Below are positions 1 to 64,000 of a stretch of 64,000 bases of DNA, in pieces. The first letter of the stretch is position 1; each line of letters opens with the position of its first letter. The stretch is taken from contig JAAVAO010000051.1 in the NCBI GenBank assembly GCA_014803985.1, forward strand, positions 1 to 64,000, written 5' to 3'. The notes below the pieces were generated by a model. It was not told the DNA's origin. It searched no databases and worked only from the letters and a program-made list of their open reading frames with translations. This stretch comes from Treponema sp. GTDB lineage: Bacteria > Spirochaetota > Spirochaetia > Treponematales > Treponemataceae. The position numbers and the translations under genes are program-made.

Positions 1-92
1 ATCAAATGCCACTTCTCATTTCATTACGAAGCGGCATAAAAATGCGCCGAATTTTATTCAAGGATTCGCAGAGTGTGCGATATGGAGAAAAC

Positions 93-3000
93 ATGACGAA
101 AACTAAAAAATCAATTTCATTCAGACAAAAAGCACTTTTCATTCCACTAATGCTTGTCACCGCAATCCTCTGCTCGTGCACGGACACGCTCCCTGAAAAA
201 GAGCAGGAATCTGTGATTGGGGGGGGGGGTACGGTCAATTTGAAAATTCCGAAGGCGGCACTCTAACCGTCTCCGCCCGCGTCTCGAACGGCTCGCCGCG
301 ACATGCGATGCCTTCGATGCCTGCACTCGTCTACGCCGCTCTTCTTTATAAGGACGGCGAAATCCCTGCAACTCCCGAATCAAACTTTGTTCAAGGAACA
401 GCAACGGAAGACGGCAAGCTAATTTTTTCATTCCAAAGACCAGACGATACGAGCGGAACATTCACGCTTGAAATATGTGCGTTCGTAAAAACGGAGGGCG
501 AATCGGAAGATGACACGATGCAGTTTTCAAGGGAAACTGCGCTGCTTTCAGGAAACAAAACGGGGCTTTCGATAGTTGGCGACACAATTGAAATAAGCGA
601 AGCAATCCCGCTTTCGTCCGACAAGCCCGGCACTGTAAGTTTGAAAATAAAAGTGCCCGATGAGTGTTCGCTTGAAATCGACGACACAGCGAATTTTGAT
701 TGCAAAAAAGATGATCTCTCTTCTGATACGTACACGATTGTAGAAAAAGACGGCGCGAGCGGAATTGCTACAGGCGCATACCAAGTGACTTTCACCGTGA
801 AGAAAGACGATGAAATCGTCCACATTTTTTCCGAATACATAAATGTCATCAATGGACTTTGCACCGACACTTGGTGGAATGGCGAAAAATCCAGTGAGGT
901 GAAAGATGTCGCGAACAGCATCGCGAAAACAGTGTACGTGCGCGGCACGGGCGGCTATTACGACACGAACTCGCCTTACAATCAAGACGGAAATGCCATG
1001 GCGGACGATGAACATACGGGAAGCTTCCTCTCGCCGCTCGCCTCAATTCAAAAGGCAATCGACAAAATCATCGCCATAAACGACGGCACGAGCGCATACA
1101 CAATTTGTGTTGATGGAACGCTCACCGCTACGGACACCACATACATCGGCATGAACGGCATGGCGGACTTCTCCGCGCTCGCCAAGAACCTCACGCTCAC
1201 GATAAAGACACTTTCCGGCACGGCAACGCTTGACGGCGGCGCACGATTCACTATAAAAGATGATGGCACTGTAACTGTAGACAATGCGGGCATCGGAAAG
1301 CGCGTCATACACGCAAAGCCCGAAAGCGGCAAACTCAACCTCACGCTTGAAAACCTCGTTATCACGGGCGGAAACGCCAGCGACAATGGCGGCGGCATTT
1401 ATTTCAGTTCGACGGACGGCTTGGGCTCGCTCACGATGAACGGCGGCGAAATCAGCGGGAACAAGGCGGCTGCCGGTGGCGGCGTGTATGACGATAGCGG
1501 CAAATTCACGATGACTGCCGGCACAATCGGCGGAAACACTGCGACTGGCTACGGCGGGGGAATTTATTTTACGGCATCAAACACACTCAAAATCAGCAGC
1601 AGCGCGACAATCAGTGGAAACAAAGCGAAAGACGGCGGCGAAATCAGCGGAAACACCGCAACTGGCACCGGCGGAGGAATTTATTCAAATTCGGGAGGCT
1701 ATGTCGAAATTAGCGGCGGCACAATCAGCGGAAATAAGGCGACTAGCTACGGTGGCGGAATTTATAATTGGTCGGCATACGGGGTTAAAATCAGTGGCGA
1801 TGCGATAATCAAAAAGAACACGACAGGCAGCAATGGCGGCGGCATCTTTATAAATAGCGGCTCGCTCGATGTGAAAGGCGGAGAAATCAGCGGAAATGTC
1901 GCGAACAGCGGTGGTGGAGGAATTTATTTCAGCTCGACGTCACACTCGTTCGAAATCAGCGGCGGCACGATTGGCGGCGCGTCCGATTCCGACAAGAACA
2001 CAGCGAAAAACGGCGGCGGCGTGTATGTTTATGCCAAGAACCCCAAAATGAGCGGCGGAGCAATCAGCGGAAACACCGCGAGCGAAAATGGTGGTGGCGT
2101 TTATGTTAATGTCACTGGCACGTTCACGATGAAAGATGGCACAATCAGCGGCAACACTGCCAACGGCAACGATGCAAAGAAAGGTGGCGGCGGAGTGTAT
2201 GTTGTTAGCGGCGCTTTTGCGATGAGCGACGGCACAATCAACGGTAACACAGCCACAAACGGTAACGGTGCGTACCTCGCTGCCAAGGGAAAATTGAATA
2301 TGAGCGGTGCGGCGCAATTCGCGGAAAGCGACGACGTTTATCTTTATGCCAATGGCTCGGACATTCCCACAATCACCGTCGCGGGCGCGCTCACTGCTTC
2401 AAGCCAGGTCGCCACGATAACGCCTTCCGCTTACACGGCGGGCAGGCAGGTTTTGAGCGCGGGCACGGACATGACGATAGACGATACCGTCTGCGGCAAG
2501 TTCGCAGTGTCGCAGAAAGGATGGGAAATCGCGCCCAATGATGACGGCACGGCGGGCGTGTTGGGAATATCGATTTACCTGAATTCCTCAAGCGGCGATG
2601 ACGCAAATTCGGGACTGACCGCAAGCAAAGCGGTGAAAACGCTTACAAAGGCAATCGAACTTTTTGAATCACAAAGCGCGCAAAAAATCATGGTTTGCGC
2701 GGAGTACACTCTCCCGAGCGAAGAAAGCACTTTGCTCGACCGCGCGGGTAAAGAACATTTGACGCTTATGCGCTACATCGGTAAAAGCGACGTTTCGGGT
2801 GCATTCCGTGGAAAATTGCTTACCATTTCTCAAGGAAACGTTACAATCACGAACGTCACGCTCGACGGAACGATAATCGGTTACGCTACTGACGAGCTCT
2901 TGTCTATCTCTGGTTCAGGCACGGAAGTAACGCTCGGAGATGACGCAATTATATGTAACAATTCCTATAGCGGCGTTTGTGTTTCTTCTTATAATGGCAA

Positions 3001-3541
3001 ATTCAAGATGACAGGCGGAGCAATCACTGGAAACAGAACCAGTTTTGGTGGAGGTGGTGTAGAGATTTCCTATGGCACATTCGAGATGAGCGGCGGTATT
3101 ATAAGCGGAAACAGCGGCGGCTACGGTGGCGGAGTTGATATTGGTGGTGCCAAAAGTGGGTGTAAATTCACGATGAGCGGCGGCGAAATCTCTGGCAACC
3201 GCGCCAAGCGTGGGGCAGGGGTTAATGTTTCTAAAGGTTTGTACACCGGTACATTCGAAATGAGCGGTGGCACAATCAGCGAAAACCAATCCTATGGCAC
3301 TGGTGATGACGCAGGTGGCGGCGGAGTGTATGTCTCAGGTAAATTCACAATGAGCGGTGGTGAAATCACGGGCAACACCGCGACTACAAGTGGCGGCGGT
3401 GTGTATGTCGATAATAGCGGCACGTTCACCATGGAAGGCGGCAAAATCATGGACAATACTGCGACATCGAAAGGTAACGGCGTTTATAAAGCAGAAAATG
3501 CAACGTTCACGCACACCGGCGGCACAGTGCAAGAGGATTAG
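93..3541 (+). CDS. Large beta-helix repeat lipoprotein, interrupted by a poly-G frameshift (predicted phase-variable, OFF)
   Basis: The ATG at 93 follows GGAGA and opens a lipoprotein signal ending around ILCSC. The frame enters an 11-G tract at 219-229 and stops at about 266. From 230 a second frame is open without a stop to 3541, so nine or twelve G would give one protein of about 1149 aa. Past the tract, two modules each begin with a short globular part (residues about 265 and 810 of the joined protein). Each is followed by many imperfect 20-25-residue repeats built on GGxISGNTAxxGGGVY and FTMSGG, typical of right-handed parallel beta-helix surface proteins. No autotransporter barrel or LPXTG signal is visible, so anchoring would be by lipid. 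The gene looks more GC-rich than its neighbours. Function is unknown; a sequencing error in the homopolymer cannot be excluded. Confidence 0.75.
219..229 (+). repeat. Homopolymeric G11 tract, slipped-strand phase-variation site
   Basis: Eleven consecutive G lie inside the reading frame just after the lipobox. One added G or two lost G joins the signal peptide to the 1077-codon downstream frame, which is open right up to the tract. Poly-G tracts of this length are known contingency switches in Treponema. Confidence 0.75.
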
Positions 3542-3694
3542 ATTTTGTCTACGAGAGAAAAAATCCGTATCGCGATGCAGGGTAAGTGCATTAAATTTGA
3601 AATAGCTTTATGTTTTTAGTGATGTTTGTAATACTCTTGCCCTAACGTTGTTTTTACAGTGTTTTTTTTTGAAAAAAAGTGTATACTGTGCGCT

Positions 3695-4345
3695 ATGAAT
3701 GGTCTAAATATAAACGGGATGAAGTTTTTTTTACTTGTTTTTGTTGTGTTTTTTTTCAGTTCGTGTGGTGTTCAAATTTCTTTAAAATCATCAGATGTTG
3801 GCGCAGAATTTAATCTTTCCATAGACATGGGAAACGCATTTCTAGAAACGATTTCCGGCGCATTGGGGATTGAAAACGGTTCTGTTTTTGCTCTTTTTGA
3901 TACTGAAGAGTTAAGAAGTGTGCTTTCTGGAGCGGATTTTTATGATGTTTCTGTGCAATTTGAAAGTGAAAGAAAAATGAGAATCAGTGGAAAATTTGAT
4001 TGGAATTCTAATAATCCGCTTGTCCTTTCAAAAATTGTAAATCCCTTGCAAAATAGAGCTGCCCTGCTAATTTTTTCAGCGGAAAATTTGCAAACCTTGT
4101 ATGCGCTTTTGCCTCGTGACTTTAAAAATTATTTGGATATGTTTATGGCTCCTTCGTTTACGGGTGAAGAAATGAATGATGACGAATATATGGATTTGCT
4201 TGCATCTGTATATGGAGATGGGCTTATCGAAGAGTTAAAATCCGCTATGATTACAGTGACTATGCTAAACGGTGGAGCGCAGCCAACAGAAAAAAACATA
4301 CCTCTTTTAAAGATATTGAACATATCTGGGGAGTTGCGGATGTGA
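3695..4345 (+). CDS. Small spirochaetal lipoprotein of unknown function
   Basis: The protein has about 216 residues. An N-terminal hydrophobic stretch, FFLLVFVVFFFSSCG, ends in a lipobox Cys, so a lipid-anchored periplasmic protein is expected. The rest is soluble, acidic and has no motif I recognise. The start is uncertain. ATG 3695 lies exactly 7 nt after TATACT (3682-3687), which would make the mRNA leaderless. ATG 3719, directly before the hydrophobic stretch, is the alternative, and neither has a good Shine-Dalgarno sequence. The gene converges with gltB. Confidence 0.7.
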   Translation: MNGLNINGMKFFLLVFVVFFFSSCGVQISLKSSDVGAEFNLSIDMGNAFLETISGALGIENGSVFALFDTEELRSVLSGADFYDVSVQFESERKMRISGKFDWNSNNPLVLSKIVNPLQNRAALLIFSAENLQTLYALLPRDFKNYLDMFMAPSFTGEEMNDDEYMDLLASVYGDGLIEELKSAMITVTMLNGGAQPTEKNIPLLKILNISGELRM

Positions 4346-4478
4346 GTTCGGACTCCTGCTCGACAGGCTCAAGTTGCATATTTTGGCTTGCTTTCGGTTC
4401 CTCTCTGCAAGCCTCAAGGCACTTCCTCTCACTGTAGTTACACAAATAAGTATCATGAGAGGAAGTTTGGTGTGTCAC
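4346..4478. terminator. Convergent spacer with an 11-bp inverted repeat
   Basis: The spacer between the converging lipoprotein gene and gltB contains the perfect arms ACTTCCTCTCA (4421-4431) and TGAGAGGAAGT (4456-4466) around a 24-nt loop. There is no U-tract, so it is a weak candidate for a bidirectional terminator or an mRNA 3'-end structure. Confidence 0.4.
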
Positions 4479-7400
4479 TTACCTTTTAGTAAATTCTTTA
4501 AACGCCTCTAGCAATGCTTCGTTGTGTTCTAATCCTGACGCTTCGTTTTTTGCGATAAGACTGAGCATTTTGTTGTAGTCGTTTGGCACGATTTTTTTGA
4601 AATGCGTTATGTATGTGTCAAAGTCGGCAATGATTTTTTTGCCAAGTGCGCTTTCTGTTTCTGCAATATGTTGTTCAATGAGTGTTCTTATGGTTTCTAT
4701 GTCGTGTTTTTCAGTTACTTCGCTCATAGTGACTAATTGCTTGTTCAATCTCAAATAAAGGTCATGGTTCGTATCAAGGATATAGGAAATTCCACCAGAC
4801 ATTCCTGCCGCCAAATTTCGCCCTGTTTGCCCTAGAATGAGAGCGACCCCGCCTGTCATATATTCAAGTCCGTGGTCTCCACACCCTTCAACTACCGCCG
4901 TTGCCCCAGAATTTCTTACGCAAAATCGTTCGCCCGCAATTCCGTTTATAAAGGCTTTTCCGCTTGTTGCTCCAAAAAGCGCAACATTTCCGATAATAAT
5001 GTTTTCTTCTGCCTTGTAGCCTGCGTTTTTTGGCGGACGAACGGTGATTTTTCCACCCGAAAGTCCTTTTCCAAGATAGTCGTTTGCATCTCCTGAAAGT
5101 CGCAAAGTCAATCCTTTTGGAATGAATGCACCAAATGACTGTCCTCCGCCACCACTTGCATTCACAACAAAACTGTCATCTGTAAGGGTTGAGCCAAAAG
5201 TCTTTTGAATTTCGCTTCCGAGTATTGTTCCAACAGTTCTATCTGTTGATGAAACTGAAAGAGAAAATTCCGCATGGACGTTTGACGTGCTTTGCTGTTT
5301 TATTGATTGAATGCTTTTTTCAAATTGTGGAAGCAGTATAGATTCGTCAACGGTTTTTTCCAAATGGAAATTATAGACATCTTTTGAATCAAAATGCATT
5401 TTCTCTTTGGCATTGGAAGATGCAGTTGAATTGAGTGCATTTGCTCTATATCCAATGATTTTGCTCATATCAACAAGGTTTGCGCGTTTAAATGCGCTGT
5501 CGTCTTTTATGTTCAATAAGTCTGTTCTTCCGCACATTTCATCAATAGTATGAAAACCGAGTTTTGCCATAATTTCGCGGAGTTCTTGCGCGATAAATTT
5601 CATAAAGTTTTCAACATACTCTGGTTTTCCTCTAAATCGTTTGCGGAGGGTTTCATTTTGTGTTGCCACTCCAAACGGACAGGTGTCAAGGTTACAAACG
5701 CGCATCATAGCACATCCCATTGTAATAAGCGGGGCTGTTGCAAAGCCAAATTCCTCCGCTCCAAGAAGGCAGGCAATGGCAACATCTCGTCCGCTCATAA
5801 GTTTTCCGTCTGTTTCAATGACGACGCGAGAACGCAAGCCGTTTTGTATAAGTGTTTGGTGAGTTTCGGCAAGACCAAGTTCCCAGGGAAGACCTGCATG
5901 GTGTATTGATGACAAGGGAGCCGCTCCCGTTCCGCCATCGTGACCTGAAATTAAAATTACCTGCGCTCCTGCCTTTGCAACGCCTGCGGCAATTGTTCCG
6001 ACTCCTGCTTCGCTTACAAGTTTTACAGAAATTCGGGCGTTTCTGTTTGCATTTTTCAAATCGTAAATCAATTGCGCCAAATCTTCAATTGAATAAATGT
6101 CATGATGAGGTGCAGGCGAAATAAGGGAAACTCCTGGTGTTGCATAACGAGTTTGCGCAATCCACGGATACACTTTTTTGCCTGGGAGATGACCTCCTTC
6201 TCCGGGCTTTGCTCCTTGCGCCATCTTTATCTGTATTTCTTTTGCGCTTAAAAGATATTCTTCCGTCACGCCAAATCGTCCTGATGCAACTTGTTTTATC
6301 GCGGAATTTTTGTCAGTTCCAAGACGTTCTGGTTTTTCCCCTCCCTCTCCTGAATTGGATTTTCCGTGCAAGTGATTCATTGCCAATGCCATGCATTCAT
6401 GTGCCTCTTGTGAAATCGAACCATAACTCATTGCACCGGTTTTAAATCGCTTTACAATTTCTTCAACGCTTTCAACTTCGTCAATTGAAATTGCAGTGCC
6501 TTTATCATAATCTAATTTCAACATCGCTCGCAATGTGTGAGGGTGTGCATTGTCGTCCACTAAAGCCGTATATTCTTTAAATCGTTTATAGTCTCCGTTT
6601 CTCGTTGCTTCTTGCAGTGCGATTATTGTTTCTGGAGAATACAGATGATCTTCGCATGTTGGACCACGGCGGAGTTTGTGAACGCCAACAGAATCAAGGT
6701 GGGTGTTTATAGAAAGTCCAAGAGGATCAAACGCCTTGTTGTGATGGAAATTCACATCCTCTTCAATTTCTTTGAGACCAATTCCGCCAACCCGACTCAC
6801 CGTGTTTGTAAAATAGACATCAATTACATCTTGAGCAATGCCAACTGCCTCAAAGATTTGCGCTGATTGGTACGATTGAATCGTTGATATTCCCATTTTT
6901 GCAGCGGTTTTTACAATTCCGTCAAGAAGTCCCTTGTTGTAGTCGTCAATTGCTGTGTGATAGTCCTTATCAAGCAGTTTTTGATCGATAAGTTCGGCAA
7001 TGCATTCATGCGCCAAATAGGGATTTATTGCGCGTGTACCATAGCTTAAAATCATCGCCGCTTGATGAACATTGCGGATTTCTGCTGACTCCAAAATGGT
7101 TGAGATTGCCGTGCGTTTTTTTGTTCTCACAAGATATTGTTCCACGCCAGAAACTGCAAGGAGTGATGGAATTGCAACATGGTTTTCATCAACACCACGA
7201 TCGCTCAAAATAATTATGTTGCTTCCGTTTCGATATTCATGTTCAATTGAAATAAAAAGATTTTCAAGTGCGGATTTTAGCGATGTGTTTTTATAATATA
7301 AAAGGGAAACAATTGCAGATTTTAAACCAGGCATATCAAGGTTTTTTATTTTCATCATATCAACACCTGTCAAAATAGGGTTGTTGATTTCAAGCACCAT

Positions 7401-9056
7401 GCAATTTGAAGAGGTTGGCTCTAGCAAGTTTCCGTCAGAACCAACATATACTGTAGTGTCGGTTACAATTTTTTCGCGAAGAGAGTCAATCGGGGGATTA
7501 GTAACTTGTGCGAAAAGTTGTTTGAAGTAGTTGAAGAGCGGAGGATGTGTGCTGCTCATAACGGCAAGCGGAGTGTCTATTCCCATTGATGCGGTGGGTT
7601 CAACTCCATTTTGTGCGAGAGGCAAAATCATTTCGTTCACATCCTCGTAGTTCCAGCCAAATGCACGATACAGTATGTCGCGTTCTTCTTGAGAGTAAAC
7701 GGGAATTTTTTTGTTAGGGATTTTTAAGTCCTTCAGTTTTTTTAAGTTCAAATTCAGCCATTCGCCATACGGATACAAAGCGGTGTACTGTTTTTTTGCG
7801 TCAAAATCAGAAATCAGTTTTTTCTGTATTGTATCAACAAGCAGAATTCTTCCTGGCTGTAGGCGGGATTTTTTTACGATGGTTTCTTCTGGAATGTCAA
7901 GAACACCAACTTCACTGGATAATATTAAATCGTTGTCCTTTGTGATGTAGTATCGAGATGGGCGGAGTCCGTTTCTATCCAAAGTTGCGCCAACAAGATC
8001 TCCATCGCTGAATAGGATTGCTGCAGGTCCGTCCCATGGTTCCATCATAGTTGCCCAATAGTGATAGAAGTCTTGTTTTTCCGCGTTCATCGTTTCATCG
8101 TTTTTCCATGGCTCTGGAATGCAAACCATAACGGCAAGTGGAAGAGGCATTCCGTTCATCACAAGGAATTCCAAAGTGTTGTCAAGCATTGCACTGTCAC
8201 TTCCTGTTGCATCAATTGCAGGCAGAATTTCTCGGATTTCTTTGTCGCTGAAAACAGGGGAGTTGATGGTTTCTTCTCGTGCAAGCATTCTGTCCGCATT
8301 TCCACGAATTGTATTGATTTCTCCGTTGTGAGCGATAAATCGATTTGGATGCGCTCTCTGCCAGGACGGATTTGTATTTGTGGAAAAGCGCGAATGGACT
8401 ATGGCAAGAGAGGAAATATAATCCTTTGACTGTAAATCGCTATAAAAAGTACGGAGTTGATTTACAAGGAACATACCTTTGTAAACAATTGTTCGACTAG
8501 AGAATGACGCAATATATGTATCAAGATGTGAATGTTCAAATTCGCGGCGCAAGATGTATAGTTTTCGATCAAACGCAAGCCCTTGCTCTACATTTTCTGG
8601 GCGTTCGATAAAGCACTGCATAATGCACGGCATACAGTCTCTAGCGCGTTGTCCTAGAACATTTTGATTTACTGGAACTTCTCGCCATCCTAAAAATTTC
8701 AAACCGTCTTTTTTTGCAAGAAGTTCAAGCATTTTCATTGCTTGCGCCCTGATAAACTTGTCCTGCGGAAAAAAGAACATTCCGATTCCGTAATCGCGTT
8801 CGTTTTTTAAGTCAATTCCACATTCTGCTGCGGCTTTTTTGAAAAATGTATGCGAGATTTGAACTAAAATACCAACGCCATCTCCCGTCTCTCCTGTTGC
8901 GTCTTTTCCTGCGCGATGCTCCAGTTTTTCCACGATTGAAAGCGCGTTGTCAACGATTTTGCGCGATTGTTTTCCATCAATATTTACAACGGCTCCGATT
9001 CCACACGAGTCATGTTCAAATCGAGGGTCATATAATCCATTATTTTTTACAGACAT
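4479..9056 (-). CDS. gltB: Glutamate synthase, large subunit
   Basis: Glutamate synthase transfers the amide of glutamine to 2-oxoglutarate, giving two glutamates, in cytoplasmic ammonium assimilation. The ATG at 9056 follows CGGAG and gives about 1525 residues, the normal large-subunit size. The class-II amidotransferase nucleophile is Cys18 in HDSCGIG, so a 17-residue propeptide must be removed. The FMN-binding synthase domain occupies roughly 800-1200, and the [3Fe-4S] ligands follow the family pattern C-x5-C-x4-C near 1105-1117. The C-terminal GXGXG domain is present (GDANDYLGKGLSGGKITV). A further 59 upstream codons are open but lie in the promoter and leader. No small subunit (gltD) is nearby, so the electron-donor partner must be encoded elsewhere or be ferredoxin. 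A strong promoter and a terminator-like leader precede it. Confidence 0.95.
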   Translation of the reverse strand: MSVKNNGLYDPRFEHDSCGIGAVVNIDGKQSRKIVDNALSIVEKLEHRAGKDATGETGDGVGILVQISHTFFKKAAAECGIDLKNERDYGIGMFFFPQDKFIRAQAMKMLELLAKKDGLKFLGWREVPVNQNVLGQRARDCMPCIMQCFIERPENVEQGLAFDRKLYILRREFEHSHLDTYIASFSSRTIVYKGMFLVNQLRTFYSDLQSKDYISSLAIVHSRFSTNTNPSWQRAHPNRFIAHNGEINTIRGNADRMLAREETINSPVFSDKEIREILPAIDATGSDSAMLDNTLEFLVMNGMPLPLAVMVCIPEPWKNDETMNAEKQDFYHYWATMMEPWDGPAAILFSDGDLVGATLDRNGLRPSRYYITKDNDLILSSEVGVLDIPEETIVKKSRLQPGRILLVDTIQKKLISDFDAKKQYTALYPYGEWLNLNLKKLKDLKIPNKKIPVYSQEERDILYRAFGWNYEDVNEMILPLAQNGVEPTASMGIDTPLAVMSSTHPPLFNYFKQLFAQVTNPPIDSLREKIVTDTTVYVGSDGNLLEPTSSNCMVLEINNPILTGVDMMKIKNLDMPGLKSAIVSLLYYKNTSLKSALENLFISIEHEYRNGSNIIILSDRGVDENHVAIPSLLAVSGVEQYLVRTKKRTAISTILESAEIRNVHQAAMILSYGTRAINPYLAHECIAELIDQKLLDKDYHTAIDDYNKGLLDGIVKTAAKMGISTIQSYQSAQIFEAVGIAQDVIDVYFTNTVSRVGGIGLKEIEEDVNFHHNKAFDPLGLSINTHLDSVGVHKLRRGPTCEDHLYSPETIIALQEATRNGDYKRFKEYTALVDDNAHPHTLRAMLKLDYDKGTAISIDEVESVEEIVKRFKTGAMSYGSISQEAHECMALAMNHLHGKSNSGEGGEKPERLGTDKNSAIKQVASGRFGVTEEYLLSAKEIQIKMAQGAKPGEGGHLPGKKVYPWIAQTRYATPGVSLISPAPHHDIYSIEDLAQLIYDLKNANRNARISVKLVSEAGVGTIAAGVAKAGAQVILISGHDGGTGAAPLSSIHHAGLPWELGLAETHQTLIQNGLRSRVVIETDGKLMSGRDVAIACLLGAEEFGFATAPLITMGCAMMRVCNLDTCPFGVATQNETLRKRFRGKPEYVENFMKFIAQELREIMAKLGFHTIDEMCGRTDLLNIKDDSAFKRANLVDMSKIIGYRANALNSTASSNAKEKMHFDSKDVYNFHLEKTVDESILLPQFEKSIQSIKQQSTSNVHAEFSLSVSSTDRTVGTILGSEIQKTFGSTLTDDSFVVNASGGGGQSFGAFIPKGLTLRLSGDANDYLGKGLSGGKITVRPPKNAGYKAEENIIIGNVALFGATSGKAFINGIAGERFCVRNSGATAVVEGCGDHGLEYMTGGVALILGQTGRNLAAGMSGGISYILDTNHDLYLRLNKQLVTMSEVTEKHDIETIRTLIEQHIAETESALGKKIIADFDTYITHFKKIVPNDYNKMLSLIAKNEASGLEHNEALLEAFKEFTKR

Positions 9057-9076
9057 ATAAAAACTCCGTTTTTTAA

Positions 9077-9123
9077 ATAAAAAAAGCGTTTGAAAGGGCA
9101 AATTTATATCCCGTCTCAAACGC
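9077..9123 (-). terminator. Terminator-like hairpin in the gltB leader (candidate attenuator)
   Basis: On the minus strand GCGTTTGA (9123-9116) pairs with TCAAACGC (9093-9086), an inner GGG/CCC pair extends the stem, and seven U follow at once (9085-9079). The structure lies between the predicted gltB start site near 9132 and the gltB Shine-Dalgarno sequence, so it could terminate gltB transcription early. I recognise no aptamer or leader peptide. Confidence 0.7.
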
Positions 9124-9138
9124 CATTGTTTATAAAAG

Positions 9139-9167
9139 ACTATATAATAAATCAGGAAATGTATCAA
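9139..9167 (-). promoter_or_regulatory. Sigma-70-type promoter of gltB
   Basis: The minus strand shows TTGATA (9167-9162), a 17-bp spacer and TATAGT (9144-9139). The predicted start site is near 9132, a few nucleotides before the leader hairpin. Confidence 0.7.
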
Positions 9168-9281
9168 GGGAATTGACAGAAAATCAACGTGATAAATGGT
9201 AATTTCTAGTAGGTTAACTGTCGTGTTTTGCACAGTTATATAATTAGACGGCTTGTTGTTCTGTTACGCAATCACAACTTT

Positions 9282-9325
9282 CTAGACGGTTTTAGTAGCG
9301 GAGAGTTTAAAACTGGAGGCGAATG
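9282..9325 (-). repeat. Single diverged copy of the rsmG-array repeat core
   Basis: Read on the minus strand this segment matches the core of the 98-99-bp units at 43.6-44.2 kb, including GCATTCGCCTC-AGTTTT and CCGCTAC. It lies in the divergent gltB/tex spacer, unlike most copies, which sit 3' of genes. Confidence 0.5.
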
Positions 9326-9492
9326 CAAAACCGATGTCTTATGCGCACGGAATTTAGGCATTTGCTGCAACTCCCTTTTCTCTTTATCAATCTTTTTATT
9401 GAAATTATATTTACCTCAAAACGGATTTCTTGTAAAATGGAACGACACACTCTTTTTGGGGGTGGGAAAATTTTTCTTGGGGAATTTTACTT

Positions 9493-11922
9493 ATGGATTT
9501 TACTGAAGAATCAATTGAAGGTTTAGTGGTCAATGAAGTTGACATTATGAAAAGGATTGCAGAGGAGCTTCAAATTCGTCTGCAACAAGTGAGCGCAGTA
9601 ATCAGTTTGGTTGATGAGGGGTGTACCATTCCGTTTATCTCTCGCTATAGAAAGGAAAAGCACGACAATTTGAATGAAGTGCAAGTGCGGGATTGCGATC
9701 ATCTTTTTAAGACGTATAAAAATCTTGAGGAGCGAAGGCTTGAAATTGTAAAGGGTATTTTTAAGCAGGGAAAACTCACGGACTCTCTTTATTCTGCCGT
9801 TATGTCTGCACCAACGCTTACGGCATTGGAGGACTTGTGGGCTCCGTTCAAGAAAAAGAAGAAGACTCGTGGAATGCTTGCAATTGAAAAGGGGCTTGAT
9901 CCATTGGCAGATGCAATGCTTGAACTGGATGACGCTTCTATTGAAGAAAAAGCAAAAGAATTTATAAAGACAGATTGCGAAGACGAGGCTTTGAATGTTC
10001 CGACTGTGGAAGATGCCTTGAATGGGGCAAAGGATATTATTGCGGAAAGAACCAGCCAGGACACAGATAATAGAGCGGCAATTCTTGATTTATATATGAA
10101 AAATGGTAATATCAAGACAAAGGGAATTGTTCCAGAGGGAGAGGTGGAGGAAAACGTTGCAAAAACATCTGTCTATCAAATGTATTGGGATTATACCGAG
10201 CCTTTAAATCAAGTGAAGCCGCATAGAATTCTTGCGATTAACAGGGCGGAGAGAGAGGGTGCGCTTGATGTTACTATTGACATTGATGTTGACGAGGCTG
10301 TTCATCTTTTGCAAAAAAAAGGCGAAATTCATAACCATTATCACTCTGAAGCGATTGAAGATGGCGTTGTGCGGCTTTTGAGTCCTGCTGTTGTGCGCGA
10401 AATCCGTAGCAATGAAACAGACGAGGCTGATGTCCACGGAATAGGGATTTTCAGCGAGAATTTAAAGAATTTGTTGATGGCGCAGCCAATAAAGGGAAGT
10501 CGAGTTTTGGGAATAGACCCGGGAATTCGTACAGGAACAAAATGCGCGGCTCTTGATGAAACGGGAAAATATTTGGGCTATTTTAAAATCTTTCAGGTGC
10601 AAAATCCGGACGAGGCGTATAAACTTATAAACGATGCGATTGACAAATACGACATTCAAGTTGTGGCGGTTGGAAATGGAACGGGAAGTCCCGAAGTGCA
10701 AGCCCTTGTTTCAAAAGTAATCACTGAAAATTATGCGGATGCTGATGTGAAATATACTGTTGTTGATGAGTCGGGAGCATCGGTGTATTCTGCAAGTGAA
10801 GTTGCCACAAAGGAATTTCCTGACCTTGACTTGACGATTCGAGGCGCAATCAGCATGGGGCGAAGACTCCAAGATCCTCTTGCAGAACTTGTGAAAATCG
10901 ATCCGAAATCAATAGGCGTTGGACTGTATCAGCATGATGTGAATCAAAAGAAACTGAGCGAAACGTTGGATGAAGTTGTTGAATCTGTTGTAAATCAAGT
11001 TGGCGTGAATTTGAACACTGCAAGTTATATGCTTTTGAAATATGTTTCTGGAATTACAATGGCTACGGCAAAAAAAATCGTGGATTTCCGCGATGCAAAC
11101 GGAAAAATTATGAGTCGCGAAGAGTTAAAAAAAGTTCCAGGATTGGGACCAAAAGCATTTGAGCAATGTGCAGGTTTCTTGAAAATTGCAGAAAGCGCAG
11201 ATCCTCTTGACAATACTTGGGTTCATCCAGAAAACTATTCCGTTGCGCGTGAGCTTCTTTCAGCAGTAAAAGAGGGGAGAAAACTTGATGCGGAGAGTAG
11301 AAAGACGCTTTGCGAAAAATACAATATCGGTGAAACTACTTTGAACGACATAATTGATGAACTTCAAAAACCAAATCGAGATCCACGAGATGGCTATCCT
11401 GCACCGATTATGCAAAAAGGTGTTGTCCAATTTGAAGATTTAAAGGAAGGAATGAAAGTTACCGGGAAAATCAAGAACGTTGTTGACTTTGGAGCGTTTG
11501 TGGATATTGGCTTGCATGAAACGGGACTTATTCATATTTCTGAATTGAGCGATAATTTTGTAAAAGACCCAATGGAAGTTGTGAAAGTTGGTGATATTTT
11601 TGAATTTACTATTATTGCGCTTGACAAAGATCGCCGTCGAATTAGTCTTTCCTTAAAAAGCGATGCTGCAGAAAGGGCGGGGCAGAGTGCCTCAATGCGA
11701 ACGACCTCGAAAAATGGCGGTGAAAATTCAAATGCGGGCGGTGGCAGAAGAATTGTGGTTGTGAAGAAAGGAGAAAAACGAGATCATTCGAATTTCAACG
11801 GGGACAAAAAACGCCCGCTCCAAATGAATGAAAATCGCCGAAAGGGTGAAAAATTCAATCGTTCAGAGCGAAATGACGATGGAATGACATACAATCCATT
11901 CGCCGATTTGTTGAAAAGGTAG
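9493..11922 (+). CDS. tex: Tex family RNA-binding transcription accessory protein
   Basis: Tex is a conserved cytoplasmic nucleic-acid-binding protein linked to transcription and ribosome function. Here it has 809 residues. The Tex N-terminal region contains EGCTIPFISRYRKE (about 43-56). A YqgF-like RNase H fold begins at VLGIDPGIRTGTKCA (about 337). A helix-hairpin-helix follows (KKVPGLGPKAFEQCAGFL, about 545-562), then a C-terminal S1 domain (about 650-722, VVDFGAFVDIGLHETGLIHI). A basic, Gly/Asn-rich tail follows S1. The ATG at 9493 has GGGGA nine bases upstream; an internal ATG at 9547 fits the usual family N terminus but has a poorer ribosome site. A structured repeat element follows the gene. 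Confidence 0.93.
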   Translation: MDFTEESIEGLVVNEVDIMKRIAEELQIRLQQVSAVISLVDEGCTIPFISRYRKEKHDNLNEVQVRDCDHLFKTYKNLEERRLEIVKGIFKQGKLTDSLYSAVMSAPTLTALEDLWAPFKKKKKTRGMLAIEKGLDPLADAMLELDDASIEEKAKEFIKTDCEDEALNVPTVEDALNGAKDIIAERTSQDTDNRAAILDLYMKNGNIKTKGIVPEGEVEENVAKTSVYQMYWDYTEPLNQVKPHRILAINRAEREGALDVTIDIDVDEAVHLLQKKGEIHNHYHSEAIEDGVVRLLSPAVVREIRSNETDEADVHGIGIFSENLKNLLMAQPIKGSRVLGIDPGIRTGTKCAALDETGKYLGYFKIFQVQNPDEAYKLINDAIDKYDIQVVAVGNGTGSPEVQALVSKVITENYADADVKYTVVDESGASVYSASEVATKEFPDLDLTIRGAISMGRRLQDPLAELVKIDPKSIGVGLYQHDVNQKKLSETLDEVVESVVNQVGVNLNTASYMLLKYVSGITMATAKKIVDFRDANGKIMSREELKKVPGLGPKAFEQCAGFLKIAESADPLDNTWVHPENYSVARELLSAVKEGRKLDAESRKTLCEKYNIGETTLNDIIDELQKPNRDPRDGYPAPIMQKGVVQFEDLKEGMKVTGKIKNVVDFGAFVDIGLHETGLIHISELSDNFVKDPMEVVKVGDIFEFTIIALDKDRRRISLSLKSDAAERAGQSASMRTTSKNGGENSNAGGGRRIVVVKKGEKRDHSNFNGDKKRPLQMNENRRKGEKFNRSERNDDGMTYNPFADLLKR

Positions 11923-11925
11923 TGC

Positions 11926-12184
11926 GCAGTGGCGAAAGATACATTGTTCTTCTACTTTTAATTCCTCGACTTTCGCCTCCAGTTTTGCTATCTCGCACGG
12001 CTCAGGCATCGCAAAACTGGCTAAATGTGCGAGCGCATGGTTTTGCCTTTTTCACTGCAACTGGAAGAGTGTTTTTTTTATCTTTTTCAAAACTCGCTTA
12101 TTCATTGCGATTTTTCACTGCGTTGCAAAATCGCGTTTACAGCAATTCAAAAGTTGAAACTTTTTCCATTGCTGTAAATTAAGG
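11926..12184 (+). repeat. Mosaic intergenic repeat: inverted piece of one element plus part of the four-hairpin cassette
   Basis: Positions 11926-11969 are a nearly exact inverted copy of 59147-59190. From about 12003 the sequence runs parallel to 53654-53770. From 12090 it carries the last hairpins of the cassette: H3 at 12107-12134 (GCGATTTT/AAAATCGC) and H4 at 12136-12178 (TTTACAGCAAT/ATTGCTGTAAA). It fills the convergent gap after tex. An 86-codon open frame here only reads through the hairpins and I do not call it a gene. Confidence 0.8.
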
Positions 12185-12278
12185 AAGAATAATCTACAAA
12201 AAGTCTATATGCAGTAAAACCAATGACTATGTTTTGGGAAAGCGTCCTGCATGCACGATGATGATTACAGACTAAAGA

Positions 12279-12632
12279 TTATGTTTTCTCATGCGGAAAC
12301 TCAGCCTCGTTTTGCTTTTTTAAATATTCGTGCAATTCTTTTTCAAGTCGAAGCAAAAAAATTCTATCCATCGACTCTTCACTTTCCTGTGCAATTTTTG
12401 AAAATTCTTCTTTTGAAATAAAAAGCAAGGCGGGATGTATGCAAAACGCATTTGCAATTTTCACAATCAAATCGAACGAAGGCTTTGAGCTGCCCGCCTC
12501 AAGGCTGCCGATCGCACCAGTAGAACAATCAATCTGTATTGCCAAATCTCGTTGTGTCCAATTTTTCTTCTCCCTGTAATTTTTTACGTTGAATCGAAAA
12601 GCGTCAAGAATTTCTTTAACCAAAACGTTCAT
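12279..12632 (-). CDS. XRE-family helix-turn-helix regulator
   Basis: The protein has about 117 residues. The helix-turn-helix lies at about 17-50, with WTQRDLAIQIDCSTGAIGSLE and the family-typical KPSFDLIVKIANAF after it. The C-terminal part is charged and may mediate dimerisation. The ATG at 12632 lies exactly 7 nt after TATACT, so the mRNA is probably leaderless. An operator-like AATTGAGCAAAA overlaps this -10 region, suggesting autoregulation. It is divergent from the CotH-type lipoprotein, its likely target. A longer open frame adds 14 upstream codons that run through the promoter. Confidence 0.85.
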   Translation of the reverse strand: MNVLVKEILDAFRFNVKNYREKKNWTQRDLAIQIDCSTGAIGSLEAGSSKPSFDLIVKIANAFCIHPALLFISKEEFSKIAQESEESMDRIFLLRLEKELHEYLKKQNEAEFPHEKT

Positions 12633-12639
12633 AAAAATT

Positions 12640-12744
12640 AGTATAATTGAGCAAAAAATTATTTTTATTGACAATTTTGAGCAAAAACTGATATTATATT
12701 GCTGTAATTGAGCAAAACTAAAGATTTGCCAACTGTAATTGAGA
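12640..12744. promoter_or_regulatory. Divergent promoter with four helically phased operator-like repeats
   Basis: TTGAGC occurs at 12647, 12677 and 12708, with TTGAGA at 12739; the steps of 30, 31 and 31 bp are close to three helical turns. Three copies share the longer form TTGAGCAAAA. The rightward promoter is TTGACA (12668-12673), an 18-bp spacer and TATTAT (12692-12697) with a TGn extension. One repeat lies between its -35 and -10, two lie in the transcribed leader, and one overlaps the leftward -10 (TATACT). Confidence 0.7.
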
Positions 12745-12773
12745 TTTGTTTTGCTTCATTTTAAGGAGTTTTT

Positions 12774-15041
12774 ATGTTGCACTGTAAACTGACTTGCAAT
12801 GTCGGAAAATCGTTTTTGTTACAATTATTTTTGTTGCTTTTATTTATTTCCTGCGAATCGGAAACAGAATGTGTTTACAAAGATTCCATATCCGTAAAGT
12901 TTATGCCTGACAAAACAGAATATTTTATCGGAGAAAAAATAAGCTACGAAGGACTTGTTGTTGTAGCCGTAAAAGAAAACGGAGAATCAGTTGAAATCAC
13001 GGATTACGAAATTGTTCCGCAGGCAAATATAATTCTTTCGGAAAAAGGAAAACAAAATGTAATAATCAAATATAAAGAAAGAGAATTAGGTTTTTCTATA
13101 AATGTTGTCGAAATAACGGATTCATTGCTGTATTTAAGGCAAATACCGAAATGTGCTTACTATGAAGGGGAAAAACTCGACCTTTCGGAACTTGTGCTTG
13201 AGATTTTAAAAACAGACGGTTCAAAAGAAACCGTAACGGAATTTACGGCGGAACCGGCAGACGGAACTGTTCTCGAAAAGAACGAAAGCGGAAAAATAAA
13301 AATTACAGTTAAACACGGCGAACTTTACACTTCGTTTGACGTTTTTGTTTATGATAAAGAAGCGGATTATATTCGCATTAAAAAAATGCCTTCAAAAACG
13401 AATTATTATATAAACGATATTCTTGATTTATCGGGAATGATTGTTGAAGCGTTTTTCAATGACGGAACAATAAAAGAAATTTCCGATTACACAGTTTCCG
13501 AAATATCGAAATCGCTTTCACACATTGGAAGCAAAACTGTAAAAATTTCGTGGCTTGACAAAGAAACTGAATTTAACGTTACTGTCAAAAATCTGCCTAT
13601 TTATTTTACCGAACAGCCTTTGTCAAGGAATTTTAAATTGTATTCGGATGAGCAGACTCTTTCATGCGCAGTTGCAGTTCTTGATGATGCCGGCAGTTTG
13701 CAATTTTTATGGTATAGAAAAAATCCGAACGAAGAATCATACACGGAAATCTATAAATCAAAATCGCAAAACGTCGAAAACAGTAAAACATACGCTGCAA
13801 CTGTAACTTTGCCGAAAAACAATTATATAAAAGCGCAATATTATTGCGAAGCAATTTTTACAAAAGACGGCATAACAAAAACCGCAGTATCCAACGTTGC
13901 GGAAGTTGAACAGATTGTAAACACGGGATTAGCGGTCGTAGAAATTAACACGCCGAATCATCAGGGAATCACTTCAAAAGAAGAATGGATGGCAGACACA
14001 TCGTTTTCTTTAAGCCATGAATCAAACTCAAAATGGAATCTTGAAAATGTAAATGCAAATATTCGAGGACGCGGAAATTCTACATGGGCTCAACCTAAAA
14101 AGCCTTATGCGCTGAAGTTCGGCAAAAAAACTGGAGTTTTTGATTTTCCGAAACACAAGCGTTGGGTACTGATTGCAAATTATCTTGACAATTCATTTAT
14201 GCGTAACAGTATGGCGTTTTATTTTAGCGACTGTTTTGAAATGGACTATACGGTGCGCGGCGATTTTGTCAGTCTTGTATTAAACGGGCAGTACAATGGT
14301 CTGTATTGGCTTGGCGAAGCAATAAAAGCGGATGAAAATCGCGTTGATATAAATGAAGATGACGATTATCTTATTGAACTTGACGTTTATTATGACGAAG
14401 CGTGGAAGTTCAAGTCTGAAATCAAAAAAATGCCATATATGATTAAGAATGACGATAAAATGACAAATGAGCGTCTTAAAAATTTGGAAGACAATATCAA
14501 TAAATTGGAAAGCCTGTTGTATCCGAATTTGCAAGATGAAACGGAAGCATCCGCGCCTGATGAATCATATGCCGAAATGCTTGACATTGCATCGTGGGCA
14601 AAATTTTGGATTATAAATGAACTGATGAGCAACGGCGAACTTCATCATCCGAAAAGTTGCTATTTTACTTTTGACAATACAAATAAGATTTTAAAAGCAG
14701 GTCCTGTTTGGGATTTTGATTGGGCATCGCTTTCTAAACCAAAATCCGCATCGCTAAAAAACACTATTTATTTTGATGCATTGTTCAAATCGTCGGCATT
14801 CATAAATAAAGTGAAAGAAATATGGAATGAATATTCTGTCAAAATATGTATCGATGAACAAATAGAAACACTTCGCGCGCAAATTTATAAAGAACAAATA
14901 AACGATGAAAAAAGATGGGGAAGGCACGCCGATCCTTCGGGAATCCCTCGAGAAAATTTTGATGCGTATGTCGATTTTTTGAAAGAAACACTAAATGAAA
15001 AATTCGAAATCGTCAAAAATGAAATCGAGAGTTTAGAATAG
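12774..15041 (+). CDS. CotH kinase-like lipoprotein with bacterial Ig-like domains
   Basis: The ATG at 12774 follows AAGGAG. The N terminus is a lipoprotein signal ending LLFISCES. Three consecutive Ig-like repeats of the big_3 type occupy about 45-275, each with a Y-x2-GE-x5-L-x-V-like core. A fourth beta-rich domain follows. From about residue 385 comes a CotH-type domain with NIRGRGNSTWAQPKKPYALK, KHKRWVLIANYLDNSFMRN and GPVWDFDWA. CotH proteins have an atypical kinase fold and phosphorylate spore-coat proteins in Bacillus; in other bacteria they are secreted or surface proteins of uncertain substrate. It is probably anchored outside the cytoplasm and under control of the divergent XRE gene. 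Confidence 0.88.
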   Translation: MLHCKLTCNVGKSFLLQLFLLLLFISCESETECVYKDSISVKFMPDKTEYFIGEKISYEGLVVVAVKENGESVEITDYEIVPQANIILSEKGKQNVIIKYKERELGFSINVVEITDSLLYLRQIPKCAYYEGEKLDLSELVLEILKTDGSKETVTEFTAEPADGTVLEKNESGKIKITVKHGELYTSFDVFVYDKEADYIRIKKMPSKTNYYINDILDLSGMIVEAFFNDGTIKEISDYTVSEISKSLSHIGSKTVKISWLDKETEFNVTVKNLPIYFTEQPLSRNFKLYSDEQTLSCAVAVLDDAGSLQFLWYRKNPNEESYTEIYKSKSQNVENSKTYAATVTLPKNNYIKAQYYCEAIFTKDGITKTAVSNVAEVEQIVNTGLAVVEINTPNHQGITSKEEWMADTSFSLSHESNSKWNLENVNANIRGRGNSTWAQPKKPYALKFGKKTGVFDFPKHKRWVLIANYLDNSFMRNSMAFYFSDCFEMDYTVRGDFVSLVLNGQYNGLYWLGEAIKADENRVDINEDDDYLIELDVYYDEAWKFKSEIKKMPYMIKNDDKMTNERLKNLEDNINKLESLLYPNLQDETEASAPDESYAEMLDIASWAKFWIINELMSNGELHHPKSCYFTFDNTNKILKAGPVWDFDWASLSKPKSASLKNTIYFDALFKSSAFINKVKEIWNEYSVKICIDEQIETLRAQIYKEQINDEKRWGRHADPSGIPRENFDAYVDFLKETLNEKFEIVKNEIESLE

Positions 15042-15111
15042 ACAACAGAATTTTATTTCTACTAATTTTCTCGTTTTTCTTGTTGAAGCCGTATCTAAAA
15101 AAAACTTGAAT

Positions 15112-15140
15112 TTGACCCTATTAAATTCATTTGGTATAAT
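15112..15140 (+). promoter_or_regulatory. Strong promoter of ptsI with near-leaderless start
   Basis: TTGACC (15112-15117), a 17-bp spacer and TATAAT (15135-15140). The start codon is 12 nt beyond the -10 box, leaving a 5' leader of only about 4-7 nt that would exclude the AAGG at 15142-15145. Confidence 0.75.
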
Positions 15141-15152
15141 AAAAGGCTGAAT

Positions 15153-16862
15153 ATGGAAGTGTTTCTTGGAAACTTTGCAACGGATAGCGTTGGAATCGGT
15201 CCTGCGTTTGTCATTCCAGAGCAACAAAAACGAATTATTTCTCAAAATACGATTTCAATAGATGAAATTCCTGATGAGAGGCAGCGTTTTGAAAATGCGC
15301 TTGAAATCGTTTCTAATGATATTTCAGGGCAACTTGCAAACCTTCCAAAAACAAAGGAAAATGCAATTCAACGTGAGATTTTTGAAGCATATCTTCTTAT
15401 GCTTGACGACCCTGTTTTTACGGATGAAGTGTGCAATGAATTTGAGAATGAGCGTTGTAATGTAGAATATGCATTGAATGTAAAGACTGAAGAGTATGCG
15501 GATAAACTTCGTCTCTCAGGAAATGCCTATCTTTCTGCACGTGCAAAAGATATACTTGATATTTTTGGACGCGTAATTGACGAGATGATGGGCATCCATC
15601 CATTCAATATAAACACAGTTCCAGATGGCAGTGTAATTATTGCGTCCACTTTAAGCCCTGCGGATACAATAATCCTTTCAAAAAAGAAAATTGCTGGTCT
15701 TGCTTTGGCTGAAGGAGGTATTTCAAGCCATGTGATGATTTTGGCAAGAAGCTATGGAATTCCTGCCGTTGTTGGGCTTAACTTTTCTGACGTAAAAAGA
15801 CGCATTCAAAACGGACAGACTGTAATAGTTGATTCTGGTTCAAGAGAGTTGCTCGCAGATCCTGATGAAAAGACTATTCGTGAATATAAACACACTATCC
15901 GCATAAATTTAAAAGAGCAGAGTCAATTCAATTCCTTTTTGAACAAGCCCGCTGCTACTGCTGACGGGGAAAAGTTTTGTTTATATGCGAATATTGGTTC
16001 AATTGAAGAAGCGGAAATTGCAAGAAATGAAGGGGCTGACGGAATAGGTCTTTTCCGCACAGAATTTATGTTTATGTCGAACGGGAATATTTCTCAAAAG
16101 CCAACGTTTCATTCATTTAGTGAAGAAGGGCAGTTTGAGGTGTATAAAAAAGTTTTGGAAATTATGGAGGGGAAACCAGTAACTATACGCACTCTTGATG
16201 CGGGGGGCGATAAGGTGGTTTGTTCAACAAACATTCCTCATTTAAATGAAAAAAATCCGCTTATGGGATTGAGGGCGATACGGCTGTCTCTTGAATACCC
16301 GGAAATTCTAAAAACGCAACTTCGTGCGTTGTATAGAGCGAGCGTCTATGGCAACTTGAAAATTATGCTTCCTCTCATAACATCTGTTGAACAAGTTGAC
16401 AGCTGCAAAAAAATCATACAAGATGTAAAAGATGAGCTTGAGGCGAAAAATATTCCATATAGTAAAAAAGTTTCTGTGGGAATTATGGTTGAAACAGCCG
16501 CCGCTGCAATAATTTCAGATTGTCTTGCAAAAAAAAGCGATTTTTTTTCAATTGGAACTAATGATTTAACGCAATATACACTTGCTGTTGACAGAGAGAA
16601 TGCGAAGATTTATTCTCTTTACAATGAATCTAACCTTGCAGTGTTGCGTCTTATTTCAATGACGGTGAAAAATGCGAAAAATGCAAAAATACCAGTTTCT
16701 GTCTGTGGGGAAATGGCGAGTCGTCGTGACACTGTTCCTATACTTGCTGGAATGGGAATTCGCTCTTTTAGTATGAGTCCTAAACTTATAAATATGATAA
16801 AATCTCTGCTCTCGCATTTTACTGTTCCAGAGTTGCAGGCATTTTCTCTAAAGAGCATGTAA
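15153..16862 (+). CDS. ptsI: Phosphoenolpyruvate-protein phosphotransferase (PTS enzyme I)
   Basis: Enzyme I takes phosphate from phosphoenolpyruvate and passes it to HPr, feeding sugar PTS uptake or PTS-based regulation. The 569-residue length is normal. The phosphorylated His is near 193 in GGISSHVMILARSYGIPAVVG. The PEP-binding TIM-barrel domain contains GLFRTEFMF, and the catalytic Cys lies in SVCGEMASRRDTVP near 518. No HPr or permease gene is next to it, so it may serve a regulatory PTS, as in several treponemes that lack complete permeases. A hairpin follows the stop codon. Confidence 0.95.
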   Translation: MEVFLGNFATDSVGIGPAFVIPEQQKRIISQNTISIDEIPDERQRFENALEIVSNDISGQLANLPKTKENAIQREIFEAYLLMLDDPVFTDEVCNEFENERCNVEYALNVKTEEYADKLRLSGNAYLSARAKDILDIFGRVIDEMMGIHPFNINTVPDGSVIIASTLSPADTIILSKKKIAGLALAEGGISSHVMILARSYGIPAVVGLNFSDVKRRIQNGQTVIVDSGSRELLADPDEKTIREYKHTIRINLKEQSQFNSFLNKPAATADGEKFCLYANIGSIEEAEIARNEGADGIGLFRTEFMFMSNGNISQKPTFHSFSEEGQFEVYKKVLEIMEGKPVTIRTLDAGGDKVVCSTNIPHLNEKNPLMGLRAIRLSLEYPEILKTQLRALYRASVYGNLKIMLPLITSVEQVDSCKKIIQDVKDELEAKNIPYSKKVSVGIMVETAAAAIISDCLAKKSDFFSIGTNDLTQYTLAVDRENAKIYSLYNESNLAVLRLISMTVKNAKNAKIPVSVCGEMASRRDTVPILAGMGIRSFSMSPKLINMIKSLLSHFTVPELQAFSLKSM

Positions 16863-16865
16863 AGG

Positions 16866-16900
16866 GCACTTCTAAAAACTTTAGTTTTTAGAGGTGTCTT
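16866..16900 (+). terminator. Hairpin terminator after ptsI
   Basis: CACTTCTAAAAACT pairs with AGTTTTTAGAGGTG (14 bp, one G-U) around a 2-3-nt loop. Only a weak U-rich tail follows. It separates ptsI from der. Confidence 0.6.
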
Positions 16901-16942
16901 AAATCATTTGATTATGTATGTGAGCAAAAAATAGGTGTAAAA

Positions 16943-18514
16943 ATGGCTAAAAAAAAGGCAAAACCAGATTTTTCAAAACCAAAACCGGCTTCTTCGATGC
17001 CAAAGAAAAGCAAGGATGGAAAGAGATCGGAATCAATTGAAATGTCAAAGGTGACGGAAAGTAACGAGGAAATTTCTGATGACGTTGAAGTAATTGCAGA
17101 ATTTGAAGATGAATTTTACGAATATGAAAACGGAATGGCGAAGAAAAGGTATGAGGGACTTCCTCTTGTGGTGATTGCAGGGCGACCAAACGTTGGAAAG
17201 TCAACGCTTTTCAATAGGTTTATGCAAAGGAGACTTGCAATTGTTGATCCCACTCCTGGAGTTACTCGAGACCCTGTTGAAGGAACTGCAATAATAAACG
17301 GGAAGCCAGTTCATCTTATTGATACAGGTGGATATAAATTGCAGCGAAATCGCGGGACGATGGAGGCAGTGCTTGATGAGCTTGTTGTTCAGCGTTCGCT
17401 TGAAATGATTCAAAGTGCGGATGTTATTCTCTTATTGCTTGAAGCAGGGCAAATTACAGGGGAGGACGAGGAATTTATTCAGGAGTTGCGTCCATACTGG
17501 AACAAGGTTGTTGCGGCTGTGAATAAGACGGAGGGTGGACGCGAGCAAAGCGTTTCTTGGAATTATGCACAATTTGGCTTTAAAGAATTGTTTTTTATTT
17601 CTGCCTCTCATGGCGACAATATAGGGCAGCTTGCTGATTTTCTTGTTTCCCAGCTGGATTTTTCACGCGTTTCTGAAGTTTCTGAAGATGAAGTGCCGAT
17701 TCGAATCGCTATTATGGGAAAGCCGAACACGGGAAAATCCACTCTCACAAACCGATTGACCCATTCTAATGCATCGATTGTAAGCGATTATGCTGGAACG
17801 ACGCGTGACACTGTTGAGGGGGAGTTTTCATTTGGGGGAAGAAAATGTATTGTTCTTGATACAGCGGGAATTAGAAGAAAAGCCCGTGTTTCTGAAAATG
17901 TGGAATATTACTCTGTGAACCGAGCGATAAAAACGCTTGATAGATGCGATGTGGTGTTTTTGATGATAGATTCTCAGGAGGGGCTTGCAGAGCAGGATAA
18001 AAAAATTTGTAGCCTTGCGTATGAGCGTGGGAGAGGAATCATTTTTGTCTTGAATAAGTGGGACACTCAGGAGGATCAGAGTAGAAAGACCTTTAAAAAA
18101 ACAAAGGAATGGATAAACATAATGTTTGGCAAGATGGACTACGCCCCAATTCTTCCGCTTTCTGCTTTGCATGGAAAAGGCATAAAAGACTTGCTAAAGG
18201 AAACTCTTGAAATTTACAAACAACTTAATCGCACTGTTGAAACTGCATCTTTGAATCTTGCTCTAAAAGACTGGCTTTTTCGTTATCCGCCGCCAGCGAG
18301 CAAAACTGCGCATTTTAAAATACGATATATAACTCAAGTTAGCACGAATCCAGTGAAATTTTTGATTTTTGCCACGCGTCCAGAAGTTGTGCCAGACACG
18401 TATATCACGTATCTTATGAACAGAATTCGTGATGATTTAGGTTTTGAAAAGATTCCTGTGCAGCTTGAGATGAAGGCAAGCCGCAAAAAATGGGAGGATA
18501 GATTTGAACGATGA
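16943..18514 (+). CDS. der: GTPase Der (EngA), 50S ribosome assembly factor
   Basis: Der is a double-GTPase assembly factor of the large ribosomal subunit. The 523-residue protein has two G domains with P-loops GRPNVGKST (about 80) and GKPNTGKST (about 258), NKxD-type motifs (NKTE in the first, NKWD in the second), and a C-terminal KH-like domain. An unusual 70-residue Lys/Glu-rich N-terminal extension precedes the first G domain. The first domain has NKTE where NKxD is usual, which may weaken guanine specificity there. The stop codon overlaps the start of the MerR-type gene by 4 nt, so the two are probably translationally coupled. Confidence 0.95.
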   Translation: MAKKKAKPDFSKPKPASSMPKKSKDGKRSESIEMSKVTESNEEISDDVEVIAEFEDEFYEYENGMAKKRYEGLPLVVIAGRPNVGKSTLFNRFMQRRLAIVDPTPGVTRDPVEGTAIINGKPVHLIDTGGYKLQRNRGTMEAVLDELVVQRSLEMIQSADVILLLLEAGQITGEDEEFIQELRPYWNKVVAAVNKTEGGREQSVSWNYAQFGFKELFFISASHGDNIGQLADFLVSQLDFSRVSEVSEDEVPIRIAIMGKPNTGKSTLTNRLTHSNASIVSDYAGTTRDTVEGEFSFGGRKCIVLDTAGIRRKARVSENVEYYSVNRAIKTLDRCDVVFLMIDSQEGLAEQDKKICSLAYERGRGIIFVLNKWDTQEDQSRKTFKKTKEWINIMFGKMDYAPILPLSALHGKGIKDLLKETLEIYKQLNRTVETASLNLALKDWLFRYPPPASKTAHFKIRYITQVSTNPVKFLIFATRPEVVPDTYITYLMNRIRDDLGFEKIPVQLEMKASRKKWEDRFER

Positions 18515-18840
18515 CATTTTCAATAGGTCAAATTGAAGACTTGACAGGCGTAAAGGCTTATGTCTTGCGGTATTGGGAGGAAGTGATTCCTGGATTTGCC
18601 GTGCAAAAAGATATGAGCGGGCGAAGAATTTATTCTCAAAACGAATTCGAGTTGATTTTAAAATTGAAGCATTTTATTCAAGAAAAGAAATTTACTATTG
18701 AGGGGGCACGAAATCAAATTATTGCAGACGCTGAAGCAATAAACAAAGAGGCAAAAATAATAAAACAAATTAGAGATTTAAAGCTTGAGCTTACAAATTT
18801 ATATTTAACAATAAAAAAGACAGGAAAGAAAAATGCATAA
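18511..18840 (+). CDS. MerR-type helix-turn-helix protein
   Basis: The 109-residue protein opens with a MerR winged helix-turn-helix (FSIGQIEDLTGVKAYVLRYWE, then GRRIYSQNEFELILKLKHFI). A short coiled segment and a Lys-rich tail follow. There is no Cys-rich or ligand-binding C-terminal domain. It overlaps der by 4 nt and the Rsm22-type gene by 8 nt, so the three genes form a tight translational unit. Such short MerR proteins are common in spirochaetes; the target is not known. Confidence 0.8.
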   Translation: MTFSIGQIEDLTGVKAYVLRYWEEVIPGFAVQKDMSGRRIYSQNEFELILKLKHFIQEKKFTIEGARNQIIADAEAINKEAKIIKQIRDLKLELTNLYLTIKKTGKKNA

Positions 18841-20251
18841 CAAAACACAAGAAACACATAGAGAAGAAAAGTGGTACGACAGATATGTTAAAAAGGCTGA
18901 AAAAGCAAAGGCAAAAGCCAAGGCAATAAACGAAAGAAGAGAAGCGAATAAAAAGAGAAACGAATATTTTTCTGAAAAGCGAAAGAATCCTGGAAAATTT
19001 CAAAATACGCAAAATGAAAGTCCAATTCCGACCAAACCGAATGCAACGTTTGTTTCACAGGCAAATATGTTCGATTTTTCATATTTACCGGAGGATGCAA
19101 CAAAAGTTCTTGAAAATTTTGATTCAATTTTACAAGATGTGCGCCCATTAAATGCACGGCAGTTGGAAAATCTGCCTGATGACATACGAGAGCTTTCCCG
19201 CCAATTGACAGACGAGCGAAATACAAGGCGAATGGGATATATGAATTCCACGGAAGAGCTTTCAGCATACATTCGATATTTTATGTGGTGGAATTTAGTG
19301 CGGTTCACTCGAGTTTTTGCAAGCCAAAAGGAAAGCGACTTTGACTTGAAGGATGGCGATTATTGTCTGGATTTGGGGTCAGGGCCTTTAACTGTTGTGA
19401 TTGCGCTTTGGCTTTCGCGCCCGGAGCTTCGCAACAAACGTCTTACATTTTACTGTGTTGACTTGAGTTTAAGCACGCTCTCTTTGGGCGAGGACATATA
19501 TCTTTCTGTTGCATCAAGAACGCCGCCGAGCAATGAACGGGCAAACCCCACGTGGAATATTATTCGTATAAAAGGAAGTGTGGGAGTTCCAATCAAAAAC
19601 AAGGCGGCTTTTATTTCCGCTGCGAATATGTTTAATGAAATTCGAGAGAGTGTGCAGCAACGTCCTGTTGATTTAGCCGATGAGCATATAAAGACGCTGT
19701 TGAATTATGCAACGGAAAATGCAAGTATGTTTATTGCAGAACCAGGAATGCCAGTTGCAGCCTATTTTGTGAGTCTTATGAGGATTAGATTTTTGCAAAA
19801 TAAATTTACAGTGTTTTCACCCTGTACACACGAAAAAAGATGCCCGATGAGCGGACTTCATGCGCGCTATGGCGGATCTGCAAAATGGTGTAATTTTTCA
19901 TTTCAAACAAAGGATGCGCCCAAAAGACTTTTGCAACTTTCAAAAGATGCAGGGCTTCCAAAGGAGAGGGCGGTTATAAGTTTTGTTTTTGCTGGCAGAA
20001 GACGAAAGATGCAACGAACTGAAAAAACGCTTCCAAAATCTAATGAACTTATTTTAAGAATTGCAAGTGACCCGCTATGGCTTCCTGGCAACAGACAGGG
20101 ATTTTACGCATGCAGTGCAGTAGGGCTTGTGCTTTTAGTGAATTTATCGCATGTACACATTTCAAGCGGTGAACAGATTACCGTTGTTTTGAACAACAAA
20201 GATCCGCTGCCTCGCGATTTGAAGAGCAAGGCAGGGATTATTGTGATTTAA
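18833..20251 (+). CDS. Rsm22-type small-subunit ribosomal methyltransferase-like protein
   Basis: The 472-residue protein starts with a strongly basic coiled region (1-65). A SAM-dependent methyltransferase domain follows, with motif I DLGSGPLTVVIALW near 185. A Cys cluster near 333 reads PCTHEKRCP (C-x5-C), with a further Cys in KWCNFSF. This matches Rsm22/METTL17, a mitochondrial small-subunit assembly factor family in which these Cys bind an iron-sulphur cluster. A role in 30S assembly fits its coupling to the ribosome GTPase Der. It overlaps the MerR-type gene by 8 nt and converges with efp across only 7 bp. Confidence 0.82.
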   Translation: MHNKTQETHREEKWYDRYVKKAEKAKAKAKAINERREANKKRNEYFSEKRKNPGKFQNTQNESPIPTKPNATFVSQANMFDFSYLPEDATKVLENFDSILQDVRPLNARQLENLPDDIRELSRQLTDERNTRRMGYMNSTEELSAYIRYFMWWNLVRFTRVFASQKESDFDLKDGDYCLDLGSGPLTVVIALWLSRPELRNKRLTFYCVDLSLSTLSLGEDIYLSVASRTPPSNERANPTWNIIRIKGSVGVPIKNKAAFISAANMFNEIRESVQQRPVDLADEHIKTLLNYATENASMFIAEPGMPVAAYFVSLMRIRFLQNKFTVFSPCTHEKRCPMSGLHARYGGSAKWCNFSFQTKDAPKRLLQLSKDAGLPKERAVISFVFAGRRRKMQRTEKTLPKSNELILRIASDPLWLPGNRQGFYACSAVGLVLLVNLSHVHISSGEQITVVLNNKDPLPRDLKSKAGIIVI

Positions 20252-20258
20252 GTGGGAT

Positions 20259-20828
20259 TTAGTTTTTTGCGCGTTCAACAAAAGAGCCGTCGCGAGTGTC
20301 AATAACAATGCGATCTTCTGTGTTTATAAAAAGCGGTACGCGGACTTCAATTCCTGTGTCAAGAGTGGCAGGTTTCAATGATTTTCCCGATGTGTCGCCT
20401 TTTACGCCCGGCTCGCAATATGTTACTGTGCGGGTTACATTTACAGGCATATCAATTCCAACCGGTTTTCCTTCATAGAATGTGAGTTTTACTTCCAAGT
20501 CGTCTTCAGGTGTAATATAGCCTGCATAGTCTCCGAGGTTTTCTTTTGGAAGTTCAAATTGCTCGTAAGATTCTTGATCCATAAATACGAATGTGTCGCC
20601 ATCAATGTATGAGAGTTTTGTTACATGTGCGTCAAGGTCAACTTCCTCAAATTTTTCACCTGCGTCAACGCCTAAATCCATTGTTGATTTTGTGACAAGG
20701 TTTTGAACGCGAAGGTTTGTAACCATTCCTGCACGGCCTGAGCGTTGACCGAGCATTTTTTGAACGATGAGAGGATTTCCTTCATACATAAAGGCTGTTC
20801 CAACTTTTAATTGTGATGTTGTTACCAT
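20259..20828 (-). CDS. efp: Elongation factor P, Arg32 type
   Basis: EF-P rescues ribosomes stalled on polyproline. The 189-residue length and three-barrel arrangement are normal. The loop that reaches the peptidyl-transferase centre reads QRSGRAG, with Arg at position 32, rather than the Lys of the lysylated type. Arg32 EF-Ps are activated by EarP rhamnosylation, and earP lies directly upstream in the same direction. The ATG has TGAGG upstream. A terminator-like hairpin fills most of the 70-nt gap after earP. Confidence 0.96.
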   Translation of the reverse strand: MVTTSQLKVGTAFMYEGNPLIVQKMLGQRSGRAGMVTNLRVQNLVTKSTMDLGVDAGEKFEEVDLDAHVTKLSYIDGDTFVFMDQESYEQFELPKENLGDYAGYITPEDDLEVKLTFYEGKPVGIDMPVNVTRTVTYCEPGVKGDTSGKSLKPATLDTGIEVRVPLFINTEDRIVIDTRDGSFVERAKN

Positions 20829-20842
20829 AGTTCTATTACCTC

Positions 20843-20898
20843 AAAAAATAGGTGTCCAATGTTTTCAATGCGATTGCATGTTGATTAAAATTAGACAC
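20843..20898 (-). terminator. Terminator-like hairpin between earP and efp
   Basis: On the minus strand GTGTCTAAT (20898-20890) pairs with ATTGGACAC (20860-20852, one G-U). A small GCAATCGC hairpin sits in the loop and a U-rich run follows at 20849-20843. It begins one base after the earP stop and leaves only 14 nt before the efp start, so it probably gives partial termination inside the operon. Confidence 0.55.
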
Positions 20899-22164
20899 TT
20901 AAGATTTTTCTACAATTGTAGTGTTTTTTAAAATAAAAGTCATTAGGTTATGTGTTAAGTCGCCATTTTTTACCAGTGATTTGCTGAAATTTTTAAAGCC
21001 GTCCTGCATTTTTTCACAGTTGAATAAAAAGTCGGTGATTGCCTCTTCTACATTTTTTTCATTTTCAAGTGATGCGCTTTGAGATAGCGAAAAATCTGTT
21101 TCATTGTAGAGATTCCAGCATTTTTTAATGATCGCAAATAGATTTTCGTCAAAAAAGGGGTGCAGTTTTTCAAGCAATGCATTTACTTTTACCAATTGGT
21201 AGTCATCGGATTGGGGGTAGGCGTTCCAAACAAAGGGGGTTCCGCTCAAACAAGCGCGTGAGAGGGAATCTTCTCCGCGGATAAAAAGAATTTGACTGTG
21301 ATAGAGGATGCAGTCCCATTCTTCTTGTGGCAAAAACGGCAGTTCCGTGAGTGAAAAAGGCTCTTTTCCGCTTTCATATTTTTCTTTTGTATATGCGTTT
21401 TTAAATGAGGCGAATCCCGCTCCGTTTGCCAACAAAACAGAAAGGTTTCCATTTGCACAAGAAAGGTTATAGTTTTTTAAGGCGCGAACGGCAGGGAGCA
21501 AATTCTTTTCATAACTGAAAAATAAAACTGGAGGGCGTTGCGGGAGGCATAGCCGCCCGCTTGAAGGGGGTATGGAGCAGACCGAAGGGCTGCGACTAGG
21601 GGGGAGACTTCCCCCTTCATCATACTGTATCTTTGCATGCTCATAAAAAATGATGTCTAAAATCAAGCCGCCCGTTTTTTTTGTGAAGCCTGGCATAAAA
21701 TTCACTTTTTTTACTCGTGCACTGCGTGTAATTGAAGGCAAAAGGTGAAAATCTTCGGCGTAATTTTCGGCGGTGAGGTAGTCAAGCATTATAATATGTG
21801 TGATATGCGGGAATTTCACATCAAAAAGAAGGTGTTCAAGCCACTCGGGGCGGCCGCATTGAAAGCATTCGATTATAATGTCGGGCGGATTTTTTTGAAA
21901 CTCTTGAAGACACAGGGTGTCCGCCGTCCATCGGAAAATTTGATAGCCGTTGAGCGTTTGAAAATCCTTTTGTGCATCAATTTTTGGGGCGATTTTAGAA
22001 AAAGACGAAAGGTCGCTGACTACAAGGCGCAACGAAAATTCTGAAGACTCCGAAAGTGCATTTGCAAGGCGATAGACAACTCCAATGTCTCCAAAATTGT
22101 CCACAACCTTACAGAGGAGGGTTATGCTACGTTTGTTGTGTGGACTTGTTTTTTTTTGGGGCAT
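20899..22164 (-). CDS. earP: EF-P arginine rhamnosyltransferase EarP
   Basis: EarP transfers rhamnose from dTDP-rhamnose to Arg32 of EF-P. The 421-residue protein carries the family signatures: VVDNFGDIGVVYRLA near 22 (catalytic and binding Asp residues), PDIIIECF, LDYLTAENYAEDFHLLPS, FMPGFTKKTGGLI and, in the donor-binding half, RGEDSLSRACLSGTPFVW followed by YPQSDDYQLVK. It is about 35-40 residues longer than usual because of a Pro/Ser/Arg-rich insert (about 180-211) encoded by GC-rich palindromic DNA, placed in the linker between the two Rossmann halves. Its substrate EF-P follows; a MIF-type gene precedes it by 6 bp. No rml genes lie in the window. Confidence 0.93.
   Translation of the reverse strand: MPQKKTSPHNKRSITLLCKVVDNFGDIGVVYRLANALSESSEFSLRLVVSDLSSFSKIAPKIDAQKDFQTLNGYQIFRWTADTLCLQEFQKNPPDIIIECFQCGRPEWLEHLLFDVKFPHITHIIMLDYLTAENYAEDFHLLPSITRSARVKKVNFMPGFTKKTGGLILDIIFYEHAKIQYDEGGSLPPSRSPSVCSIPPSSGRLCLPQRPPVLFFSYEKNLLPAVRALKNYNLSCANGNLSVLLANGAGFASFKNAYTKEKYESGKEPFSLTELPFLPQEEWDCILYHSQILFIRGEDSLSRACLSGTPFVWNAYPQSDDYQLVKVNALLEKLHPFFDENLFAIIKKCWNLYNETDFSLSQSASLENEKNVEEAITDFLFNCEKMQDGFKNFSKSLVKNGDLTHNLMTFILKNTTIVEKS
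21536..21625 (-). repeat. GC-rich palindromic element inserted in frame within earP
   Basis: About 90 bp of much higher GC content than the flanks contain two hairpins: GGGAGGC/GCCGCCC (21543-21559) and, on the other strand, AAGGGGGA/TCCCCCCT (around 21597-21618). It encodes the Pro/Ser-rich insert of EarP and keeps the frame open. It resembles, in principle, the protein-embedded palindromic elements of Rickettsia. Confidence 0.6.
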
Positions 22165-22170
22165 ATCGGT

Positions 22171-22512
22171 TTAAAAATTTCCGCCGTTCCAGCCCCAGTT
22201 GTGGATTCCTTGATAAGTGACATAGACATTGTCCGATGGAATATTGAGTTTTTCAGAAACTATATTGCAAATTTCAGCGGTCATTTTATTGCTTTGCGAT
22301 GGATTTATATCTCCAAATACTTGCACGGAAATAAATGCGCCTCTTTCAAGCTTGTTTCCTGCTAAAAACAAGTCGTAGCCGTCGGAAATTCCAACCATTA
22401 GGTAACTTTCTGTTTTGTTCAAAAGCGAAATCGCTTTTCCTAACTCTGTTTTGAGTTCTTCTTTTTGCTTGTCGGTAAGTTTTAGTGTAATTTTTGAATC
22501 AATAAATGGCAT
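22171..22512 (-). CDS. MIF/phenylpyruvate tautomerase family protein
   Basis: The 113-residue protein matches macrophage migration inhibitory factor in size and layout. It begins MPFI, so removal of Met exposes the catalytic Pro2. The end reads VYVTYQGIHNWGWNGGNF, matching the C-terminal region of MIF proteins. These are trimeric keto-enol tautomerases; the natural bacterial substrate is usually unknown. AGGAG lies upstream. The stop is 6 bp before earP, so the two are probably co-transcribed. Confidence 0.88.
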   Translation of the reverse strand: MPFIDSKITLKLTDKQKEELKTELGKAISLLNKTESYLMVGISDGYDLFLAGNKLERGAFISVQVFGDINPSQSNKMTAEICNIVSEKLNIPSDNVYVTYQGIHNWGWNGGNF

Positions 22513-22584
22513 TTTTTTCTCCTATTGTGTTGCATAAAAAATTCAAGTTTTACAGTTTTATATAATGTGGGCGACTGGCGATTT

Positions 22585-22692
22585 TTGTGTTGTCTGAACC
22601 GTGCGAGGTAGCAAAACGAGATGAACAGGGCTTGCCCTGCGACTGACTGGAAGTTAAGGAATGAAAAGTAAAAAAAATATGCACCTTTCGTC
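22585..22692 (-). repeat. Diverged copy of the intergenic repeat family
   Basis: On the minus strand GTTTTGCTACCTCGCACGG corresponds to 11986-12004 with one difference and continues with weaker similarity. A GGGCTTGCCC hairpin lies beside it. It sits 3' of the HAD gene. Confidence 0.5.
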
Positions 22693-22697
22693 ACTTC

Positions 22698-23531
22698 CTA
22701 CAATACAAACTCTTCTAAAAAATCGGCAACTCCGTCTTCGTTATTGTCATAGCGTGTTGTGAAAGTTGCAACGTCTTTTATATAGTCAAATGCGTTTTTC
22801 ATGGCAACCCCTATGCCAACGTTTGTTAGCATAGACTCATCATTCATACTGTCGCCAAAGCAAATTGCTTCCTTTGGATTGATTTTTAAATGGTCACAAA
22901 GCCAAAGGACGGCGTTTCCCTTTCCGATAGCGCGCGGTAAAATTTCAAGGAAAAAAGGTTTGCTTATGAAAACATCAACTTTGTCACCAATGGATTTTAA
23001 AAGAAATTCTCGAAAGTCTTCAACCTCTTTTGGGGAGGCGGGAACGAGCATTTTGTGTCTGGGCGTTTCTAAAAATGCTTCATAGTTGGAGATTTTTTCA
23101 AAATTCAAGTTGCAAAGTTCTGCATCTGCTCTTGCCCATTTTGAATCAACGCCTGCATAGATTGTGGAGGAGTCGTAAGTAATTGCCGCAAGACCGCGTT
23201 TTTCTGCCTCTTGATTTACAAATTTTTGAATATTTGGAGAGAGGACTTGTGAGTATATTTCCGAGCGCGTGTGTAAATCAAAAATTTCTGCACCATTGAA
23301 AGCAATTAAAAAACGTCCTTGCTGACTTCCTGCAATGTTCAAGGCGCGGACATAAGGCAAGATTCCGTTTTCGGCGCGACCTGAACAAAGAACCACGTAA
23401 ATTCCTTTTTTTACTGCCTCTTGTAATGCAAGGGTAGTTCTATGTGAAAGTCGTTTTTCATCATTGATTAGCGTGTCGTCAATGTCGAATGCGGCAAGTT
23501 TAATATTTAGTTTTGAATCAGGCAACTTCAT
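22698..23531 (-). CDS. Cof-type HAD-IIB sugar-phosphate phosphatase-like hydrolase
   Basis: The 277-residue protein has HAD motif I near 15-19 (AFDIDDTL), motif II as VVLCSGR, a C2 cap domain in the middle, and motif IV in ICFGDSMNDESML near 227. This pattern is typical of Cof/YidA-type phosphatases acting on small phosphorylated metabolites in the cytoplasm. Substrate cannot be inferred. The start lies 18 bp after the stop of the DRE-TIM aldolase gene, so they may be co-transcribed. Confidence 0.9.
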   Translation of the reverse strand: MKLPDSKLNIKLAAFDIDDTLINDEKRLSHRTTLALQEAVKKGIYVVLCSGRAENGILPYVRALNIAGSQQGRFLIAFNGAEIFDLHTRSEIYSQVLSPNIQKFVNQEAEKRGLAAITYDSSTIYAGVDSKWARADAELCNLNFEKISNYEAFLETPRHKMLVPASPKEVEDFREFLLKSIGDKVDVFISKPFFLEILPRAIGKGNAVLWLCDHLKINPKEAICFGDSMNDESMLTNVGIGVAMKNAFDYIKDVATFTTRYDNNEDGVADFLEEFVL

Positions 23532-23549
23532 ATAAAACCCAAAAATACT

Positions 23550-24524
23550 TTAGTCTTTTCCAGTTAATGTGTTCCAAAATTCAGTGTAATCCGTTTTCTT
23601 TTCACCTGCAAATGCGATGGCATCGCGAGGGTGTTGATTTAAAAGTCCTGTTAAAAGATATGGAATGTCATATCCCCACATAACACCTTGTTTTTTGAGA
23701 GGAACAATTTGGTTTTCAATGAATTGTAGCGCAGGATAGATGTTGTATTTTGGATTTTTGAGAAAACCTAAGAGCAATTCTATAGCGCAATTTCCGGCTC
23801 CTCGTCCCATCATTCCGTAGGTTGCGTCAAGAAAATTCACGCCATCACCGCACGCCTCAATTGTATTTGCAAATGCCAATTGTTGATTGTTATGCGCATG
23901 CATTCCAATTTCCTTTTTATATTTGTCAGCATATTCTTTGTATAGGGCGCATATACGTTGAATTTGTTCAGGATAAAGAGATCCGTAACTATCAACTATG
24001 TAGATTACATCAACGCTTGACTTGCATACTAAATCAAGTGCCGCTCTCCAATCGTTTTCGCCGCTTGTTGAAATAGCCATAATGTTGCAAGTGGTTTCGT
24101 ATCCCTTTTTATGGGCATCTTCTATCATTTCAATTGCTGCGGGGATTTGGTGGATATAGCAAGCCACGCGAATCATATCGATGGGGCTTTCTGAACGTGG
24201 CAAAATATCTCTCTTGTAGTTGCAACGTCCAACATCTGCCATAATGGAAATTTTCAAGTCTGTATCGTTTTCTCCAACAATCGCTCGAATATCCTCGTCT
24301 TTGGAAAATTTCCATTTTCCAAATTCAGATTCTTTGAACATATCAGGATCTGCTTTGTAGCCGAATTCCATATAATCCACGCCGGCTTTTATGTTCGTTT
24401 TATATAAATCCTGCACGAATTCGTCTGTAAACATAAAATTGTTGACCAATCCGCCGTCCCGCAGTGTTGCATCTAAAACCCTAATGTCAGGGCGATAATC
24501 TAAAAGCTTTTGAATTTCTTTCAT
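23550..24524 (-). CDS. DRE-TIM metallolyase superfamily aldolase (HMGL/4-hydroxy-2-oxovalerate aldolase-like)
   Basis: The ATG at 24524 follows AAGGAAA and gives 324 residues; 45 more upstream codons are open but lack a ribosome site. The metal-binding DRE-TIM signature is LDATLRDGGLVNNF (about 16-29). The second metal site is GMHAHNNQQLAF near 207. A subunit-specific GMMGRGAGN loop follows. The family includes HMG-CoA lyase, homocitrate synthase and 4-hydroxy-2-oxovalerate aldolase. Closest relatives are uncharacterised, sometimes found in surface-sugar clusters; the substrate is unknown. Confidence 0.85.
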   Translation of the reverse strand: MKEIQKLLDYRPDIRVLDATLRDGGLVNNFMFTDEFVQDLYKTNIKAGVDYMEFGYKADPDMFKESEFGKWKFSKDEDIRAIVGENDTDLKISIMADVGRCNYKRDILPRSESPIDMIRVACYIHQIPAAIEMIEDAHKKGYETTCNIMAISTSGENDWRAALDLVCKSSVDVIYIVDSYGSLYPEQIQRICALYKEYADKYKKEIGMHAHNNQQLAFANTIEACGDGVNFLDATYGMMGRGAGNCAIELLLGFLKNPKYNIYPALQFIENQIVPLKKQGVMWGYDIPYLLTGLLNQHPRDAIAFAGEKKTDYTEFWNTLTGKD

Positions 24525-24901
24525 AGCAATTTCCTTTTTGCTTTTCATTTTAGTGGGTTTAAGTATATCACACAATCGGTATGAGTTGGAAGTAGATTTG
24601 AAAAAAATAAGGGAAGACGAAAAATTATGAACGTCTGCTTGTAGCAATTTGCCTTGCACTTTTGTTTTTATCGCATAATTACAAAAAAAACTTGGCGAGC
24701 AAGGTTTGAGATGCTCTATCGATGTGGCAATCTCTGCGATCTGATTTATAGTTATTGACAGTATGCATTTTTCTCATTATATTTTGTCGACTTGAAATGA
24801 ACTCCAATCAGGAAGGAAAAAGATTTTGTGGTTGTGTGGAGAAAGGATGTTTCATTTTGTCGTATGCTGGTTATGAAGGGTTGACGAGAAAGGGTGTGAA
24901 A
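24525..24901. promoter_or_regulatory. Divergent promoter region of the aldolase and sirtuin genes
   Basis: Rightward, TTGACA (24755-24760), a 17-bp spacer and TATATT (24778-24783) form a near-consensus promoter for the sirtuin gene. Leftward, TATACT near 24563 is a candidate -10 for the aldolase. I see nothing else. Confidence 0.65.
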
Positions 24902-25807
24902 ATGAATAGAAATGATAGTGGTTCAAAAATAAAATCCATTTTGGAGAAAAGCGATGCAATTGTTATTGGAGCGGGGGCTGGACTTTCAACTTCTGCTGGT
25001 TTTGTTTACTCAGGAGAACGCTTTGAAAACTATTTTTGGGATTTTAAACGACTCTATGGTTTTTCAGATATGTATACAGGTGGTTTTTATCCGTATAAAA
25101 CTGCGGAGGAAAAATGGGCGTACTGGAGTCGCTTTGTTTTTATAAACCGATATATGAATCCACCAAAAAAGGTGTATGAAAATTTGCTTGCGCTTGTAAA
25201 GTCTCGCAATTATTTTGTCATTACAACAAATGTTGATCATTGCTTTCAAAAAGCGGGCTTTGAAAAAGAACGGCTGTTTTATATGCAAGGTGATTATGGG
25301 CTTTTTCAATGTAGTGAACCTTGTCACAATAAAACATACAATAATAGGGAAAGCATTGTAAACCTATTGGAAGGGCAGGGAATGAAAATAAAACAGGGAG
25401 AATTGCAAACGCCGTTGGAAAGCCGACTAATTAAAATAAATGAAAATGTTCAGTTTTCAGAAATAGTTTCTCGTTTGACTTGTCCGGTTTGCGGAAAGCC
25501 GTTGTCGATGAATCTTCGCGCCGATGACACCTTTGTTCAGGACGACGGTTGGTATGAAGCGGCAAAACGCTATGAAAATTTTCTTTCAGCCATGCCAACA
25601 TACAATGCGCCTGTTTTTTGGGAGTTGGGGGTGGGATATAACACGCCGGGAATTATCAAATATCCTTTTTGGAGAATGACAGCAGAAAATTCCCAGTCAA
25701 CCTATATTTGTATAAACGCAGGGGAGACAGATTGTCCAAAAGAGATAGAAGAACGCTCTGTTTGCATCAATGATGACATCGGAGAAATAATCGGACGGAT
25801 AGTTTAG
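24902..25807 (+). CDS. Sirtuin of the macrodomain-linked (SirTM, class M) type
   Basis: The 301-residue protein has the NAD-binding SIR2 motif GAGAGLSTSAGFVYSGERF (about 23-41) and TTNVDHCFQKAG. At the site where deacetylase sirtuins have catalytic His it reads MQGDYG, so His is replaced by Gln, as in SirTM. A four-Cys zinc site is formed by QCSEPC and CPVCG. SirTM enzymes ADP-ribosylate a lipoylated GcvH-like carrier and normally sit beside macrodomain, GcvH-like and LplA genes. None is present here. ATG 24902 was chosen because it precedes the usual family start; ATG 24797 is in frame but gives a leader of only about 7 nt. Confidence 0.82.
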   Translation: MNRNDSGSKIKSILEKSDAIVIGAGAGLSTSAGFVYSGERFENYFWDFKRLYGFSDMYTGGFYPYKTAEEKWAYWSRFVFINRYMNPPKKVYENLLALVKSRNYFVITTNVDHCFQKAGFEKERLFYMQGDYGLFQCSEPCHNKTYNNRESIVNLLEGQGMKIKQGELQTPLESRLIKINENVQFSEIVSRLTCPVCGKPLSMNLRADDTFVQDDGWYEAAKRYENFLSAMPTYNAPVFWELGVGYNTPGIIKYPFWRMTAENSQSTYICINAGETDCPKEIEERSVCINDDIGEIIGRIV

Positions 25808-26147
25808 CGGGCGTTTTTTGCAAGGTAAAGTCAATGTGCAAATCCGTACGCGCGTTTTTTTGAGATTTTTGCTCGCAAAGCGGGCGGTGTGAGCAAAAAA
25901 AGTCGGTAGTGAGCAAAGTAAACAGGGCGTTCCCTGCACAAACCTTGTCCTGCGATTGGAAATTAAGAAAAAAAGCAGAAGAGACAATGCGTCTTCCGCT
26001 CCTGCTCCCATTTTTAACGCTGCAAGTGGCGCAAACGAAATTGACACGGGGCTTGTAATGCAACCTTGAGATAAAATCTGCACGCGAATTTAATATGCAC
26101 CCCAAAAGTTGAATGGGTTGCAGGAGGGGCATAATATTTGTGGCAAA
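25808..26147. repeat. Convergent spacer with diverged intergenic repeat sequence
   Basis: The 340-bp gap between the sirtuin gene and the second XRE gene has no credible gene. TCCTGCG-GGAAATTAAG-AAAAA-CAGAAGA and the following bases (about 25949-25995) resemble 53686-53730 and 59137-59180. GGGCGTTCCCTGC and other short GC-rich inverted repeats are present. Confidence 0.45.
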
Positions 26148-26486
26148 TTATTCCGATGTCTTTCCGTTCCTGTATTCTACAATTTTGTGTACGAGCGTTT
26201 CAATATCGGTATACAGTTCTCCTGAAAGTGATTTGAGGTCAGTTTCCAGCCGTGAAAACTTCCGTGCAGATGGGAGAGCTGGATCATTTCCTGTGACAAG
26301 ATATTCCACGGTAACATTCAACACTTTTGCAAGCCGTACCGCCACATCAGCTGGCGGCATAGATCCTTGCGCACCCAAATACATGTCAAGCGCCCGTTTT
26401 TTTATTCCAGCACGGTACGCAACTTCCTTTTGAAGCAATCCTGAATATTCAATTTCCGCCCGCAGACGTTCTGAAAACGTGTTCAT
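26148..26486 (-). CDS. XRE-family regulator (phage-repressor type)
   Basis: The 112-residue protein has an N-terminal helix-turn-helix (about 12-40, LLQKEVAYRAGIKKRALDMYL), then DVAVRLAKVLNVTVEYLVTG, the usual end of Cro/CI-type DNA-binding domains. The C-terminal helix is charged. It is divergent from a secreted-protein/phosphoesterase pair and separated from it by a large inverted repeat overlapping the promoter, so it probably represses that pair and itself. Confidence 0.85.
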   Translation of the reverse strand: MNTFSERLRAEIEYSGLLQKEVAYRAGIKKRALDMYLGAQGSMPPADVAVRLAKVLNVTVEYLVTGNDPALPSARKFSRLETDLKSLSGELYTDIETLVHKIVEYRNGKTSE

Positions 26487-26502
26487 GCCATACGTAGTAA
26501 CA

Positions 26503-26570
26503 TAATTACGATATTATGTGATTGACATAAACGTATATACGCTATAATATATCACACAATATCGTAATTA
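26503..26570. promoter_or_regulatory. 20-bp inverted-repeat operator flanking a promoter
   Basis: TAATTACGATATTATGTGAT (26503-26522) and its inverted copy (26551-26570, one mismatch) flank 28 bp. TTGACA (26522-26527) begins at the last base of the left arm. TATAAT (26543-26548, 15-bp spacer) or TAATAT (26545-26550, 17-bp spacer) ends at the right arm. The perfect palindrome CGTATATACG (26532-26541) lies in the spacer. Binding of the divergent XRE protein here would occlude RNA polymerase. Confidence 0.7.
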
Positions 26571-26599
26571 CGCTATTAAAGTTGGGGGACACTGTATCA

Positions 26600-27325
26600 A
26601 TGAAAACACGCTCCGCGATTTTTGCCACTTTGTTTGTTTTTTGCAGCGTCTTTTCAGCAGCATCGGCTTTTGCGGAAAATCAATTTTGTTTGCGAATGGG
26701 AAATGGTGGTGGCACGGGCTTTGTAGATTCAGGGCCAGACATTTCACTTGTGTATGAGTATAGTAAGCACTTTTTCCATACTGGCGGTGGAATTCAGTAT
26801 AATGCCGGAGACATCAATTTGACGGGGCATTTTCTCTTTGATTTGAATGCACAGGCAAGACGGCTTCGGTGGACGCTTTCCGCAGGCCTTTTGCATCATA
26901 TTGGCATTCCCGAAAAGGAAATTGTTAGGCAGGATATTTTTCTGTGCCTTGCGCCAAAACTTATGATTTTTCCTTCGCACACAGAAATCCAGCTTTTCGG
27001 TGGAGCAGGGGGAGCGGCAATGACGCTTCACGGAGTTGTAAAAAGGGCGATGACATTTTGGGATTTCAACGTGTTTTTCGGGTTCTCGATTTTGCAACAG
27101 GTGGGAATTGTTCGCTTTTTTTGCTCGCTGGCAACGTGTGAATATTTTCGTTATGACTTTCCATGCATTCCCCGGATTTCCACAGGAATGGACATTCTCT
27201 GCACTAAATCATGGACGATCGGCTATGCGGTTGTTTTTCAGTTTTCTGAATTTGAGGCAAATTGCCATAATACTTTCTTCACCGATTTTTATCTTCAGGC
27301 GGCTTTGAAATATGTATGTAATTAA
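26600..27325 (+). CDS. Predicted exported, possibly outer-membrane, protein
   Basis: The 241-residue protein starts at ATG 26600 with GGGGGA nine bases upstream. A cleavable signal peptide ends near SAASAFAEN. The mature part is rich in Gly and aromatics with alternating hydrophobic residues (e.g. HFFHTGGGIQYNAGDINLTGHFLFDL), which suggests a small beta-barrel. It has no recognisable family. It overlaps the phosphoesterase lipoprotein gene by 14 nt, and both follow the XRE operator. Confidence 0.65.
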   Translation: MKTRSAIFATLFVFCSVFSAASAFAENQFCLRMGNGGGTGFVDSGPDISLVYEYSKHFFHTGGGIQYNAGDINLTGHFLFDLNAQARRLRWTLSAGLLHHIGIPEKEIVRQDIFLCLAPKLMIFPSHTEIQLFGGAGGAAMTLHGVVKRAMTFWDFNVFFGFSILQQVGIVRFFCSLATCEYFRYDFPCIPRISTGMDILCTKSWTIGYAVVFQFSEFEANCHNTFFTDFYLQAALKYVCN

Positions 27326-28151
27326 ATCAGTAAAAGAAATGGCGGCAATTATGTTCGCAATGCTGGCAATTGCCTGCACGTCTGATGGAACTCTAACGAA
27401 CAATTTATTTTCCGTTGTGGAGCGTGCAACAGAATGCAAGCAGTTTGATGCAGATTTTTCAGAAGCGTATACAGCGGTGGTCATTTCCGATCTGCATTTT
27501 GGAGGCGATCGCAAACGGTTGCCCGAAAAATATTACCAATGGCTGGACGAAATCCCGCAGGATCAAAAACCACGATTGTGCCTTGTACTTGGAGACATTG
27601 CGAATAAAGGGTTGCAAAGCGAGTACGAATTATACAATGCATTCATCCAAGATATGCGAGCGCGTGGAATGGAAGTCTACGGAGTTTTGGGAAATCACGA
27701 TGTTTTTGAAAGCGGAGATTTTGGAAGGAACTATCTTTCTTCCGTAGAGCCGCATGCGGCATGTTATTCCGTGCGAACGCCTCGCCTGTCCTATTATTTC
27801 ATTGACACAGCAGACAATTTTGTTGGGCAGTCGCAGTATTTTGCGCTGGAATCGCACGTTAAAGCAGATTCAAATCCCAAAATAATTTTATCGCATGCTC
27901 CATTGTATGCGCCTACATCACTCTATTACCGCATGAAAAATTCCGTTGAACAAGCGAGACTGCTTTCCTTGTTCTCAAAAAACAATGTTCGTCTGTTTCT
28001 GTGCGGTCATTTACACGAACATCATAGGTATGACATGGGGGCGTTTGAAGAGATCATCGTCAGCACAGTAAAGGATGGCAGTTGGGGAATTCTTACGATA
28101 GATGAATTTGACGGAAAATTTCAGTACGAACATATATCGCCCAAAAATTAG
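27312..28151 (+). CDS. Calcineurin-like metallophosphoesterase lipoprotein
   Basis: The 279-residue protein has a lipoprotein signal ending MLAIACTSD. The metallophosphoesterase motifs appear in order: SDLHFGGD (about 59), LGDIANKG (about 94), YGVLGNHDVFE (about 124), SHAPLYAP (about 195) and CGHLHEHHR (about 234). These supply the di-metal ligands, so the active site looks intact. It should act outside the cytoplasm on phosphoesters such as nucleotides, lipids or teichoic-type polymers. It overlaps the preceding exported-protein gene and is likely translated with it. Confidence 0.88.
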   Translation: MYVIKSVKEMAAIMFAMLAIACTSDGTLTNNLFSVVERATECKQFDADFSEAYTAVVISDLHFGGDRKRLPEKYYQWLDEIPQDQKPRLCLVLGDIANKGLQSEYELYNAFIQDMRARGMEVYGVLGNHDVFESGDFGRNYLSSVEPHAACYSVRTPRLSYYFIDTADNFVGQSQYFALESHVKADSNPKIILSHAPLYAPTSLYYRMKNSVEQARLLSLFSKNNVRLFLCGHLHEHHRYDMGAFEEIIVSTVKDGSWGILTIDEFDGKFQYEHISPKN

Positions 28152-28488
28152 TTTATCGCAACGTACAAAATTTTTCAGGTGAAAAAAATGTAAATTATTT
28201 TCTCGCACATCCATTTTGCAAATATATGTCTGCCAGCACAGGTGCGTCCATCGCTTTCACAACAGAAATGATTTATGGGGGCAAGCAAACATTGCGGCGG
28301 TCTTGAATTTGCAATAGATAAGCAAATTTTTTATTTCTTTTATTTTCAATCTGTGTATTTCAGCATATCGAAAATATATAAAAACGATGGAAAATTTTAT
28401 ATTTTTTTACATTTTGATGAAAAATATGTTATACTATAAGAGTTATTTTTAACTTCCAAAGTTTAAGTGGCGCGTAATAGGAGTTTTT
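28152..28488 (+). promoter_or_regulatory. AT-rich intergenic region with promoter
   Basis: In this 337-bp gap TTACAT (28407-28412), a 17-bp spacer and TATACT (28430-28435) form a likely promoter for the glycosidase-like gene. The upstream 250 bp are strongly AT-rich with A/T runs, possibly curved. I see no gene or RNA. Confidence 0.55.
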
Positions 28489-29919
28489 GTGAACAAACAC
28501 GATTTCCCCAAAATCCATTTTTATGATCAGGATTTTGTCGATGTTTATAATAAGTCTTGGAATATGCTTTTTGATTGTTGGGTTAATCCTGAAACAGGCG
28601 AAAAAGCGCAAGATGGTTATTTTCTTTATTCTGAAAGCGATAGACTTGTTATAGATCAGTTTGAATCTATATTCTCATCTTTTTTTCTAGTGTATTCCAA
28701 TAGAAATTTTGATGCGACAAAAAATATTGACTATCTGTATGCTCGACAGGAAGAGAATGGTGCTATTCGTTGGAAATATGATGCAAAAACAAATGAGCCG
28801 ATTTTTTTTCAAGAAAACCCCGATGGCATAGGACTTCCTCTTTTTGCATGGGCGGAATTCAATTTGTATCACAAAACGGGGAACAAAAAGCGTATAAAAG
28901 AAGTTGTGCCGATTTTGCAAAAACACATGGAATGGATAGAAGCCAATTTCAAGCAGGAAAATGGTCTTTATTCCGTTCCACATTGTGCGTCAACTATGAT
29001 GAATTCTCCGCGAGACGGTACGTTTTACCCCGTTGACTTTAATGCGGCGATGGCAATAAACGCATCTCACATGTCTGCGTTAGGCGATATTCTCAATGAC
29101 AAGGATTTGAGTTTCCAATATCGCCGCTTATATTTTTCGATAAAAACGCGTGTAAACTCTATGATGTGGGATGGCGAAACAGGATTTTACCATGATCTTG
29201 ATAAAGATGGAAAACGGCTTTCAGAAAAAACAATTGCAGGATTTTGGCCGCTCCTTGCTGAAATTCCAAGCGCAGATAAATCAGAGCAGTTAGTTGCTCA
29301 TTTAATAAACCCCAATACTTTTGGGACTTACCATCCGTTTCCAACTCTTTCGGCAGATAGTCCGCATTTTGATAAAAGAGGCGAAGGATTCTGTGGAAGC
29401 GTGTTTCCCGCTCTCAATTTTATGGTGATAAAGGGGCTTGAAAAATACCAACAGTATGAACTTGCAAGGGAATGCTCTCTTCGCCATCTTTTTTCTGTTT
29501 TTGAATGTCTTGTTCCGAAAGAAGAAGATAAAAAGGGCGATATTTATGAGGCATATAGTCCATGCGATGAAGAAAAGGCTGTGTGGACTGCTGTTCCGCA
29601 ATTTCCGCGTTCACATTTTATTGCCGGTGTGGGGCTTTCTACAATAGCTTTGATGATTGAAAATGTAATAGGGCTTTCGATAAGTCTTCCGAGAAAAACC
29701 GTTGATTGGATTATTCCAGATCTTGGAGCGATGGGAATTGAAAGACTTTCTCTCAAACGCAATTTGATTACAATTTTGAGCAATAAGAGTGATAGAGGCT
29801 GGGAAATCCAAATGGAAAGTGAAAAACTCTATTACTTTACGATAAATATTCTTGGGCAGACAAAGAAAACGCTGCCTATTCCATCGGGAAAATGTTCAAT
29901 GTTGATAGATAAACTCTAA
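28489..29919 (+). CDS. Trehalase/GH63-like (alpha/alpha)6-barrel glycosidase with altered catalytic motif
   Basis: Translation starts at GTG 28489 after TAGGAG. The 476-residue protein resembles the six-hairpin glycosidases of the GH37/GH63/mannosylglycerate-hydrolase type (NPDGIGLPLFAWAEF, MWDGETGFYHDL, RGEGFCGSVFPALNFM, SHFIAGVGLSTIAL). The region where the family usually has SGxDNSPR reads STMMNSPR (about 168-175), so the general-acid Asp appears to be Met. The likely base Glu is kept in IYEAYSP (about 350). It may therefore be a binding protein, or have another chemistry. It is 13 bp upstream of ppx. Confidence 0.75.
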   Translation: MNKHDFPKIHFYDQDFVDVYNKSWNMLFDCWVNPETGEKAQDGYFLYSESDRLVIDQFESIFSSFFLVYSNRNFDATKNIDYLYARQEENGAIRWKYDAKTNEPIFFQENPDGIGLPLFAWAEFNLYHKTGNKKRIKEVVPILQKHMEWIEANFKQENGLYSVPHCASTMMNSPRDGTFYPVDFNAAMAINASHMSALGDILNDKDLSFQYRRLYFSIKTRVNSMMWDGETGFYHDLDKDGKRLSEKTIAGFWPLLAEIPSADKSEQLVAHLINPNTFGTYHPFPTLSADSPHFDKRGEGFCGSVFPALNFMVIKGLEKYQQYELARECSLRHLFSVFECLVPKEEDKKGDIYEAYSPCDEEKAVWTAVPQFPRSHFIAGVGLSTIALMIENVIGLSISLPRKTVDWIIPDLGAMGIERLSLKRNLITILSNKSDRGWEIQMESEKLYYFTINILGQTKKTLPIPSGKCSMLIDKL

Positions 29920-29932
29920 ATTGGAGACGATT

Positions 29933-31462
29933 ATGGCGACACCAGATGCAGTGATTGAAATCGGCTCAACAGGTGTTCGCCTGTTGGTTGCAGAGTTCAC
30001 CGCTGACAAAAAACGAAATGTTCTCGACCGTGCAGAAATACCGCTTGCTCTTGGGCGTGATGTATTTACCGAAGGAACTATTAGCCGTGAAACGCAGTCG
30101 GTTTTGCTTAATATACTTTTAAGATGCAAGGAGCATTTATCAAGTTGGGGGATAATGCCAGAGCAAACGTCTGTCATTGCAACAAGTGCATTTCGTGAGG
30201 CGAATAATCGTGATCCTGTGATGGATAAAATCTATATTGCAACTGGTTTTAGAATAAATGTAATTGACGGAATCGAAGAGAACAGACTTATGTATCTTGC
30301 AGTCCTTGACACGTTGAAAGAGGAGGACGCATCTTTACGCGCGGAAGATACGGTTATTCTTGAAGTTGGCGGTGGTTCTACAGAAATGATGCTCATGAAA
30401 AAAGGCAAGATGGCTGGAGCGCATAGTTTTAGACTGGGAACGGTTCGTCTTGAGTCAAAGATGAGAGCGCATGCGGAATCTCTTTCCGATGTGAAGCGAT
30501 ACATAGAAGAATTTACAACAGATACAAAAGGTTCTCTCGAAAGTGAGTTGAATATTTCACAAGTAAAACAGTTTATTGCGGTTGGTTCTGATGCCACGCT
30601 TGTAGCAATACATGTTGGGAAGCCAATATCAACTTTTCTGTGGGAAATAGGGCGCATCGAATTTGAAAATTTTGTGAACGAGGTGCAGGAGTATTCAATT
30701 GATGAATGTGTTGCGCGCTTTAAACTTTCATACAATGATGCACAAACCCTTCATGTGAGCCTTTTGATTTATAAAATGTTTATTCAGTTTACCAATGTGC
30801 AAACTATTATCGTTCCTGAAACGTCCATTCGCGATGGGCTTATAATTAGCAAGACGGAAGAGCACGGAAAAGGTCTGCATGAGGAATTTCATCAACAGAC
30901 TATTGCTTCGGCGTTTAGTTTGCTTAGAAAATATCACGGAGATGAAATTCACGCAAAGCGAGTGCGGGAATATTGCATAAAATTCTATACTTTTTTAGAG
31001 GATGAACTTTCTCTTGGCAATCGCGCACTTCTTTTGCTTGAAGTTTCAGCAATTTTGCATGATATTGGTATTTTTATTCTTATGGATGAGCATAATCTCC
31101 ACTCTGAATATATAATTCGACATTCGGAAATTTTCGGGATAACGCATACTGAAAACATAATACTTTCGATTATTGCGCGTTATCATCGAGGTAAAAGGCA
31201 ACCTCAAGAAAGCGAGCATTTTCAGATTCTTGCAAGAAGTGATAGAATGATGATTTTGAAACTCACTGCAATTTTAAGGATCGCAGATGCGCTTGACAGA
31301 AGTCATGGAAAATCATTTTCTGATTTTACTCTGAAAAAAGAAAATGACGCGCTTGTAGTGCGCACAAAGGGGAGTAAGAATGTTGCCCTTGAACGATTTG
31401 CGCTTACGGAAAAAGGAGATCTTTTTGAATCCATATTCGGCTATAAACTAGTGCTTTTATAG
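29933..31462 (+). CDS. ppx: Ppx/GppA exopolyphosphatase/guanosine pentaphosphatase with HD domain
   Basis: The enzyme releases phosphate from polyphosphate ends or converts pppGpp to ppGpp. ATG 29933 has GGAG seven bases upstream and gives 509 residues, the long form. The ASKHA fold has EIGSTGVRLLVAEF near the start, TSAFREANNR (about 88) and LEVGGGSTEMMLM (about 147). The C-terminal HD-like domain contains ILHDIGIFI and ARYHRG. Co-transcription with the upstream glycosidase-like gene is likely; ppk follows after structured DNA. Which substrate is preferred cannot be read from sequence. Confidence 0.92.
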   Translation: MATPDAVIEIGSTGVRLLVAEFTADKKRNVLDRAEIPLALGRDVFTEGTISRETQSVLLNILLRCKEHLSSWGIMPEQTSVIATSAFREANNRDPVMDKIYIATGFRINVIDGIEENRLMYLAVLDTLKEEDASLRAEDTVILEVGGGSTEMMLMKKGKMAGAHSFRLGTVRLESKMRAHAESLSDVKRYIEEFTTDTKGSLESELNISQVKQFIAVGSDATLVAIHVGKPISTFLWEIGRIEFENFVNEVQEYSIDECVARFKLSYNDAQTLHVSLLIYKMFIQFTNVQTIIVPETSIRDGLIISKTEEHGKGLHEEFHQQTIASAFSLLRKYHGDEIHAKRVREYCIKFYTFLEDELSLGNRALLLLEVSAILHDIGIFILMDEHNLHSEYIIRHSEIFGITHTENIILSIIARYHRGKRQPQESEHFQILARSDRMMILKLTAILRIADALDRSHGKSFSDFTLKKENDALVVRTKGSKNVALERFALTEKGDLFESIFGYKLVLL

Positions 31463-31487
31463 CTTGTGCAATTATAGGAGAAGGGGT

Positions 31488-31604
31488 AAAAAGCAGTTGT
31501 TTATCTTCGCAAGATTTCAGGGAAGCTTGCATATCAACTGCTGCTTTTTATTAAGAAGCAGCATAAAAACACAGTTAAAATTTGAAACTTTTGATTGTGT
31601 TTTT
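31488..31604 (+). promoter_or_regulatory. Two hairpins in the ppx-ppk spacer
   Basis: AAAAAGCAG (31488-31496) pairs with CTGCTTTTT (31541-31549); an alternative uses CAGTTG with CAACTG. AAAAACACA (31565-31573) pairs with TGTGTTTTT (31596-31604), whose 3' arm ends three bases before the ppk GGAGG. The first looks like the ppx terminator. The second could control ppk expression. Confidence 0.5.
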
Positions 31605-31617
31605 ACTGGAGGAAAGA

Positions 31618-33741
31618 ATGGAAACACGATATTTTAACCGCGAACTTTCATGGATTGAATTCAATGGGCGCGTTTTGCATCAAGCGTTGCGAAAAGAATT
31701 GCCGCTTATGGAGCGTCTCCAGTTTATTTCAATTGTTACGAGCAACTTTGACGAGTTTTTTCAAGTGAGGGTTGCCTCTATTAAACGAAGAAAGAGGGAG
31801 TCGCCCACAAAAGTTGACACCTCAGGATTTACTCCAGAAATACTTTTGCAAAAAATTTCAACGAATGTACATAAAATTACACAAGAACAGTATGATTGTC
31901 TTTTTAATGACATACTTCCTGAATTTGCCGCAAAAAAGATCATGTATGTAAAGCCATTTGATTTTACACCTGAACAGGCAGTGTATGCACAGGATTTCTT
32001 TAGGACGGAAGTATTTCCACTGCTCACGCCTTTGAGAACAGATACGGAAATTTTTCCAAATATAAACAATCTTTCGCAATATGTGGCATTTCTTTTAAAG
32101 CCGATTTCAGGCATTAAAAGTGCAAACGAAATATTAAAAGGCAAGGATGATTCTCCGCGCATTTCTTTGGTTCAAATTCCCTCTGGATTGCAACATATAG
32201 TGTGGCTTCCATCTTTCAAAGGAACAAAGCAGTTTGCGCTTGTGGAGGATATAATCGCACATTATGGAACACAGCTTTTTCATGGGTTTGCGGTGGAAGA
32301 AACTTTGATTTTAAAAATTGCGCGTGATGCTGATTTTGCCGTTGATGAGAATTCGGGCAACAATTTTATTCACGAAATGGAAAAAGTTTTAGTTCAAAGA
32401 AAGTCTTCTTTTGCCGTGCGACTTACTTGCAATACAACAAGCCATTCAATTTTGAATTTTTTGCGGGATAAATTGGATCTTTCAGAAGAGGATGTGTATG
32501 TTGTTGATGATATTGTTGATCCACAGGTTTTAATGGAGTTAAGAGAAATTGATGAGTCTTCAAAATTAAGTTTCCCGGTATGGCAGCATTTTTATCCATT
32601 AAGCCTGCCTCAAGACGATCCGTATTGGGATATTTTAAAGCAGCGTGATATTCTTTTGCATTTGCCGTATGAGTCTTACGAACCAGTGGTAAAATTTATA
32701 TCGGACGCCGCCGATGATAAGGATGTTCTTGCGATAAAGATGACGCTCTACCGCACAGGGCGAGACTCTCCGATTGTCAGCGCATTGGAACGGGCGGCGC
32801 AGAATGGCAAGCAAGTCGTTGTTTTGGTTGAATTGAAGGCGCGCTTTGACGAAGAAAGAAACATTGCGTGGGCCAATGAACTTGAAAATGCAGGGGTTAC
32901 TGTAATATATGGACTTGTAAATTTAAAGGTGCATGCAAAGATTGCAATGATAATGCGCCGCGAAAGTGATACAGTCCGAAGATATGTGCATATTGCCACA
33001 GGAAATTACAATCCAAAAACAGCAAAACTATACTCCGACCTTTCGCTTTTCACTTCAAACTATGAAATTGTAAATGACGCAACGCAGTTTTTTAATCTTG
33101 TAACGGGATACTCTGTTTTGCAGACGATGAAGCAATTTGGAATGGCTCCCGTCACATTGAAGCAGCGTCTTTTAACGATGATTCAACGAGAAATTGACAG
33201 AAGCGATGAGGATCATCAAGGTCTTATTATTGCAAAAATGAATTCTCTAACCCATGAAGAGGTGATAGATGCCCTTTACAAGGCAAGTCAAGCAGGTGTA
33301 AAAGTGCTTTTGAATGTGAGGGGAATTTGTATGCTTGTTCCTGGAGTAAAGGGAATGAGCGAAAATATAGAAGTTGTTTCCATCGTTGACCGTTATTTGG
33401 AGCATTCTCGTATTTTTTATTTCCAAAATGGTGGTTCTCATGAAATTTATCTTTCAAGTGCAGACTGGATGAGTCGAAATCTTGACAGGCGCATTGAGTT
33501 GATGTTTCCGATTTTAGACAAACAGGTTTTTGACGAGGTAAAATCAATTTTGGATATATATTTTAAAGACAATGTAAATGCCATGCGGTTAATGGCGGAC
33601 GGCAGTTGGATTCCTGTGGAACGTAAAAAAGATGAAGAAAAATTTCGCGCTCAAGAAGAGTTGTACAAGATTTATAAAAAAAGAAACGGGGGAATCAAAA
33701 AACGATCGAAAATTCAGTTTGAAGTGCGGAGAAAGGACTAG
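31618..33741 (+). CDS. ppk: Polyphosphate kinase 1
   Basis: PPK1 reversibly makes polyphosphate from ATP. The ATG at 31618 follows GGAGG; length is 707 residues. The N domain starts RYFNRELSWIEFNGRVLHQA, and the head domain follows. The catalytic PLD-like C1 domain carries the autophosphorylated His in NLKVHAKIAMIMRR (about 442) followed by YVHIATGNYNPKTAKLYSDL. The second PLD-like site is LEHSRIFYFQNGG (about 598). Pairing with ppx puts synthesis and breakdown of polyphosphate in one locus. Confidence 0.96.
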   Translation: METRYFNRELSWIEFNGRVLHQALRKELPLMERLQFISIVTSNFDEFFQVRVASIKRRKRESPTKVDTSGFTPEILLQKISTNVHKITQEQYDCLFNDILPEFAAKKIMYVKPFDFTPEQAVYAQDFFRTEVFPLLTPLRTDTEIFPNINNLSQYVAFLLKPISGIKSANEILKGKDDSPRISLVQIPSGLQHIVWLPSFKGTKQFALVEDIIAHYGTQLFHGFAVEETLILKIARDADFAVDENSGNNFIHEMEKVLVQRKSSFAVRLTCNTTSHSILNFLRDKLDLSEEDVYVVDDIVDPQVLMELREIDESSKLSFPVWQHFYPLSLPQDDPYWDILKQRDILLHLPYESYEPVVKFISDAADDKDVLAIKMTLYRTGRDSPIVSALERAAQNGKQVVVLVELKARFDEERNIAWANELENAGVTVIYGLVNLKVHAKIAMIMRRESDTVRRYVHIATGNYNPKTAKLYSDLSLFTSNYEIVNDATQFFNLVTGYSVLQTMKQFGMAPVTLKQRLLTMIQREIDRSDEDHQGLIIAKMNSLTHEEVIDALYKASQAGVKVLLNVRGICMLVPGVKGMSENIEVVSIVDRYLEHSRIFYFQNGGSHEIYLSSADWMSRNLDRRIELMFPILDKQVFDEVKSILDIYFKDNVNAMRLMADGSWIPVERKKDEEKFRAQEELYKIYKKRNGGIKKRSKIQFEVRRKD

Positions 33742-33837
33742 TCTTCTAACGTAAAATTATTGGTGCGAGAATGTGCATTAGGTGTAACTAAAAACGAGGG
33801 ATAGCCGTGTTGTCAACTGCTTTTTATGGGGGAATGT

Positions 33838-35406
33838 ATGCTGACAGTTGAAACGAGAATAAAAATTCCGTTCCTTTGGGGAAAGGATGTATTTTGCAAA
33901 AAAAATTGGTCTCAAGTCAATTTTATTGTCGGTCCAAACGGCACGGGAAAAACCTTTCTTTCAGAAGGGATTGCAAAAGCCTTTAAAAGCAGGGGATATA
34001 GTGTTTCGTTTTTGCGTTCAGAGCGTACAATATCACCAAATCAGGCGGGTCAAGATGTTGATGCAATGCCAGTAGATCCATTGTTCTTGCTCCAAAATAA
34101 TGAAAAAATTCGCTTGAAAATTGAAAAGATTCTTTCAAGCGTTTTTGGAAAAACAATACGCTTTGAAAAACAGGGAGATGCATTCATTCCGATTGTGGTC
34201 AATAAATTGCGAAATGTTGAATATGGATTGCATCAACGGGAGTGCCATGGACTGAAGGAAATAATCACGCTTTTAGTTTTTTTGTATAGCGAAAATTCTT
34301 CCTGTTTAATTATCGATGAACCAGAATTGCATCTTCATCCGCAGTTTCAGCAATTTTTTATGAACGAAATACGCACTTTATCCAAACAAAATCCAAGACG
34401 CGTATTCTTTTTGATAACCCATTCGCCGTATTTTATTGACTTGCGCTTTGCAGAGGATTTGCTAGGCGTTGTTGTGTGTCATATAAATAGCATCCCGACC
34501 TATATAGATTTTCTTGATGCTGCCGACAAAGCGTTAATTCGTCGATTTCTACCGCGCTTTAATAGTTATCACAAACAGTTTTTCTTTAGCGACAATCAAA
34601 TCTTTGTTGAGGGATATACAGACCAGCAGATGTTGACATATCTTCTTGCTTCTTTTAAAAACCGTGAGAATTTTGCAGGAACGGGAATTATTGATGTTGG
34701 CGGAAAGGACGAACTGGGGGTGTTTCTAAAGGTTTGCTCGTTATTAGGAACAGATTGCCGGATTGTTACAGATTTAGACAGCCTTTTTTGCGGAAAATTG
34801 CGTGAGGTTGTGTTTGAAGATTCTCGTATTGCTTTGTGGCTTGAAAAACAAAGAGAAAAGCAGAAAGCGTTCTTTCACTCTTTGTTTACAATGAAAAAAT
34901 CAGGAAGTACTATTACATTAAAAATGCTTGTAAACCGCCTCGAAGAATATCTTATCAAAGTTGGCGAATGTATGTCTACACTGGACGTTTTGGGTGACAA
35001 AGAAATAGATGAATTTGCAGAAAAAGTGCATGTACTTTATAACAAATATGCAAATCCAGAGGGATTGGATACTTTCAAAACGGTAGTTCTTATCGGAATA
35101 ATGCGTTTAAAAAGTCGCCTTGCGGATATTTTTCCTGTTCCTCTTGCAAAGGATTTGTTCACAATGATAAATCTTGCGAATTTGATTTTTGCAGCATTTG
35201 AAAGTGTGCGGGTGTATATTCTTCCCAATGGCTGCATAGAACACTATTACACCCAATCAAAAGTACGGTATATGCCGATTTCAGCAAAAGACAGACTTTT
35301 TCACACAGAATTGACACATTTAATAGGCGCAAGTCCTGCAAGATTGCAAAAAGAGTATCCCGCCCTCGTGTCAATTCTGTATCGTGCGTGTTTAAGAGAG
35401 GTATAA
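33838..35406 (+). CDS. OLD-like ATPase with C-terminal TOPRIM domain
   Basis: The 522-residue protein has an ABC/SMC-like ATPase domain: Walker A GPNGTGKT (about 30-37), a signature-like HGLKEIITLL, Walker B and neighbours LIIDEPELHLHP (about 158-169) and ITHSPYFID. A TOPRIM-like domain follows: FVEGYTDQQ (about 255), DVGGKDE (about 281) and VTDLDSLF (about 305). This layout matches overcoming-lysogenization-defect (OLD) nucleases and the GajA/PARIS-type defence ATPases. No helicase or second component is adjacent, so it looks like a stand-alone class-1-type OLD. ATG 33838 follows GGGGGA closely; ATG 33826 is an in-frame alternative. It converges with pheS across 18 bp. Confidence 0.83.
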   Translation: MLTVETRIKIPFLWGKDVFCKKNWSQVNFIVGPNGTGKTFLSEGIAKAFKSRGYSVSFLRSERTISPNQAGQDVDAMPVDPLFLLQNNEKIRLKIEKILSSVFGKTIRFEKQGDAFIPIVVNKLRNVEYGLHQRECHGLKEIITLLVFLYSENSSCLIIDEPELHLHPQFQQFFMNEIRTLSKQNPRRVFFLITHSPYFIDLRFAEDLLGVVVCHINSIPTYIDFLDAADKALIRRFLPRFNSYHKQFFFSDNQIFVEGYTDQQMLTYLLASFKNRENFAGTGIIDVGGKDELGVFLKVCSLLGTDCRIVTDLDSLFCGKLREVVFEDSRIALWLEKQREKQKAFFHSLFTMKKSGSTITLKMLVNRLEEYLIKVGECMSTLDVLGDKEIDEFAEKVHVLYNKYANPEGLDTFKTVVLIGIMRLKSRLADIFPVPLAKDLFTMINLANLIFAAFESVRVYILPNGCIEHYYTQSKVRYMPISAKDRLFHTELTHLIGASPARLQKEYPALVSILYRACLREV

Positions 35407-35424
35407 ACGCTCAAGTTTAACTGT

Positions 35425-36978
35425 TTATTTTGATTTGCGAAGTCTTACCTTTTCTATATCTTCGCAGAAAAGTTCTCTTAAGTCGTTTAATCCCAAAGCC
35501 ATAAGTGCCATTCTGTCAATTCCAATTCCCCATGCAAGAACAGGAACATCCACTCCCATCGCCTTTGTCACCTCTGGGCGGAAAATGCCAGAACCTCCAA
35601 GTTCAAACCAACCCAAAACAGGATGCTTTATATGTACTTCAACAGATGGCTCTGTAAACGGAAAATATCCTGGCACGTACTTTACATCGGTTGCACCCGC
35701 AATTTCTGTGGCGAACATTTTCAGGAATCCCAAAAGTTTTTTCAAATTCGCTTCTTTGCCAAGTACAATGCCTTCTGTTTGGTAAAAATCGCTTAAGTGA
35801 GTTGCATCGACTTTGTCATATCTAAAGCATCGTACAATTCCAAAATACTTTCCAGGCACTTCGGCTTTGTGCAGTTGATGTGCGGAGAGAACTGTTCCCT
35901 GACTTCTTAAGATAAGGCGGCGCGTAAAATCGCGGTCAAATGTATAATTCCATCCGCGACTTCCTGAATTTCCTCCGTTTTCATGGGCTTCTGCAACGTT
36001 TGAAAGATATGGCTCTTCAATGGATTTTGCATGAGTTGGATTTTTAATGCGATACACATCGTGAATATCGCGCGCCGCGTGGAATTGAGGCATAAAGAGA
36101 GCGTCTCCATTCCAAAATTCTGTTTCCACAAGAGGACCGTCGAATTCTTGAAACCCAAGGGAGCAGAGTTTATCTTTTACAGACTCCAAAAATTGAACAT
36201 AAGGGTTTGTGCGACCGGGAATAATTCTTGCCGGTTGAATGGAAATATTGTATGGACGGAAAGTACCGTTTTTCCATTCTCCAGATGCAAGCATCTTTTG
36301 CGTAACCTCGCCAATTTCGTTTCCAGTGATTCCAGCGTTTTTAAGGGCGGCGCAAACTTCATCCGCTTTAGGCGTAAGGCAGTAGGAAACTGTTTCCCGT
36401 TCGATTATTTTAAATGGACTATCTGATGCGCCTCGTTTTTTTGCCATTCCAGTAATCGTTGTTTTTTCATCTTCCGAAAGAGCGTCATTGTCAAGTAAGC
36501 CATTTTCAGATTCCGCCGCTCTTTTTAAAAGAGTTGAAGCGATGGAAATACGTTTGGGAAGTGCTGATCCTGTGTATTCGGCTTTTTTTTCAGCGTTCAT
36601 CTTTAAAACGCCGTCTTTTGAAAGTTGTCCAAATGCACTTCCAATATCTTTGTTTTCAATGGTTAATGCGGCGGCAATTTCCGGCAAGGTTTTTGCACCG
36701 TTTTCTTTTAGCAAGACGACTACTCTTTCCTCTACAGAACCTGTTTTTGCAAGTTGCCGCCCATTTTCAGTAATTTCAAAATAGGTGTGCGGAGTGCGCG
36801 CAGTTTCTTTTAAAAGTTCTTTTCCTGAAAGCCAAGAGAACGCCTGATTTGCATGTCCTTCTTTATAATCCAATTCTTTTACAAGACGCTCAGAAGTGAG
36901 GATGTCGCTTTGTGAATAATGTAAAAGCACCTTCGTTTCAAGGGGATGCAGATTTTTTGTGATGTTTGCAATGTCCAT
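35425..36978 (-). CDS. pheS: Phenylalanine-tRNA ligase alpha subunit, archaeal/eukaryotic type
   Basis: The enzyme charges tRNA-Phe. The 517-residue length and N-terminal winged-helix repeats (about 1-200) match the archaeal/eukaryotic type, a replacement known in spirochaetes, rather than the 330-residue bacterial form. Class-II motif 2 is in FGIVRCFRYDKVDATHLSDF, and motif 3 in AWGIGIDRMALMALG near the end. ATG 36978 has AAGGTGA about ten bases upstream; an in-frame GTG lies four codons before. pheT is not in the window, so the alpha and beta genes are separated. No T-box is visible. Confidence 0.94.
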   Translation of the reverse strand: MDIANITKNLHPLETKVLLHYSQSDILTSERLVKELDYKEGHANQAFSWLSGKELLKETARTPHTYFEITENGRQLAKTGSVEERVVVLLKENGAKTLPEIAAALTIENKDIGSAFGQLSKDGVLKMNAEKKAEYTGSALPKRISIASTLLKRAAESENGLLDNDALSEDEKTTITGMAKKRGASDSPFKIIERETVSYCLTPKADEVCAALKNAGITGNEIGEVTQKMLASGEWKNGTFRPYNISIQPARIIPGRTNPYVQFLESVKDKLCSLGFQEFDGPLVETEFWNGDALFMPQFHAARDIHDVYRIKNPTHAKSIEEPYLSNVAEAHENGGNSGSRGWNYTFDRDFTRRLILRSQGTVLSAHQLHKAEVPGKYFGIVRCFRYDKVDATHLSDFYQTEGIVLGKEANLKKLLGFLKMFATEIAGATDVKYVPGYFPFTEPSVEVHIKHPVLGWFELGGSGIFRPEVTKAMGVDVPVLAWGIGIDRMALMALGLNDLRELFCEDIEKVRLRKSK

Positions 36979-37006
36979 TTTTAAAGTCACCTTTTTGGAT
37001 TTTTAG

Positions 37007-37411
37007 TTAGCGTACAAATTTTACATGACTATTATATTCTGCCCACTTTATTCCGCGTGCATCTTTAAAATATCTTTCCTTGTCCTTATTGATGTACATA
37101 AAACGAGTGTATTGATTTTCAACTCTAAAATCTTCAAGACAACCTTGAATGGCTTCCACTGCATTTGATTTTTCATAAAGATTGTACATAGCTCTGTATG
37201 TTATGCGAACTTCATCAAGCATTGGAAAATACTCTATTGTAACCTTTCCGCTTTTATCCTCAGAAGAAAGATGTTGGTCTTCTGGAACAATCGTTTTTTG
37301 AGAAAGGTCGGTTTGCATTTCATCTTCTGGCAATGCAGAAACTTCAGACTGTGCAAAAGAAAATCCTGCGATGACAAATAATGATAGCGTAATGGCAATA
37401 ATTTTTTTCAT
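37007..37411 (-). CDS. Small exported protein of unknown function
   Basis: The 134-residue protein has a clear signal peptide (KKIIAITLSLFVIAGFSFAQ, cleaved after Ala20 or nearby). An acidic, probably disordered segment (about 21-55) precedes a compact C-terminal part rich in aromatic residues. No family is recognised. It sits between another exported protein and pheS on the same strand, with about 38 bp and 28 bp gaps. Confidence 0.7.
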   Translation of the reverse strand: MKKIIAITLSLFVIAGFSFAQSEVSALPEDEMQTDLSQKTIVPEDQHLSSEDKSGKVTIEYFPMLDEVRITYRAMYNLYEKSNAVEAIQGCLEDFRVENQYTRFMYINKDKERYFKDARGIKWAEYNSHVKFVR

Positions 37412-37449
37412 AGTAAAAATCCTCCAAATTATGTATTAAACATCATAGT

Positions 37450-38247
37450 TTAAAATTGACTGTATTTAACTATTCTATCGGTTTCTAGAAAAAAATCAAG
37501 TTCAACGACATATCTGCCTGATTTTATTCCAATTTTCGGTTCAGAACAAATGAGTACACGACCATCAATTTCCTTTGGCTTGTTTTTTTCTATCCCTCGA
37601 TAGTATTCTCGAAGTCCGTTTTTCAGAGCGTCTTCCGTTGCTTTTTGAATGCCTTCAAATCCAATTGAAACAGGTGCATAACCGCGACCTTTTATTTTTT
37701 CTATACTTATAGTATTCCATCGCTTAAAATGCCACATCATTGTTGGAGTGCGTGAAAATTCAACCCAGCAGTAAAGACGGTTATTTTCAATCCACGGTTT
37801 TGTGTATAGAATTTCTCCATCCTCTTTTTGAATTTCTCCCAGCCCTGAAACTGCAAAATATTCTTTAACAGCACGCAATTTGTCTAGCGGGGTGTATTTA
37901 AAACTCCATCCATAAATCATTCCATTTAAAAGATACGGGGCGATTTTTTTTAAAGTTGCTATGGGATATTCAAAGGGTTTTGCGGAAACATCCGTTTCCT
38001 TTTCAAGTCCAGGATACGCATCAAGTTCTGCCCAAAGGGAAATAGTTATTTGTTCGGAAAAATCAGGTGTTTGGGCAAAAAAAGCGTTCATGCAAAGCAG
38101 CATAAAAAAAACGCTTGCCTTGCCTGTTAGAAATGTTGCAAAGCGGTGTTTGTGGCAGACGCTATAATATGCAGTTTCTATCTGGTTTTCTCCGTTTAAA
38201 GACATAGTATGCTTGCAATGAGAAATGCTATCTGTTTTACATTTCAA
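37450..38247 (-). CDS. Exported or membrane-anchored protein of unknown function
   Basis: The 265-residue frame begins with TTG at 38247, which has GGAGAG at a good distance and lies 14 bp after the rhomboid gene. A hydrophobic segment (KASVFFMLLCMNAFFAQ, about 44-60) looks like a signal or anchor, so a shorter start such as ATG 38205 is possible. The rest is soluble with alternating charge. No family is recognised; similar genes seem confined to spirochaetes. Confidence 0.65.
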   Translation of the reverse strand: MKCKTDSISHCKHTMSLNGENQIETAYYSVCHKHRFATFLTGKASVFFMLLCMNAFFAQTPDFSEQITISLWAELDAYPGLEKETDVSAKPFEYPIATLKKIAPYLLNGMIYGWSFKYTPLDKLRAVKEYFAVSGLGEIQKEDGEILYTKPWIENNRLYCWVEFSRTPTMMWHFKRWNTISIEKIKGRGYAPVSIGFEGIQKATEDALKNGLREYYRGIEKNKPKEIDGRVLICSEPKIGIKSGRYVVELDFFLETDRIVKYSQF

Positions 38248-38261
38248 TTTTCAACTCTCCA

Positions 38262-38900
38262 TTATCTATACGCATCTTTCCAAACTTTTATAGGGTTCAC
38301 TCCCATGCGGACAAGAAAATAGACAAAGGCTGTAGCAAATCCAAATAAGTGCGTAAAATGGGCGACATTTGAATTAGTCCTGTAAAATTGACTGAAAAGT
38401 TCAATGCCTGCATAAATGAGTACTAAAAGTGGAGAAGGAATTGGCAAAATTCCCCACACAAAAATATGTGCGCGCGGAAAAATCACTGCAAATGCAAAAA
38501 GAATTGCGTAAAGCGCGCCGCTTGCTCCCACTAGAATCGACATATAGCTTCTTGTGAGCGTGTAATAGCCTAAAGAACAAAGTCCACTCAAAAAACCGCA
38601 AATCAAGTACAATAAAATGAACTCTTTTGAACCAATTGCTTTTTCAACGGATATTCCAAAGAACAAAAGACCTATCATATTTGAAAGAAGATGCATAAGG
38701 CTGCCATGTACGAACATATAGGTGAACGGTTGCCAAAACATTTTTTTATAAATAACAAACGCAGGACACATTCCCAAATAAAATTGCAGATTCGGGAAAA
38801 ACGAGGTTATGGCAAAAACAAAGCAGTTTGCAGCAATGAGAATTAAACTTGCATTAAAATAGGAGTATTTAAAAGGCCGTCTTAATGGATTTTTTACCAT
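38262..38900 (-). CDS. Rhomboid-family intramembrane serine protease
   Basis: The 212-residue protein has six hydrophobic segments. The catalytic Ser is in GASGALYAILFAF (segment 4, about 128), and the paired His in HLFGFATAFVYF (segment 6, about 190). A WQPFTYMFVHGSLMHLLSNM segment with conserved His and Asn precedes them. It should cleave membrane proteins within the bilayer. Its ATG overlaps the stop of the diguanylate-cyclase gene by one base, so the two are coupled. Confidence 0.92.
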   Translation of the reverse strand: MVKNPLRRPFKYSYFNASLILIAANCFVFAITSFFPNLQFYLGMCPAFVIYKKMFWQPFTYMFVHGSLMHLLSNMIGLLFFGISVEKAIGSKEFILLYLICGFLSGLCSLGYYTLTRSYMSILVGASGALYAILFAFAVIFPRAHIFVWGILPIPSPLLVLIYAGIELFSQFYRTNSNVAHFTHLFGFATAFVYFLVRMGVNPIKVWKDAYR

Positions 38901-40000
38901 TAGTCTTCTTCTTCATCAAGAGAAACAAGAGATGGCGGCGCATACGTTACACGATTCCTTCCATTATGCTTTGACATATAAAGCCCTTGATCGGCTTGAT
39001 TAACAAGTTGCTTTGCAAGTGTGATAGGATTTGTTTCATAGTTAAAGACTGCTACACCACAAGAAATAGTAACGTGCATGTGTTGGTCATTGAACACAAA
39101 GTCATATTCTTCAATGCAAGCGCGTATTCGTTCTGCCACAGCAAGGGCATCGTCTTTTTCCGTGTCATTTAACATAACGGTGAATTCCTCTCCACCGTAT
39201 CGACTTGCAAGGTCGTTTTCACGCATATTTTCTTTGATAAGGGCGGCAACTTGTTTGAGAACATAATCGCCACATTCATGACCATACGTATCATTGAAGT
39301 GCTTGAAAAAATCAATGTCGAACATAATGACTGAAAGCGGTAATCTTTGATTTATCGCAATATCAAGTTTTTCAGAGAGGACATTAAAAAAGAAGTACTT
39401 TAATTTGAGTTGTGTCATCATATCTGTTGAAGAACGTTCAATCAATGTTGCATTGTTGATTGCAATGGCAGAAAGAGACGCAATTGTTGAAACGAGATTT
39501 TTTTCATAGTCTGTATAGTCCGCTTCTTCTTCTGTGCCAATGACAAGGCGTTCTCCTAAAAACAAAATTCCGTTCAAGTGATTTTTTTGAATAAGCGGAA
39601 TAATAAGCGTGGGTTCTAAAGAGCGTAAAACAGCAATGGCATTGCTTTTGGGGTATTTTTTCTCCAGCCCTTCAATAGTTATAGGTCGTTTTTCATTTGC
39701 TAAAAATGTAATCACGGGGTCAGTAAAAGAAATTTTATAACTCTGATTAGAATCGGCGGAAGTTAAATTGTGCTTTGTTTTTAGAACGAGATTGTCAGAC
39801 ATGAGGAAGTCTAAAACAAAAATACCTGCATCAATAACATGAAGTTGAGCCATACAGGAGAATACAATTGATTCTAAAAGTTTGCTAGAGTCCAAAGTAG
39901 AGCTAAATGAGCGCGAAATGTCAATCATTTGCTCTAAATCATAGATTTGCTTTTCGTATTCGAAAATTTTATCTTTTAAAGTTTTATATTTTCTTGCCAT
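38900..40000 (-). CDS. GAF-GGDEF diguanylate cyclase
   Basis: The protein makes cyclic di-GMP. Residues about 1-25 form a coiled helix and about 25-195 a GAF-type sensor domain. A GGDEF domain follows at about 200-355 with the active-site variant GGEEF in SRYGGEEFTVML. The allosteric inhibitory site RxxD is present five residues upstream (REND), so product inhibition is expected. There is no membrane segment, so it is cytoplasmic. It heads the minus-strand run leading to the rhomboid protease. Confidence 0.94.
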   Translation of the reverse strand: MARKYKTLKDKIFEYEKQIYDLEQMIDISRSFSSTLDSSKLLESIVFSCMAQLHVIDAGIFVLDFLMSDNLVLKTKHNLTSADSNQSYKISFTDPVITFLANEKRPITIEGLEKKYPKSNAIAVLRSLEPTLIIPLIQKNHLNGILFLGERLVIGTEEEADYTDYEKNLVSTIASLSAIAINNATLIERSSTDMMTQLKLKYFFFNVLSEKLDIAINQRLPLSVIMFDIDFFKHFNDTYGHECGDYVLKQVAALIKENMRENDLASRYGGEEFTVMLNDTEKDDALAVAERIRACIEEYDFVFNDQHMHVTISCGVAVFNYETNPITLAKQLVNQADQGLYMSKHNGRNRVTYAPPSLVSLDEEED

Positions 40001-40113
40001 TCCTATAATTCTAACCCCGTATTATAAATTTGTCTAGTTTTTTGTGAAAATTGTCTTTTTTTTAGCGACATTTTATTTTACTGCGTACACAGAAAGTTTT
40101 TTGGTGAATTTTT

Positions 40114-40142
40114 TTGAGATTTTTTTTGATTTATGGTATAAT
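40114..40142 (+). promoter_or_regulatory. Consensus promoter predicting a leaderless rsmE mRNA
   Basis: TTGAGA (40114-40119), a 17-bp spacer and TATAAT (40137-40142) with a TGn extension. The rsmE ATG starts 7 nt after the -10 box, which is where transcription should begin. Confidence 0.75.
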
Positions 40143-40149
40143 CTGTGCA

Positions 40150-40938
40150 ATGAATATTTGCTTGTTTTCTGTAGATGAGATAGAAAAACCGCTTTCTTTA
40201 AATGATGAGCGTGGTGTTCACATTTTAAATGTGTTACATAAAAAAGAAGGCGAAAGTTTTTTTGCAGGCATTATAAATGGTTCGTCTGGAATTGCAACCA
40301 TTACAAAAATTACTTCTAATGATATAGAATATACATTTACCCCAAAAAATGATGGTGAAAAACCGCTTTGTCCTCTTAAAATGATTATAGGGTTTCCCCG
40401 TCCAATTCAATTAAAAAGACTTTTGCGCGATATGGCATCCATTGGTGTGGAGGAAGTTTTTCTTATTGGAACTGAACTTGGTGAAAAGTCATATATGAAG
40501 TCAACTCTCTCTTCTCATGATGCTGCATATAAAATGCTTCTTGATGGAACTGTTCAAGCGGCAAGCACATATATTCCGTCTTTGTCTATTCTTCGCGATT
40601 TAAAAGAATGTGTTTCTGTGATGAATCGTGCGCCAAACGCTTCATCTGTTGTTTTAAAGGTTGCGCTTGACAATGTGAATCCTGATACATCGCTGTATAG
40701 CGCACTAAAGGAATCTTGCTTTGGTCAAAAGGGCGTGTGTCAAGGCGGAGTAAATCAAAAAAGGGGGAGTGTAGTTGCGGCGATAGGAAGTGAACGCGGC
40801 TGGACGGACAATGAACGCGCTGTTTTTAAGGCAAACGGATTTTTAAGATGTGGAATGGGTTCTCGCGTAATGCGTACTGAAACCGCTTCAACAGTTGCCG
40901 CTTCTGTAATAATGGCGGAATGCGGTTGGTTGGGTTGA
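40150..40938 (+). CDS. rsmE: 16S rRNA m3U1498 methyltransferase RsmE
   Basis: RsmE methylates N3 of U1498 in 16S rRNA. From ATG 40150 the protein has 262 residues. An N-terminal PUA-like domain includes HILNVLHKKEGESF. The SPOUT knot follows with MIIGFPRPIQLKRLLRDMASIG, AIGSERGWTDNERAVFKANG and RVMRTETASTVAASVI near the end. An upstream in-frame ATG at 40114 lies inside the promoter and is rejected. There is no Shine-Dalgarno sequence; the mRNA is predicted to be leaderless. Confidence 0.92.
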   Translation: MNICLFSVDEIEKPLSLNDERGVHILNVLHKKEGESFFAGIINGSSGIATITKITSNDIEYTFTPKNDGEKPLCPLKMIIGFPRPIQLKRLLRDMASIGVEEVFLIGTELGEKSYMKSTLSSHDAAYKMLLDGTVQAASTYIPSLSILRDLKECVSVMNRAPNASSVVLKVALDNVNPDTSLYSALKESCFGQKGVCQGGVNQKRGSVVAAIGSERGWTDNERAVFKANGFLRCGMGSRVMRTETASTVAASVIMAECGWLG

Positions 40939-40939
40939 C

Positions 40940-41090
40940 GGTTAAAAATAGGCAACTGAGATAGCGTTGCCTATTTTTAATGCGAGTTTTTTCAAAACTC
41001 GCTTATTTATTGCTATTTCTTACTTCGTTACGAAATAGCGTTTTCAACAACTCCCGAATCTGAAGATTCGTTCGTTGTTGAAAAGTAAGA
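40940..41090 (+). repeat. Four-hairpin intergenic cassette (single copy) after rsmE
   Basis: Hairpins in order: H1 40944-40978 (AAAAATAGGCAAC/GTTGCCTATTTTT), H2 about 40983-41002 (GCGAGTTTT/AAAACTCGC), H3 about 41012-41040 (GCTATTTC/GAAATAGC), H4 about 41041-41084 (TTTTCAACAA/TTGTTGAAAA). The arm sequences differ from the copies at 62.5 kb by paired changes. H1 can also serve as the rsmE terminator. Confidence 0.85.
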
Positions 41091-41092
41091 GA

Positions 41093-41135
41093 TATAATGA
41101 AAAAGCAGTCAAAGAATACTGTCTGCTTTTATAGG
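41093..41135 (+). promoter_or_regulatory. Candidate -10 box and start-site hairpin before the HExxH gene
   Basis: TATAAT lies at 41093-41098, just past the repeat cassette, without a good -35. A hairpin AAAAGCAG/CTGCTTTT (about 41104-41133) lies at the predicted transcript start, followed by TATAGGAG. It may be an attenuator or a 5'-stabilising structure. Confidence 0.4.
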
Positions 41136-41155
41136 AGTTAAGAAAAAAGATATAA

Positions 41156-41968
41156 ATGGAAAACACTCGAATTAAAGAAATCCTTTTGGATATTGCTCCT
41201 ACGAACTTGGACTTTACTGTTACGCAAACAGGAAAGGAGAGCAAGCGTGTGAATGGTCTTTATGCTCCTGATACACATGAAATTCTTTTGCATAATAAAA
41301 ACTTTAAAACTGATAATCAGTTGATTTATACGGCAGTGCACGAATATACTCACCATTTGAATGCAGAGGAACTTTTAAATACAAGCGGAGTTTCTGCAAT
41401 TTACAATGCGAAGGTGCATAATCAAGCGTTTTGGGCGAGATTTGACAGTTTAATAAAAATTGCAGAACAAAAAGGCTATTACACACTTTCGATAGCGGGG
41501 AACGCCGAACTTGAAGAAATAACACAAAAAATTAAAAAAGACTATCTTGAAGTGAACGGTCGTTTGATGCAAGAGTTTGGCAGACTTTTGATAAAGGCGC
41601 ATAAACTGTGCGAAGAGGCGGATATTCGTTATGAAGACTATATTGACAGGATTCTTTGTCTGCCTCGTAGTTCTGCAAAAGATATTCAACGTGTTGGAGC
41701 GGTTGCAGTGAATCCAGCGATTGGATTTGATAATATGAAAGTTGTTGCGTCTGTTCGCAAAAATGATGATCGTGCTGAAGCGGAACAGGAATTTATAAAG
41801 GGGAACAGTCCTGCGGGAGTTCGTGAAATGATGCGACAAAAGGCGGGGACTGCTCATCAAACGAATCCAAAAGAGCGACTTGAGCGTGAAAAAAATCGCC
41901 TTGAGCGAACTATAAAACAACTTTCGGAGCGACTTGAATTTGTGGAGGAAAGCCTTGCGAATCTTTAA
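41156..41968 (+). CDS. Cytoplasmic HExxH-motif protein of unknown function
   Basis: The 270-residue protein has no signal peptide. VHEYTHHLNAEEL (about 61-73) contains HExxH, the zinc site of metallopeptidases, preceded by a helix typical of that site. A long helical C-terminal half ends in a Leu/Arg/Glu coiled coil (about 235-268). The nearest AGGAG is 18 bases upstream, further than usual. The gene overlaps the next, exported-protein gene by 14 nt. It may be a metalloprotease; the third zinc ligand is not obvious. Confidence 0.7.
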   Translation: MENTRIKEILLDIAPTNLDFTVTQTGKESKRVNGLYAPDTHEILLHNKNFKTDNQLIYTAVHEYTHHLNAEELLNTSGVSAIYNAKVHNQAFWARFDSLIKIAEQKGYYTLSIAGNAELEEITQKIKKDYLEVNGRLMQEFGRLLIKAHKLCEEADIRYEDYIDRILCLPRSSAKDIQRVGAVAVNPAIGFDNMKVVASVRKNDDRAEAEQEFIKGNSPAGVREMMRQKAGTAHQTNPKERLEREKNRLERTIKQLSERLEFVEESLANL

Positions 41969-42893
41969 CCTATTTCTATTGACAGTTGTGTTATTATTAA
42001 ATGCTACATTTGTTTTTTCACAAAATTCTTCGGGCGTGAATATGCCTTCCGTTTCTATGCCGTCTTCTCCAACTTCACCGTCTATGCCCTCACTTTCTGT
42101 GCCTTCTCTTGATTCAAAATTTTATATTCCACAAACTGTTGTTTCAAATAAAAAAGATGTTGTTCCAAATCCAAAGCATGAAAATAATCAGGAGTCACAA
42201 GCGTCTTCTGTTGCATCTGTTGCTGCGTTAAATCCAATGCCAACGCTAGATACATCTACAGAGAACGCTCTTTATTCGATGGACTCAGGCTTTGTTTCTG
42301 CATCGGATATAAGTTCGTTAGGACATAACGGGCTTTTGGGGAGTTTGTACGGATTGACTGGTGGTGCGTCTAGATTATCATCAGCTTCAAATGACACTAT
42401 GCTTTTAAAGATTATGCAGGGGCTTTCTGAAATAAAAAAGCAACAGGATGAACTTTCTGAAAAAGTTTTGGCAAATGAAAACACAATGAAAAATCAGGAG
42501 ACTTACAATAAGGCTGAAAAATCCAACAATCCTGCAATTTTGCGTTTTGTTATAAACGGTTATAATATTTCTGATACGTGCAAGACGGTTTATTTTAGTG
42601 AAAAGGAAAATGATGGTTCTTTTCTTTTGACGGCGGACAGGCGTTATCTTTTTGAAGATAAGCCGCGAAACGAAACATTCTATTTCCTTTTCCGAAGCAA
42701 TGGAATTGGAGGGGCTTCACGGGCTTATAATATAGAGCCGGCGATTGTGCAGGATTACAAAAACGAAGACTCAATGGTATATAAATTTTGCCAGCAAAAT
42801 GATTTAAAGGCGGATAAAATTGGGAATCTTGTAACATTGCACACTGCTTCTGCAGACTTGAATTGTGATCTTTTGCTGGATATTGGTGAATGA
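41955..42893 (+). CDS. Exported Ser/Pro-rich protein of unknown function
   Basis: TTG 41955 is the likely start because GGAGG lies six bases upstream and the frame then gives a compact signal peptide (RIFNLFLLTVVLLLNATFVFSQ). The mature protein of about 290 residues begins with a Ser/Pro/Met-rich linker (NMPSVSMPSSP-type, about 25-60). A short coiled coil lies near 165-190, and a beta-rich C-terminal domain (about 195-312) follows. There is no lipobox. It overlaps the HExxH gene and lies one base before rsmG. Confidence 0.7.
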   Translation: MRIFNLFLLTVVLLLNATFVFSQNSSGVNMPSVSMPSSPTSPSMPSLSVPSLDSKFYIPQTVVSNKKDVVPNPKHENNQESQASSVASVAALNPMPTLDTSTENALYSMDSGFVSASDISSLGHNGLLGSLYGLTGGASRLSSASNDTMLLKIMQGLSEIKKQQDELSEKVLANENTMKNQETYNKAEKSNNPAILRFVINGYNISDTCKTVYFSEKENDGSFLLTADRRYLFEDKPRNETFYFLFRSNGIGGASRAYNIEPAIVQDYKNEDSMVYKFCQQNDLKADKIGNLVTLHTASADLNCDLLLDIGE

Positions 42894-42894
42894 A

Positions 42895-43599
42895 ATGTCT
42901 GAAAAATTGCAGACAGGACTTGCACAATTGCATTTTACTCCTGAACAAATAAATTCACTTTCTACTATGATGGATACATATATCCGGGAAATAATTCTTT
43001 TTAACAGTGCGTATAATTTGACAAATACGAGCGATTATGACGAAATAGTGATTTTTCATATTTTAGACAGTCTTTCGGCAGTTAAAAAAATTCAGAATAT
43101 AGCGGAATGTATTTCTAAAAATCCACAGGAAGTACAGATTGCAGATATTGGTTCTGGAGGGGGTTTGCCTGGAATTCCGCTGGCGGCGGCTCTTCCTCAG
43201 TATAATTTTACTTTGGTTGAACGAATGGACAAGAGATGTGCATTTTTAGAAAATGCCGTTGCTATTCTTGGTCTAAAAAATGTGGTAGTTTTAAAGGCGG
43301 AGGCGGAAAGGGTTGCCACAGAATCGTTTGACATTGTTACATTTCGTGCGTTTCGTCCTTTGGATAAAAAAATTGCAAAAACGCTTCTTTCGCTATTAAA
43401 AAGAGGCGGATTTCTTGCTGCATATAAAGCAAAAAAAGAAAACATAAAAACTGAAATGGATGAGATAAAAACCTTGATTCCAAACTATGAGGTTTTTCCT
43501 CTGTCTGTTCCCTTTTTAACGGATGCACCTATTGATTCAAATACGCTCAATTTGGATTTGCGTGAAAGAAATTTGATGGTAATGGGGCGAATGCATTAA
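42895..43599 (+). CDS. rsmG: 16S rRNA m7G527 methyltransferase RsmG (GidB)
   Basis: RsmG methylates N7 of G527 in 16S rRNA; its loss gives low-level streptomycin resistance. ATG 42895 begins one base after the preceding stop codon, giving 234 residues. SAM motif I is ADIGSGGGLPGIPLA (about 83-97). Other family motifs are NLTNTSDYDEIVIFHILDS, LVERMDKRCAFLENA and VTFRAFRPLDK. The last codons (GAATGCATTAA) are also the start of the first unit of the tandem array that follows. Confidence 0.94.
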   Translation: MSEKLQTGLAQLHFTPEQINSLSTMMDTYIREIILFNSAYNLTNTSDYDEIVIFHILDSLSAVKKIQNIAECISKNPQEVQIADIGSGGGLPGIPLAAALPQYNFTLVERMDKRCAFLENAVAILGLKNVVVLKAEAERVATESFDIVTFRAFRPLDKKIAKTLLSLLKRGGFLAAYKAKKENIKTEMDEIKTLIPNYEVFPLSVPFLTDAPIDSNTLNLDLRERNLMVMGRMH

Positions 43600-44250
43600 A
43601 TTTCTTTTTAATAAATATGGGTTTAGCATTCGCCTCAAGTTTTGTACGCTTCGCTACCAAAACTTGCTAGCGGAGAGTGACGTTGCTGAATGCCTAAATT
43701 TCTTTTTAATAGATATGGGTTTAGCATTTGCCTCAAGTTTTGTACGCTTCGCTACTAAAACTTGCTAGCGGGAAATGACGTTGCTGAATGCCTAAATCTA
43801 TTTTAAAATAGATATGGGTTTAGCATTCGCTTCGAGTTTTGTACGCTTCGCTACCAAAACTTGCTAGCGGGAAGTGACGTTGCTGAATGCATTAAATTTC
43901 TTTTTAATAAATATTGGTTTAGCATTCGCTTCGAGTTTTGTACGCTCCGCTACCAAAACTTGCTAGAGGGAAATGACGTTGTTGAATGCCTAAATTTCTT
44001 TTTAATAGATATTGATTTAGCATTTGCCTCAAGTTTTGTACGCTTCGCTACCAAAACTTGCTAGCGGAGAGTGACGTTGCTGAATGCCTAAATTTCTTTT
44101 TAATAAATATTGGTTTAGCATTCGCCTCAAGTTTTGTACGCTTCGCTACCAAAACTTGCTAGCGGGAAATGGCACTTCTGAATGCCTAAAACTATTTTAA
44201 ATATAGATGTTGGTTTGGCATTTGCTTTCAGTTTTGAAAGCGAAACAGGC
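43589..44250 (+). repeat. Tandem array of six 98-99-bp nested inverted repeats plus a decayed seventh
   Basis: The landmark GAATGC occurs at 43589, 43688, 43786, 43885, 43984, 44082 and 44180, with steps of 99, 98, 99, 99, 98 and 98. Each unit has outer arms TTTAGCATTC/GAATGCCTAAA and inner arms CAAGTTTTG/CAAAACTTG around CGCTTCGCTAC. The first landmark lies inside the rsmG coding end. Units differ by a few substitutions. A seventh, degenerate unit runs to about 44250. There are no spacers, so it is not CRISPR. Confidence 0.92.
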
Positions 44251-44317
44251 ATAATGCTGCACAAGGCGATTTTCAATATCAAAGAACGCTAGTTAGTGAG
44301 AGGAGCGTGAGGGTTTC

Positions 44318-44346
44318 TTGTTTCTCATTGAAAGTTGTGCTATATT
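44318..44346 (+). promoter_or_regulatory. Promoter of proC
   Basis: TTGTTT (44318-44323), a 17-bp spacer and TATATT (44341-44346). GAGGTGG upstream of ATG 44364 serves as ribosome site, so this mRNA has a normal short leader. Confidence 0.6.
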
Positions 44347-44363
44347 AAAAATGAGGTGGATTT

Positions 44364-45149
44364 ATGAAACTTGTTTGTATTGGAACGGGCGCGATGGGAA
44401 GTGCAATTTTTAAGTCGATTTGTAAAAAATACAATCCCGATGACATTACTGTGACAAATAAAACGGTGAAAAAGGCTCGATTGTTTGCTGAAGAAAACAG
44501 ATGCCATTTTTGTGAGTCAAATAGAGATGCTGTGGTTGGTGCAGATTTTGTTTTTCTTGCTGTGAAACCGCAGAATTTGGAGGATGTTTTTTCTGAAATC
44601 AATGAAAGTCTTACACAAACACAAGTTGTTGTTTCTATGGCGGCAGGTGTGAGTCTTGAAAAACTTCAGACTTTTTCTCCCAAGGCACGGTTTGTCAGAA
44701 TAATGCCAAATGTTGGTGCGCAAATTGGACAGGGAATGACAGCATTTTGTTGCGCTAACACTATTTTAGATTCTGAAAAAGATTTGCTAAAAGATATTCT
44801 TTCTTCAACAGGATTTGTTGAGGAAATTCCGGAAAAACTGATGAATTGCGTAACGGCGGTGAGTGGATCTTCCCCTGCATTTGTGTTTATGTTTATAGAG
44901 GCGATTGCAGATGCGGCGGTTCGATGCGGGATGAGTCGCGCTCAAAGTTATATATTCGCTTCGCAAACAGTAAAAGGTGCTGCTTCCCTTGTTCTTGAAA
45001 TGGAGAAACATCCCGCCGTTTTGAAGGATTCTGTTTGTTCTCCTTCTGGAACGACAATCGAAGGGGTTGCTGCACTTGAGGCAAATGGATTTCGTTCTGC
45101 TGTAATAGACGCTATTACACAGGCATATAAAAAATCTATGTCATTGTAG
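44364..45149 (+). CDS. proC: Pyrroline-5-carboxylate reductase
   Basis: ProC makes the last step of proline synthesis, reducing pyrroline-5-carboxylate with NAD(P)H. The 261-residue protein starts with a Rossmann motif IGTGAMGSAIFKSI (about 5-18). Then come FLAVKPQNL and MPNVGAQIGQGMTAF, and the substrate-binding C-terminal domain has AVSGSSPAFVFMFIEAIAD and VCSPSGTTIEGVAALE. No other proline gene is nearby. An inverted repeat at 45201-45219 follows the stop codon. Confidence 0.95.
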   Translation: MKLVCIGTGAMGSAIFKSICKKYNPDDITVTNKTVKKARLFAEENRCHFCESNRDAVVGADFVFLAVKPQNLEDVFSEINESLTQTQVVVSMAAGVSLEKLQTFSPKARFVRIMPNVGAQIGQGMTAFCCANTILDSEKDLLKDILSSTGFVEEIPEKLMNCVTAVSGSSPAFVFMFIEAIADAAVRCGMSRAQSYIFASQTVKGAASLVLEMEKHPAVLKDSVCSPSGTTIEGVAALEANGFRSAVIDAITQAYKKSMSL

Positions 45150-45347
45150 TAAGCATTGTGAACAACGCAACAAGTCGCCCAAATAATATATATATGTAAA
45201 ATTTGATTTTTGATCAAATATATTTTAAATGCTGTTTATAATGCGCTGTCATAGTACAATTGACATTGATTTTATATAAAATATATGCAATTATGTAGTA
45301 AAATAGAGCAAACGAGTTTTTATTATAATTAGGGTGCGAGGTTTTTT
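45150..45347 (+). promoter_or_regulatory. AT-rich promoter region of the Bro-N gene with an inverted repeat
   Basis: TTGACA (45260-45265), a 16-bp spacer and TATATG (45282-45287) form a candidate promoter. ATTTGAT/ATCAAAT (45201-45219, 5-nt spacer) is a perfect inverted repeat followed by ATATTTT; it could be an operator or the proC terminator. Confidence 0.45.
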
Positions 45348-45848
45348 ATGGCAAGAAGAGTTATGTTGAGCAGATTTATACAGGCGAAAATTGAATTGGA
45401 TAAAGACAAGATTATCCGTTCATTATGGGACAAAGAGCAAAATAAATATTTTTTCTCTGTTGTTGATTTTATCGGAGTTGTGACAGAATCAAAAGACCCG
45501 TTTGATACTATGAAAAAAATTAGAAAACGCGAGAGGGATTTGGGACACTTTTGGAAGGAAATTACAACTGTTCTTCCATACAAGACAACTGGTGGCGTTC
45601 AAGATTTAATTTTTGCAGATACAAAAGGCATTTTTCGGTTGACTCAAGCGATTCCGTCTAGAAATGCAGAGATTATAAAACGTTGGATTGCACGTTTTGC
45701 CAGCGTTGCAGTATCTGGATTGACAGGTGAAGGGCAAGGAGCGGATGTTTCAAGTGTATATAGCGACCCTCAATTTGTAGAACTTACGCAAAAAGTTACA
45801 GAAATAAAAAATAATCTTGATGCTCAAGTAAAAAAAGAAATGCAATGA
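45348..45848 (+). CDS. Bro-N (phage antirepressor N-terminal) domain protein
   Basis: The 166-residue protein consists almost entirely of a Bro-N-like domain: IIRSLWDKEQNKYFFSVVDF, VVTESKDPFDTMKKIRKRE, and the hallmark FADTKGIFRLTQAIPS-x-NAE-x2-KRWIARF. Bro-N is found in phage antirepressors and baculovirus Bro proteins and binds DNA. Here there is no second, effector domain, only a short charged tail. It sits 31 bp before clpS in the same direction. No prophage genes are near, so it is a domesticated or orphan copy. Confidence 0.85.
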   Translation: MARRVMLSRFIQAKIELDKDKIIRSLWDKEQNKYFFSVVDFIGVVTESKDPFDTMKKIRKRERDLGHFWKEITTVLPYKTTGGVQDLIFADTKGIFRLTQAIPSRNAEIIKRWIARFASVAVSGLTGEGQGADVSSVYSDPQFVELTQKVTEIKNNLDAQVKKEMQ

Positions 45849-45851
45849 CAA

Positions 45852-45866
45852 AAAGGGAGTGCCTCC
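45852..45866 (+). promoter_or_regulatory. Small hairpin holding the GGGAG before clpS
   Basis: AGGGAG pairs with CTCCCT around TGC between the Bro-N stop and clpS. The only Shine-Dalgarno-like sequence near clpS lies within the stem, so it may limit translation. Confidence 0.4.
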
Positions 45867-45879
45867 CTGCGATGGTAAT

Positions 45880-46149
45880 ATGATGGCTATGGAAATAGAA
45901 ATACCTCCTGAGTGTTGTGTCGTTTTTTATAATGATGACCACACAAAAAAACAGTTTGTTGTGGATGTGCTTATGTCTGTATTTGGAAAAGAAGAGGAGG
46001 AAGCCTTTTTATTGATGGAAAAAATTCATAACGATGGTGCTGCTGTTATCGGCGTTTACACGTATGATATTGCGGCAACGAGGGCGACTATTGCAAAGAC
46101 TCGTGCTAAAAAGAAAGGATTTCCATTGCGAATCGAGGTGAAGAAATGA
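45880..46149 (+). CDS. clpS: ATP-dependent Clp protease adaptor ClpS
   Basis: ClpS delivers N-degron substrates to ClpA. The protein of about 89 residues has the core CCVVFYNDDHTKKQFVVDVL with NDD, and later DGAAVIGVYTYDIAATRA. The usual H-x-x-G near the substrate pocket is IHNDG here (about 44-48). The start is uncertain: ATG 45880 and ATG 45889 lack a ribosome site, and GTG 45859 lies inside a hairpin. The stop overlaps the clpA start by 4 nt, as expected for the pair. Confidence 0.9.
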   Translation: MMAMEIEIPPECCVVFYNDDHTKKQFVVDVLMSVFGKEEEEAFLLMEKIHNDGAAVIGVYTYDIAATRATIAKTRAKKKGFPLRIEVKK

Positions 46150-48476
46150 AATTAAGCGAATTGCTTGAAAAAGTTATTTCTTCAGCATTTGATTATGCAC
46201 GACAATGTCGCCACAGTTTTCTTACTCCAGAACATATTCTTTTTGTCGCTCTTGAGATTGATTTCGTTCGTGACATTATTGAATATTGTGGTGCAAATCC
46301 AAATACATTGAAAAGAGATATTCAGTCTTTCCTTGATACAAAAGTTCCTATTCATTTTATGGATAACACTCTTAATAAAGATATATATGAGACAAATGGT
46401 TTTCAGTCTGTTATGAACAGGGCGGTTTTCCATTGCATTGAAATCAATAGAAATGTTGTTGATTTACCAGATGTCCTTTTGAGTATGTTGGAGGAAAGGA
46501 AAAACTATTGTTCTTACTATATGCGTTTAAACGGAATTCAAAAAAACATTTTAAACATTGCAATAACTCAAGCAAAAATGCAGGTCAAAGATGATTCTGT
46601 GTATAATTTTGATGAAGCAGAGTATATTTCAAACACGAAAAATAGTCAAAAATCATCTTTAGATCGTTTTTGCACAGATATGACAAAATCTGCTTTGACC
46701 GGAAAATACGATGTGCTTATTGGGCGCGATGAGGAGATAGAGAGAACTATACAAGTGCTTTGCCGTCGAATGAAAAACAATCCGCTGTATGTTGGAGATG
46801 CAGGCGTTGGAAAAACGGCTATTGTAAAGGGACTTGTGCAGCGCATAATTTCTGGCAATGTGCCTGATGCGTTGAGGGGATGCCATATTTACGACTTTGA
46901 TATTGGTCTTGCACTTGCAGGGGCGAAATATCGGGGAGACTTTGAGGAGCGTGTTCGCAGTGTTATAGACGAACTTGGTGAACGGGGAAATGCGATTTTA
47001 TTTATTGATGAAATTCATACGATTATTGGAACTGGAAACGGCGGCAATTCCAATATAGATGCGGCAAGTCTTTTAAAGCCTGTGCTTACAGAGGGAAAAA
47101 TACGCGTTATTGGTTCAACAACATTTGAAGAATATTCAAAGAATTTTGAAAGGGACAGGGCGTTATCTCGCCGTTTTCAGAAAATTAACATAAATGAGCC
47201 AAGCCGCAATGAAACGGTGAGAATTTTAAAAGGACTTTCATCCGTATATGAGCATTTTCACGGTGTAACATACTACAAGGCGGCATTAAGAGCGGCGGTT
47301 GACCTTTCAATGCAGTATCTTCCTGACCGCAGACTTCCTGACAAGGCGGTTGATGTTATTGATGAGGCTGGTGTGTACTGCAAAATTCACAACAAGAACA
47401 AAAATGCTGAACAAATTTTTGTGACAGTGCCTATTATTCGTAAGGTTATTTCCAAGATGGCGCAAATTCCTGTTGAATTGATTTCTAACAATGAAAAAAC
47501 ACAATTACGCGATTTAAAGTCTATCCTTGAAAGTCAGATTTTTGGACAAGATGCGGCAGTTGATGCGGTTGTAAACGCGGTGAAAAGATCTCGTGCGGGC
47601 TTGAAAAACCCGCAAAAGCCAGACGCAACCTTTTTGTTTGTCGGTCCAACGGGAGTGGGCAAAACAGAGCTTGCACGATGTCTTGCAGAAAATTTAGGAC
47701 TGCCGCTTCTTCGCTTTGATATGAGCGAGTATCAGGAAAAACATACCGTTAGTCGATTGATAGGTTCTCCAGCGGGCTATATTGGATATGATGATGGTGG
47801 AATCTTGACTGATAGCGTTAGAAAAAATCCTCATTCCGTGGTTTTATTTGATGAAATAGAAAAGGCGCATTCTGATATTTTTAATATTTTTCTTCAAATG
47901 ATGGACTATGGATTTTTAACAGACAGCAAGGGGCGAAAGGCGGATTTCAGAAACTGCATAATAATTATGACAAGCAACGCAGGGGCGCGCGATTTGGAAA
48001 AACCTCTTTTAGGATTCTCATCGGATTTTTTAGATTCGGGGATTTCTGATTCTTCTGCGGAAGTTGCTATGAGAGATGCAGTTGAAAAAGAATTCTCGCC
48101 CGAATTTAGAAATCGTCTTGATGCAGTTATTCCTTTTTCTCACTTGAAAGAAGACGTTATTATTTCTGTGGTTTCAAAGGAATGTTCAAAAATCGCCGAA
48201 CGGATTCTAGAAAAAAAGGTGAGGCTTGCTGTTACCATTGAATGCAAGAAATTTCTTGCACGAGAAGGATATTCACGCACTTTTGGAGCAAGAAACATAA
48301 GTCGTATAGTCGAGGAAAAAATTGCTAGTCCACTTGTTGACGAAATACTTTTTGGCAACCTTTTACACGGAGGAAGTGTAATTGCTGACTATGAAAATGG
48401 AGAAGTTACATTTAAATTCGGAAGCAAAAATAATTATTCTGTGAGTTGCACATTGCCCGAATTTTCACTAGAATAA
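46146..48476 (+). CDS. clpA: ATP-dependent Clp protease ATP-binding subunit ClpA
   Basis: ClpA is the AAA+ unfoldase of ClpAP. At 776 residues it has the normal length. The N domain (about 1-140) binds ClpS. The first AAA module has Walker A GDAGVGKT (about 218) and LFIDEIHTIIGTG. The second has GPTGVGKTELARCLAENLG (about 500) and VLFDEIEKAHSDIFN. There is no ClpB-type middle domain. Translation is coupled to clpS. clpP is not in the window. Confidence 0.96.
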   Translation: MKLSELLEKVISSAFDYARQCRHSFLTPEHILFVALEIDFVRDIIEYCGANPNTLKRDIQSFLDTKVPIHFMDNTLNKDIYETNGFQSVMNRAVFHCIEINRNVVDLPDVLLSMLEERKNYCSYYMRLNGIQKNILNIAITQAKMQVKDDSVYNFDEAEYISNTKNSQKSSLDRFCTDMTKSALTGKYDVLIGRDEEIERTIQVLCRRMKNNPLYVGDAGVGKTAIVKGLVQRIISGNVPDALRGCHIYDFDIGLALAGAKYRGDFEERVRSVIDELGERGNAILFIDEIHTIIGTGNGGNSNIDAASLLKPVLTEGKIRVIGSTTFEEYSKNFERDRALSRRFQKININEPSRNETVRILKGLSSVYEHFHGVTYYKAALRAAVDLSMQYLPDRRLPDKAVDVIDEAGVYCKIHNKNKNAEQIFVTVPIIRKVISKMAQIPVELISNNEKTQLRDLKSILESQIFGQDAAVDAVVNAVKRSRAGLKNPQKPDATFLFVGPTGVGKTELARCLAENLGLPLLRFDMSEYQEKHTVSRLIGSPAGYIGYDDGGILTDSVRKNPHSVVLFDEIEKAHSDIFNIFLQMMDYGFLTDSKGRKADFRNCIIIMTSNAGARDLEKPLLGFSSDFLDSGISDSSAEVAMRDAVEKEFSPEFRNRLDAVIPFSHLKEDVIISVVSKECSKIAERILEKKVRLAVTIECKKFLAREGYSRTFGARNISRIVEEKIASPLVDEILFGNLLHGGSVIADYENGEVTFKFGSKNNYSVSCTLPEFSLE

Positions 48477-48480
48477 AAAT

Positions 48481-48750
48481 ATGAATGCAATTATTACAGT
48501 AGTAGGTAGCGACAAGGTTGGAATTATCGCAAATGTAAGCACATTTCTTGCGGAACATAAAGTCAATATTGAGGATATTACGCAAACAATTTTGAGCGGA
48601 AATTTTGTTATGATGATGATGGTTAATTTCGACAATGCGGATATTTCCATAGATGAATTGCGCCTTGAAATGTCAAAGAAAGCAGTGGAAATGGGCGTGG
48701 AAATCAACATAATGAATGAAAAAGTTTTTAGCTCTATGCATCGGGTGTGA
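48481..48750 (+). CDS. ACT-domain protein (UPF0237 type)
   Basis: The 89-residue protein is a single ACT domain (AIITVVGSDKVGIIANVSTFLAEHKVNIEDI), a small-molecule-binding regulatory fold. It belongs to the stand-alone ACT family also found next to PFL-type genes in other bacteria. It begins 4 bp after clpA without a Shine-Dalgarno sequence, so it probably depends on coupling to clpA. Ligand unknown. Confidence 0.88.
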   Translation: MNAIITVVGSDKVGIIANVSTFLAEHKVNIEDITQTILSGNFVMMMMVNFDNADISIDELRLEMSKKAVEMGVEINIMNEKVFSSMHRV

Positions 48751-49005
48751 AATAGTATTTTTGTTTTGAGTACATTTAAAAGAGACCTGTTTACATAGTT
48801 GAATTTTCAACATATTTGGATAAGGAAGTTGTCCAAGAAGACGGAGCAACAGGTATAAGATTGACTGGTATCTTGCTGAAAATGCAAACAGATCTTTTTC
48901 GGACACGCAGTTAGAATTAACGACTGATTAAAGCCGTCAATTCTAATGCTGAAGTTTCTTTCAGAAATCCGCTTATTGTATTGTCATTTTTTTATAGTGC
49001 TATTC
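48751..49005. terminator. Convergent spacer with inverted repeat
   Basis: The 255-bp gap between the ACT gene and ettA contains TTAGAATT (48911-48918)/AATTCTAA (48939-48946), a possible bidirectional terminator without a long U-tract. A 42-codon open stretch (about 48790-48913, plus) reads like protein but has no start or homology I recognise. Confidence 0.4.
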
Positions 49006-50742
49006 CTATCTAGAAATCTTTCGATAAATCGTGCGTTTTGGAACTCCTGCTTCTTCACCAAATTGCTCTTTCTTCCATTCGGCATATTCCGACCAGTTGC
49101 CTTCAAAAAAGCGCACTTCAGAATTGTTTTCAAATGCAAGAATGTGCGTACAAATTCTATCTAAAAACCAACGGTCATGGCTTACGACAAGTGCGCATCC
49201 GGCAAAGTCTTCCAAAGCCTCTTCCAGCGCACGCACTGTTTGCACGTCAAGATCGTTTGTTGGCTCGTCAAATAAAAGCACATTCCCAGCCTCTTTTAGC
49301 ATCATCCCTAAATTCAAGCGGTTTTTTTCTCCACCGCTTAATACGCTTACCTTTTTGTTTTGGTCTTGCCCGGAAAAATTAAACCAACTGCAATAGGCGT
49401 GTGCGTTTACCTCTCGAATACCCCCTTCAAGTGCGCGTCCTTTTTCGTCAACCGCTCCAAGTTTTACTATGTCTGCTCCACCGCCAAGCGTTTCATATAC
49501 CGTTTTGTTTTCGTCAAGTCCGCTTCTCATTTGATCAACATACACAAGTTTTACCGTCGAACCGATTTTGATTTCTCCTGAATCGGGCTTTTCGCCACCT
49601 TTAAAACCTGCGGCATCTATAATCATTTTAAAAAGTGTGGTTTTTCCCGCTCCGTTTGGTCCAACGATGCCAACTATTGCGCCTGCTGGAATATGAACGG
49701 AAAGATTTTCAAACAGTAGTTTTTCGCCGAAAGACTTTGACAAGTTTTCTATGTCAATGACCTGTCCTCCAAGTCGTGGACCTGCTGGAATTGAAATTTG
49801 CGTGTCTTTCAACTGCTTTTTTGATTCTTGTGATAGCAGTTCATTGTAGCGCGTGATGTGTTCTTTGTGTTTGGCCTGCCGTCCTTTCGCGCTTGTGTGA
49901 ATCCAATCCAATTCCCTTTGGATTTCCTTTTGTCGCAGGCTTTCGGATTTGTTTTCTTGTGCAAGACGTGCATTTTTTTGCTCAAGCCAAGACGAATAGT
50001 TTCCTTTGAACGGAAAGCCCTCTCCACGATCAAGCTCTAAAATCCAGCCGGCAACATCGTCAAGAAAGTAGCGGTCGTGTGTGATTGCAATTACAGTTCC
50101 TGGATAGTCGTGGAGGTGTTTCTCAAGCCATGCTACAGTTTCCGCATCAAGATGGTTTGTCGGTTCGTCAAGGAGTAGAATATCTGGTTTTTGAAGAAGA
50201 AGTCGACAAAGAGCCACTCGACGGCGTTCTCCTCCTGAAAGTGTGTCTATTGTTTGATCGCTCGGCGGACAACGCAGGGCATCCATTGCAAGTTCAAGAT
50301 TGTTATCAAGATTCCATGCGTCAAGAGCATCTAGTTTGTCTTGAACTTCTCCCTGCCGTGCGCACAGTTTGTCTATGTCGGCATCAGGATCGCCAAACGC
50401 CTCGTTTATTTCTTCAAATTCAGCAAGCAAGTCCGTAATTTCCTTGACGCCTTCTTTTACAATTTCTAAAACAGTTTTTCCGCTTTCAAGTTGAGGTTCT
50501 TGCTCCAAATATCCAATTGTGTAGCCAGGGGCGAGCGTTGTTTCACCAGAAAAATCCTTGTCAATTCCTGCAAGAATTTTAAAAAGGCTTGATTTTCCTG
50601 CTCCGTTTGCGCCAATTACGCCAATTTTTGCACCGTAAAAATAAGAAATGCTCACGTCCTTTAAAACAACTTTAGTTCCATACGCGCGACTAACGCGATC
50701 CATCGTGTAAATAATTTTTTTATCATCAAATGTCTTTGCCAT
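49006..50742 (-). CDS. ettA: ABC-F translation factor EttA
   Basis: EttA is a ribosome E-site ABC-F ATPase that throttles translation by energy state. From ATG 50742 the protein has 578 residues. The first ABC domain has GANGAGKSS (about 40) and LSGGERRRVALCRLL; the second has GPNGAGKTT (about 350) and LSGGEKNRLNLGMML. The arm and the charged linker between them match EttA. Both Walker B motifs end DEPTN. A longer open frame adds 97 upstream codons that lack a start signal. TATATT lies exactly 7 nt before the ATG, predicting a leaderless mRNA. Confidence 0.94.
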   Translation of the reverse strand: MAKTFDDKKIIYTMDRVSRAYGTKVVLKDVSISYFYGAKIGVIGANGAGKSSLFKILAGIDKDFSGETTLAPGYTIGYLEQEPQLESGKTVLEIVKEGVKEITDLLAEFEEINEAFGDPDADIDKLCARQGEVQDKLDALDAWNLDNNLELAMDALRCPPSDQTIDTLSGGERRRVALCRLLLQKPDILLLDEPTNHLDAETVAWLEKHLHDYPGTVIAITHDRYFLDDVAGWILELDRGEGFPFKGNYSSWLEQKNARLAQENKSESLRQKEIQRELDWIHTSAKGRQAKHKEHITRYNELLSQESKKQLKDTQISIPAGPRLGGQVIDIENLSKSFGEKLLFENLSVHIPAGAIVGIVGPNGAGKTTLFKMIIDAAGFKGGEKPDSGEIKIGSTVKLVYVDQMRSGLDENKTVYETLGGGADIVKLGAVDEKGRALEGGIREVNAHAYCSWFNFSGQDQNKKVSVLSGGEKNRLNLGMMLKEAGNVLLFDEPTNDLDVQTVRALEEALEDFAGCALVVSHDRWFLDRICTHILAFENNSEVRFFEGNWSEYAEWKKEQFGEEAGVPKRTIYRKISR

Positions 50743-50749
50743 GTAAAAG

Positions 50750-50755
50750 AATATA
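50750..50755 (-). promoter_or_regulatory. -10 box seven bases before the ettA start
   Basis: TATATT on the minus strand, 7 nt before ATG 50742, preceded by GTGC as at proC. The -35 (TTCAAT, 17-bp spacer) is weak. There is no Shine-Dalgarno sequence, consistent with a leaderless mRNA. Confidence 0.5.
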
Positions 50756-50966
50756 GCACAAAATAAAAAATAATTGAAGTGGCAAAAAATGCTATAAGAG
50801 GTGTCACATTGTGTAAGCAATGCATAAAATTCTATTGCAATTCTCACACAGAACACGCGTAATTTCTTTTGTATCCTCATTTTTAAGGCAGGAAAGAAAA
50901 AAGGATTGAAAGGGAAAGAGGATAACCGAAGGGGTTTCCGCTTGCCCTTTCCCCTTTTATTGAGAT

Positions 50967-51230
50967 ATGGCAAATAAACGATGTACATTCTTTGACACAG
51001 ACGATTGCAAGGCAGGATGCGACCTCTTTGCAAATGGCAAAAATTTCATTAAAATAGAAGAATGGTACAGCAAAATAAGCGGACACCTGCAAACAGGGCG
51101 ACTTCAAAATCAAAAAAGACTCAAACGAGGAGAAGGGCTAAAAAAGGCTCAAAAGTATATATTCCTGCAAGCAAAATTATTGTTCTTTGCACTGCGGTGG
51201 TGGTTTCTTGTTCCGCACTTCTTTTTGTGA
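50967..51230 (+). CDS. Possible small Cys-containing protein overlapping the next gene
   Basis: The 87-codon frame begins ANKRCTFFDTDDCKAGCDLF and continues NFIKIEEWYSKISGHL, which reads like a real, folded small protein with three Cys. From 51062 it overlaps the N-terminal, low-complexity coding part of the deacetylase-like gene in another frame. A weak TGAGA precedes the ATG. I do not recognise a family. It may be real, or the end may be chance read-through. Confidence 0.3.
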   Translation: MANKRCTFFDTDDCKAGCDLFANGKNFIKIEEWYSKISGHLQTGRLQNQKRLKRGEGLKKAQKYIFLQAKLLFFALRWWFLVPHFFL

Positions 51231-52444
51231 CGACAATGCTTGACCAAAAACAAAAAAAGACGCTTCAAAAAATTGAAAAAATTGAAGACACAAAACAAAT
51301 TGCAAAAAACAAGGCTATTCCACCAAAGGAAAATCAAAGGGAAAATCGCACAAAAAAAGATGACAAGAAAGTTGATGCAGAATGGATGCAACAGCCTTTG
51401 AAAAATGCGCCTTCAAAAGTCTCTCAATCCGTGAACACATCTGATGCAGCGCAATCTCCATCTCATTCTTCAGACGTGAAATCTTCATCTCATTCATCTA
51501 GTATATCTAAATCGTCTGTCTCAAATCAAACGAATTCGGCTCAAAAAAGTGAAGTGGCGAAAAGCACAAATGCCGCTTCTGAAAATAAAGAGAAGGTCAT
51601 TCCACAAGAGACTCTATCTTTGCAAACAGAACGGATAGAAAAACGAGAAAAAACTGAAATCGCGCTAAAACCTGTTGAAAAAAAACCGTTGCCTGAAAAA
51701 AAAGATGTTCAGGAGCGGGCTGTGGATATTCCAGAAATTCCTGTTGCTCGACCAGGCGCAAAACTAATCGTGATTTTTGATGATGGCGGACAGAATTTAC
51801 AGCAACTTGAAAAGTGTCTTGCCCTTCCTTTTCCTGTAACAATTGCAATTCTTCCAAAATTGAGTTATTCAAAAGCCGCTGCTGACAAAACCCGTGCTGC
51901 TGGGAAAGATGTTATGCTTCATCAGCCAATGCAGGCTATTGCACGTTCTGATGGAACTGTGCCAAATCCAGGGGAGGGCGCATTAAAGCCCGATATGTCC
52001 CTTTATGAAATTGAACGAGTGGTTAGAGAAAACATCGCTGAAATTGGTCCTGTTGTTGGTTTGAACAATCATGAAGGGTCTGCAATTTGCGAAGATGAAA
52101 GTCGAATTGGCGCGGTTCTAACTGTTGCAAATGACAGCGGCATATTTTTTCTTGATTCGCGCACTACAAGTCAAACAAGGGTTCCGCAGGCGGCGATGAG
52201 TATGGGCTACAGTTACTATGAACGCAATGTTTTTCTTGATAACACAAAAAATCGCGCTGATATAATTGCAGAAATTATGAGAGGCGTTTCCATTGCAAAT
52301 AAGACTGGTGCGGCTATAATGATAGGGCATGTGTGGTCGGCGGATGTTCTGCCGCCAATTCTTGCTGAATTGTATCCTCTGCTTCGTGCAAAGGGATATG
52401 AGTTTACGACCGTCCAAAAATCTGGAGCATTGATAACTCCATAA
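51062..52444 (+). CDS. Membrane-anchored divergent polysaccharide deacetylase
   Basis: The 460-residue protein has a basic N terminus, one transmembrane segment (about 38-58, IIVLCTAVVVSCSALLFVTTML), and a long Ser/Lys/Glu-rich, disordered stalk (about 60-225). The C-terminal domain starts at KLIVIFDDGGQNLQQLEK. Motifs FPVTIAILP, MLHQPMQA, LNNHEGS and FFLDSRTT match the divergent polysaccharide deacetylase family (DUF610/YibQ-like) with metal-binding Asp and His. It should act on glycan in the periplasm. TAAAAT six bases before ATG 51062, with TTTGCA 17 bp further up, would make its mRNA leaderless. Confidence 0.88.
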   Translation: MVQQNKRTPANRATSKSKKTQTRRRAKKGSKVYIPASKIIVLCTAVVVSCSALLFVTTMLDQKQKKTLQKIEKIEDTKQIAKNKAIPPKENQRENRTKKDDKKVDAEWMQQPLKNAPSKVSQSVNTSDAAQSPSHSSDVKSSSHSSSISKSSVSNQTNSAQKSEVAKSTNAASENKEKVIPQETLSLQTERIEKREKTEIALKPVEKKPLPEKKDVQERAVDIPEIPVARPGAKLIVIFDDGGQNLQQLEKCLALPFPVTIAILPKLSYSKAAADKTRAAGKDVMLHQPMQAIARSDGTVPNPGEGALKPDMSLYEIERVVRENIAEIGPVVGLNNHEGSAICEDESRIGAVLTVANDSGIFFLDSRTTSQTRVPQAAMSMGYSYYERNVFLDNTKNRADIIAEIMRGVSIANKTGAAIMIGHVWSADVLPPILAELYPLLRAKGYEFTTVQKSGALITP

Positions 52445-52470
52445 CTTTTTATGGGAGACTTTTAAAGGGT

Positions 52471-53487
52471 ATGAAAGTTTTAGGAATTGAATCTAGTTGT
52501 GATGAAACTGCTGCCGCAATTGTGGAGGACGGGAGAACAATTTTAAGCAACGTTGTGGCAACGCAGATTCCATTTCATAAGATTTACAAGGGCGTTGTTC
52601 CTGAAATTGCAAGCAGAAAACATGCGGAATGGATTTTGCCAGTTGTTAAGCAGTCTTTAAAAGAGGCAAGCCTTTCTCTTGACGAAATAGATGCCGTTGC
52701 AGCAACAAACAGACCGGGACTTATGGGTTCTTTGTTGGTGGGAATGACGTTTGGAAAAACGCTTGCATGGGCAAACAAAAAGCCTTTTATCGCTATAAAT
52801 CACATGCTCGGTCATTTGTATGCGGCTCATCTTGAAAACGACATACCGTATCCCTATTTAGGGTTGCTCGTTTCTGGGGGGCATTCAATTATTTGCACAG
52901 TTCAGGACTTTGATGACATTGAAGTGTTGGGAACGACTGTTGATGACTCTGTTGGAGAGGCATTTGACAAGGTTTCAAAATTTTATGGACTTGGATATCC
53001 TGGAGGAGTGATTATTGATAACCTTGCGAAAAAAGGAGATCCGCGCGCCGCGTCATTTCCTGTTCCTCGACTTGATGGAGATGATCATCGCTACGATATG
53101 AGTTTTTCGGGACTAAAGACAGCGGTTATTCATCAATGTGATATGTTTTGGAATGATGGCTATGAACATTCAACAGAAAATATGTGCGCTGCCTTTCAGG
53201 AAACGGCTTGCCGCACTTTAACGAGCCGACTGTTCCGTGCAATTGATGATACGGGTTTAAAAACGGTTGTGGCAGGAGGAGGCGTTGCGGCAAATTCTCG
53301 ACTTCGCGAAATGTTAAGTTCTCGAGATGATATAAAATGTATTTTTCCGCCTTTAAAACTCTGTGGGGATAACGGCGCAATGATTGCTGGCGTTGCATAT
53401 CATTTTTTAAAGCGAGGCGACACATCTCCATTGACCACAACTGCTTCTGCAAGAATCCCGCAATTTAAGCGTGGATTGAAAGGGTGA
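52471..53487 (+). CDS. tsaD: tRNA t6A37 threonylcarbamoyltransferase TsaD
   Basis: TsaD transfers threonylcarbamoyl to A37 of ANN-decoding tRNAs with TsaB and TsaE. The 338-residue length is normal. The signature IESSCDETAAAIVEDG opens the protein. The metal site is INHMLGHLYAAHLE (about 108-121) and ATP contacts include LLVSGGHS. The C-terminal GGGVAANSRLRE and DNGAMIAGVA complete the fold. It lies 26 bp after the deacetylase gene and is probably co-transcribed. A repeat element follows. Confidence 0.96.
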   Translation: MKVLGIESSCDETAAAIVEDGRTILSNVVATQIPFHKIYKGVVPEIASRKHAEWILPVVKQSLKEASLSLDEIDAVAATNRPGLMGSLLVGMTFGKTLAWANKKPFIAINHMLGHLYAAHLENDIPYPYLGLLVSGGHSIICTVQDFDDIEVLGTTVDDSVGEAFDKVSKFYGLGYPGGVIIDNLAKKGDPRAASFPVPRLDGDDHRYDMSFSGLKTAVIHQCDMFWNDGYEHSTENMCAAFQETACRTLTSRLFRAIDDTGLKTVVAGGGVAANSRLREMLSSRDDIKCIFPPLKLCGDNGAMIAGVAYHFLKRGDTSPLTTTASARIPQFKRGLKG

Positions 53488-53500
53488 GCATAAATTAGAA

Positions 53501-53790
53501 GATTTAAAACAGGCAACTGAAATTGAGTTGCCCATTTTAATGCGAGTTTTGAAAATGTAAAAAACATTTGCGAAGGCGCAGTGAAAAAGGCAAAATCGCT
53601 CTAATTGTGGTCGCTGCAATAGCAGCGAAAAAAAAATCTATGCCACAATGAGCGCGAAATGCGCGAGCGCATGGTTTTGCCCTGCGACCGTAAGTCGAGA
53701 AATTAAAAGAAAAAGAACACTGTGCCTTTCGCCCTTGCAACTGGAAGATTGTTTTTTTATCTTTCTAAAACTCGCTTATTTACTATCATT
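53501..53790 (+). repeat. Composite intergenic repeat after tsaD
   Basis: The start (53507-53538) is a decayed H1 of the hairpin cassette (AAAACAGGCAACT/AGTTGCCCATTTT), followed by TGCGAGTTTT. Then 53641-53770 is a copy of the element at 59090-59225 (shared GCGCATGGTTTTGCCCTGCG, then CCGTAAGTCGAGAAATTAAA). It ends in AAAACTCGCTTATTTAC, as in the cassette. It lies in the convergent gap before ricT. Confidence 0.75.
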
Positions 53791-53863
53791 TTTGCGATGG
53801 ATTGCTTTGTTATAGTACATAAGCGATACGGTGAAATCAATTTTTTTTCAGATACAATCCGTT

Positions 53864-54784
53864 TTATTCTATTCTCCAGCGATTGTTTTCTTTTACAAAA
53901 CGCTTTGTGTTTACTTCAAGAAGACGGCCGTCATCGCCCAGCATTTTTACCATTGAAGTTACTGGATCAACTTCTGTGATTTTAAAGTTCGTGCCGTCAT
54001 AAAAAATATGTATGCCCTCCGAAGGCAGTTTTTTTCGCGCTTCATTGTACCAATCGAATTCATAAGAAAGACAACACAAAAGACGACCGCATTGACCTGA
54101 AATTTTTGTTGAATTAAGAGAAAGATTTTGATCCTTTGCCATTTTTATGGAAACGGGACGCAGTTTGTCTGAAACGCTGTGACAACAAAAAGCCCTTCCA
54201 CAAACGCCAAGTCCGCCAACAATCCGTGCTTCATCACGAACACCGATTTGTCGCAATTCGATGCGCATTTTAAACACGCTTACCAAGTCTTTGACCAACT
54301 CTCTAAAGTCCACTCTATTGTCAGAGCTAAAGAAGAACAGTGCCTTTGGCTCATCAACTAAAAAATGCACTTCGATTAACTTCATATCAAGTTTATGAGA
54401 TACAACTTTTTCTTTAAAAACGACCGCAGCCTCTTTTTCCTTTTCTGCGTTTTCATCTGCCTTTGCCAAATCTTCCTTTGTTGCCTTTCTTTCAATAACA
54501 ACAACATCGCTGGATTTTATTCCGACAGTTTTTTTTGCTTGTCCTATAATCTTGACCATATCACGCCCATATCTTGTGGCAACGATAACAAAATCTCCGT
54601 TATTAACGTCCAGTTTTTTATCGTTGCGGGCATAAATGGTTTCCGAAGAATAAAAAAGTTTTAGGCAAAATAAAGGCTTGTCAGAAACATAACTTTCGCC
54701 CATTTCTTCATCAGAATAAGAATCCTCAAGAGAATCAAGGCTCTCTCTTTCATCATATATATCATTTTCAAAAATGTCGCTCAC
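53864..54784 (-). CDS. ricT: PSP1-domain protein RicT (YaaT)
   Basis: The start is GTG 54784 with GGAG nine bases upstream; an upstream ATG frame (54853) runs through the promoter. The 306-residue protein has an acidic N-terminal 45 residues and the PSP1 domain. The latter contains RQIGVRDEARIVGGLGVCGR, AFCCHS and SGQCGRLLCCLSYE. In Bacillus, RicT with RicA and RicF binds [4Fe-4S] clusters through such Cys and stimulates RNase Y-dependent mRNA processing. In Bacillus yaaT lies near yaaR; a YaaR-like gene is 262 bp upstream here. Confidence 0.92.
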   Translation of the reverse strand: MSDIFENDIYDERESLDSLEDSYSDEEMGESYVSDKPLFCLKLFYSSETIYARNDKKLDVNNGDFVIVATRYGRDMVKIIGQAKKTVGIKSSDVVVIERKATKEDLAKADENAEKEKEAAVVFKEKVVSHKLDMKLIEVHFLVDEPKALFFFSSDNRVDFRELVKDLVSVFKMRIELRQIGVRDEARIVGGLGVCGRAFCCHSVSDKLRPVSIKMAKDQNLSLNSTKISGQCGRLLCCLSYEFDWYNEARKKLPSEGIHIFYDGTNFKITEVDPVTSMVKMLGDDGRLLEVNTKRFVKENNRWRIE

Positions 54785-54830
54785 TATATTACGCTCCAAA
54801 ATGTAAATTTGTAAAAAAGTTGTTTTGGAA

Positions 54831-54858
54831 ATTATATGCAATTCCCCAAACAATTCAA
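54831..54858 (-). promoter_or_regulatory. Promoter of ricT
   Basis: On the minus strand TTGAAT (54858-54853), a 16-bp spacer and TATAAT (54836-54831). It gives a leader of about 40 nt with GGAG before the GTG start. The remaining gap to 55046 shows no gene. Confidence 0.65.
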
Positions 54859-55046
54859 CTTACCCTTCAATTTTATATCATTAGTTCTCAAAATACAACT
54901 AGGCGTTTTCATTTTTAATGACGAGCGAATCATCAGATGCGTTTTTTATGCGCGTGGCGTTCTATCGGAAGTTTCATACAATTTCTTCGCAAAGTCTGTA
55001 TATTTGTGATGACAAGAAAGACGTGCATCAACATATAAAACAAAAT

Positions 55047-55625
55047 CTATGCAGCAAAAAAATCCACAAGCAAACCTTTTATTTCGTTTACTCTTGCAAG
55101 CATTTGAATTTTATCGGCATGCCCTTCCAGAAATTCCCTTGCAAACTTGTCAAGCTCCTCATTAACGATTCGCACTTGAACCCACGGATCCGGCCGCTCT
55201 TTGCGTTCTGCAAAATAAGGACTTCTAAAGGGGCCTTTATGGACATACTCTCTTCCATACCGCTTTATTTTTGAGGTTTCGTAGTTGTTTCTTTCCAAAA
55301 ACTTTAAAAATTGACTAACAGATTTTCTAAAATGTGCAAAATTTTCCGCCGTCGCACTTTCAGAAAGTGTATCTCCAGAAATATCAATGGCATCCATTAA
55401 AAAAACAAATGCATCTTCTGTGGAAAGTCCTGCAATTTCAGGAGGAAGCCCAGCAGAAATCAACTCGTTAACTTCTGCCGATTTTTGAATCATTGAAGAA
55501 AAAACCGATTTTTTCTTTTCAATGCGTCCCTTTTCCGATTTTTGCGTATCTTTTGCATTGTTTGCAGCATTTGCCATTGCGGAAAAATACAGTGATGAAT
55601 TTACTGAATCTATGCTGCCGCTCAT
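55047..55625 (-). CDS. YaaR-like (DUF327) protein
   Basis: The 192-residue protein is mostly alpha-helical. It has a variable N terminus, LFLMDAIDI-type helices and a C-terminal VNEELDKFAREFLEGHADKI followed by VNEIKGLLVDFF, the pattern of the DUF327/YaaR family. Function is unknown. Its ATG overlaps the bactofilin stop by 4 nt. In Firmicutes yaaR sits beside yaaT (ricT), and the same proximity is kept here. Confidence 0.75.
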   Translation of the reverse strand: MSGSIDSVNSSLYFSAMANAANNAKDTQKSEKGRIEKKKSVFSSMIQKSAEVNELISAGLPPEIAGLSTEDAFVFLMDAIDISGDTLSESATAENFAHFRKSVSQFLKFLERNNYETSKIKRYGREYVHKGPFRSPYFAERKERPDPWVQVRIVNEELDKFAREFLEGHADKIQMLARVNEIKGLLVDFFAA

Positions 55626-56035
55626 AGAATAACAGCCTTGTCTCGAATTGCCTTTGCTTGAAGAAATGCATCCGTTGAGGCTTTGAATTTTTCTTCGTCC
55701 TTGATGGAAATGCAGTGTCCATGCAAAATTGCACCGTCTTCAATTTTTATTTTGCGCGAAATAATATTGCCTACAACCGCTGATGTTGACAACAGACTGA
55801 CGGACTCTTTTGCCGTGACGTTGCCGATGACAATTCCACCGTCGATCACTGATTTTGCAGAAAGATTTCCGCGAATTTTAGCTTTTTCACTTATGATAAC
55901 TGCGCCATCAGTTTCAAGGTTACCGTCAATATCTCCGTCAATACGTATAAATCCATTGACTTTTAAATTGCCTTTTACAAAAGAGCCTGAACCGATGAGA
56001 GTGTTTATAGAAATGTCGTCAAAACGAAAAGCCAT
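55622..56035 (-). CDS. Bactofilin
   Basis: Bactofilins polymerise into membrane-associated filaments and organise cell-wall enzymes; in helical bacteria they help set cell shape. The 137-residue protein has the beta-helical core GSGSFVKGNLKVNGFIRIDG with repeats every six residues (GDIDGNLETDGAVIISEKA, AKIRGNLSAKSVIDGGIVIG). It begins one base after the M23 peptidase stop and overlaps the YaaR-like gene by 4 nt. Pairing with an M23 protein matches known bactofilin-LmdC-type shape modules. Confidence 0.94.
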   Translation of the reverse strand: MAFRFDDISINTLIGSGSFVKGNLKVNGFIRIDGDIDGNLETDGAVIISEKAKIRGNLSAKSVIDGGIVIGNVTAKESVSLLSTSAVVGNIISRKIKIEDGAILHGHCISIKDEEKFKASTDAFLQAKAIRDKAVIL

Positions 56036-56036
56036 A

Positions 56037-57059
56037 CTATTTTGGAAGTCTTATATTTATATACTTAATTGGATCTACAACATCGGAGCCGATATGTACT
56101 TCATAATGAAGGTGAGGACCAGTTGTAATGCCTGTATTTCCGATGTTCCCGATAATTTGCCCTTGATTTACGAATTCGCCTTTTTTCACTCTAAGTGTAC
56201 TCATGTGGGCAAACCGTGTGTAAATTCCGTGTTTATGCCGAATGATAATATGATTTCCAAAGGTCATATCATAGCCACAACTGACAACCTGTCCATTCGC
56301 CGTTGCCATGATGGGGTCGCCTTGCCTCCATGTTGAAAAGTCAACGCCCTTGTGAATGTACCACTGTCCTGTGAGCGGATGCACTGTAGGCCCGAACATA
56401 GACGAAATATGGACATTAGGACTTGTTACCGGCCAAATATTTGGAATCTCATGGAAAAGTGAATTTTGGTTTTCAAGCATTTTTCCAATCTGCTCAATAG
56501 GTTGAACGGCATTTTCAAGGTATGAGGTGAGAGAGTGGATGTCTGAAAATTCTGTCAATGCTCCGTTGACAGAGCTTTTTGTGCTGAACAAGGACGACAA
56601 GTCACTGTTTGAAATAGAGCCGTGCGCTATGGAAGAATTTTTGTCAATTCCCAAAAGGCTTAGGCTCTTTGAAAGCGAAGTTTGAAATCTTTTTGCCGCC
56701 TGCAAAAGGTTTGTGTTTTCGTCCCGCAATTCATCAAGGCTTGCCAGAGTCTCGCGGTTTTGATTCATAAGCGTGTTAATTTCAATGTTGGATGCAAGTG
56801 CTGTTTTGTTGAAATAGAAAAATGAAAACACAATTCCAATGATTAAAACCATTCCTAAAACAAGCGCAAATATATTTGTCTGAATATTTAAAACTTTGCT
56901 TTGCGAGTGAGGCACAATCATTATGGTCAACTTGTTGTCGAAAACTTTAAAAATTTTTACAAAGAAATTTCTTATAACTTTAAAAAAGGAAACGAATCCA
57001 TTCTGTACATCGGAAGCAATTTTTTTTTCAATTTTTTTATATCTTTGCGTTCTTGGCAA
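56037..57059 (-). CDS. Membrane-anchored M23 family peptidase (bactofilin partner)
   Basis: Translation starts at TTG 57059 with GGGAG nine bases upstream. The 340-residue protein has a basic cytoplasmic N terminus, one transmembrane segment (about 62-84), and a coiled coil (about 90-125). The C-terminal LytM/M23 domain carries all metal and catalytic positions: WYIHKGVDFS (HxxxD, about 238-242) and GPHLHYEVH (HxH, about 318-320). It should cut peptidoglycan cross-links in the periplasm. The gene order M23-bactofilin suggests that the filament positions this enzyme. Confidence 0.92.
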   Translation of the reverse strand: MPRTQRYKKIEKKIASDVQNGFVSFFKVIRNFFVKIFKVFDNKLTIMIVPHSQSKVLNIQTNIFALVLGMVLIIGIVFSFFYFNKTALASNIEINTLMNQNRETLASLDELRDENTNLLQAAKRFQTSLSKSLSLLGIDKNSSIAHGSISNSDLSSLFSTKSSVNGALTEFSDIHSLTSYLENAVQPIEQIGKMLENQNSLFHEIPNIWPVTSPNVHISSMFGPTVHPLTGQWYIHKGVDFSTWRQGDPIMATANGQVVSCGYDMTFGNHIIIRHKHGIYTRFAHMSTLRVKKGEFVNQGQIIGNIGNTGITTGPHLHYEVHIGSDVVDPIKYINIRLPK

Positions 57060-57119
57060 TTCTATTTTCTCCCTTAATACATAATACTATCATAGTAGGT
57101 AATAGTATCCAATTTTTAC

Positions 57120-57149
57120 AGTATATCACAGTAATATGCAATATGTCAA
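57120..57149 (-). promoter_or_regulatory. Promoter of the M23-bactofilin-YaaR operon
   Basis: On the minus strand TTGACA (57149-57144), an 18-bp spacer with TGn extension, and TATACT (57125-57120). The leader contains the inverted repeat ATACTAT/ATAGTAT before the GGGAG site. Confidence 0.7.
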
Positions 57150-57314
57150 ATTAAGAAGCGACATACATTTTTTATGAAAAATTCTCAAAAAATCAAAATC
57201 TAAAGTTGACAAGTCGAGATTCCTATATTACCATTATCGGTAGGATCTATGATATTTTTTATAGTTCTCTGTTAAAAACTGTCTAAATAATTCTTTATTT
57301 TAAGGAAAATACCC

Positions 57315-58094
57315 ATGCAATTTTTTGATACGCATGCTCACATCGGGCTTATATACGATGACCCTATAGAACAATTACGCGTTATTCAGCAGGCAAAGCA
57401 GGCTGGAGTGAACAGAATTGTAAGCATTAACAATAGTTTGCACGACTTTGAACGAAACTACCCGCATTTGAAGGCAATTTCTGGAGTGTATCATGCTGTT
57501 GGAATCGCTCCGTCTGAAGTGACAAATCCAGGCTCTGACTACATAAACAAAATAGAAACATACGTGAAGTTTCCGAATGTTGTTGCAGTTGGAGAAACGG
57601 GGCTTGATTATTATAAACGGTTTGGCGATAAACGTTCTCAAATTGAACTGTTTATTCAGCAGCTTGAGATTGCTCAAAAACATAATCTCCCTGTGATTAT
57701 TCATAATCGGGATGCAGGAAAGGATGTTTTTGACGTACTCTCAGACCGTATGCCAGAAAAAGGTGCGATTTTCCATTGTTATTCTGAAGATGCCGAATAC
57801 GCAAAAAAATGTCTTGATATGAATGTATATTTTTCTTTTGCGGGAAATTTGACTTACAGAAACGCAAGGAATTTGCATGAGACAGTGCTGAATATTCCGC
57901 TTGACAGAATTCTTATTGAAACAGAAAGTCCGTTTATGATTCCGGCTGAATATCGTGAGAAAAAACGTACGATGCCTGCATATATCACGTCCACAGCGAG
58001 ATTCCTTGCAGAAATTCTTGAGATTGACGAAGAAAGGTTGGCGGATCAACTTTGGAAAAACAGTTGTCGCATATTCGGTTTGCCAGAAGAGTAA
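57315..58094 (+). CDS. tatD: TatD family metal-dependent hydrolase
   Basis: TatD enzymes are Mg-dependent 3'-5' DNA/RNA exonucleases of the amidohydrolase type. The 259-residue protein has FDTHAHIG (about 3-10), AVGETGLDYYKR (about 93), PVIIHNRDAGKD (about 126), IFHCYSEDAE and ILIETESPF, in the family order. AAGGA precedes the ATG. It is followed by the dihydrouridine synthase gene 9 bp later, so the two are probably co-transcribed. Confidence 0.94.
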   Translation: MQFFDTHAHIGLIYDDPIEQLRVIQQAKQAGVNRIVSINNSLHDFERNYPHLKAISGVYHAVGIAPSEVTNPGSDYINKIETYVKFPNVVAVGETGLDYYKRFGDKRSQIELFIQQLEIAQKHNLPVIIHNRDAGKDVFDVLSDRMPEKGAIFHCYSEDAEYAKKCLDMNVYFSFAGNLTYRNARNLHETVLNIPLDRILIETESPFMIPAEYREKKRTMPAYITSTARFLAEILEIDEERLADQLWKNSCRIFGLPEE

Positions 58095-58103
58095 ATTCGC
58101 GCG

Positions 58104-59084
58104 ATGCTTTATCATCCTGTAAAAATTGGAAGTGTTTCTCTTGATGGAAATGTGTTTCTTGCGCCTGTGGCGGGGTATTCCGATCGTTCGTTTCGTTCAA
58201 TTTGTGTGCGATGTGGCGCGTCTTTCACTTATACGGAAATGGTTTCTGCCGAAGCACTGACGCGCGGAAATCTAAAGACTGAAATTTTAATGAGGCGCGC
58301 GGAAAATGAAAGAAACTATTCTGTGCAAATTTTTGGTGGCATTCCTGAAACAATGGCGAGGGCCGCTGAACTGGTGCTTGAAAAAAACGTTTGCGAATGC
58401 ATTGATATAAACTGTGGTTGTCCTGTGCCAAAAATCATCAAAACTGGAGCGGGATCCGCGCTTACACGAGATCCAGAACGGCTTGGAAAAATTGTGGCTG
58501 CGGTTGTGCGCGCGGTTGGCGGAAGAGCGGCGGTGTCTGTAAAAATCCGTTCTGGTTGGGATGAAGAGCATATTACATTTAAAGAAGCCGCTCTTGCAGC
58601 ATTGGAAAACGGTGCAGATGCTATTACTTTGCACGCAAGAACAAGGGCGCAAGGGTACGAAGGCAAGGCGGATTGGGAAAAGGTAAAAACGCTTGTGGAT
58701 TTAGTCAACGGAAAGGCGGCGGTTTTTGGTTCTGGAGATTTGTTTTCTCCTGAGGATGCAAAGGCGATGTTGGAGCAAACGGGCTGTGACGGAGTGATGT
58801 TTGCACGAGGCGCAATGGGAAATCCATTTATATTTTCAAAAACAATAAGCCTTTTGAAAAACGGCAGTTATGATGAAGTTTCTCCGTCTGCTCGAATAAA
58901 GGCGGCGTTTGAAGAGCTTGAAATGCTTGTTGCAGATACAAATGAAAAGTCTGCCTGTCTTGAAATGCGAAAGCGTTTTTGTGCGTATTCAAAAGGAATT
59001 CCAGGAGGGGCTGCACTGCGAGAAAAAACTGTACACGCCGAAACAATAGCCGATTATCATGCAATTTTTGACGAAGCACTATAA
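58104..59084 (+). CDS. dus: tRNA-dihydrouridine synthase
   Basis: The FMN enzyme reduces uridines in tRNA. The 326-residue protein has a TIM barrel with LAPVAGYSDRSFRSIC at the start, the catalytic Cys in IDINCGCPVPKI (about 105), and then SVKIRSGWDEEH, ITLHARTRAQGYEGKADW and VMFARGAMGNPFIF. It is closest in type to DusB. The start ATG is close to the tatD stop. A repeat element follows the gene. Confidence 0.93.
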   Translation: MLYHPVKIGSVSLDGNVFLAPVAGYSDRSFRSICVRCGASFTYTEMVSAEALTRGNLKTEILMRRAENERNYSVQIFGGIPETMARAAELVLEKNVCECIDINCGCPVPKIIKTGAGSALTRDPERLGKIVAAVVRAVGGRAAVSVKIRSGWDEEHITFKEAALAALENGADAITLHARTRAQGYEGKADWEKVKTLVDLVNGKAAVFGSGDLFSPEDAKAMLEQTGCDGVMFARGAMGNPFIFSKTISLLKNGSYDEVSPSARIKAAFEELEMLVADTNEKSACLEMRKRFCAYSKGIPGGAALREKTVHAETIADYHAIFDEAL

Positions 59085-59087
59085 AAA

Positions 59088-59240
59088 ATCATTGCCACAA
59101 TTACTGCGAAATGCGCAAGCGCATGGTTTTGCCCTGCGACCGTAAGTCGAGAAATTAAAACTAGAAGAACAATGTATCTTTCGCCACTGCAACTGGAAGA
59201 ATGTTTTTTTATTTCTAAAACTTGCTGGTGAAAATTAAGG
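59088..59240 (+). repeat. Intergenic repeat element after dus
   Basis: 59090-59225 matches 53641-53770 with few changes (GCGCATGGTTTTGCCCTGCG shared exactly). 59147-59190 is present in inverted orientation at 11926-11969. It contains no gene. The remaining gap to 59321 holds the promoter of the next gene. Confidence 0.75.
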
Positions 59241-59286
59241 AATTATTTTTTCGTGTGTAAGCTCTGCTTGTGTAAAGCAGCCTGAC

Positions 59287-59314
59287 TTGAAAATCTGCGT
59301 TTTTGGTATATAAT
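59287..59314 (+). promoter_or_regulatory. Promoter predicting a leaderless mRNA for the SDR-like gene
   Basis: TTGAAA (59287-59292), a 16-bp spacer and TATAAT (59309-59314). The ATG follows after exactly 7 nt, as at rsmE. Confidence 0.7.
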
Positions 59315-59321
59315 CTTATTT

Positions 59322-60047
59322 ATGACAAAGAATATTTTTATTGCGGGAAAAGAATTTCCAGAAATCAATGAGTTTGCTGATATATTTTCAATGGAGAAAT
59401 GCAATGTTTCTGTGACTAGCGATGATGAAAATAAAACTGCGCTTTCATCTCCTGATATAAAGGTTGTGCAGTGGAATAAGGGGTCTAGCATTTCTGCACG
59501 GGCAACCGTGATTCAGGCGGAAACAGAAATTGGTGCAATAGACAATGCAATTCTTTATTTTGATGCACCGTTTTTTGCCTCTAAATTTAGTTCTCTTTCT
59601 GCGGAAATATTTGCCCCTGCTTGTGATTCAATGATTTTAGGTTTTCAGTATCTTACTTTTGAATTGATGAAGCGAGTGCAGCAGCGCAAGTCGTGCGCCC
59701 GAATTATTTTTCTTATAAAAACTGCACCTTCTTTTGCGGATATGTTGAGAAATCCATCTTTAAAAAAAGTTGGCACAGAACCTGCGAACGCAATTGTGGC
59801 GGCTTCGGAGGCGGCGTTTGCGAATTTTGCTGAAAATATTGCAGCAACGCTTTCAAAAAACGACTATGTTTCCGTTTTGCTTGTGACGGGAGATGATCAC
59901 AATGAAACAATGAGGCGCGATTCAACGCTTGCCACTTGGCTAAAGGACTATATTTGCGCTCTTGACGAAAAGAAAAGCGATGTAAAAATGGCAAAATGGA
60001 TAAAAGCAGGGGAAAAGTTGTCTTCTGGATTTCGTTTTTTTCATTAA
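59322..60047 (+). CDS. Unknown protein with short-chain-dehydrogenase-like features
   Basis: The 241-residue protein resembles the second half of a short-chain dehydrogenase fold: NAILYFDAPFF, SMILGFQYLTFELMKRV, RIIFLIKTAP, then ANAIVAASEAAFANFAENIA where SDRs usually have YxxxK. The Gly-rich cofactor loop at the N terminus and the YxxxK pair are missing. It may be a degenerate, non-catalytic relative. No Shine-Dalgarno sequence is present, matching the leaderless promoter. mgtC follows closely. Confidence 0.55.
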   Translation: MTKNIFIAGKEFPEINEFADIFSMEKCNVSVTSDDENKTALSSPDIKVVQWNKGSSISARATVIQAETEIGAIDNAILYFDAPFFASKFSSLSAEIFAPACDSMILGFQYLTFELMKRVQQRKSCARIIFLIKTAPSFADMLRNPSLKKVGTEPANAIVAASEAAFANFAENIAATLSKNDYVSVLLVTGDDHNETMRRDSTLATWLKDYICALDEKKSDVKMAKWIKAGEKLSSGFRFFH

Positions 60048-60078
60048 GCGAAAAATAAATGAAAAAGTGCAAGCAATT

Positions 60079-60768
60079 ATGATAGATTTTAACAATGTAT
60101 ATATTGATTATGCAGTTCGTATGGCAGCCGCCGTGGTATGCGGGCTGTTTCTTGGCATAGAGCGAAAGTCAAGGCGACAAGCGGTTGGGATGAGAACTTT
60201 GGTGTTAATCAGTGTTTCTTCTGCGATGCTTACAATAATTTCTGTTGCGCTGGCAGAATTTCCCAATTTGCATTCTCCACATTCTATAAGCGGAGATCCG
60301 ACTCGCATTGCATCTGGTATTATTACGGGAATTGGTTTTATGGGTGCGGGTGAAATCTTGCACAGCGGATTGAATATTCGAGGGCTTACATCTGCTGCGG
60401 TGATTTGGACTTCATCCGCTCTTGGAATTGCTTGCGGGGCGGGATATTTTTATATAGCGGGGATAACGCTTTTTGTAACATTTCTTTCGCTGTTACTTTT
60501 GAAGAAAGTTGAAATGCGCCTTTTTCCTGCCGAAAAATCAAGAACGCTGAAGATTGTGTGCGTGGGAATGGATGTTGATTTTGAAAAAATCCAACGGGAA
60601 ATAGACTCTTCTGGTCTTGTTCAGCGCGATGTAAATATAAAAAAATCTTTGGAGAGTGACCGCGTTGAATTAAAATTCTCTGTAAATACGCCAAATCATT
60701 TTAATATATTTCAATTTACCGAAAAGATGATGCAGGTAGAGAAAATTCTTGAAGTTTCTATTGAGTAG
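60079..60768 (+). CDS. mgtC: MgtC/SapB family membrane protein
   Basis: The 229-residue protein has four to five transmembrane segments (about 10-135). The hallmark GIERKSRRQAVGMRTLVLIS lies after the first, and GIITGIGFMGAGEIL and TSAAVIWTSSALGIACGAGYF follow. A soluble ACT-like C-terminal domain occupies about 155-229. MgtC proteins aid survival in low magnesium and inside phagocytes; simpler relatives (YhiD/SapB) have unknown roles. ATG 60079 was chosen; GTG 60067 is an in-frame alternative. It lies 31 bp after the SDR-like gene. Confidence 0.9.
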   Translation: MIDFNNVYIDYAVRMAAAVVCGLFLGIERKSRRQAVGMRTLVLISVSSAMLTIISVALAEFPNLHSPHSISGDPTRIASGIITGIGFMGAGEILHSGLNIRGLTSAAVIWTSSALGIACGAGYFYIAGITLFVTFLSLLLLKKVEMRLFPAEKSRTLKIVCVGMDVDFEKIQREIDSSGLVQRDVNIKKSLESDRVELKFSVNTPNHFNIFQFTEKMMQVEKILEVSIE

Positions 60769-60882
60769 GAAACGGAAAATAGACGAAAATCACGAACTTG
60801 AGGTAATGGTGCGTTTTAAATTTTCGCAAATGCCCTTACAATTATTGTCAAATTGAGTATTTAACATTAAAATTATAGTGTT
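60769..60882 (+). promoter_or_regulatory. Spacer with candidate promoter of the 523-aa gene
   Basis: TTGAGT (60853-60858) and TATAGT (60874-60879) are 15 bp apart. The -10 box lies only 3 nt before the ATG at 60883, too close for a leaderless start there, so a later start codon is possible. Confidence 0.3.
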
Positions 60883-62454
60883 ATGGGATTTTTACAAACT
60901 ATTTCAGAATTTTTTGAGTCGATTTTTAACCGGAATTCTCCTGAAGTGCAAAAACGACTTCAAATGAAAAGGCTTGAAACTGAAATTATGTCGTTTCAAC
61001 CGGCAATATATAAAAATGGTTTTCTTCTTCCAAATTTTGCCGAAGCGTTGAAAATATTGTATGTAAATTCCCAGCCAATTTCAAATCTTCTTTTAGATAC
61101 TGTATGCAATCCTGATACAAAGAAAGCCCGCCGCTTTGAAGCGCAGTTAGTTATGACTGGTTTTTCCACGGAAAAGCAAAATGTAATAAATTCACTGTCC
61201 TATGAAGAAAGGGTGCAAGAACTTGAAAACAAAAATATGACATCTTCTCAAATATTTGATTGGCAACACAAGAAGCTTGATAAAATCATAGCGGAATTGA
61301 GTGGCGATACATTTCGAAAAATTGATCAGAATATCCTTTCTTTGAAAAGATTAAAGGATCTTTGCAGTGCAAATTTTCTCACTCCTCTGCAAGTTTTTGA
61401 TCCTGGTTTTAATCCTCTGAATCCTAGTTATATTCCAACATTTCAGGAAATCGACATTCAACGCCTTTCAGATATGCTTGAGGATTTGTATTATCAAACA
61501 AAGGGGCTTGAGATAAATATGTCAATGGCGAACTCACTCACTGCTCTTTTAATGCTAAAAAGTGGAGGGAACGCATCTCAAAGCGAACAAAAGGAACTTT
61601 TGAATAATCTAAAGGCAATAGCATATTTGCTTCGTCATATTATTTCTCCTGAAAAAGTAAAGACCATGATTATTTTTTGCCGAAAGGATACGAGCTATGA
61701 ACCGAAAGTGGCGGTTTACAATGATTCAGCGCGAAAAAAATTTGAGGATATTCTAAAAACAAAATTTCGTGCCGATGAGCAAAGAATAAAAACGGAAATG
61801 AAGGATGAAAATATTCGCTCGGAGCTTTCAGAGCTTTTTGGCTCGGCTCCGTTACTTACGCTTTACGGGTATAATTCTGAACTGAATGCAAAGCTTGTTG
61901 ACAATGCACAGCCGTCATTCCTTTGGATTTTGCCCATGCAGATTTTAAAGACTTTTATTGCATCGTTTTTTACCGAAAATATCCGTTCGCTTTTGAATGA
62001 CATAATTGTTGAGGGATTTTTTAACAATCCGAATTATAAAACTGAATTTTCATCAGATGTGTATGCTTCTTTTGAGGTTGTGCAAACAATTTCAAATTTT
62101 GAGGCGGAATTTTCAAAGGGCGGACCTCGTTCCGTTGAGTTGATTGAAAGTTATTTGCAAGACGGAAATACAAATGCGGAATTCTTTAAAAAGCTTGACC
62201 AAATAGTTGAAAGTTTGAATGCTGAGGCAATCAAATTGATTGCTCAAATGACAAATGTTTTAAATAAACTTTCAAAACACTTGAATGACTTGTTGCAAGA
62301 CGCAAAAAAGCCTGCCTCAGAAATAATTTCAAATTTAAAGGTGCTTATGATGTCATCAAGAAACCGTGATAACACCGATATGTTGGAAAAGCAATATGGC
62401 AAATGGGAAATACTCTTCAGAATTATGAAGAACTACGTGATAATAACAAATTAA
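60883..62454 (+). CDS. Large soluble protein of unknown function (spirochaete-type)
   Basis: The 523-residue protein is helical and soluble. FLQTISEFFESIFNR at the start may be an amphipathic helix. There is no signal peptide and no catalytic motif that I recognise. It resembles a hypothetical family found in treponemes, possibly the one labelled DUF5312; I am not sure of that label. The frame lacks a ribosome site; the next Met (60967, KRLETEIM) is an alternative start. Three tandem hairpin cassettes follow it. Confidence 0.7.
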   Translation: MGFLQTISEFFESIFNRNSPEVQKRLQMKRLETEIMSFQPAIYKNGFLLPNFAEALKILYVNSQPISNLLLDTVCNPDTKKARRFEAQLVMTGFSTEKQNVINSLSYEERVQELENKNMTSSQIFDWQHKKLDKIIAELSGDTFRKIDQNILSLKRLKDLCSANFLTPLQVFDPGFNPLNPSYIPTFQEIDIQRLSDMLEDLYYQTKGLEINMSMANSLTALLMLKSGGNASQSEQKELLNNLKAIAYLLRHIISPEKVKTMIIFCRKDTSYEPKVAVYNDSARKKFEDILKTKFRADEQRIKTEMKDENIRSELSELFGSAPLLTLYGYNSELNAKLVDNAQPSFLWILPMQILKTFIASFFTENIRSLLNDIIVEGFFNNPNYKTEFSSDVYASFEVVQTISNFEAEFSKGGPRSVELIESYLQDGNTNAEFFKKLDQIVESLNAEAIKLIAQMTNVLNKLSKHLNDLLQDAKKPASEIISNLKVLMMSSRNRDNTDMLEKQYGKWEILFRIMKNYVIITN

Positions 62455-62459
62455 AAGAA

Positions 62460-62952
62460 GGTTTAAAACAGGCGACTGAAATTGAGTTGCCTGTTTTAAT
62501 GCGAGTTTTTTCAAAACTCGCTTATCAACTGCGATTTCTCACTTCGTTACGAAATCGCTTTTTCAGCAATTCAAAAGTTGAAACTTTTTTCATTGCTGAA
62601 AAGTAAGGAAGGTTTAAAACAGGCGACTGAAATTGAGTTGCCTGTTTTAATGCGAGTTTTTTTCAAAAACTCGCTTATTTACTGCCGTTTTCGCTTGAAA
62701 CTTCGCGCTATGCGCTTGTTGCGAAAGCATTTCATTGCAAAACGGCGTTTTCAGCAACTCCCGAAGCTGAAGATTCGCTCGTTGCTGAAAAGTAAGGAAG
62801 GTTTAAAAACAGCAACTAAATTGGAGTTGCTGTTTTTAATGGCGAGTTTTTTTCAAAACTCGCTTATCAACTGTGATTTCTCACTTCGTTACGAAATCGC
62901 TTTTTCAGCAATGAAAAAAGTTGAAACTTTTTTCATTGCTGAAAAGTAAGGA
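62460..62952 (+). repeat. Three tandem four-hairpin cassettes
   Basis: Units start at GGTTTAAAAC: 62460, 62611 and 62800 (151, 189 and 153 bp). In unit 1: H1 62465-62497 (AAAACAGGC/GCCTGTTTT), H2 62501-62521 (GCGAGTTTT/AAAACTCGC), H3 62531-62558 (GCGATTTC/GAAATCGC), H4 62559-62602 (TTTTCAGCAAT/ATTGCTGAAAA, with inner AAAAGTT/AACTTTT). Unit 2 has a longer H3 region and an H4 of the 41.05-kb type. Open frames across the units are by-products of the hairpins. Confidence 0.92.
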
Positions 62953-62993
62953 AGAAGACTGTATGTTCATCTGCTTGGGTATGTCCACGATTT

Positions 62994-63476
62994 TTAAGTG
63001 CGTTCAAAGAGCAATTCAATTTTTTTTGTTTGTGGAATGAAATGTGTTGTTTTTACGCCGGCTGAAGCAAGCATTTTTTTTGAAGCGATGGTTTCTGCCG
63101 AATCCGCATACTTGTCATAAAGATAAATTACTTCTTTGATGCCGCATTGTATTATTGCCTTTGCGCATTCATTGCATGGAAAAAGATCAACATAAATTCG
63201 AGAGCCTTTTAAATCTTTGCCGCTTGCATTTAAAATGGCGTTTAGTTCTGCATGCACAACATATTTGTATTTAGTGTCAATGCCTGTTCGTTCCCATGTG
63301 TATTCATCATCTGAACAACCGTACGGAAGTCCGTTATATCCAGTTGAAAGAATTATATTTCTTTCATCGACAATGCATGCGCCGACTTGAGTGTTTGGAT
63401 CTTTTGATCGTTTTGCCGCTAAAACTGCTACACCCATAAAATATTCATCCCAAGAAATATATTCTTTTCGTTTCAT
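62994..63476 (-). CDS. dCMP deaminase family protein (ComEB-type)
   Basis: The enzyme deaminates dCMP to dUMP, supplying thymidylate synthesis. The 160-residue protein has the zinc site VVHAELNAIL (His and Glu, about 73-82) and LFPCNECAKAII (two Cys, about 100). The N-terminal part has KDPNTQVGACIVDE and GYNGLPYGCSDDEYTWER, the substrate-binding region typical of dCMP deaminases. AAGGA lies upstream of the ATG. Confidence 0.93.
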   Translation of the reverse strand: MKRKEYISWDEYFMGVAVLAAKRSKDPNTQVGACIVDERNIILSTGYNGLPYGCSDDEYTWERTGIDTKYKYVVHAELNAILNASGKDLKGSRIYVDLFPCNECAKAIIQCGIKEVIYLYDKYADSAETIASKKMLASAGVKTTHFIPQTKKIELLFERT

Positions 63477-63684
63477 AATCTGTCCTTCATATAAAAATAT
63501 TTTTTTGTGTAAAGTATGCTTTTATTTTCCCTGTTGTTACGCAATAAAATGCTTTCACAACAAGTGCGTAGCGCGAAATTTCACACGGAAACAACCGTAA
63601 ATGGCAAGGCTTTGCAAAAGACTCGGTGTAAAAATTTGCGCAACTGCGGATTTTAACGTCTTTTTGAATAAAACAGTCCGCATT
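63477..63684. repeat. Spacer with an inverted fragment of cassette unit 2 and a terminator-like stem
   Basis: 63542-63577 (AACAAG-GCGTAGCGCGAA) is an inverted, diverged copy of 62690-62725. TGCGGA (about 63649)/TCCGCA (about 63679) is a stem that could end the Mrr-like gene on the minus strand. No gene is visible. Confidence 0.45.
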
Positions 63685-64000
63685 TTAGTTGCTCATATTG
63701 ATTCTTTTGAGAACTTGAACAAGACGGCTTTTTTCGATTAAGTCTATGGGGCGTCCGTCAACATATTTTCTTGCTTCATCGCTAAAAGTTCCCGGTGTGA
63801 TGCAAAAACCTCTGTCGCATCGAATGTCACGCATTTTGGAGTGGCAGTCTCGGATGTACAATTCTCCGATTGCGCCAGTGCTTCTATAGAATCTAAATAA
63901 CTCCAAATCCGTCCATTTTGAAGATTCAACAGAGCATGTTATTTCAACGTTATCTGGCGAAACAGTCACGTCTTCAATCTTTACGGATGCCGCTTTATAA
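63685..64000 (-). CDS. C-terminal part of a restriction-endonuclease-like (Mrr) protein
   Basis: The frame stays open to the window edge, so the gene is cut off; about 105 residues are visible. RFYRSTGAIGELYIRDCH, RCDRGFCITPGTFSDEARKY and GRPIDLIEKSRLVQVLK match the C-terminal end of Mrr-like (restriction endonuclease type IV-like) domains. There the D-x-n-QxK-type nuclease core is followed by a GxFS-x-A-x-xYA element and an LID-G/K-type helix. The catalytic residues would lie mainly outside the window or are not clear. A stand-alone nuclease or DNA repair role is possible. Confidence 0.6.
   Translation of the reverse strand, partial: YKAASVKIEDVTVSPDNVEITCSVESSKWTDLELFRFYRSTGAIGELYIRDCHSKMRDIRCDRGFCITPGTFSDEARKYVDGRPIDLIEKSRLVQVLKRINMSN

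Follow-up and report, generated by a model that had tools for sequence, protein, structure and literature searches.

The closest described systems come from Campylobacter and from Treponema pallidum. According to an excerpt of one Campylobacter study, 53% of its poly-G/C tracts have 9 repeats and 26% have 10 repeats, and for a subset of genes switching by tracts of at least 8 has been demonstrated (PMC6321876). In Treponema pallidum, an excerpted account describes poly-G of varying length at the tpr genes, tp0126, and tprL, and places the tp0126 tract between the -35 and -10 elements, where a spacing of 17 works best (PMC7864442). Phase-variable type I restriction-modification is named in the excerpted text of a 2025 review, which also poses as a major question why many-locus phase-variable genomes seem restricted to pathogens, or whether this only reflects database bias (PMC11868660).

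The tract described here lies in a window of 64,000 nucleotides, the whole stretch of DNA that was analysed, which forms the start of the 183-kb contig C40 of a Treponema genome (G000; 2.56 Mb in 56 contigs, 90% complete). All features given below for the window are on the forward strand. A GGAG at 84-87, likely a ribosome-binding site judging from the sequence and common in position to the paralogs in an alignment, stands 5 bases 5' of the ATG at 93, which opens a frame of 57 codons and a stop (93-266) that translates as MTKTKKSISFRQKALFIPLMLVTAILCSCTDTLPEKEQESVIGGGGTVNLKIPKAAL. This product, the one expected at the present tract length, begins with a signal peptide with a hydrophobic core and a lipobox cysteine, features read by eye in the window gene and its paralogs alike, with lipidation predicted. 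The residues L-C-S-C at 168-179, with the acceptor cysteine at 177-179, are the lipobox by the usual lipobox rule, and the paralogs have LCSC as well, or LFSC in one copy. A short linker leads from the lipobox to eleven G at 219-229 (G11), which are followed by TA (230-231) and separate this export-signal frame from the body frame of a large, predicted surface protein. The signal-peptide frame stops at 264-266, 35-37 bases beyond the tract, whereas the body frame (230-3541, protein P0001) runs from 230 to its stop at 3539-3541 as 1,103 codons without a stop, for which the chance at local base composition is about 7e-24; at 11 G the two frames are not joined. Reading the sequence thus confirmed what the original prediction had said of the 11-G run, of the stop about 37 bases past it, and of a second frame open from 230 to 3541, and its frame arithmetic, by which 9 or 12 G restore one frame of about 1149 codons, is correct. 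The tract is the only run of seven or more G or C within the window. The next gene 3' (3695-4345) is lipoprotein-like, with a signal peptide ending FFFSSCG, and has no poly-G.

We estimate at about 0.88 the probability that G11 is a translational contingency locus that joins and parts the lipoprotein signal-peptide frame and the repeat-protein frame, within a phasome of about 80 loci, and so very probably a switch that goes on and off at random. Slipped-strand mispairing would change the number of G, and this number would decide whether the signal-peptide frame is joined to the large repeat-protein frame, about 1,150 codons in all. The joined product would be a large repeat protein lipid-anchored on the cell surface, and at 11 G only a 57-residue lipopeptide would be expected (OFF). 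We infer the slippage step and the switching in a living population from the kind of sequence, and the surface display and the role of the protein are likewise predictions. Because the tract sits at the same place in a seven-copy family, cells would differ in the sets of proteins shown, and with about 80 tracts each cell might have its own surface and defence state. The switch itself is of an already known kind. It differs in position from the T. pallidum tracts, which in the excerpted account act in promoters, whereas the window tract lies inside an open frame just behind the lipobox (PMC7864442); the window tract is therefore not of the T. pallidum promoter type, which other tracts of this genome fit.

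Searching the whole genome on both strands gave 81 runs of at least 9 G and only six of exactly 8 G. In 677,543 bp, made up of the window and of stretches chosen around tracts, there were 48 runs of 6 G, 4 of 7, 2 of 8, 41 of 9, 33 of 10, 5 of 11, 1 of 12, and 1 of 20, against 0.57 runs of exactly 9 G predicted by base composition in the same DNA. These counts rule out a chance run, and homopolymer tracts of mutable length in such excess over chance are what is expected of SSR-mediated contingency loci. The tracts also resemble the Campylobacter phasome, as excerpted, in comprising dozens of poly-G whose lengths are chiefly 9 (here 41 of 81) and 10 (33 of 81), in having G mostly on the coding strand, and in lying at surface genes, although the bacterium here is a spirochaete (PMC6321876). 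The single G20 run is at C44:34073; the other 80 tracts have 9-12 G.

The same counts bear on whether the number of G is an assembly or sequencing error in a normal, always-on lipoprotein gene. The contig begins 218 bases 5' of the tract, within sequence that a paralog also has, and its first 119 bases are identical to the start of contig C10, so the assembly broke in a repeat there. A homopolymer beside a contig end, inside a repeat common to C10, could have been assembled with a wrong G number, and isolated Ns strewn over several of the paralogs hint that copies were collapsed. However, a single miscount cannot yield 81 runs of at least 9 G with almost none of 7 or 8, half of the coding tracts (17 of 34) are out of frame, and the same site is out of frame in another species: the ortholog in the sister genome G084 (E 1e-117) has G9 at this site, then TACGG, with its frames unjoined. 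An error of this kind is accordingly very unlikely to be the explanation.

A rule that asks for an ATG frame of at least 40 nt upstream and an open frame of at least 300 nt downstream classes 34 of the 81 tracts as coding, and in these the two frames are joined in 17 cases and out of frame in the other 17, although C7:67159, C12:83579, and others among the out-of-frame cases may be two-gene junctions rather than one split gene. At C4:59674, the tract splits one Acyl_transf_3 domain, with model positions 3-146 in the upstream half and 152-324 in the downstream half. Around 9 of the 47 non-coding tracts there is a perfect TTGACA with a downstream -10-like box, at spacers of 19 to 21, and a looser promoter rule picked out 11 of the 47 non-coding tracts, 6 of the 34 coding ones, and 2.9% of 20,000 random positions. 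At least 9 tracts here thus lie between -35 and -10, as in the excerpted account of T. pallidum tp0126 (PMC7864442). These coding and promoter tracts, the window tract among them, occupy positions where a change of length would alter expression, through the frame or through the promoter.

A further reading holds that RNA polymerase or the ribosome slips on the G-run, so that the 11-G gene would give a steady, low full-length output, a matter of level and not of on and off. Long homopolymers can cause transcriptional slippage, and this reading fits every sequence observation; however, it needs no differences in tract length among copies, yet such differences exist, and the coding tracts are half in and half out of frame. 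We consider it unlikely, if the most plausible of the rival readings.

The body protein was used to search its own genome, and six further copies were found, on C40 (at 140807), C23, C1, C10, C3, and C47. All seven copies, including the window gene, have poly-G (G9-G11) at the matching site, although one copy is decayed. Homology of the other copies starts no more than 12 bases from a poly-G end, the signal peptides are similar among the paralogs, and tract lengths are G9 in C40:140807, G10 in C23, C1, and C10, G11 in C3, and G9 in C47, the decayed copy, which has a TAA inside. Of the six non-decayed copies, only that on C10 has its frames joined at the tract, and the other five (the window gene, C40:140807, C23, C1, and C3) have them unjoined. 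A distant copy on C14, with 39% identity, has G9 at another place and in frame. In addition, the C3 and C40:140807 paralogs carry a second poly-G inside the body, G9 at 3360 and G10 at 143650, respectively, where alignments across the site place GGGTA of the window gene (2746-2750).

With five of six copies unjoined at the tract and the seventh, on C47, truly decayed, the window gene might be taken for a decaying pseudogene that lost its frame once and for good. We rejected this reading and regard it as highly improbable in view of the 1,103 codons without a stop and of the substitution pattern in the N-terminal domain. The dN/dS of this domain is 0.27-0.46 over 15 pairs of six sequences, a set that excluded C3 and C47, and it is about 0.3 also where both members of a pair are unjoined. 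By this sequence measure the unjoined body frames are under purifying selection, so in the course of evolution the body must have been translated.

Seven copies of which one is joined also raise the thought that the unjoined paralogs are silent donors of gene conversion for an expressed C10 copy, with poly-G serving mainly to keep the donors silent, and the 5' regions of the window gene and C10 are indeed 98.6% identical over 210 bases. Cassettes that serve as silent donors generally have no signal peptide or start region of their own, but here every copy has both, and most tract genes elsewhere belong to different Pfam families and not to one family. This makes the donor role distinctly unlikely. 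The original prediction of phase variation is well supported by the family-wide tract site, the 81 genomic tracts, the balance of in-frame and out-of-frame tracts, and the purifying selection, all of which are consistent with a contingency locus.

The body comprises an N-terminal domain (residues 1-232; 230-925), which is conserved in the paralogs and in G084 and forms a strand sandwich in the model, a first repeat region of GGGIY...SGN repeats (residues about 360-780; 1307-2569), which forms a right-handed beta-helix in the model, and a second repeat region (residues about 880-1103; 2867-3538). The AlphaFold model, built from six sequences, has a mean pLDDT of 68.7; it is rich in strands in its N-terminal part and shows long repeats of strands. 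In VIA-align, the repeats matched PL6 lyases (Z 17.8-19.6), the Fap2 adhesin (Z 15.2), and antigen 43 (Z 14.9), with rmsd for these beta-helix matches poor overall at 25-40, and the top row for the body model was a phage Sf6 complex (Z 20.9). Neither Foldseek of the body model against the PDB nor a Pfam search of P0001 returned a hit at E <= 0.001, and a search for relatives with the body protein in genome_contigs was likewise empty. The C14 paralog (39% identity) has a Pfam Chlam_PMP repeat and NosD. The beta-helix body that had been predicted at the outset is supported by the VIA-align scores of Z 15-20 to beta-helix proteins and not by Foldseek, and a right-handed beta-helix in the body repeats is likely on the strength of the model, but not proven.

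Where a gene was assigned to a tract of this genome, its product may be a lipoprotein, an enzyme of surface polysaccharides, an Ig-repeat protein, a type I HsdS, or, by way of the promoter, Cas12a, a gene content typical of phasomes. Pfam gave a match at E <= 0.001 for 42 of 56 proteins at or near tracts. Among those at or adjoining tracts are LicD (two), glycosyltransferase families 2 and 4, Caps_synth, polysaccharide pyruvyl transferase, hexapeptide transferase, Ig-repeat giants, alpha-amylases, two-component proteins, an OMP beta-barrel, and HsdS. The HsdS on C21 (L127:2420-4189, forward strand) has poly-G inside its coding frame, which likens it to the phase-variable type I systems named in the excerpted review, but differs in carrying two tracts, G9 (C21:35119) and G10 (C21:35655), in one frame of 590 codons (PMC11868660). 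In the HsdS of G084 the corresponding runs are G8 and G9, and at C21:35655 the change in G number relative to G084 is offset by the upstream flank at equal total length, so not every difference in G number is a frame switch. On C12 (L113), duplicates about 2.2 kb apart and 92% alike over 133 bp have G12 and G6 at the same place, and these are a record of tract growth or shrinkage. Isolated Ns are densely clustered in the assembly, several of them in repeated or paralogous genes (C3 992-3468, C4, C5, C14, C23, C25, and others), and such clusters are perhaps collapsed copies or mixed strains.

One of the promoter tracts stands before a gene of adaptive immunity. At C21:28518 on the reverse strand, G9 lies between TTGACA and TATAAT with a spacer of 19, 142 bp 5' of a frame of 1,376 codons (L126:2761-6888, reverse strand). 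This frame matches Cas12a (PADLOC E = 0, 1,811 bits; Pfam RuvC_1 2.8e-68 and REC1 1.2e-30). Three copies of a CRISPR-like repeat, 61-62 bp apart, lie beyond the gene, and the repeat resembles known Cas12a repeats. Cas12a would then be phase-variable, as its promoter sequence suggests, and, if this is true, poly-G in the spacer of the Cas12a promoter would turn adaptive defence against phages into a form of bet-hedging. The literature searched gave no phrase match for phase-variable CRISPR; among the matches listed for Cas12a together with phase variation, none by its title concerned such a switch, and the same was true, by title, of literature joining CRISPR-Cas, phase-variable, and homopolymeric tract.

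Across 59 genomes searched, including the present one with its 81 tracts, 35 congeners had 0 to 27, so that this genome, which belongs to another lineage than T. pallidum, has far more tracts than most congeners. At least one GGGGGGGGGTA site occurs in 154 of 196 genomes of the genus, with dozens in some. The nearest named relatives of one phasome gene are in T. porcinum ATCC BAA-908 (65% identity) and in Treponema MAGs, many of them ruminant (52-64%), which points to a gut-type Treponema. Judged by titles among the matches listed, the literature searched reported no poly-G phasome in gut Treponema. The question of restriction to pathogens, as excerpted from the 2025 review, becomes testable in gut treponemes given the relatives in T. 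porcinum, cattle, and other ruminants and the 154 of 196 genomes with GGGGGGGGGTA, and gut treponemes are therefore a place to test whether rich phasomes are limited to pathogens (PMC11868660).

Three things are surprising: how large the phasome is for a gut-type Treponema, the poly-G in the Cas12a promoter, and, most of all, the two letters at the right edge of the tracts. The tracts of this genome are followed by TA in 65 of 81 cases, by T in 71 of 81, and by A in none. In control runs of the same DNA, G4 is followed by A in 39% and by T in 24%, G5 by A in 39% and by T in 22%, and G6 by A in 42% and by T in 17%; TA follows 8% of G6 runs and, after G4 and G5, does not rank among the eight most frequent pairs. 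Five congeners picked for many tracts show the bias in varying degree: G111 has TA after 55 of its 64 runs, G061 after 27 of 36, G185 after 26 of 47, G021 after 17 of 27, and G084 after 33 of 53; in G084, T is the next base in 44 of 50 runs away from contig ends. The bias is lacking in four genomes of another family of the same order, in which TA follows 8 of 38 runs and A follows 16 of 38, these runs being all 16 of G045, 12 of 14 in G053, 8 kept of 10 taken from 85 in G039, and 2 of 93 in G056. A property of all G-runs is rejected by these four genomes together with the G4, G5, and G6 controls. Coding tracts, here those with an ATG frame of at least 50 nt upstream and at least 300 nt downstream, have the edge in 25 of 31 cases, much like the remaining tracts, which have it in 40 of 50. 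An amino-acid effect is rejected on this ground, and an explanation by the -10 box only would leave the coding tracts unexplained. Nor is TA a target-site duplication, as the upstream sequence ends in AAT, ATA, GGA, and others, mostly not TA.

We know of no earlier description of a TA edge of poly-G tracts. The TA may be a birth mark of the tract, may be kept by selection, or may modify the rate of slippage. A tentative and rather improbable proposal is that poly-G tracts in this Treponema genus are not just selected chance runs and that a lineage-specific process or constraint makes or keeps G9-10 with the right edge fixed at TA and the left edge free, and so seeds switches in frames and promoters genome-wide, including that of Cas12a, whose CRISPR immunity would go on and off at random. 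The fixed TA edge is a concrete clue, open to counting, to the birth of tracts.

At comparable sites the right edge tends to stay and the left varies, for example between the window family and G084, and the left flank likewise differs between G9 of the HsdS at C21:35119 and G8 of G084. In the G12/G6 duplicates of C12, both flanks are nearly identical. A counter-example is found on C16 (L120, around the G9 at 54870), where tandem copies of about 100 bp have GGGAGG, G8, G5, and G9 with right edges TG, CA, TG, and TA. For an alpha-amylase tract, the homologs were too distant to allow comparison with an empty site. An amine oxidase gene (C49:17323) reads GAGGGGGGGGGTAAA at its tract; 14 orthologs are without four codons there, and at that site several of the orthologs have GGTAAA or GGAAAA and others have no GG.

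Follow-up and report, generated by a model that had tools for sequence, protein, structure and literature searches.

The recurrence of one fixed order of four hairpins between the genes of a Treponema sp. contig raises the question of whether these hairpins act as RNA or as DNA, and whether they serve the genes beside them or an element that moves among those genes. In the window, by which we mean the whole 64,000-nt stretch of DNA analyzed here, an earlier note had seen an undescribed structured repeat acting in 3'-end formation, in RNA stability or as an sRNA, or alternatively a MITE-like mobile element. Our analysis supports the last of these, a structured, MITE-like mobile repeat. At a probability of roughly 0.6, we read the cassette as a non-autonomous mobile DNA element of ~150 bp, built of four hairpins and specific to the Treponemataceae, which inserts into Shine-Dalgarno sequences and restores them.

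Each unit consists of the four hairpins (H1 to H4) in constant order, followed by a Shine-Dalgarno-like tract that reads AAGGAAGG in the main family of the host genome, and three units lie head-to-tail across 62456-62955 (Table 1). The hairpins are present where they had been placed, in the 40940 and 62460-62955 copies, and fold as written; folded as single-stranded DNA, three full units have z-scores near -10 against dinucleotide shuffles. The copies claimed at 12090-12178 and 53507-53550 are indeed partial, but they extend to 12037-12187 and 53498-53552, and a further copy at 31478-31615, detected with a broader covariance model, had been overlooked. The 3' end of this last copy is TTTTTACTGGAGGAAAGA, the GGAGG of which is the ribosome-binding site of the polyphosphate kinase gene. 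A separate terminator-like hairpin (AAAAAGCAGTC...GTCTGCTTTT) stands at 41098-41133, 3' of the 40937 copy, which therefore sits between a stop codon and a terminator.

Table 1. Copies of the four-hairpin element and associated features; positions are those of the window unless a locus is named.
Feature	Position	Strand	Detail
Truncated copy	12037-12187	+	Right half of long-form H2, then H3 and H4
Diverged copy, absent from the earlier note's list	31478-31615	+	Immediately 5' of polyphosphate kinase ATG (31618)
Single full-length copy	40937-41094	+	Immediately 3' of the stop codon of an RNA methyltransferase gene
Truncated copy	53498-53552	+	H1 and left arm of long-form H2; 3' of a tsaD-like gene
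Tandem copy 1	62456-62612	+	H1 62463-62499, H2 62501-62521, H3 62531-62558, H4 62559-62603
Rfam matches of tandem copy 1	TD-1 62493-62608; TD-2 62459-62553	TD-1 sense; TD-2 antisense	
Shine-Dalgarno-like AAGGAAGG	62605-62612	+	3' end of tandem copy 1
Tandem copy 2	62606-62801	+	H3 ~36 nt longer
Tandem copy 3	62795-62955	+	3' end AAGGAAG (62948-62954)
Long-form H2 and nested-insert sites	53540-53740; 12000-12083; L033:7302-7610; L044:6794-7113		

The repeat is not undescribed. It is the same element as two Rfam families of clan CL00124, namely TD-1 (RF03155), whose model covers hairpins 2 to 4 on the sense strand, and TD-2 (RF03162), whose model covers hairpins 1 to 3 on the antisense strand. 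Rfam treats them as two RNAs, classed as 'Cis-reg' and 'sRNA', respectively, whereas our matches show them to be the two strands of a single DNA element, in which, unlike in Rfam's TD-1, hairpin 1 adjoins TD-1; this unification is new. The window gave no match at the Rfam gathering threshold, and its copies are sub-threshold members obtained at a permissive threshold, with up to 58.6 bits (E = 6e-7) for TD-1 against a gathering score of 64.5. Loci of the denticola group, in contrast, exceed the gathering scores of both families, on opposite strands, with 96-100 bits for TD-1. Matches to TD-2 at the element reach up to 56.7 bits (gathering score 48.7) and are always antisense to the element and to TD-1. 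The primary paper on the two families is reportedly that of Weinberg et al. from 2017.

Further copies, which the earlier note had proposed looking for in the host genome and in other Treponema, were found in both. A first DNA search of the host assembly (2.56 Mb) returned >60 copies, and two covariance models gave at least 147 and at least 148 matches. Many contigs of this assembly (G000) begin or end within copies (C1, C3, C7, C11, C17, C18, C21, C25, C31, C42, C46, C49, C53, and C54), probably because nearly identical copies interrupt the assembly, and the counts are accordingly minimum values. Copies of one host subfamily (nine copies) have a mean identity of 92%, some being identical, and a second subfamily has the same four hairpins with wholly different arms (ATGATAAAAGC...GACTTTTTATGGGAG). 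Within the genus, the family was matched in 90 of 196 sampled genomes; in a class-wide sample it was matched in 23 of 297, all in six genera of the one family Treponemataceae, with no match outside Treponemataceae genera. A 1.1 Mb genome within that family gave no match. Viral contigs showed no match to one H3-H4 pattern, and phage-borne spread was rejected on that result.

With regard to coding capacity, copies of the second subfamily (L054:9564-9726 and others) have a left GGAG and, within H1, an ATG that open a leader frame of ~46 codons, ending within H4 just 5' of the next ribosome-binding site; the frame does not occur in the other families. A conserved small peptide was considered and rejected: a frame (GGAGTTATGATAAAAGC...) spans the second subfamily, yet in the main family the T-runs of H2 vary in length, so there is no common frame. 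A 123-codon open reading frame at 62578 is incidental.

The genomic position of the copies bears directly on their role. In relatives, 20 of 25 copies in G018, all 13 in G021 and 20 of 24 in G393 lie in sense orientation between a Shine-Dalgarno sequence and a start codon. The genes downstream are diverse, with LexA-like, FabZ-like, MurA-like and other products as judged from sequence, and, close relatives excepted, genomes have almost no orthologues among them in common. The picture is different in the host genome: of 65 matches (both families), only 20 have a Shine-Dalgarno sequence and start codon immediately 3', which counts against the mobile-element reading, and arrays of the main family are mostly away from start codons. 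Host arrays in co-directional gaps are biased in orientation to co-transcription (23 vs 7), and the second subfamily has a co-directional gene immediately downstream in all eight scored host loci. The earlier note had placed all clear copies 3' of plus-strand genes in a single orientation; this holds in the window, but in the genome it is a bias only, a co-directional gene lying upstream of 35 of 48 A-type arrays in the host stretches read. A role in 3'-end formation finds no support in the location immediately 5' of start codons in most relatives, or in the separate terminator-like hairpin behind the 40937 copy.

Among the 5'-truncated copies of G018, those at L113, L116 and L120 adjoin promoter-like sequences (sigma-54-like TTGGCACGATTCTTGCA at L113), so transcription would begin there at H2 or H3. 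Retrotransposition as the source of such copies (L113, L115-L118, and L120) was rejected, since promoters adjoin several of the truncation points and no target repeat is left; later deletion is likelier.

Evidence for insertion at ribosome-binding sites, which is new, comes from comparing occupied and empty sites. At dapA, G019 reads CTCAGGAGGAATA-element-AGGAGGAATATATG, with AGGAGGAATA on both sides, probably as a target-site duplication of 10 bp, whereas G015 (CTCAGGAGGTTATGTATG) and G006 (AAGGAGGAATTATG) lack the element, and the site is empty in several relatives. At purC, only G025 among the 18 orthologues examined has the element, lying 3' of a promoter-like TATAAT and 5' of the start codon, and in the rest the ribosome-binding site is plain. 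For 27 copies free of tandem remnants, from genomes of the genus, left and right flanks share a longest run of 6.2, against 4.8 when re-paired (p = 5e-5). Flank matching in G393 is weak (p = 0.03, and 0.13 once tandem remnants are removed), which counts against the mobile reading. The ribosome-binding site stands on both sides of the element, an arrangement that likely arises by target-site duplication. The only coding insertion noticed, at L216:151-317 in G165, lies within an Rpn-like (PD-(D/E)XK) reading frame; no target duplication is visible there and the right end is still Shine-Dalgarno-like, so this end may be part of the element itself.

These positions would also fit a cis-regulatory role, as in the Rfam reading of TD-1, in which leader hairpins would govern the translation or the stability of a regulon. 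The copies lie immediately 5' of start codons, in sense and with a ribosome-binding site at the 3' end, the loops of H3 and H4 are conserved, Rfam's own class is 'Cis-reg', and insertions are shared among members of the denticola group and, at dapA, by three genomes. Against this, the downstream genes are unrelated and not shared between genomes, purC and dapA mostly lack the element, units form tandem arrays of 2-4, A-type copies lie away from start codons, and G-U pairs are scarce. We consider a regulatory leader unlikely.

The scarcity of G-U pairs emerged from the arms, which differ in pairs, as had been noticed. Among 41 host-genome copies, double changes were found in 19 of 35 pairs, and among 58 distinct copies from relatives both sides had changed in 42 of 48. 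In the latter, 95.2% of cells are paired, against 72.8% in shuffled controls, and a test against background gave a covariation score of 0.523, against 0.10 or less with the partners slid. Changes almost always replace one Watson-Crick pair with a different one: in two large alignments, G-U accounts for 1.7% and 2.1% of cells, and G-U stands to A-C at 44:32 and 57:35 (ratio 1.4-1.6). In 18 tRNAs encoded by the same DNA, G-U reaches 9.1% and the ratio is 36:0, although the tRNA finder penalizes A-C and thus partly presupposes none, which leaves the share of G-U as the more reliable comparison. Covariation is therefore very strong, but the G-U share is low rather than RNA-like on the transcribed strand. 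The few G-U pairs, barely more numerous than A-C, argue for pairing in DNA instead of RNA. This evidence that the covariation is not RNA-like is new. Selection on folded RNA, as first proposed for these arms, is thus not supported, and the alternative of DNA pairing that had been offered beside it fits better; a weak RNA-level preference is possible, given summed counts of 101 G-U and 67 A-C.

Conservation of the loops is uneven. Between genomes, the H3 and H4 loops (0.84 and 0.80) are better conserved than their stems (0.67 and 0.60), whereas the H1 loop (0.64, stem 0.59) and the H2 loop (0.60, stem 0.79) are not clearly so. Conservation and pairing together agree better with DNA hairpins that are recognized through a subset of the loops than with selection on an RNA helix or with correction of the arms alone. 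The latter would apply to a mobile or merely dispersed repeat whose arms come to match through template switching from one arm to the other (quasipalindrome correction), the hairpins themselves being free of selection. It would account for strand-symmetric Watson-Crick matching with few intermediates and for nested long-form hairpins, but correction alone predicts neither H3 and H4 loops that are better conserved than the arms nor a four-hairpin order kept across genera, and we regard it as still less likely than a regulatory leader. That the element works in trans as an sRNA, or at RNA 3' ends or as a terminator, is highly improbable: although Rfam classes TD-2 as sRNA, several host copies lie closely behind stop codons (median 37 nt), H2 of some copies fits a terminator pattern and the 40937 copy has terminator-like matches above the shuffled rate (2 vs 0.2), TD-2 matches always fall on the antisense strand of the element, which makes the sRNA that had been suggested unlikely, the triple array shows no excess of terminator-like matches (1 vs 0.8 in shuffles), on which ground a terminator role was rejected, and at purC a terminator between the promoter-like site and the start codon would silence the gene.

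For the mobile DNA element that we favor, the following course is proposed. The element would insert in sense, mostly downstream of the purine tract and upstream of the start codon, and with the target tract on both sides the downstream gene would keep its ribosome-binding site and gain a hairpin-rich 5' leader, probably at a near-neutral effect on that gene. The fresh Shine-Dalgarno-like target at the 3' end could then receive new copies, or units could multiply by tandem duplication or unequal recombination, any of which may have given head-to-tail arrays like that at 62456-62955. The hairpins would have to form in single-stranded DNA, probably for recognition via their conserved loops by a trans-acting enzyme, and we propose that the arms covary because the hairpins are needed in single-stranded DNA, rather than through selection on RNA. 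It is a more tentative proposal, to which we would give less than even odds, that this constitutes a new class of transposable element, one that takes the Shine-Dalgarno sequence as its target, is handled as single-stranded DNA by a putative enzyme via four hairpin loops, rebuilds the ribosome-binding site, and so spreads nearly free of cost through essential operons.

No clear terminal inverted repeat was seen at the element ends read, and the Y1 domain (PF01797) is absent from the carriers G000, G011, G016, G021, and G030. Mobilization by RAYT/IS200 enzymes was rejected as a general answer, because Y1 is missing from several carriers and the existing RAYTs belong to the GGGGACAGACCCC repeat. 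RAYT-type Y1 transposases do occur in Treponema relatives (L135, L136, L142, L145, L152, L157, and L159), and most of these genes have that other short repeat at their flanks, as GGGGACAGACCCC / GGGGTCTGTCCCC or in variant form.

Several known systems invite comparison. REP/BIME repeats with their RAYTs likewise consist of scattered hairpins for which pairing is important in the single-stranded state of the DNA, but several Treponema carriers lack Y1 transposases and the RAYTs present adjoin another repeat. The double-hairpin elements of fungal mitochondria are mobile hairpin pairs with compensatory arm changes; they differ in organelle and lineage, and in having two hairpins, and they are not known to target ribosome-binding sites. 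To our knowledge, there is no sequence relation between the Treponema element and the pneumococcal repeats BOX, RUP and SPRITE. These are short, modular, strongly folded intergenic repeats that can be co-transcribed and are thought to be non-autonomous mobile elements, all of which likens them to the Treponema element (PMC3049150). They are over-represented between convergent genes, whereas the Treponema element is not, and insertion into a ribosome-binding site with restoration was not found for them in the available part of that source (PMC3049150).

Should the mobile-element reading hold, two catalogued 'RNA' families would merge into a single mobile DNA element, and compensatory changes, which usually serve as proof that an RNA is functional, would in this case reflect pairing in DNA. 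Scarcity of G-U pairs offers a simple test for other candidate RNA families. Targeting and restoration of the ribosome-binding site would, if true, be a new way to spread in a compact genome, and an element of this kind would explain the repeat-rich leaders and assemblies of Treponema.

Some hairpins are themselves interrupted. The long form of H2 contains a nested foldback of ~200 nt (GAAAATATAAAAAACATTCGCGAAGGCGCAGTG...) within its loop, and H1 likewise occurs with a similar nested insert (GTACGCAGGGTTGCTTCGCCACCCTGC...); these may represent another repeat, one that enters the hairpins of the element.
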